Shown piece after piece: positions 1 to 20,401 of a DNA stretch of 20,401 nucleotides; the first letter of the stretch is position 1; the number at the start of each line of letters is the position of its first letter. Made by a program: the position numbers and the translations under genes. Origin of the DNA: a virus; the IMG/VR virus record IMGVR_UViG_3300020183_000567, positions 1 through 20,401 of that record; one strand, 5' to 3'. The notes under the pieces were generated by a model, which was not told the origin of the DNA, made no database searches, and was given only the letters and a program-made list of their open reading frames with translations.

Positions 1-182
1 AGCGCTGAGACATTCGCCAGCGTATTGATGCCAGCCTGACGCACATCCGCCTCTGGGACGCCGTATTGCGGATTGATCGCGCCGGGTTCAGCATACCGGC
101 CACGATTCAACAGGAAGTCGCCAGCTCCACCAAATGCGCTTCCAATTGCGCCGCCAACATTGCCGAGCAGACCCTCAATCAT
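1..182 (-). CDS. Partial virion-module protein, runs off the window
   Basis: The first 60 codons of a gene that continues beyond base 1. It starts MIEGLLGNVGGAIGSAFGGA, a glycine-rich hydrophobic segment able to enter a membrane, then GDFLLNRGRYAEPGAINPQY and VPEADVRQAG. The ATG has an AAGGAGAG site about six bases upstream and starts 11 bases after the previous stop. The style fits another internal virion or ejection protein, but the missing part prevents identification. Confidence 0.75.
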   Translation of the reverse strand, partial: MIEGLLGNVGGAIGSAFGGAGDFLLNRGRYAEPGAINPQYGVPEADVRQAGINTLANVSA

Positions 183-193
183 TTTGTCTCTCC

Positions 194-877
194 TTACCCC
201 AGAAGCCCCTGAAGGACTTGGGAAGCGCGGAAGAAGTCCGCAGGATTTTCAACATCGCCCCAATTTACTTGCGACGGAAGAGTAGCGCCAGCAGGCAGAA
301 CAGGCATTGAATTCGATTGCGTCGGGTTCCCAAGAAGCCTCTGCATGAAACTTTCACGAACGCTTATGTCAGCAGGACGAGGCGGCGGCAGCGGAACATT
401 CGCAGGAGGCAAAAAGCCAGCAGCCGGAGCAGCAGCATCCGTTGGAGTTATGTTCATGGGAGGCGGTGCCATTGGAGTGAAACCACCCAGCGGGGCCATA
501 CCCATAACTCCTGGCGGAGGAACCGGCATTGCAGACGGCATCGCAACACCGCGAGGCATCCCAGGCTGCAACATAATGGGCAATGCCGGAGCAACTCCTG
601 TTGGAGCGCGGTTGAGTTGATTATACAGAGCCTGCATATATTCAGGAGAATTGGTTGCAGAAGCAGGCAATGATGGAGCAACTCCCGTTGCAGCCAAACG
701 CCGCTGCGCTTCCAGCATATTACGCATTCCCATATTTCCAAGGGTTCCGTCACGGCTGAACGGCCTATCGTATGGCTGGAACGTCGCGCGACCTCCAAGC
801 GTGAAATCACGATCTACCGCATTCGAAAACGATCTCGGGTTTGTGCGCCCCATAATCTGATCCATCAACGTCGCCAT
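194..877 (-). CDS. Proline/Met/Ala-rich virion-module protein, unknown function
   Basis: A 227-residue low-complexity protein. After an N-terminal region (GRTNPRSFSNAVDRDFTLGG) and a short helix LGNMGMRNMLEAQRRLA, residues about 85-175 are dominated by Pro, Met, Ala and Gly (for example MPVPPPGVMGMAPLGG and MAPPPMNITP). The C-terminus is more ordered (VRESFMQRLLGNPTQ, NPADFFRASQVLQGLLG). Position after the tail-lysozyme gene, and the shared style of its second half, suggest an ejected or tail-interior protein. The ATG overlaps the previous stop as TGATG and AGAGGA lies upstream. No recognised family. Confidence 0.75.
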   Translation of the reverse strand: MATLMDQIMGRTNPRSFSNAVDRDFTLGGRATFQPYDRPFSRDGTLGNMGMRNMLEAQRRLAATGVAPSLPASATNSPEYMQALYNQLNRAPTGVAPALPIMLQPGMPRGVAMPSAMPVPPPGVMGMAPLGGFTPMAPPPMNITPTDAAAPAAGFLPPANVPLPPPRPADISVRESFMQRLLGNPTQSNSMPVLPAGATLPSQVNWGDVENPADFFRASQVLQGLLG

Positions 878-1731
878 CAGAGTAATCCTCTCATCGTCTG
901 GATCGGGCTATATTGCCCGCGTACGAAATTAGGTTGCAGCAACGACATAGGCCGCTGCCGCATGGCATCTTCTCTCATCCCGGCAGCCATCATGGCCTGG
1001 AAAGGAGCAATCGCGCTTTGCTGCTGCCTCAAGGACTCCGCCGCCTGTCGCGCCTGCAAGTCGGCTTGCTCCTGCGGGATCATCTCTGGGGCCGGGATAG
1101 CGCCACCCGTCAGGAAGCTGCCAAATCGTTGCGCCTGCGTCATTACGTCTGGCGCGTAAGCCATTTTAGGGCCGCCAAGATACGGCGCTGGCGTCATAGG
1201 CTCAGGGCTGAGTGGGCTGCCAACCTGCGTCAAATCCGGCGATTGCTGACCAGCAGGAATACTATCCAGAAATTTCCTTCTTGTTTCATGATGATGCGCG
1301 TATTTGGGATCATTAAAACGCCAGCGGATGTAGTTGCGTCCAAGAACTTCTGCGGCCTGTTCCGGGTCGATATTAGGATTGGCCAAGAATTGTTCGCGTG
1401 TGCGTGCATAAGCAGGATTTGTTTCCATTTCCCGTTTAATAAACTGGGCTTGAGCCTGCAAAGTTTCAGGTCCAGGAATAATCTGTCCACCCTCACCGAT
1501 GCGGCCCGCCTGCCTTAGATATTCAAGAGCCTTCGTCCTTCGATCACCCTGAAAACTCATCAAACCAAAATTCGTCGCACGATTGGCCGGGTCAGAGTGT
1601 GTGCCGTAGATGTAGCGAGACTGAAGACCTGTTTCACGGCCCGTTTCAGCCGCAAGAGCGCGAGCCTGCGCGTCAGAGAAACCAGCGCCCCTAAATGCGT
1701 TGTAAATGTCAGTTATGGGGACTCTAGCCAC
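877..1731 (-). CDS. Tail lysozyme-like virion protein
   Basis: A 284-residue protein. Residues 1 to about 140 match the phage tail lysozyme pattern: DIYNAFRGAGFSDAQARALA, AETGRETG with the likely catalytic Glu, SRYIYGTHSDPANRATNFGL and MSFQGDRRTKALEYL. It would open peptidoglycan during DNA entry. The second half is disordered and rich in Pro, Gln, Ala and Met, as in ejected proteins. The start is GTG at 1731, with GGAG eight bases upstream; a GTG at 1752 has no site. It overlaps the end of the PP-loop gene by eight bases and its stop overlaps the next ATG as TGATG. Confidence 0.85.
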   Translation of the reverse strand: MARVPITDIYNAFRGAGFSDAQARALAAETGRETGLQSRYIYGTHSDPANRATNFGLMSFQGDRRTKALEYLRQAGRIGEGGQIIPGPETLQAQAQFIKREMETNPAYARTREQFLANPNIDPEQAAEVLGRNYIRWRFNDPKYAHHHETRRKFLDSIPAGQQSPDLTQVGSPLSPEPMTPAPYLGGPKMAYAPDVMTQAQRFGSFLTGGAIPAPEMIPQEQADLQARQAAESLRQQQSAIAPFQAMMAAGMREDAMRQRPMSLLQPNFVRGQYSPIQTMRGLL

Positions 1732-2413
1732 AAGCGTTGCTCCACTGCTCACGAACAGCTTGGTCTATAATACCAAGTCGCCGCTTAATTTCCAACTTGC
1801 GATCTTCAGGCAGGTTCTCAATTCTGCGCTGATTGTCTGCAAGATAGGCCGTGCAATCCCAGCAATCGCGGCCTGTCTTTTCGCCATCCTCATAGCCCGG
1901 AGCCAACTCCGCTCCCACATCTTTGAGATATGAAAACACTTGCTGCGTTGTCCATTCGTATATTGGCATCAAATAGGTGACGCCATAAACAATCTCTCCA
2001 TCACGCGCGGTAGATTTATGCTCATCCTCCCTGCGCTGGCCCTTGATTGCCTTCGTTGCGCCGCATTCAACAACCGCGCGATGAAGCGGAAACCAAATAT
2101 TCTCAGCGCAGCAATTCAGATATGGCTGCATCAAAGGAAGGTCGTTGCCATAAATCGCACGCCCAAGGCTGGAGTTCCGAACCGGCAAAACATCAACCGG
2201 CCAGCCATTCTGCGCCACATTGCCAGGCTGGTTGGTCTTCACTTCGATAAAACGAGGTAACCGCCGCTTCCATCCTTCCATGTACTCGATCATCTCAGGA
2301 TAAACCGCCCCTGTATTCACCCAGATGACTGGGAGACGATCCCAGACATCGCGGTAAAGATAGAGACAGGCGAGACTGTCCTTTCCTCCTGAGAACAGCA
2401 ACCCCGTATCCAT
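1724..2413 (-). CDS. PP-loop enzyme, phosphoadenosine phosphosulfate reductase family
   Basis: A 229-residue enzyme with the ATP-pyrophosphatase (PP-loop) motif SGGKDS at 8-13, followed by LPVIWVNTGAVYPEM, the KGQRREDEHKS block at 124-134, and PIYEWTTQQVFSYLKDVG at about 150-167, all typical of the PAPS reductase family. Cysteines lie at 101-102 (NCCAEN) and in CWDC (184-187). The ECGLH end of true CysH reductases is absent, so reduction of PAPS is doubtful; family relatives also act in sulfur transfer or nucleotide thiolation. It is coupled to the ejection gene by TAATG and overlaps the start of the tail-lysozyme gene. Why an enzyme of this kind sits inside the virion module is unknown. Confidence 0.85.
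   Translation of the reverse strand: MDTGLLFSGGKDSLACLYLYRDVWDRLPVIWVNTGAVYPEMIEYMEGWKRRLPRFIEVKTNQPGNVAQNGWPVDVLPVRNSSLGRAIYGNDLPLMQPYLNCCAENIWFPLHRAVVECGATKAIKGQRREDEHKSTARDGEIVYGVTYLMPIYEWTTQQVFSYLKDVGAELAPGYEDGEKTGRDCWDCTAYLADNQRRIENLPEDRKLEIKRRLGIIDQAVREQWSNACG
1740..1743 (-). promoter_or_regulatory. Shine-Dalgarno fixing the GTG start of the tail lysozyme gene
   Basis: GGAG eight bases before the GTG at 1731, inside the PP-loop gene. An upstream in-frame GTG at 1752 lacks any such element. Confidence 0.5.
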
Positions 2414-3348
2414 TAAAACGACGCCAAGGCTGCAATTCCTGACGCAAACGTACCAAGGCCACCAAGCCCAGTCAGCAGGTTGCTGCCCTGTGCCCCGCCC
2501 GTTGCTGTCTGTGTCGTTGTTTGCCCATAAGGCGTTGCACCAACGGCAGCCAAACGTAGATTAAGTTGCTGAAGCGGGTAGTCGCGCTGCTCGACAAAGC
2601 GGGCATAGGCATCATCCAAAGCCCGCTGGGCCAGTTGTTGTTGCTGTGCGCCAATCGACTCAATAGCACCAGCATCCGTAAGTCCCATTTGCTGACGCTG
2701 GGCAGCAAGGCTCCCAAGCACACTCGCCCCCTGCAATCCAAGGCCCGCCCCAGCCAGACCGGCTTGCTGGTTCGCAAGAGCAGCCTGCAACTGGCGAGCC
2801 TGATCTGCCTGCATGAGCTGCTGGGCCTGCGTATAGCCCTGAGCGCGCAGTTGGGCCGACAGGTCACCAATACCGCGCGCGCCCTCTGCCGCAGCTACAC
2901 CCTCAGCAATCCCCTGACGCGATCCGCCAAACGCCCTAGCCTGAGACGCCTGCCCCGCAATCTGGTTAAGCTGACGCTGCAAGGCGCTTTCAGCGTTAGC
3001 CGTCGCGCGCTGCTCAACTTCAGATAGATAGGGGTTCATATAAGCGCTAATATCGCCCTGCGGCATCGTCATGGCCGACACCTGCTGGGGCGTATAGAAA
3101 GCACTCTGGGCCGCTGCCCCCATGCCAGCCGTGAGCGCAGGAAGATAGGAGCCGACATTCTGCTGGGCCATCTGGAAGGCTTGTTGCTGCTCAGGCGAAA
3201 AGCCAGCCACAGTTGAGCCTGTATAGGGCTGATATGGCCGCTGGGCCAATTCCCCGGCAATACGAAGATTCTCCTGAGCGGCTTCATTCAGCCACGGTGG
3301 CAGTTCTGTCCTCTGAACGGTCGTTTGCGGGCCTGAACTTTTACCCAT
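2413..3348 (-). CDS. Putative internal virion / DNA ejection protein
   Basis: A 311-residue Gln/Ala/Gly-rich helical protein. The N-terminus has ELPPWLNEAAQENLRIAGEL and PYQPYTGSTVAGFSPEQQQA, a pattern common in podoviral proteins placed just after the tail genes. The middle has long amphipathic Ala/Gln helices (EQRATANAESALQRQLNQIA and more), and the C-terminus is a glycine-rich hydrophobic stretch (LLTGLGGLGTFASGIAALAS) that could enter a membrane. This suits a protein ejected with the DNA. Its ATG overlaps the previous gene by eight bases with GGAGAG upstream. The role is inferred from composition and position. Confidence 0.72.
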   Translation of the reverse strand: MGKSSGPQTTVQRTELPPWLNEAAQENLRIAGELAQRPYQPYTGSTVAGFSPEQQQAFQMAQQNVGSYLPALTAGMGAAAQSAFYTPQQVSAMTMPQGDISAYMNPYLSEVEQRATANAESALQRQLNQIAGQASQARAFGGSRQGIAEGVAAAEGARGIGDLSAQLRAQGYTQAQQLMQADQARQLQAALANQQAGLAGAGLGLQGASVLGSLAAQRQQMGLTDAGAIESIGAQQQQLAQRALDDAYARFVEQRDYPLQQLNLRLAAVGATPYGQTTTQTATGGAQGSNLLTGLGGLGTFASGIAALASF

Positions 3349-3682
3349 CTTTACTCTCCAAGGGCAGTGCGTAGGTCACGCCAACGCGCCTCCATCCATA
3401 ACTAGGCAGAACTTTCTGCCACCCAAATCTCCCTGACATTACCATAAAATCACAACCGTGTTTACGGCCAAATTCAGAGACCCTTGGCTGCATTGCCATG
3501 ACTTCATCCAAGTCGCCAAAAGCCAAAAAAACGTTCAACTCTCTCTTTTTCGGATGTTGGACAATCTGGGTTATGACCGTTGCATTGTCAGACCAGAACG
3601 CCTGCATCCTTCCTTCGTTTAGGGCTGCAATAACGTCAGCCACACTATGCGTATCACCCCCCAACCGGAGAGCCTTTTCCAT
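3341..3682 (-). CDS. GNAT-like phage protein
   Basis: A 113-residue protein whose core resembles the N-acetyltransferase fold seen in small proteins of T7-like and other podoviral genomes. Visible elements are AALNEGRMQAFWSDNATVIT, a strand pair KRELNVFLAFGDLDEVM, a helix QPRVSEFGRKHGCDFMVMSG and a final WQKVLPSYGWRRVGVTYALP. A classical acetyl-CoA Gln/Arg-x-x-Gly-x-Gly loop is not obvious, so activity is uncertain. The start at 3682 lies one base after the previous stop; a TTG at 3712 would add ten residues and cannot be excluded. No strong Shine-Dalgarno precedes either. It overlaps the next gene by eight bases. Confidence 0.65.
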   Translation of the reverse strand: MEKALRLGGDTHSVADVIAALNEGRMQAFWSDNATVITQIVQHPKKRELNVFLAFGDLDEVMAMQPRVSEFGRKHGCDFMVMSGRFGWQKVLPSYGWRRVGVTYALPLESKDG

Positions 3683-3683
3683 C

Positions 3684-3914
3684 TTAGTAAGGAGGCGAGC
3701 CTGTTTGTCCAAGGGGCACCGATGTCGTTACGAGGTTCCCCAAATTATCTACCGTAACCTTCCAAACACCACCATCGGGCGCTTGCAGAAGGATGCTATC
3801 AACAGCTTCAATCCGGTTAACAGTAAAACTAAACGCCTGCTCAATAGCAGAAAAGGCGCGGTTAAAGAAGCCTGGGTCATAGCCCGGAGGCGGGTTTGAG
3901 ACTTGTATCCTCAT
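3684..3914 (-). CDS. Small phage protein, 76 aa
   Basis: A 76-residue protein. The N-terminal half is helical with NRAFSAIEQAFSFTVNRIEA; the second half is a beta hairpin of the type LLQAPDGGVWKVTVDNLGNL followed by Val-Thr-Thr. Such small proteins often follow nozzle genes in podoviral genomes; I know no assigned function. The ATG overlaps the nozzle stop as ATGA and has AAAGG about six bases upstream. The gene ends one base before the next ATG. Confidence 0.75.
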   Translation of the reverse strand: MRIQVSNPPPGYDPGFFNRAFSAIEQAFSFTVNRIEAVDSILLQAPDGGVWKVTVDNLGNLVTTSVPLGQTGSPPY

Positions 3915-5866
3915 CTGCCGCCTTTCGCTGTGAAGTCAATCCGCATCTCGCCAATGCTCCACGGAGCATCTTCTGTGGATTCAACCTTGATCCTAAAGTC
4001 GCGCCCAGTGACTCGCATATCAGTGTAGCCGTCAGAACGTGGATGATAAGGACCGGATTCGGTTTCAGCGCCCTCTGGGGTGAAGGACGAAAATACCTGC
4101 AACTGAGTGCTGTCGTAACCATATCCGCTGTCTGTTATAGCCTGGCGTAAGAATGATATCTTTCCACCATTCTGGATATTTAGAGAGCTTGTCTCAGCAT
4201 ATCTGTCGGTCTCGATAGGAACACCAGCAGCCGTCCATCCTGACTCTTGGAAAAAGAGATCATTGTTGCTGTCCGCAGCAAGAGGAAACTTGTAAACGCC
4301 AGCGCCATAAGCCGCCGTCCGGTCCATTTCTCCAATAGACCACCAACCCTCAGAATAATTGTAAACGACATAACGATCTGGTGTGGTTGAGCCTACAGAT
4401 GGATACCAGAACCATGCTTCTGGAAACACGTTGTTCTCAGAGCCATGCGTATAAAGCGGCCCGTAATCTTGATCTATGTTCTCAAATACGAAAGCGCCAA
4501 CATCACAAGACAGCGTCTTCACAACACCACCATCGTAAACCCAGAAACTTTCCTCGCCCATCCAGATGCAGCGCCCAGCGTATGTCGCAAAGGATTTGGG
4601 AGCCATAAGTCCACACCCGAATCCAATTCGCTCAATGCTGTAAATGTAAGGAAGACCGATGTAGCGCATGAGCCACGCTTCATCCTTCGTCCAGATCAGG
4701 GTTCCTTCTCGAACCGGAGCGCACATAACAAGTTGGCTTGATGTGTCGATGTCCAGATAACCAGCCGTATTGGTCGTAGATGCAAAGTTCCAGTCGGAGT
4801 AATCTTCACGAGAAGACCACGCAACGCGCCGGTTGTTTCCGCCAGATCCGATAAGAACGGCATGACGCTCAGGGGTCACAATGACAGCCCTGTTGTTGGT
4901 TGGGACTGCTGGGGATATTACGGCCTGACCGCCTGTTCCTGTTGTGTTAGACCCTGAGTCATTTACAGTAAATGTATCAAGAGTCGGAACCGTTGCTATG
5001 GTAAATGTATCATTAAAGGTACCTTCTGTGTTTCCAGTAATAATAACAGTGTCTCCAATCCCAAAGCCGTGGTAATTGTTCATGGTAAATGTAATCACGT
5101 TGGACACACGAGACGCAGATGCTATGCCCTCAATGCCAGCAACATCAGCTTCTGTTTCTCCGTTTTGGAAATGAAGCAGGCGTCCATCGCTTGACGCCAC
5201 AGCAAGAACATCCCCACCCCAGTTATCAAAGGTCCACGAAAAAGACGGGATAAAGGCTGAAGAGGCGGGCCGAATATCATCAGGGTCAAGAGAAGCCGTG
5301 CCTCCAGACGAAGATGCGTTAGCGGCAGTCTGTGAATAAGTAAATGTCGTACTACCAGTTATGGTTATTGAAAATGTGCCATTAAAGCTGGAGTTAGTAA
5401 CCCCGGCAATAACAACATACGTTCCAGTCTGAAACTGATGATTAGTTGAAGTTGTTATCGTAACTGTATTTGATGACCTTACAGCGGTGGAGATCGTATA
5501 AATAGGATCATCAAGGCCGTAATACAAATCGCCATAATCACTCGCGCCATAGGCTCCGGTTAGGCCAACAGTTTCGCCCGTGAACCCGCTTGGGGTAATG
5601 TTTGTATAGGTCGCCCCGTCAAGAACATAAAGACCGGAGCTTAACCCCAACAAGGCAAGCTGTATGTTGTCATTTGTTGACCATGCAAAAATGCCCCTGA
5701 CGGCAGAGGGCAGCGGGGTTTCTGTAATGCGCTCCCATCCGCCAACCGGCATCAGCTCCCCAGATCGCCAGCGTATCAAGTTGGCGTCATACCAGCGCCC
5801 TTTGACCTGCAATGGGGTTGCGGCCCTAACAACACCAGGAGGAATATTTAGAGGAGCAAGAGGCAT
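3911..5866 (-). CDS. Tail nozzle-like structural protein
   Basis: A 651-residue beta-rich protein. The opening MPLAPLNIPPGVVRAATPLQ, with KGRWYDANLIRWRSGELMPVGG, is typical of large podoviral tail proteins thought to form the nozzle below the adaptor; propeller-like blocks follow (GIFAWSTNDNIQLALLGLSS, WTFDNWGGDVLAVASSDGRL, ERHAVLIGSGGNNRRVAWSS). Two similar beta domains are inserted at about residues 155-200 and 255-315, each with the pattern VTIT or ITFT, a glycine-rich turn, then F-N-T-F-I. The start at 5866 is chosen over an ATG 11 codons upstream because it overlaps the previous stop as TAATG and has GGGAAG seven bases before it. It precedes the ejection genes, as expected. Confidence 0.82.
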   Translation of the reverse strand: MPLAPLNIPPGVVRAATPLQVKGRWYDANLIRWRSGELMPVGGWERITETPLPSAVRGIFAWSTNDNIQLALLGLSSGLYVLDGATYTNITPSGFTGETVGLTGAYGASDYGDLYYGLDDPIYTISTAVRSSNTVTITTSTNHQFQTGTYVVIAGVTNSSFNGTFSITITGSTTFTYSQTAANASSSGGTASLDPDDIRPASSAFIPSFSWTFDNWGGDVLAVASSDGRLLHFQNGETEADVAGIEGIASASRVSNVITFTMNNYHGFGIGDTVIITGNTEGTFNDTFTIATVPTLDTFTVNDSGSNTTGTGGQAVISPAVPTNNRAVIVTPERHAVLIGSGGNNRRVAWSSREDYSDWNFASTTNTAGYLDIDTSSQLVMCAPVREGTLIWTKDEAWLMRYIGLPYIYSIERIGFGCGLMAPKSFATYAGRCIWMGEESFWVYDGGVVKTLSCDVGAFVFENIDQDYGPLYTHGSENNVFPEAWFWYPSVGSTTPDRYVVYNYSEGWWSIGEMDRTAAYGAGVYKFPLAADSNNDLFFQESGWTAAGVPIETDRYAETSSLNIQNGGKISFLRQAITDSGYGYDSTQLQVFSSFTPEGAETESGPYHPRSDGYTDMRVTGRDFRIKVESTEDAPWSIGEMRIDFTAKGGR

Positions 5867-6078
5867 TAGTTCTTCCCAAACAGTTGTGTAATACCCCAAG
5901 TCAGGCCCGAGCCAAGAAAGGCTGCAATTCCCATCATAACACGACCGCCGCCCTTAATTGAAGAAAACTCATCGCGCATCTCTCTTACGTCTGTTTTGAG
6001 TTCTTTCATTTCTCGGTTAAGCACCTCGATCTGAGTGATGAGCGACCCGATCTCACGCTCTAAGCTGTTTTCAGCCAT
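5866..6078 (-). CDS. Small coiled-coil membrane protein (XhlA-like)
   Basis: A 70-residue protein with an N-terminal coiled coil (IGSLITQIEVLNREMKELKT, heptad spacing of Ile and Leu) and one C-terminal membrane segment (VMMGIAAFLGSGLTWGITQL) ending in a Lys-Asn tail. This layout resembles the XhlA family of lysis-associated proteins, and the gene closes the lysis cassette. A holin partner or antiholin role is inference. The start at 6078 is chosen because it overlaps the o-spanin stop as TGATG; the frame is open nine codons further up. Its stop overlaps the nozzle gene as TAATG. Confidence 0.75.
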   Translation of the reverse strand: MAENSLEREIGSLITQIEVLNREMKELKTDVREMRDEFSSIKGGGRVMMGIAAFLGSGLTWGITQLFGKN

Positions 6079-6317
6079 CACTTCAGACCTTCCAGCACCC
6101 GGCAAGCGTCTCGCAGCTTGCTGTAGTCCGTAATTAACACCTTAACATTCGGCCCTGCCTGCCAAAACTCTTGAGCCGCCTGCCGCTGGAATGCGACAGG
6201 ATATTCTGCCAGAGGCGGGCAGCGACTAGAAGCGACCGTTTGACAGCCGGTCAGCAGTGGCATCGTCAGAGCGATGCTCAACCACAATTTTAGCCGCCTT
6301 TCGTGTTGCTTCTGCAT
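6078..6317 (-). CDS. o-spanin (Rz1-like outer membrane lipoprotein)
   Basis: A 79-residue lipoprotein. The start at 6317 gives MQKQHERRLKLWLSIALTMP, a basic N-region and hydrophobic core, then a lipobox LLTGC with the acylated Cys at residue 25. The mature part, with SSRCPPLAEYPVAFQRQAAQ and a short helical end, resembles Rz1-type outer membrane spanins. A longer frame extends upstream but only this start places a signal peptide at the N-terminus. It begins inside the i-spanin gene in a different frame, overlapping it by 92 bases, and its stop overlaps the next gene as TGATG. Its presence implies a Gram-negative host. Confidence 0.85.
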   Translation of the reverse strand: MQKQHERRLKLWLSIALTMPLLTGCQTVASSRCPPLAEYPVAFQRQAAQEFWQAGPNVKVLITDYSKLRDACRVLEGLK

Positions 6318-6438
6318 CCGCCTGCGCCTCTCTACTGCGGGCCTCAGCCAGTCCCTCATTTCGGGACGCTCTTGCGAGCATCCAGACAAGAAAGACAATG
6401 GTTGCGACACCGCCAACAAGGACCAATATCTCCGTCAT
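6226..6438 (-). CDS. i-spanin (Rz-like inner membrane spanin)
   Basis: A 70-residue protein with one N-terminal membrane anchor (TEILVLVGGVATIVFLVWML) followed by a charged Ala/Glu/Arg helical stretch (EGLAEARSREAQADAEATRK) that suits a periplasmic coiled coil. It would join the o-spanin to bridge and fuse the inner and outer membranes at the last lysis step. The o-spanin gene starts inside it in another frame, as in lambda Rz/Rz1. It is shorter than typical Rz proteins, so assignment leans on the architecture. Confidence 0.75.
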   Translation of the reverse strand: MTEILVLVGGVATIVFLVWMLARASRNEGLAEARSREAQADAEATRKAAKIVVEHRSDDATADRLSNGRF

Positions 6439-6635
6439 GTCTTTGGCGTGTTGTCTATTTTCAGTGCCGCATATACCGGCGGGATTACTGCGATCAGGAC
6501 GCCAACAAGCTGAACGAGACCATCCACGACAGCGCCTTGCGCCGGAGCGCCAATCCAGCCCTTACCGACGCCGAAAGCCGCGCCAGCCGAAACAGCGTAA
6601 CGAACGATCATCATAATATTTGGGCTTACTTCCAT
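6435..6635 (-). CDS. Holin (Pam3-gp28-like)
   Basis: A 66-residue membrane protein with two hydrophobic segments, about residues 7-26 (IMMIVRYAVSAGAAFGVGKG) and about 38-59 (DGLVQLVGVLIAVIPPVYAA), joined by a short loop, ending in a charged tail. Small size, two membrane helices and its place between endolysin and spanins identify it as a holin; the RYAVSAGAAFGVGKGWI pattern resembles the Pam3-gp28 holin family. An AGGAGAG site precedes the ATG. Its stop overlaps the i-spanin start as ATGA. Confidence 0.85.
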   Translation of the reverse strand: MEVSPNIMMIVRYAVSAGAAFGVGKGWIGAPAQGAVVDGLVQLVGVLIAVIPPVYAALKIDNTPKT

Positions 6636-6644
6636 CGTTCTCTC

Positions 6645-7022
6645 CTATGCGGGATATTTGGCCCACGGCAGTTGATAATGCGGGCCGTCACGGAATGATA
6701 TCCAATCGCCACCCCACTCGATTGAAACTTTCTCAGCACGGGCCGCAGCCTTCATGGCTTTGGCGAATTTGGCGTAGAGCGGCCAGTCCCACCGAACCTT
6801 GCCGCCAATCTTGATTGCGACATCCACCGCATGGCCTGTCAGATGGCGGGATTTCAGGGTTTTGGAAGCCCCGGCAGCCTTTAGCTGTTTCTGACGCTTC
6901 AGCGTCCGCAGCCCTTCCGTCACGATGAAATCAATGCCGCTATCTTCAGCGGCGCGGCGAACCACCCTGACCAGATCAGAGTGAACGCCTTTGAGATTTC
7001 GTTCGCTGCGAGTGTCCATCAT
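6645..7022 (-). CDS. Endolysin: M15 family peptidase (L-alanyl-D-glutamate endopeptidase type)
   Basis: A 125-residue peptidase that cuts the peptide stems of peptidoglycan at lysis. The M15 zinc signature is complete: SRHLTGHAVDV gives H60 and D67, IEWGGDW gives the catalytic Glu/Asp region (E102-D106) and DGPHYQL gives H115. Length matches the single-domain T5-type lysins. There is no signal peptide, so release depends on the holin encoded directly downstream. The ATG at 7022 shares one base with the fibre stop; the ATG at 7019 is equally possible because GAAGG precedes both. It is the first gene of the lysis cassette. Confidence 0.92.
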   Translation of the reverse strand: MMDTRSERNLKGVHSDLVRVVRRAAEDSGIDFIVTEGLRTLKRQKQLKAAGASKTLKSRHLTGHAVDVAIKIGGKVRWDWPLYAKFAKAMKAAARAEKVSIEWGGDWISFRDGPHYQLPWAKYPA

Positions 7023-7930
7023 CAAGCCTTCATAATATAGGCAAGCGCGTAATACGGAGGCAGGTTGGCGTTTGTGCCGGACGAGCCCGTGGTTGAGTTG
7101 CTCACCGAGATGCCTGTTACGGAGGTGCTGCTGTCGTAGAAATTTGGGCCGCCCGTGAAGTTCTGGATACGCTCAAACGGTCCTGAAAACTGATTGTCTT
7201 GCAGGATGAATTGTATAGCGTGATGGTGGCCTGGGTCAGTAACGGTTGCTGTATGCGTATGGCTGACAACAATTGCGTCATTGCTACCGCCGGTTGCTGC
7301 AACAGCGTAAGTCGATCCAGCGCCAACTACGAAACGATTACGCAGGTCCGGCGTTCCGTTTGCGCCATCGCACAAATACCAGCCTGCGGGAATGCTGGCG
7401 ATTGAGCCGGACCACATGATAATCCCGCCAGACGGGATAATACCGCCGCCCGTGAAACCGCCACTCGCCGTAATCGCGCCAGAAGCCGATACAGTAGTAA
7501 ACGCTCCAGCGGCTGGCGTTGTTCCTCCAATCGGCGCATTGTTAATGGTGCCGCCAGAAATTGTAGCAGTATTGACCGTAGGAGATGTCAGCGTCTTGTT
7601 GGTCAACGTCTGAGTGCTGTCAGTGTCAACCATTGTTTTGCGGGCAGACCCCGTGCCAACGGTCAAAACATTATCATCGCTATCCCAAACAACGGAGCCA
7701 TCTGCTGTTTGCGCAGGAGATGCCGCAGCCGGGAGAAGAACAGTTCCGTTTGTGGCAACCAGCGTCTTTCCAGACCCAACATTCAGCCCAACAGATGTAC
7801 CGCTACCATTTGCGGTAAACAGGGCATCAAGCGAGTCCAAGTCTGAGTTTAGCTTCGTTCCCCAGGTATCCTTAGAAGCACCTACTTCTGGCTTCGTAAG
7901 GTTGAGGTTTGATGTATATGAGTCAGCCAT
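7022..7930 (-). CDS. Tail fibre protein with phage tail collar domain
   Basis: A 302-residue fibre. The N-terminus ([20 protein letters not shown]) is a common virion-attachment segment. Residues about 105-160 form a shaft with [13 protein letters not shown] and [21 protein letters not shown] tail-collar domain follows at about 165-210 ([34 protein letters not shown]). After it come a HTH motif at 224-226 and HHH at 235-237, the kind of His clusters that coordinate iron in trimeric fibres, and the typical end [13 protein letters not shown]. It is likely the distal receptor-binding or needle-like fibre. GGAGAG lies about five bases before the ATG. No intramolecular chaperone is seen. Confidence 0.88.
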
Positions 7931-7939
7931 TGCGCTCTC

Positions 7940-8818
7940 CTAAGCAGCCTTTTTAACCCAACTGGATGACGTTGTATATTGCGCAATCCACTTGTTGTTA
8001 AACTGCGGGACACTTTGCCCTGAAGCCGGTGACTCAGATATTGCAGAGGATGAGATTGAAATAATGTTGGTCCCGTAGACTGGAGTTTCCATTGGAACTT
8101 CCGTCCAATCAGACGCGCTGCTGGCCTGGGCTGCCCAAGATGCAGAAACTAGGGCTTGGTCGGACCATGTTGCATCATCGTTTTGTTGTGGCGTCCACCC
8201 AACATTTGCCCCAAAGGCAATAACAACGCATGTACCAACTGCTGCCCCTACGCTTCCAGCCGTTGCCCCACTAACTCCAGAAGCCGTTGATGTTCCTGAT
8301 GCATTTGCGGTAACGCCAGAAATAGAGCCAGATATGCCGATGACAGAAGAGCTACCAACGGCATCAGCGGTGGCGTTTGAAACAGCGGACGCAACGCCAG
8401 ACACAGAAGATGTGCCAGTTGCCGATGCTACACTTCCAGCGATTGCCCCACTGATGCCGTTAACAGCGCAAGTCCCAGCGGCTGACCCATCCGCTGTTGC
8501 AATAGACTCAATGAATCCAGAGACGATGGAAGTCCCTGATGCAGAGCCAACAATTTCAAGAACAGCGGCGCCGTAACCTGCAACTGTTGATGTCCCTGCG
8601 GCAGAGCCAACAATGTCAAGAACAACAGCGCCGTAACCCGTGACTGTTGACGTTCCGACTGCTACCCCTACGCTTCCAGCCGTTGCCCCACTAACTCCAG
8701 AAACAGTTGATGTTCCTTCAGCAGTCCCAACCGCCTCGACATACCGAACCGCCTCCGCGCCTGAAATTGCTCCAGACGAGATTGCAGAAGACGATATGCC
8801 TAGCCAGTCATACGGCAC
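7940..8818 (-). CDS. Repeat-containing tail fibre-like protein
   Basis: A 292-residue protein built mostly from nine tandem 20-residue units (residues about 30-205) rich in Gly, Ala, Ser, Thr and Val. Each unit has the core GTS-V-G with a hydrophobic second half, for example VGSAAGTSTVAGYGAAVLEI. This is expected to form a beta-helical or other elongated shaft. The ends are non-repetitive: MPYDWLGISSSAISSGAISG at the start, echoed by ISISSSAISESPASG near the C-terminus, then NNKWIAQYTTSSSWVKKAA. A Trp-rich segment (about 207-240) precedes the C-terminal part. Fibre assignment is inferred from composition and from its neighbours; no enzyme motif is seen. The stop overlaps the GGAG of the next gene. 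Confidence 0.7.
   Translation of the reverse strand: MPYDWLGISSSAISSGAISGAEAVRYVEAVGTAEGTSTVSGVSGATAGSVGVAVGTSTVTGYGAVVLDIVGSAAGTSTVAGYGAAVLEIVGSASGTSIVSGFIESIATADGSAAGTCAVNGISGAIAGSVASATGTSSVSGVASAVSNATADAVGSSSVIGISGSISGVTANASGTSTASGVSGATAGSVGAAVGTCVVIAFGANVGWTPQQNDDATWSDQALVSASWAAQASSASDWTEVPMETPVYGTNIISISSSAISESPASGQSVPQFNNKWIAQYTTSSSWVKKAA
8207..8731 (-). repeat. 60-bp tandem coding repeats in the fibre gene
   Basis: About nine in-register units of 60 bp, one per 20 residues. Two parts are nearly identical in DNA: the stretches near 8239-8281 and 8659-8701, exactly 420 bp (seven units) apart, differ at about one base in some 40; and the adjacent units around 8540-8640 repeat with only a few changes. 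The array could change length by recombination or slippage. Confidence 0.8.
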
Positions 8819-8831
8819 TTCTCACGGTCCT

Positions 8832-9002
8832 CTACTCGCTGGGGTCAGCGGGCGTCTCTTGCTTTTGAAGATGATTCTCAGCCTGTACCTTGATGTTTGC
8901 GATCAACTCCGCAACTTCCAGATAAGGCCGCTGGCCCAACGCATTCATCACCACATTCCAAGCCTGAACAGGCAATGTGATCGAGATTTCTTTATTTTCC
9001 AT
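8832..9002 (-). CDS. Small phage protein, 56 aa
   Basis: A 56-residue protein, start MENKEISITLPVQAWNVVMN, followed by ALGQRPYLEVAELIANIKVQ and a Gln/Glu/Pro tail. The pattern of a short strand, then a helix with QAWNVVMNALGQRPY, is one I recall from small proteins near fibre genes in several phages; no function is known to me. A GAGGGG Shine-Dalgarno stands three to four bases before the ATG. It lies 13 bases upstream of the repeat-fibre gene. Confidence 0.75.
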   Translation of the reverse strand: MENKEISITLPVQAWNVVMNALGQRPYLEVAELIANIKVQAENHLQKQETPADPSE

Positions 9003-9009
9003 CTTCCCC

Positions 9010-9111
9010 TCAATTGACGTTCACCCAACCGTTTTCCTCACACAACCGAATATACTCAGCCACGCTGATATATCCGGCATCCGCTAATGCTCTCGCCATT
9101 TCATGTGTCAT
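9010..9111 (-). CDS. Short ORF, 33 aa
   Basis: A 33-residue frame reading MTHEMARALADAGYISVAEY and ending LCEENGWVNVN. It begins three bases after the stop of the preceding gene and ends seven bases before the next start. It has no clear Shine-Dalgarno of its own, so coupling to the upstream gene would be needed. The helix-rich composition and exact fit between two genes favour a real small protein; function unknown. Met5 is an alternative start. Confidence 0.55.
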   Translation of the reverse strand: MTHEMARALADAGYISVAEYIRLCEENGWVNVN

Positions 9112-9114
9112 ATT

Positions 9115-9438
9115 TCACCAAGGAAGAGGCGGCGATACGACCGGAGGGTTCTTCTGGTTTTCAATCTGGTTCGAGACAGATGCTTCGATCTCAGCAACGC
9201 GCTCGATACCCATCGACGCCTGCACCCATCCGATGACTTGTGCTTTGGTGAGATCAGCGTATGGCGTGAATGGCGCTCCGGCTTCGTAGGTGACACCCTG
9301 CGTGCCGTAGGCTGTCCCGCTATATTGCCCGTCCGCTCCGTTGCAACGCCAATGCACAATAAACACAACGTCCTGCTCTCCCTCTTTTTCAGGGTAGCAG
9401 TCCATTTGTGAGACGATCCATTCGATTGCGGTTGCCAT
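9115..9438 (-). CDS. DUF7936-like phage protein
   Basis: A 107-residue protein with the features of a small family often seen beside tail fibre genes: an N-terminal strand IEWIVSQMDCYPEKEGEQDV, FIVHWRCNGADGQYSGTAYG, the block GAPFTPYADLTKAQVIGWVQ, and a conserved-looking end QKNPPVVSPPLPW. The function is not established to my knowledge; position suggests a fibre accessory or assembly factor. The ribosome binding site is weak (GGAT), so it may rely on read-through from the fibre gene 12 bases upstream. Confidence 0.8.
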   Translation of the reverse strand: MATAIEWIVSQMDCYPEKEGEQDVVFIVHWRCNGADGQYSGTAYGTQGVTYEAGAPFTPYADLTKAQVIGWVQASMGIERVAEIEASVSNQIENQKNPPVVSPPLPW

Positions 9439-9450
9439 GAGGGTTATCCG

Positions 9451-10344
9451 TTATGCGTTTGCGATGGTGGTGACGGTGCCAGATGATCCGCGATATTTGA
9501 GAGCGCCTGCTTCAACATATAAAACGCCGCCACCAGAAGGATTTGTAGATGGAACAGTTGTCGCGTTAGCGATACCGATAACGCCCACACCAGAGCCAAA
9601 GGATGTAGTCGAAATACCAACATTACCTGAGCTGGTGATGCGCATACGCTCCGTGGCAGACGCTGCGAACAGGATGTCACCACCCGATGCATTATTGAGA
9701 CGTAGATTATCAGAGCCTGTTGTTCCAATCCCGTAAAAAGGACCAGCAGCACCTATGCGAATCGCTATGGTAGTCGAATCAGCGTCATAGATTAGGTGCT
9801 GATTAGCTACCAAAAGGAACGCATTTGCAGCAGCAGTGCCATTAACTGTTAATTGTTGAGATGGCGAACTCGTCCCAATACCAACTCTGCCTTCGCTATC
9901 GACCACAAACGGCGTTGCATCTGGATTCGCGCTGTCTTCAACCAGCAAAGCATTGCCTGCGCCGGTTTGGGTGATGCGAAGTGCGTTGGATGAAGAGTTG
10001 GCGTCGATAATTACCGCGCCGCTATTATCCTGCTGCAACGTCTTTGTCGCAGCCAGCGTGATGAATATATCTTTCGTGCCTGCTGAAAAGTTAACAGCAG
10101 AACCCGAATTTGATGATGCTAGAACAGTCGTGCGCGTGATCGTGTTAAGGCTTGAATAGGTGCCAAGCCCAACTTCCCATTCCGCAGCGGTTTGATGCTG
10201 GATTGCATACCAGCATGTGTCGCTCACAGATAGGACATCCGAAAATGTTCGGTATCCTGTCGGAGCCGTGCCAGAAACCGAAAACGCCCCAGTTCCATTG
10301 GTCGTGGACGTATCGCGGACGCGATCAGCGGTGACATGCGCCAT
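9451..10344 (-). CDS. Tail fibre protein with phage-fibre N-terminal domain
   Basis: A 297-residue fibre-like protein. Residues 1 to about 105 form a domain common at the N-terminus of phage fibre proteins (ADRVRDTSTTNGTGAFSVSG, then EWEVGLGTYSSLNTITRTTV and SSNSGSAVNFSAGTKDIF). The rest is a repetitive beta structure rich in Gly, Ser, Thr and Ala, with the familiar EGRVGIGTSSPSQQLTVNG and SGNVGIS blocks found in many fibre shafts. No catalytic or depolymerase motif is visible. The ATG has GAGG about nine bases upstream. It lies in a run of four fibre-related genes, so the virion may carry several appendages or one hetero-assembled fibre. Confidence 0.82.
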   Translation of the reverse strand: MAHVTADRVRDTSTTNGTGAFSVSGTAPTGYRTFSDVLSVSDTCWYAIQHQTAAEWEVGLGTYSSLNTITRTTVLASSNSGSAVNFSAGTKDIFITLAATKTLQQDNSGAVIIDANSSSNALRITQTGAGNALLVEDSANPDATPFVVDSEGRVGIGTSSPSQQLTVNGTAAANAFLLVANQHLIYDADSTTIAIRIGAAGPFYGIGTTGSDNLRLNNASGGDILFAASATERMRITSSGNVGISTTSFGSGVGVIGIANATTVPSTNPSGGGVLYVEAGALKYRGSSGTVTTIANA

Positions 10345-10347
10345 TTA

Positions 10348-10776
10348 TTAGTCCTCAGTAATCGTCGAGGTCGTGCGAAGTCGCGGAATAACGCCATTCA
10401 CAACTGAAATGTTTGGCGTGACAGTTCCGCTGTAATACAAGACACCCGCTCCAGAAGACGCAGAGCCTACGCCAAAATATGTGATCGTGTTCGTTCCACC
10501 AGTCGCAATCGGGAAGTCGATATTAGCAACAGGCGAAACGCTATTTGCCGTCACAGTCCATCCACCAGAAGTGCGAGCAACAGCGACACGGGCATATCCA
10601 GTATAAGTTGCCTCGCTCGTTGACTGGTCGCCAGCTTCACCAGGATCAGCCGTGTGAAGCGAAATATACAGGTTCGTCAAAGGAGACGATGCCGCATTGT
10701 CAGCCAGATTGGCGATTGCCGTCGCGTTGAAGATTAGCTGCAAAAGAGCGTTTTCGAATGCGTTGGATTTCGACAT
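10348..10776 (-). CDS. Phage tail fibre protein (Gp80-like family)
   Basis: A 142-residue protein, start at 10776 because GGAG is seven bases upstream; the open frame extends 14 codons further without a good site. The opening MSKSNAFENALLQLIFNATA, then NLYISLHTADPGEAGDQST and TYTGYARVAVARTSGGWTV, are typical of a widespread short family annotated as phage tail fibre proteins. The rest is beta-rich and ends RLRTTSTITED. It probably forms a small trimeric or decoration-type tail appendage. The next gene begins three bases after its stop. Confidence 0.85.
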   Translation of the reverse strand: MSKSNAFENALLQLIFNATAIANLADNAASSPLTNLYISLHTADPGEAGDQSTSEATYTGYARVAVARTSGGWTVTANSVSPVANIDFPIATGGTNTITYFGVGSASSGAGVLYYSGTVTPNISVVNGVIPRLRTTSTITED

Positions 10777-10789
10777 TTCTATCTCCTGC

Positions 10790-11410
10790 CTAAGCGTAAG
10801 CGCGACGGGTTCGCGCAATCAATGGCGAGCCACTATGCAGCACCTTGTCAGAGCTTGCGTTGAGAGAATCCACCCTGGATGAGTAAAACAGACTGAAGGT
10901 CTGAATACGCTGATCGTCCAGCAAGAACGGGGCAGAATGAAGAAGAGAGCCGTACAGATACACATCCGGGGCTTGCGTCAGAAGCCAGTTCGTTGTGTTT
11001 GCATCAGACAAGGCGGGAACCTTGCCATAATACACCATCTCAATTTCAACATCGTCAGACGGCGCGGGGACAAGCTCAATAGCGCCATTCATTAGCGAAT
11101 AAGCACGAACCTGATTATAAATCTGCGCTTCCTTGATTTTATCTGCCTGATCGAGCGTCACATAACGCAGAGGCGTCTGTCCGCCTACAATCTGAAGGTT
11201 GATTGCCTCAACAAAATCAGCCGGTAGGCGAACAAACTCATCATCATTGGTCGTTGTTGCCCGGACGATCTGCTCCCGGCACCGGAGGCGCGTATTCAGA
11301 TCAGCCTCACAAAATTGGATAAACATCGGAATCTGAGATGTCAGATCAGTCCGGTTTAGAAAGTCGGCAATTGCGCCCTGAAGCGTCGAATAATTCGTAA
11401 TCGTCGCCAT
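10790..11410 (-). CDS. Phage adaptor (head-tail connector) protein
   Basis: A 206-residue protein with the pattern of the phage adaptor family, which binds under the portal and connects it to the tail nozzle. Visible hallmarks: an N-terminal helix YSTLQGAIADFLNRTDL, FIQFCEADLNTRLRCREQI, the strand FVRLPADFVEAINLQI, the IELVPAPSDDVEIEMVYYGK block, and NTTNWLLTQAPDVYLYGSLL followed by long helices. The ATG overlaps the previous stop as TGATG. Order after the capsid gene and before the fibre genes matches short-tailed phages. Confidence 0.88.
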   Translation of the reverse strand: MATITNYSTLQGAIADFLNRTDLTSQIPMFIQFCEADLNTRLRCREQIVRATTTNDDEFVRLPADFVEAINLQIVGGQTPLRYVTLDQADKIKEAQIYNQVRAYSLMNGAIELVPAPSDDVEIEMVYYGKVPALSDANTTNWLLTQAPDVYLYGSLLHSAPFLLDDQRIQTFSLFYSSRVDSLNASSDKVLHSGSPLIARTRRAYA

Positions 11411-11739
11411 CAGCTCGTGATCCTGTGGGTCCGGTAAGGCGCAGCCGCCTCAGAATTTAGCCACTTTCGAAAAGCGATCTTGTCCTTCAGAATGCCCTTC
11501 TGTTGAAGTTCAAGATACACCACCATTGGCAAAGATGCCACTCTAACCATACCATCAGGAAGCCGATCTGTCTTGCTGATTGCGTCCCTGGCGGCCTTGT
11601 TTTGTTCAGCAATCCGGTCAATCTGGACAATATCCTCAAAGACCAGCTTCTGGTCTGTCGTGACATGCATTTTTGTAGTCGTGCCAGTCAAGCTGTCGTG
11701 ACCGAGAACAAAAGAACCGGGAGCGTATTCTTCAGCCAT
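11410..11739 (-). CDS. Hypothetical virion-region protein, 109 aa
   Basis: A 109-residue soluble protein. It has a beta-rich N-terminal half (APGSFVLGHDSLTGTTTKMH) and a helical C-terminal half with VVYLELQQKGILKDKIAFRK and WLNSEAAAPYRTH. Similar small proteins lie between capsid and adaptor genes in other podoviral genomes, which suggests a head-completion or connector role, but this is positional inference. The start at 11739 is chosen because GGAGG lies five bases upstream; a TTG four codons earlier is less likely. Its stop overlaps the adaptor start as TGATG. Confidence 0.75.
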   Translation of the reverse strand: MAEEYAPGSFVLGHDSLTGTTTKMHVTTDQKLVFEDIVQIDRIAEQNKAARDAISKTDRLPDGMVRVASLPMVVYLELQQKGILKDKIAFRKWLNSEAAAPYRTHRITS

Positions 11740-11747
11740 ACAATCCT

Positions 11748-11779
11748 CCAAAGAAAGAGCGGGGCCGAAGCCCCGCTCT
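11748..11779 (-). terminator. Intrinsic terminator after the capsid gene
   Basis: Reading the minus strand, a perfect 10-bp stem AGAGCGGGGC / GCCCCGCTCT encloses a UUCG tetraloop (stem arms at 11770-11779 and 11756-11765), followed by TTCTTT. It begins seven bases after the capsid stop and ends just before the next gene's Shine-Dalgarno. The T run is interrupted by a C, so read-through into the tail genes is plausible; it may also stabilise the capsid transcript. Confidence 0.85.
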
Positions 11780-11786
11780 CCTTATC

Positions 11787-12767
11787 TTACGAAGCGATGA
11801 TGTTCGCAACCACCGCGTGAGCCTTCTCACTCTTGATACGCAGGCCGTATTCCACAACCATTTCTTTCTTGTCCGAGTCGCCAGCCTTGGCGAGATCGAA
11901 CGTGCGGAACGGACGCAGATACGAAACCGAAGCATATTCGGGGTCGAGAACGAACGCGAAGTTGCCCGGCGAGAAGCGGTTCGGGACAATAGCCACTTCA
12001 CCGAAATCGCCAAGGTACACATCCGCGCACGCCAGGATCTTCATCGGCTGGGCAGAGGTATAGTTCATGCGCTGCTGGGCAAGACCAGAAAACGCAGACG
12101 CCACCGTCTTGTTGTAGGCGTTCACCATCAGGATCGACGGGTCTCCGCCCTGTTCCCAAACCTGCTGAATGGCAGTCTTGAGCATGGTTTCGGTGAAGGC
12201 AACGTCAGTCGCGGTTGAAAGACCAGTCCAGGCAGTGCTGGGATAGCCGTTACCACTAGCGCCCGACATGGCCGAAACCGTCGCGGCGTTCGCCTGCGAG
12301 TTGGTGATGAGCCAAGTCGGCAGACCAGCCGTTTTACGAGCCGTTGACGTATTGCCCGCGACACCAGCCTGATTGCTCGTCAGAATGGCTTCCATATCAC
12401 GCTTCAGCTCTTTCGCAGCCTTGGCGGTCTGATAGGCCATCTGGGTGCGCATACCAGCGTTGTTTACAGCATCGTCAGTACCCGACACAGAGATAACCTT
12501 GCGGCTGATCTGCGTGTAGTTGGCAACACGAACGGTGGGTGTAAATTCAGCGTTACCGGCGTCAGCGCCTTCGATCACCGCGTTCGTCGTGTCAGCCGCC
12601 GCAAGAGCGTCGGTCTGCCACTCGAAGTAGGTGTTTTCGCAGGTATCACGCCCGACATTGGAAATGAACGCCGTGTCAGCTGGCGAGATGTCATATATGA
12701 TGTTCGAGAGGTCTTCTCGAATTGAGTTGGGAGCGTCGTAGGTTGTGACTTTGGATACAGATGGCAT
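11787..12767 (-). CDS. Major capsid protein (SU10-type, HK97 fold)
   Basis: A 326-residue protein with features of the SU10 major head protein family (formerly DUF5309): an N-terminal arm DAPNSIREDLSNIIYDISPA, the segment DTAFISNVGRDTCENTYFEWQTDALA, a beta-hinge and E-loop region with FTPTVRVANYTQISRKVISV, a spine-like helical stretch around QTAKAAKELKRDMEAIL, and a C-terminal pair of strands with VYLGDFGEVAIVPNRF and VVEYGLRIKSEKAHAV. The ATG has an AGGAAG site about eight bases upstream. Position after the scaffold and before a strong terminator fits a highly expressed virion protein. No separate decoration protein follows. Confidence 0.93.
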   Translation of the reverse strand: MPSVSKVTTYDAPNSIREDLSNIIYDISPADTAFISNVGRDTCENTYFEWQTDALAAADTTNAVIEGADAGNAEFTPTVRVANYTQISRKVISVSGTDDAVNNAGMRTQMAYQTAKAAKELKRDMEAILTSNQAGVAGNTSTARKTAGLPTWLITNSQANAATVSAMSGASGNGYPSTAWTGLSTATDVAFTETMLKTAIQQVWEQGGDPSILMVNAYNKTVASAFSGLAQQRMNYTSAQPMKILACADVYLGDFGEVAIVPNRFSPGNFAFVLDPEYASVSYLRPFRTFDLAKAGDSDKKEMVVEYGLRIKSEKAHAVVANIIAS

Positions 12768-12771
12768 GGTT

Positions 12772-13791
12772 CTACTTCCTGTCTAGCATAGCGAAGATTG
12801 CAGCCGCGTCATTAACGTGGCCAGTGGATTTGAGACGCTGTTTTACCTTTGCAATTTCGGTCGTTTGTCGAGGCGATGACGCTACAGTACCCGCCCTCAT
12901 TGGCTTTGGAGCCTGCCCTTTATTGGGTTGAGGCCGATTAGCCTGAAGAGCGTCATACTTACGCGCCTTCTCAAGAACAATAATAGCCCGTGGGTCGGTG
13001 GCAGCGGCCAATTCTGCATCAGAATAGCCAACCGTCTTGCCGTATTCACGAAGGTGCTTTTGCGCCTCGCTCCACCTGGCTTCATCTTTCCACTCAGGAA
13101 CTTTTTCGAAGATGTACTTGCGTCCTTCCTCGACAACCATCCTAAGCTGTTCTTGCTGTTCATAAGCCTGCTGTTGCCTGATTGCTGCCTCTTGCTGCTG
13201 GATGTTAGCAAGTTGGGCCTTGTAATCACGCCACTGCTTCTCAATGATCGGAAAGTTGATAGGGTCATCCTGATGCAAACGCTGCCAGTCCGGTTCTTGC
13301 GGAAGATACCTTTCCATCTCCGCGCGTAACGCACTCACAGCATCGGCATAAGTATTCCTCTCAGCCTCCGCCGCCTGACGTAGCGCCTCTGCCTCACGCC
13401 GTTGCTCTGCAACAGCCTGTGTCTTGCGCTGGTAATCCGCCTGACGTTGATACCCCTCGCGGGCTTCTTTCAGGGTGACTTTCTGCGCCTTGCCGTCAAT
13501 AATGACGGTGACCAGAGCGTCATCTGGAAGATTCTCCGTAGAGACATCCTCATCAGAACCAGAAGCTTCGTCCCCACCGTCATCGTCAGACACCTCTTCG
13601 GTCGCCTCTTCCGACAATGACTGCGCGTCATAGAACGCATCTTCTGCCGCCTCAGCCTCTTCGACTGCGGCAGGAGCCTCTGCTTTTGCATTATCTTTAG
13701 GTTGCGGCGGACCGTCCATCAGAGACGCAAATCTGGCAGCGGCATCTGCAAGACCGAGTTCGCTGGGCTGCGATTGTTCGGTATTAGACAA
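12772..13791 (-). CDS. Scaffolding protein
   Basis: A 339-residue protein directly upstream of the major capsid gene, the standard position for a scaffold that guides capsid assembly and then leaves. The sequence fits: residues about 30-90 are a long acidic disordered region rich in Glu, Asp, Ala and Ser; about 115-160 and 190-225 are Gln/Glu/Arg-rich coiled coils (for example EAEALRQAAEAERNTY); and the C-terminus is basic (AKVKQRLKSTGHVNDAAAIF), as expected of the capsid-binding end. The start appears to be TTG with GGAG seven bases upstream; the first in-frame ATG is about 25 codons later and would remove conserved-looking residues. It ends four bases before the capsid start. Confidence 0.85.
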   Translation of the reverse strand: MSNTEQSQPSELGLADAAARFASLMDGPPQPKDNAKAEAPAAVEEAEAAEDAFYDAQSLSEEATEEVSDDDGGDEASGSDEDVSTENLPDDALVTVIIDGKAQKVTLKEAREGYQRQADYQRKTQAVAEQRREAEALRQAAEAERNTYADAVSALRAEMERYLPQEPDWQRLHQDDPINFPIIEKQWRDYKAQLANIQQQEAAIRQQQAYEQQEQLRMVVEEGRKYIFEKVPEWKDEARWSEAQKHLREYGKTVGYSDAELAAATDPRAIIVLEKARKYDALQANRPQPNKGQAPKPMRAGTVASSPRQTTEIAKVKQRLKSTGHVNDAAAIFAMLDRK

Positions 13792-13798
13792 GTTTATA

Positions 13799-13802
13799 CT
13801 CC
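13799..13802 (-). promoter_or_regulatory. Shine-Dalgarno supporting a TTG start for scaffold
   Basis: GGAG lies seven bases upstream of the TTG at 13791 and no in-frame ATG is near, so the scaffold gene probably uses TTG. This could hold its translation below that of the capsid gene. Confidence 0.5.
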
Positions 13803-13806
13803 ATCG

Positions 13807-14061
13807 TTACGCTTTTCTCAAGCGCCTGTTGAACCGCAAAATATCCGGCTCTGCCGCCAGGGCAGTAAGCTCAGACTCAAATGCGGCTATGGCTCGTACC
13901 ATATAGTACGCCTCCATCCTCTTGGCGTCCGCCTCTGGAGGAGATGACGCCCAAGAGTCAGTTGCGTTCTCCTTCATGCGGCGCAAAACTTCCGCAACCG
14001 CAGCGTCCTTGGTCAGCGCCTTCGCCGCAATCCAAAGCTGCTCTTGCTCGAAAGTTGACAT
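13807..14061 (-). CDS. Hypothetical phage protein, 84 aa
   Basis: An 84-residue, mostly helical, soluble protein with no membrane segment or signal peptide. It contains KRMEAYYMVRAIAAFESELTAL near the middle and ends in a basic FNRRLRKA. The ATG has a perfect AAGGAGG five bases upstream and overlaps the previous stop as TAATG, so the start is well supported. Small helical proteins of unknown function often lie between portal and scaffold in podoviral genomes. I do not recognise a named family. Confidence 0.75.
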   Translation of the reverse strand: MSTFEQEQLWIAAKALTKDAAVAEVLRRMKENATDSWASSPPEADAKRMEAYYMVRAIAAFESELTALAAEPDILRFNRRLRKA

Positions 14062-14174
14062 TAGCCCTCCTTGATAAACCGGAAAGAATGAGACAGCTCA
14101 TCCTCACCAAATCGGTGGGCTTGGAAAAAGTAAATCTCATTCTGAAGCATCAGGTCGAGCACAGCGAGGTTCAT
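14061..14174 (-). CDS. Short ORF, 37 aa
   Basis: A 37-residue frame, MNLAVLDLMLQNEIYFFQAH through to FRFIKEG. It is coupled on both sides: its ATG overlaps the methyltransferase stop as ATGA, and its stop overlaps the next start as TAATG. The next gene's ribosome binding site, AAGGAGG, is built into its last codons. No family is recognised. The double coupling and exact filling of the space favour a real small gene; it may have followed the portal directly before the methyltransferase arrived. Confidence 0.6.
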   Translation of the reverse strand: MNLAVLDLMLQNEIYFFQAHRFGEDELSHSFRFIKEG

Positions 14175-15386
14175 GACGCGCACCTCGCTCGCTTGGAGGC
14201 CAACGCCTCGGCGATGACGTCTGCGACAGCCTTCGCCAAGAGCGGCGGGACCGCATTCCCCACCTGCGCTCTTTGATCGAGGAACGCATCGTCCACCAGA
14301 CCTTTTCTGAGCGAAAGGGAGCGGCTAAGAACTGCTCGCTTGCCCCTGAATACGAATCGGTCTGGGAAGGACTGAATGCGAGCCAGCTCCCTCACGGTAA
14401 AGTTCCTGTGCAGGTATGGATGGATAAAGTTGGTGTGCGATGATGCCGGAATCGTGTTGCAGGGATAGTCTGGGTGTTGCCTTCGACTATTCTGGCCATA
14501 GCGCTTGCCTGACAACTCTTCGGGGTCGCCCCGCCTTCGGGGGGATAGTTCGTCGGGAACGTCTGCTTCCGATTCGCCGCACGTGATGCGCGCAAAGCGA
14601 TTGACAAGACGCGCGGTGTGCCTCATCGGCTCGTGGTTCAAGATCTCGACGGCACCGGCACGCATCAACGCCTGATAATCATTGGCCGCCTGGTATTCAT
14701 ATTTCAGGACGGATGGGACCGAGTCGTGAACGATCTGCGGCAGGTCAGATATGGCTTGCCATAGGGTCACGTGGGGGACGGGCGAGCGCTCAAAAAGCGA
14801 CAGGTTCGCCGAGGTGCTCTTGCCATGCGTACGCGCAGGAAGGCAGTCTCTTTTTTCGATGTCATGCCGAAGCCCTACGATGAACAGCCTGTCGCGATGC
14901 TGCGGAACGCCGTAGTCAGCCGCGTCCAAGAGAAAACTCTGCGCTTCATAGCCAACAGCAGAGAGACTCTCCATAATGATCGAGAGAACCTGTTGTCCCG
15001 ATTCATTGGTCGCGGTGCACAGGCCCTTTACGTTTTCAATCACGCACGCTTCGGGGCGGAGTACACCGAGAAAGCGGATGTAGTCCTGGAACAAGGTGTT
15101 CCGCGGGTCCCTCGGGTCCCGCGAAGCTGTGTTGCTGTGTGAGAAGCCCTGACAGGGTGGACCACCTACGATGACAGTCGACAAACCCCACTCTCTTGCG
15201 GATCTCGCTGTCCCGGATGTTCCGGATATCACAGACGTCAACGCGCACATCGGGCATGTTTGCCGCGAAGGTCTCGGCGGCCCACTTGTCATGCTCAAGC
15301 GCATAGCCCGTCGCGAAGCCAGCCATTTCAAAGCCCAGACTCAGCCCGCCCGCGCCGGCGAATAGGTCAACAACCTTCATCTTCAT
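14171..15386 (-). CDS. DNA (cytosine-5) methyltransferase, interrupted by a one-base frameshift
   Basis: An orphan C5 cytosine methyltransferase; no restriction endonuclease gene is adjacent. The first frame (15386 to about 15177) gives motif I, VVDLFAGAGGLSLGFEMAGF. The second frame (about 15175 to 14171) gives catalytic motif IV VIVGGPPCQGFSHSN, motif VI IENVKGL, motif VIII GVPQHRDRLFIVGLR, a variable target-recognition region, motif IX RELARIQSFPDRF and motif X QVGNAVPPLLAKAVADV. Removing one base (the A at + strand 15176) joins them as GFVDVIVGGPPCQ, about 404 residues, a normal length. Removing one C of the run at 15186-15189 also restores the frame but gives a less typical junction. As written the protein stops after the motif I half, so it is a pseudogene, an assembly error or a frameshift-expressed gene. 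Its role would be protection of phage DNA from host restriction. The region looks richer in G and C than its neighbours, suggesting later acquisition. Confidence 0.85.
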
Positions 15387-15501
15387 CCGAGCCCCACGGG
15401 TCGATCAGCGCGGTACCGCAGTCCTGGTAGTCGCCGGTGTTGCGGCTGGCCAAGCTAAAGACGGTCGATTGCTCAACCGCTTTATGATTAAATGGCTGCA
15501 T
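15367..15501 (-). CDS. Short ORF, 44 aa, coupled to portal
   Basis: A 44-codon frame starting MQPFNHKAVEQSTVF and ending DPWGSDEDEGC. Its ATG overlaps the portal stop as TGATG and its 3' end runs 20 bases into the methyltransferase start in another frame. The frame covers exactly the stretch between portal and methyltransferase that would otherwise be non-coding. No family is recognised, and there is no strong ribosome binding site of its own, so translation would depend on coupling to the portal gene. It may be a leftover or a small accessory gene carried with the methyltransferase. Confidence 0.5.
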   Translation of the reverse strand: MQPFNHKAVEQSTVFSLASRNTGDYQDCGTALIDPWGSDEDEGC

Positions 15502-17690
15502 CACTGCATCATCCCAACATCACTAGGCGCTGGTCCCTGCGCCGTTTTGAACATCGACTGTATTTCAGTCCTCTGGCGGTCTACCTCGCCCTTGATAAGC
15601 GCCATATCCACCTGTGTGTTATACTTAGCCTCGATCTCGGCGGCGCGAAGCATCGCATCGACAAACAGCTTATCACGCTCAAAGTCAGCGGATGCCGCAG
15701 CTTTCTGGCGCTCCAGTTCCTGCTTTGCCGCATTGATAACAATGTCAGCCTTAATCTTCTCAGCCTCGATCTGTGCCAAAATCGTAGCCGGATCAGGCTG
15801 TGACTGCTTCTGGCCCTGTTGCTGCATGAATGCGTCAACCTCCTGCGGCGTGACTTCCTTCCAGAACTTCGCAGGGTCCATATAGCCAGACAGCTTCGTG
15901 ATTTCAGCCAGCGTGTCTCGATACTGTTCCAGCGACACCAATGGATTGTAAGGGCCAAAATTGGAAATGATCTCTTTCTGCTGCGCCAAGATGCCCTGCA
16001 AGAACGCCATACGCTGCTCATCCGAACCGCGCCCAAGGGCAATGTTCACAATCATGTCCATTTTCGTGTTCCACGAACGTGGATCAATCGGGACAAACTG
16101 GTTGCGAAGACGAACAATCTTGGGTTTGTCCTGATGCTGCACAACCATTTGCAACACGCCCTGAAAACACCGCTTCAGGCCGTCAGAGAACAGGCGAGCA
16201 ATCATCTCAAAGCGCTCTTGCGATGAAGAAAGCTGCGCCTGTACCGCTGCGCGTGTCGTTGATTGTAACACATCCGCATCGAGACCTTGAGACGCCCTAG
16301 AAATTCCGGTCCTCTGCGTTTTGATCTCGTCAAGGTATCCCATCACTCCAAGAGCCTGTTGGCCCACAAAAGGTTCCGTTAGTGGCTGCACCATACCCGG
16401 CGCACGGGCGCGGATAACAGCACCAGTCTCAACATTCATGACATCATCAATGTTGACCTGACCCTCAACAACAACTGTGCGCGGGTGAATAGACTGCGCC
16501 AAGCTGTCAAGCGTGTTTCGCATGATGGAAGACTTAATCAACTGCAAATCCATTGTCTGGTCTGCAATTGACTTACCAAAAATTGTGTGAGGCGTCGGAT
16601 CAGGCTCAAGCAAAGCAAACGGCGCTTGTTGGACAACTTCCTGATGTAAGATGTAACCACCATTACCTACAGAGCAAACCTTGTGAAGCTCCGCTATGCC
16701 GTCGCCGTCCTTGTCAACCCGGATATACGACTCGACATAAAACACCTTGTCCGTCGATTCGTCGTTCTGGTTTGTAATGCCAAAGAAAGACTGGTCAGCA
16801 GGATTCCTGACAATCACTTCCTGGTTCATCTCAAAGCCGCCGGTACCGGCGTTCATCTCGATCACATCACGAGGATACCCCATCGCAACAAGCTCAGAGA
16901 TTGTCGCCAGCTTCCGCCGCCCAACATACAAAGCGTCATCAATTGACGTAGCTTCGTTCTCAATCAGGAATTGCTCAGGCGGAATCGCCTCAATGCGATA
17001 CTTTGGCGAGCGGTTCACACGCTTGATTGAAAGTGATATTCGAACTTCGCCAGTATCAAGATTGCGCTCCTCAGAAAGCTCCTCCATCTCAACGTTAGGA
17101 TCGCTCAGGAGCATATTCACTTCATCAGGGAGCAACCCTGAATAAGAATAATACTCAACCGTTTCTTCATCATACTTGTGCCATGTCAGCACGCCCGTCT
17201 TAAGGATCAGGGCATCCTTCATCGCATCATGCAAAATTCTGAAACCGGGGTTTTCCTGATAGAATATGTAATTCACCAGATCGGTTGCCTGCTCAGCAGC
17301 GGCAACGTCTTCTGCGCTGGTTGGCACAAACTCCAAAACCTTGTCGCCGCTGGTAAAAATCCGCAGCAAGGATGGCAGCATTGCCAAAACAGTATCGCGC
17401 ACCTCAGTCAGAACAACCTGAGAGCGTCCATCTTCCTCATTACCCAGATTGTTGCCAAGGTAATACGACATTGCGCGTTCACGTTCAGGCGCAAGGTAGC
17501 TGTCGATATACGTCCCAGCATCCTCAATCGCCTGAAACACAATGTAGCGGAATTCCTCGTCAGACATTGGCTTATTGTAAGGCGTCAAATACCCGGTCTC
17601 ATCATTATAAGCCTCATTGTGAGGCCCATCAGCAGACTGTGGAATAAGGTCCGGGTCATAAGTTCCCGGTTTGATGCCCTGCGTAGCCAT
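15501..17690 (-). CDS. Portal protein
   Basis: A 729-residue protein of the large podoviral portal type, which forms the dodecameric ring at one capsid vertex through which DNA is packaged and ejected. Supporting features are the N-terminal helices with the RERAMSYYLGN block, the SQVVLTEVRDTVLAMLPSLL segment typical of these portals, a long central wing, a stem/clip region around LDSLAQSIHPRTVVVEGQVN, and a Gln/Ala/Lys-rich helical C-terminus (roughly 640-710) that could form a barrel or coiled coil. The gene follows terminase and precedes scaffold and capsid, the standard order. The ATG has a GAGGA sequence about seven bases upstream. The stop overlaps the next small ORF as TGATG. I cannot separate P22-like from other podoviral portal families by eye. 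Confidence 0.93.
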   Translation of the reverse strand: MATQGIKPGTYDPDLIPQSADGPHNEAYNDETGYLTPYNKPMSDEEFRYIVFQAIEDAGTYIDSYLAPERERAMSYYLGNNLGNEEDGRSQVVLTEVRDTVLAMLPSLLRIFTSGDKVLEFVPTSAEDVAAAEQATDLVNYIFYQENPGFRILHDAMKDALILKTGVLTWHKYDEETVEYYSYSGLLPDEVNMLLSDPNVEMEELSEERNLDTGEVRISLSIKRVNRSPKYRIEAIPPEQFLIENEATSIDDALYVGRRKLATISELVAMGYPRDVIEMNAGTGGFEMNQEVIVRNPADQSFFGITNQNDESTDKVFYVESYIRVDKDGDGIAELHKVCSVGNGGYILHQEVVQQAPFALLEPDPTPHTIFGKSIADQTMDLQLIKSSIMRNTLDSLAQSIHPRTVVVEGQVNIDDVMNVETGAVIRARAPGMVQPLTEPFVGQQALGVMGYLDEIKTQRTGISRASQGLDADVLQSTTRAAVQAQLSSSQERFEMIARLFSDGLKRCFQGVLQMVVQHQDKPKIVRLRNQFVPIDPRSWNTKMDMIVNIALGRGSDEQRMAFLQGILAQQKEIISNFGPYNPLVSLEQYRDTLAEITKLSGYMDPAKFWKEVTPQEVDAFMQQQGQKQSQPDPATILAQIEAEKIKADIVINAAKQELERQKAAASADFERDKLFVDAMLRAAEIEAKYNTQVDMALIKGEVDRQRTEIQSMFKTAQGPAPSDVGMMQ

Positions 17691-17711
17691 GTCAAATCCT
17701 CGTGTACAAGA

Positions 17712-17876
17712 TTACTTCTTCCGGCTCTTTCCAGCCTCAGACAAAGCAATCGCAATTGCCTGCTTGCGTGATTTCGCCAAAGGAGCCTTTTTCGTACCTT
17801 TAGGGTTTACTCCAGCGTGAAGAGTTCCACGCTTGTACTCACCCATGACCTTTGCGATCTTATCAAGACTCTTCAT
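17712..17876 (-). CDS. DUF6496-like small basic protein, 54 aa
   Basis: A 54-residue Lys-rich protein beginning MKSLDKIAKVMGEYKRGTLH and ending SRKQAIAIALSEAGKSRKK. The MGEYKRG block and the SRKQAIAIALSEA block are hallmarks of the DUF6496 family seen in phages and bacteria; its function is unknown. A longer open frame continues upstream, but the ATG at 17876 has a perfect GGAGG six bases before it and starts inside the end of the cysteine-rich gene in a different frame, so I choose it. A start at the internal MGEYKRG Met is possible but has a poorer site. It lies 21 bases before the portal gene. Confidence 0.8.
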   Translation of the reverse strand: MKSLDKIAKVMGEYKRGTLHAGVNPKGTKKAPLAKSRKQAIAIALSEAGKSRKK

Positions 17877-18342
17877 CTTCTTCCTCCATATCTTCGTATT
17901 CGTATTCTTCTTCCTCAACCGGCCCGCCAGTGATCCACGCCGAGCATGTACGATCAGACGCGCATTTGAAGTCGAATACTTCGCAGAATCCCAAGTCTCC
18001 CGCTTCCACAACATCCATTGCATCTGGTCGATCAGAAGAAAGGCCAATCTCAATGCATTTGAGCATCTCAGGCGTCTTGATAAACGCAGCGCAGTTACCG
18101 CAGCGCATGGTCTTAGCTTCCTCAACAGGGACATCCCACTTGTCCGCCATCTTTCGCCAGTAGTCATCATTCGTCTCTTGCGGGTTCATGGGGCCATACT
18201 GGGCAACCTTGATAGCCTTGCCCCTGTTTTTAAGATTTAACGTCACATCCCGCGTTGCCGCAGGACAAGAACGATCCATCTCGCCCTCGCCCATCATCTC
18301 CTTCATGCGCGGAGACAAAAGACCGTTCGGCATCTCAGCCAT
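17863..18342 (-). CDS. Cysteine-rich phage protein with acidic tail, function unknown
   Basis: A 159-residue protein I cannot name with confidence. It holds seven cysteines: C26, a CGNC pair (C81, C84), C96, and the group C120, C127, C133 in GDLGFCEVFDFKCASDRTC. This spacing, with conserved-looking aromatic residues around it, suggests a metal or iron-sulfur site, which is inference. The last 20 or so residues are almost all Glu and Asp with two Tyr. The ATG overlaps the upstream stop as TGATG; a GTG one codon earlier (giving a GTGA overlap) is equally possible. Similar cysteine-patterned proteins occur in other phage head regions, but I know no demonstrated role. The 3' end overlaps the next gene by 14 bases. 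Confidence 0.75.
   Translation of the reverse strand: MAEMPNGLLSPRMKEMMGEGEMDRSCPAATRDVTLNLKNRGKAIKVAQYGPMNPQETNDDYWRKMADKWDVPVEEAKTMRCGNCAAFIKTPEMLKCIEIGLSSDRPDAMDVVEAGDLGFCEVFDFKCASDRTCSAWITGGPVEEEEYEYEDMEEEDEES
17883..17887 (-). promoter_or_regulatory. Shine-Dalgarno GGAGG fixing the DUF6496-like start
   Basis: A full GGAGG sits six bases upstream of the ATG at 17876, inside the last codons of the overlapping cysteine-rich gene. It identifies this ATG as the start within a longer open frame. Confidence 0.7.
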
Positions 18343-18581
18343 CACTTGAACCCCACCAAAAGAGTAGCTGTCGTAGCAGCCTTAACCTTCTGAGTACGGA
18401 TTGGAATAACAACCCCAACCGGCACAGAACTAAACGTCACCTCAGTGCCTGCCTCAGTCACAACAACAACATTTCCCGTACCGCCGACATAAATGCCGGA
18501 ATAGGAGTTGTCAGCCGTGTCAGACTTGGTGATTGAAGCGGCATCACCCCAAACGCGGCCATTCGCCAAAAAGCTGCTCAT
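18342..18581 (-). CDS. Spike base protein, Rcc01079-like family
   Basis: A 79-residue, Gly/Val/Thr-rich beta protein. The pattern SDTADNSYSGIYVGGTGNVV, then a Thr-Glu-Val-Thr-Phe strand, VPVGVVIPIRTQKVKAA and a final TTATLLVGF matches what I know of the small 'spike base protein, RCAP_Rcc01079 family'. In the Rhodobacter capsulatus gene transfer agent, Rcc01079 belongs to the head spikes. Here it lies between terminase and portal, consistent with a capsid-surface role. The ATG has an AGGAAAG Shine-Dalgarno about seven bases upstream. Family assignment is by remembered pattern, not a search; a capsid decoration protein is the main alternative. Confidence 0.7.
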   Translation of the reverse strand: MSSFLANGRVWGDAASITKSDTADNSYSGIYVGGTGNVVVVTEAGTEVTFSSVPVGVVIPIRTQKVKAATTATLLVGFK

Positions 18582-18582
18582 G

Positions 18583-18747
18583 TCACTTTCCTTTCTTCAC
18601 GCGAGACGCAGCCCGCATATTGTCAACCAAATTAGGATAAGGACGGCCAGCCTTGGCCGCCATCTTCTTCGCAGACGCCTTTTGGCCTGCCGTCAGCTTC
18701 TTGTCTTTCTTCGTCGGGTCTTTTGTTTCCCAAACAGGCTTCTTCAT
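18583..18747 (-). CDS. Small basic protein, 54 aa
   Basis: A very short gene encoding 54 residues that begin MKKPVWETKDPTKKDKKLTA and end RAASRVKKGK. The ATG shares one base with the preceding stop (TGATG), and a GGGG element lies eight bases upstream of it. Its own stop lies one base before the next start codon. Nearly a third of the residues are Lys or Arg. The segment GQKASAKKMAAKAGRPYPNLVDN resembles small phage proteins found near terminase genes, but I cannot assign a function. Tight spacing on both sides and a good ribosome binding site make it a real gene rather than a chance frame. Confidence 0.75.
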   Translation of the reverse strand: MKKPVWETKDPTKKDKKLTAGQKASAKKMAAKAGRPYPNLVDNMRAASRVKKGK

Positions 18748-19049
18748 CACTTCTTCCCCTTGTTACGCGCAGAAATAGCCGCAGCCTTCTTCTTCGCATC
18801 CGATTTGGATGAAGCTCCCCACGCCTGCAACGACAAAAGCAATCGCGTCGGTTTGCCCTTCTCGTCCCGCTCAGGGCCAGGCATTCCGCCCATACGAGCC
18901 AAAAACGAAGCCCGGCGCGGGTTGTCGCCGGATTTTACAGGAGCCTTCAAAGTCCCGCCCGTCTCAGCCTTGTAAGACGCACGGCCCTTCGCATTCAGAC
19001 CGCCCTTTGGATTTTGCCCGGCTTTGCGGGTCCATGCAGGTGATTTCAC
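18747..19049 (-). CDS. DUF6321-like small basic phage protein
   Basis: A 100-residue Lys/Arg-rich protein. The N-terminal stretch SPAWTRKAGQNPKGGLNAKG and the later RRASFLARMGGMPGPE resemble the DUF6321 phage family, which I recall sitting beside terminase and portal genes; no biochemical function is established to my knowledge. The start is GTG, overlapping the terminase stop as GTGA, with an AGAGG Shine-Dalgarno sequence about six bases upstream. The C-terminus (SKSDAKKKAAAISARNKGKK) is strongly basic and suggests nucleic-acid contact, which is inference. It is the first of five small genes between terminase and portal. Confidence 0.8.
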   Translation of the reverse strand: MKSPAWTRKAGQNPKGGLNAKGRASYKAETGGTLKAPVKSGDNPRRASFLARMGGMPGPERDEKGKPTRLLLSLQAWGASSKSDAKKKAAAISARNKGKK

Positions 19050-20401
19050 ACAACACCTCTAATACCACGGGACAAAGGCTTGCCCGGCCTCCAGGCCAAC
19101 GCACGCCCGCCAACCATAGCAGCATTACCAGCAAAAGTCAGGCACAAAGCATCCGCCAAGTCAGGCGATCTCATACGCCGCTTCCGCATCGAGTCCTTGG
19201 ATTCTACCACCAGCTTCCCGTTGCTCAAAAACGCATAACGCGGCGCAACCAATTCATGACGCAGAGTGTCATCTTTCGGTATCTTGCAAGCCCGCGCCGC
19301 CAGCCAGTCCTTCACAGACATCCACAACTCATCCCGCAGCCGGTTCGCATTAGGGTTCATCGCAGAACTCTCAGACACATTCACATCTCGAACATTAAAG
19401 CCCTGCTCCCGCAAACGGTCTGCAACCCCGCTCCCAAGACCAATCGTGTCAACACATATCTCGTCAGGGCTATCCAGCTTCGCCTCGTTCACAATCGCGC
19501 CAACCGTCTGCATTAAGTCCAAGCCGCCCCAAGACTTAATCTCAATCACGACATTCCCGCGCCTTTTGCACAGCGCCGTCCTGTCCGTGCCAAACCGCGC
19601 AACGTCAACGCCATAAATCATAGGCTCGTTTGCCGGTGCCGTAATATCCCGAATCATCGCCCCGTCCACCAACTCAGCCGGGATCAACGTATCGTCATCA
19701 CCCAAAGCAAACTCGCCAAGAACCCTGATCCTGAATCTGTTGCTGTCCTCCCCATACGTCGCCTTGATCTGCGCAACGAAGTCATGGCTCACCAGAGGAT
19801 TATCAATGCAACTCACATGCATCCGGTTCCAATCCGAAGCCAGCTCATGATGCGTCTTGTAAAACAGCCCGCTGTTGTGCGTCGGGTTGGAAATCAAAAT
19901 TGTCGTAGCTGAGTGTCCCGACATCGAACCCGACGCCGCCTCAAAGATTGACTCCGGCACCGCGCTCGCCTCGTCAACCACCAGCAACACATGCTCAGAG
20001 TGAACGCCCGCCAACGCCTCCGGCCTCTCGCTGCTACTCGTCCTCGCGCTAATGAAGCTGCTCTCCGGGGCCGCCTTGAACGTGATCTTGTCGCTGAAAA
20101 CCTCAAAGCTGTCCTTTAGAACCGGCGGCAGCTTGTTCATCCACGATTTCAGCTCCGCAAACAAAGCATCAAACAACTGGCTTGCCGTCGGTGCCGTCAC
20201 GATAGATTTCTGTGGATAACGGCAGCTCATGTGCCAAATCAGCGCCCATGAACACGCCGTGGACTTCCCGACGCCGTGTCCAGCGCGGACGCTGATCCGC
20301 CGCTCGCCCCTCGCAATCTTCCTCAGAAACTCCTCCTGCCAAGGCTGCGGCTTTGCCCCCAATACGTTCTTCACAAAGTTAACGGGGTCGTCCCCATACA
20401 T
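19046..20401 (-). CDS. terL: Terminase large subunit (ATPase/nuclease), 5' end at window edge
   Basis: This is the DNA-packaging motor: the ATPase drives genome translocation through the portal and the nuclease cuts concatemeric DNA. The visible 451 residues carry a Walker A motif GHGVGKST at about 41-48, a Walker B VVDEAS at about 141-146 and an RNase H-like nuclease with acidic residues in YGVDVARFGTDR (about 263-274), EICVDTIG (about 314-321) and SPDLADAL (about 412-419). The opening segment, with DDPVNFV and WQEEFLRKI, resembles the usual start of this family. The first codon in view is ATG on the last three bases of the window, but the true start may lie further upstream, so treat it as possibly partial. 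It ends in a GTGA overlap with the next gene. No small-subunit gene is visible; it may lie outside the window. Confidence 0.95.
   Translation of the reverse strand: MYGDDPVNFVKNVLGAKPQPWQEEFLRKIARGERRISVRAGHGVGKSTACSWALIWHMSCRYPQKSIVTAPTASQLFDALFAELKSWMNKLPPVLKDSFEVFSDKITFKAAPESSFISARTSSSERPEALAGVHSEHVLLVVDEASAVPESIFEAASGSMSGHSATTILISNPTHNSGLFYKTHHELASDWNRMHVSCIDNPLVSHDFVAQIKATYGEDSNRFRIRVLGEFALGDDDTLIPAELVDGAMIRDITAPANEPMIYGVDVARFGTDRTALCKRRGNVVIEIKSWGGLDLMQTVGAIVNEAKLDSPDEICVDTIGLGSGVADRLREQGFNVRDVNVSESSAMNPNANRLRDELWMSVKDWLAARACKIPKDDTLRHELVAPRYAFLSNGKLVVESKDSMRKRRMRSPDLADALCLTFAGNAAMVGGRALAWRPGKPLSRGIRGVV

Follow-up and report, generated by a model that had tools for sequence, protein, structure and literature searches.

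A conserved PP-loop enzyme gene behind a phage DNA ejection gene and its alternation with the Peptidase_S74 domain

Gene order around the PP-loop gene

The window, i.e. the whole 20,401-base stretch of viral DNA analysed here (an IMG/VR virus record), carries its main genes on the minus strand. First come the genes for terminase and portal, then a C5 methyltransferase gene and those for capsid, tail and lysis; the terminase, portal and capsid identities were assigned by reading the translations of the window's open reading frames. These are followed by the gene of a virion structural protein (3911..5899, minus strand; PHROG 3287, 2.3e-86). Downstream of the latter lies a cassette with, in this order, a GNAT-fold protein of 123 aa (3341..3712, minus strand), a DNA ejection protein of 311 aa with a hydrophobic C-terminal tail (EJ; 2413..3348, minus strand; PHROG 4287, 5.3e-32), a PP-loop/PAPS_reduct-family enzyme (PP), a phage tail lysozyme (Phage_lysozyme2; 877..1752, minus strand; PF18013, 5.3e-9) and a 227-aa protein (194..877, minus strand). 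A megablast search of the entire window against named phages returned no match. The GNAT-fold protein was assigned by PHROG 22172 and by its model (pLDDT 88.9), for which the best Foldseek match is the GNAT 2oh1 (E 2.4e-4), and its relatives are present in most such cassettes, with or without PP. The 227-aa protein, found in close relatives by synteny, gave no family match in Pfam or PHROG profile searches. The EJ protein of the window is cysteine-free. All 22 aligned EJ proteins start with Met-Gly or Met-Ser-Gly, whether they are accompanied by PP or not.

PP (229 aa, ATG start) occupies 1724..2413 on the minus strand, and the plus-strand frame across the same positions holds stops. In line with the earlier note, which had described a PAPS reductase family gene at this place, PP matches Pfam PF01507 PAPS_reduct (E 3.8e-16, 60 bits at a cut-off of 22.5) and PHROG 424 (6.7e-21), and the profile matches of EJ and of the lysozyme likewise bear out the ejection protein upstream and the overlapping tail lysozyme gene downstream. 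The TAA stop of EJ and the ATG of PP have one base in common (TAATG). At its other end, by reading of the sequence, PP overlaps the lysozyme gene by 29 bp when the first GTG of the lysozyme is taken as start, or by 8 bp when the in-frame GTG at 1731 is used. PP thus overlaps both neighbours, and between positions 800 and 3800 we found two promoter-like sites (1.8 in shuffled sequences) and two terminator-like sites (3.4 in shuffled sequences). The overlap with EJ that had been read as translational coupling is real, whereas the coupling itself and the late expression follow from gene order and overlap, by which PP would be made late and in translational coupling with EJ.

Elsewhere in the window, the C5 cytosine methyltransferase (15386..14171, minus strand) is spread across two frames, with DLFAGAGG in the reading frame 15386..15036 and GGPPCQGFS in 15331..14171; this split may be an assembly error, decay or a programmed frameshift.

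Conserved residues and fold of PP

A search with a peptide pattern matched 107 IMG/VR stretches, of which 105 encode a relative of PP. The best 80 of these 105, and the best 80 of at least 320, were used as relatives. The alignment examined for conserved residues comprises 71 distinct sequences from 84 proteins among the matches listed, the window's included. Hereby, the first-loop motif SGGxDS of the PP-loop ATP pyrophosphatase superfamily is present as SGGKDS at residues 8-13 (2375..2392, minus strand); among these matches G9, G10, D12 and S13 are invariant (71/71), S8 is kept in 70/71 and K11 in 66/71. Four cysteines are invariant in the same 71 sequences, namely C101 and C102, which form a Cys-Cys pair (2108..2113, minus strand), and C184 and C187 of the CWDC motif at residues 184-187 (1853..1864, minus strand). 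Both pairs are predicted Fe-S ligands on the basis of conservation and of an alignment with CysH. PP is moreover under purifying selection, with dN/dS values of 0.08, 0.08 and 0.11 for the window's protein against three relatives (L005, L006 and L013, respectively; L numbers denote loci), and a median of 0.14 and a maximum of 0.90 across 232 pairs with dS between 0.1 and 1.5 among the matches listed. The invariant G-G-x-D-S, CC and CxxC together with dN/dS values of about 0.1 point to a working enzyme. Distant relatives (about 25-33% identity) are numerous in archaeal genomes (L146-L213).

An AlphaFold model of PP built with 31 sequences reached a pLDDT of 90.0 and a pTM of 0.86, with a pLDDT of only 67 for residues 181-190. 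Foldseek matched this model to 2o8v (1.6e-8), 1sur (2.3e-8) and the APS reductase 2goy (1.4e-7). In VIA comparisons the highest Z score was obtained for 7rge (15.1; rmsd 3.1, 162 aligned), followed by 2o8v (13.9; 2.9, 170) and 7lhr (13.6; 2.8, 166); CysD (1zun, 13.9) and FAD synthase (8ron, 13.7) are level with most CysH entries, and LarE (12.1) and NcsA (11.3) score below them. Judged by the model, PP comes nearest in fold to CysH and its relatives, and the best viral predicted-structure match is a 'CysH' of an uncultured phage with 50% identity.

Despite this fold, PP scores far under the curated NCBIfam cut-offs, with 40.5 bits against 154 for phosphoadenylyl-sulfate reductase, 26.6 against 235.3 for APS reductase and 28.7 against 165.1 for a further model. 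For a direct comparison, six genomes holding PP relatives were searched for CysH, which gave three proteins over the cut-off (two from Caballeronia, one from Limnohabitans). The CC and CxxC of these three chromosomal, APS-type CysH proteins align with both cysteine pairs of PP. In APS-type CysH the CC and CxxC are the ligands of a [4Fe-4S] cluster. The earlier note had presented CC and CWDC as something that PP has in place of CysH features; the alignment contradicts this, and fold and cysteine columns are common to both. The difference lies elsewhere: ECGLH is present in the three chromosomal CysH proteins and absent from the eight PP proteins aligned with them, as the earlier note had observed for the window, whereas SGGKDS of PP is replaced by other letters in the three CysH proteins. 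A sub-threshold protein from Comamonas has ECGLH and no CC pair.

The window's PP does end in 'NACG', with a cysteine at position 228. We rejected it as a catalytic residue, since it is unconserved and none of the 71 distinct relatives among the matches listed shows a conserved C-terminal cysteine. The structural comparison named in the earlier note as a possible refutation thus gave a divided answer, in that the closest fold is CysH and its relatives and the catalytic residue is missing. As the catalytic C-terminal cysteine is missing, PP does not appear to be a sulfate reductase, and an ordinary CysH was set aside by the missing ECGLH and the scores below cut-off. PP is hence unlikely to be an ordinary sulfate-reduction gene; the gene is real and conserved, and its annotation under sulfate metabolism is probably wrong.

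Position behind EJ and alternation with Peptidase_S74

To describe the gene neighbourhood we used 137 PP loci among the matches listed, i.e. 3 phage records, 121 viral contigs and 13 bacterial contigs, leaving aside 67 archaeal-type loci (L146-L213 without L157) and refetched contigs. Directly upstream of PP, 100 of these loci have a gene matching the EJ profile and 30 another open reading frame; no gene was found in 3 and the sequence was too short in 4. Depending on the start codon chosen, the stop and start codons of EJ and PP overlap in 86 of the 100 (64 TAATG-type and 22 ATGA-type, among the matches listed). Reading by eye the 33 listed loci with another open reading frame or no gene found identified 28 with an EJ-like upstream protein, recognised by its Gly/Ala-rich hydrophobic C-terminus, and left the upstream gene unclassified in five (L134, L136, L143, L144 and L145). 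Among six divergent upstream proteins that were compared with PHROG profiles, five match PHROG families named 'virion structural protein', either PHROG 8003 (L003, L142) or PHROG 6121 (L076, L083, L128); the sixth (L140) had no PHROG match. The place among ejection cassette genes proposed in the earlier note is thus real and conserved in relatives. In this sample, which is the subfamily nearest the window, such a steady EJ-like neighbour is not what one would expect of a free-floating metabolic gene.

The same arrangement is found in Bcep22-like phages, whose PAPS reductase (BcepIL02 gp67, JC1 gp65, CSP3 orf41; PHROG 424) is a homolog of PP, with 35.5% identity for BcepIL02, the same motifs and the same order of GNAT, virion protein and PP. 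Two differences exist: the upstream protein belongs to PHROG 8003 in these phages and to PHROG 4287 in the window, and in BcepIL02 the upstream gene and PP are 13 bp apart, whereas they overlap in the window.

A SAM methyltransferase (Methyltransf_11) is adjacent or fused to PP in 6 of the 137 loci among the matches listed. It sits directly upstream of PP, between the EJ-like gene and PP, in L077 (5339-6001), L123 (5360-6001) and L129 (3711-4388), is fused to PP in L136 (5341-6684) and lies downstream in L145 and L157. That this family holds such fusions is suggested by the PHROG 424 profile, whose positions 7-96 match the methyltransferase alone.

Not every EJ gene is followed by PP. From 217 usable loci among the matches listed, after 44 had been dropped (38 for having less than 900 bp downstream and 6 because their EJ match was short), we obtained 135 dereplicated EJ cores, of which 54 have PP behind them, 51 end in a C-terminal Peptidase_S74 (S74) domain, 30 have neither and none has both. 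S74 was called in 49 cases with a profile made from 4 sequences and in 51 after iteration. These class frequencies are biased, because 53 of the 54 PP cases came from PP queries and 38 of the 51 S74 cases from an S74-holding query; a locus with both PP and S74 could be recovered through either route. With 81 of the 135 listed EJ lacking PP, we rejected the possibility that PP is a core assembly factor required by every EJ. In eight named phages with GNAT or EJ relatives (phiM5, MW202496, OH, MJing1, MW202879, DB2, C72C1 with a GNAT match only, and RW with an EJ match only), PP is absent from the stretch fetched, and phiM5, MW202496, OH and DB2, as well as the IMG/VR contig L214, carry an EJ relative with a Peptidase_S74 domain.

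On the EJ tree, which is a quick one under a simple model and carries a long-branch warning, PP presence changes 10 times among the matches listed, 7 of these changes being forced by supported branches, and the number is still 10 without 12 long entries. Independent pairs for PP versus S74 numbered 7 among the matches listed, with about 5 opposite, 2 without difference and 0 in the same direction (sign test, median p 0.0625). By this measure the exclusion of PP and S74 is suggestive and not significant.

The exchange can be seen directly in individual pairs. In the closest pair, L216 (with PP) and L302 (with S74; on the contig of L214) share 91.3% identity across the 4.17 kb that lead up to EJ codon 287; the divergence beyond it takes in PP or S74 and extends over the first two thirds of the lysozyme gene. 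Between L012 (with PP) and L302 the swap is clean: about 760 bp containing PP stand in one, about 307 bp containing S74 in the other, and the flanks are homologous up to nearly EJ codon 287 and again from the lysozyme start. EJ of PP-bearing phages accordingly ends roughly where the S74 domain starts in S74-bearing EJ. The two differ in kind: the S74 intramolecular chaperone, which takes the same site behind the EJ core in relatives lacking PP, is a C-terminal domain of EJ from an unrelated family, whereas PP is a separate enzyme. Autocleavage by S74 occurs before a conserved Ser. Ejection-type proteins with C-terminal Peptidase_S74 occur in L214/L302, L085, L086, L087 and L090, and most show a conserved Ser behind the hydrophobic tail.

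The last residue of EJ was also considered. All 54 PP-bearing cases end in L, F or M, and 7 of the 30 with neither PP nor S74 end in one of FLIMVYW (Fisher 8e-15 with phylogeny ignored, among the matches listed). By phylogeny this link comprises only 3 independent pairs among the matches listed and is not significant, for which reason it was set aside as a signature of PP. The 28 divergent loci were not counted here because the tail had helped to call their upstream gene EJ-like. As T is the middle base of the codons for F, L, M, I and V alike, an effect on the translation start at the overlapping ATG is possible.

Candidate roles of PP

We tentatively favour the view that PP is a modification enzyme of the ATP-pyrophosphatase/Fe-S type, dedicated to the ejection module, and not a sulfate reductase, which would most likely modify EJ or an associate of EJ. 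Judging from its motifs, PP, with its PAPS-reductase/adenylyltransferase fold, probably adenylates a substrate by means of the SGGKDS loop, and the predicted [4Fe-4S] cluster bound by CC and CxxC would serve the transfer of sulfur or a related group. The substrate is the least certain part of this proposal, and EJ, perhaps with its hydrophobic C-terminal tail, is the boldest candidate; something handled together with EJ during assembly could be modified instead. Cap9/QatC provide a precedent for protein conjugation by PP-loop enzymes, which makes EJ chemically possible as substrate. Cap9, QueC, NcsA and LarE are of the same fold class and score below CysH (Cap9 and QueC as weak profile matches, E 0.033 and 0.051), and their cysteine arrangement is unlike that of PP. 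A more specific version, in which PP is a maturase that acts on EJ by adenylation and modification of either its hydrophobic C-terminal tail or its N-terminal Gly, in place of the self-cleaving S74 chaperone of sister phages, and in which a SAM methyltransferase completes the reaction in some lineages, is unlikely; if true, it would add a post-translational modification step to the building of the DNA-ejection machine.

About equally likely as a role dedicated to the ejection module is that the slot behind EJ is a permissive recombination site in a strongly expressed operon, with PP as one of several alleles acting on a host substrate (tRNA, nucleotide or small molecule) unrelated to ejection. 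The many EJ genes without PP, the named phages with GNAT and EJ relatives and no PP in the stretch fetched, the L216/L302 swap that also takes two thirds of the lysozyme gene, and the weak profile matches to QueC and BrxP all agree with such a slot, and the exclusion of PP and S74 may just reflect two alleles of it. In the accessible parts of their papers, moreover, the authors on JC1 and CSP3 call the PP homolog a moron or sulfate-assimilation gene, and those on CSP3 cite phage 186 for non-essentiality. Against this reading, the subfamily keeps an EJ-like neighbour even when the PHROG of that neighbour differs, the gene overlap is maintained, and promoter- and terminator-like sites are not above shuffled sequences.

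It is quite improbable that PP sulfurates phage DNA just before packaging (phosphorothioate or thio-base, cf. SspD/DndC) and thereby helps it to escape restriction. Late timing and the C5 methyltransferase gene of the window would fit, BcepIL02 gp67 matches the PADLOC SspD model (1.1e-12), and PP-loop and Fe-S, as predicted for PP, are combined in SspD, DndC and BrxP, for DndC according to the accessible part of the source (PMC10853773). The window's PP, on the other hand, matches neither the SspD nor the DndC model of PADLOC at E 0.01, where only QueC (2.5e-4) and BrxP (0.0015) are found. The cysteine desulfurase that would partner an SspD/DndC enzyme (PF00266) was found in 0 of 18 PP-bearing records, which may be fragments, as against 14 of 14 controls; host IscS could take its place. 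DndE (PF08870) was found in 0 of the 18 records and likewise in 0 of 14 controls.

Highly doubtful is a virion cargo enzyme that is ejected with the DNA and acts on the host at once. Its neighbours are ejection-type and virion proteins, and in BcepIL02 and JC1 the cluster also encodes a virion-associated DarB-like protein. However, in the available portion of the JC1 paper, the mass spectrometry of CsCl-purified particles (ghost band) lists gp64, encoded just upstream of the PP homolog (9 unique peptides), and gp67, gp68 and gp69, encoded downstream, and not the PP homolog gp65 (PMC9144972). The acetyltransferase gp63, counterpart of the GNAT protein, is also missing from that list (PMC9144972). 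Likewise, the BcepIL02 record labels gp66 and gp68 as virion-associated and leaves gp67, the PP homolog, without such a label. As far as the JC1 list goes, a place among virion genes does not imply packaging. The virion-carried protein considered in the earlier note is not supported by these data on relatives, and PP itself would not be packaged in quantity.

Very improbable, finally, is an auxiliary CysH aiding host sulfate assimilation, to which the CysH fold of the model and the published annotation in Bcep22-like phages point, and against which stand the absent ECGLH and conserved C-terminal cysteine, SGGKDS in place of other letters, the scores far under the cut-offs and the tie to a virion gene.

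The position behind an ejection-type gene in nearly all relatives examined and the exchange with the S74 chaperone domain suggest that PP serves the building or use of the virus particle and not host metabolism. It is common to interpret phage 'PAPS reductase' genes as auxiliary metabolic or moron genes of sulfate assimilation, and the literature on Bcep22-like phages describes this one as a moron or PAPS reductase. Since the catalytic cysteine is missing and the gene is tied to an ejection-type gene, its assignment to sulfur metabolism is probably mistaken in a sizeable group of metagenomic podovirus-like phages. Within open-licence PMC we found no literature linking PAPS-like genes to ejection proteins or S74, and no prior description of the EJ link and the S74 alternation. 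A paper on Thermus phages states that such proteins deserve investigation (PMC11437467), and the recurrent one-for-one alternation with the S74 chaperone domain offers a testable lead to their function. Against a role dedicated to the ejection module, other phage PAPS-like genes, such as those of vB_EliS-R6L and Tsatsa, are located elsewhere in the genome.
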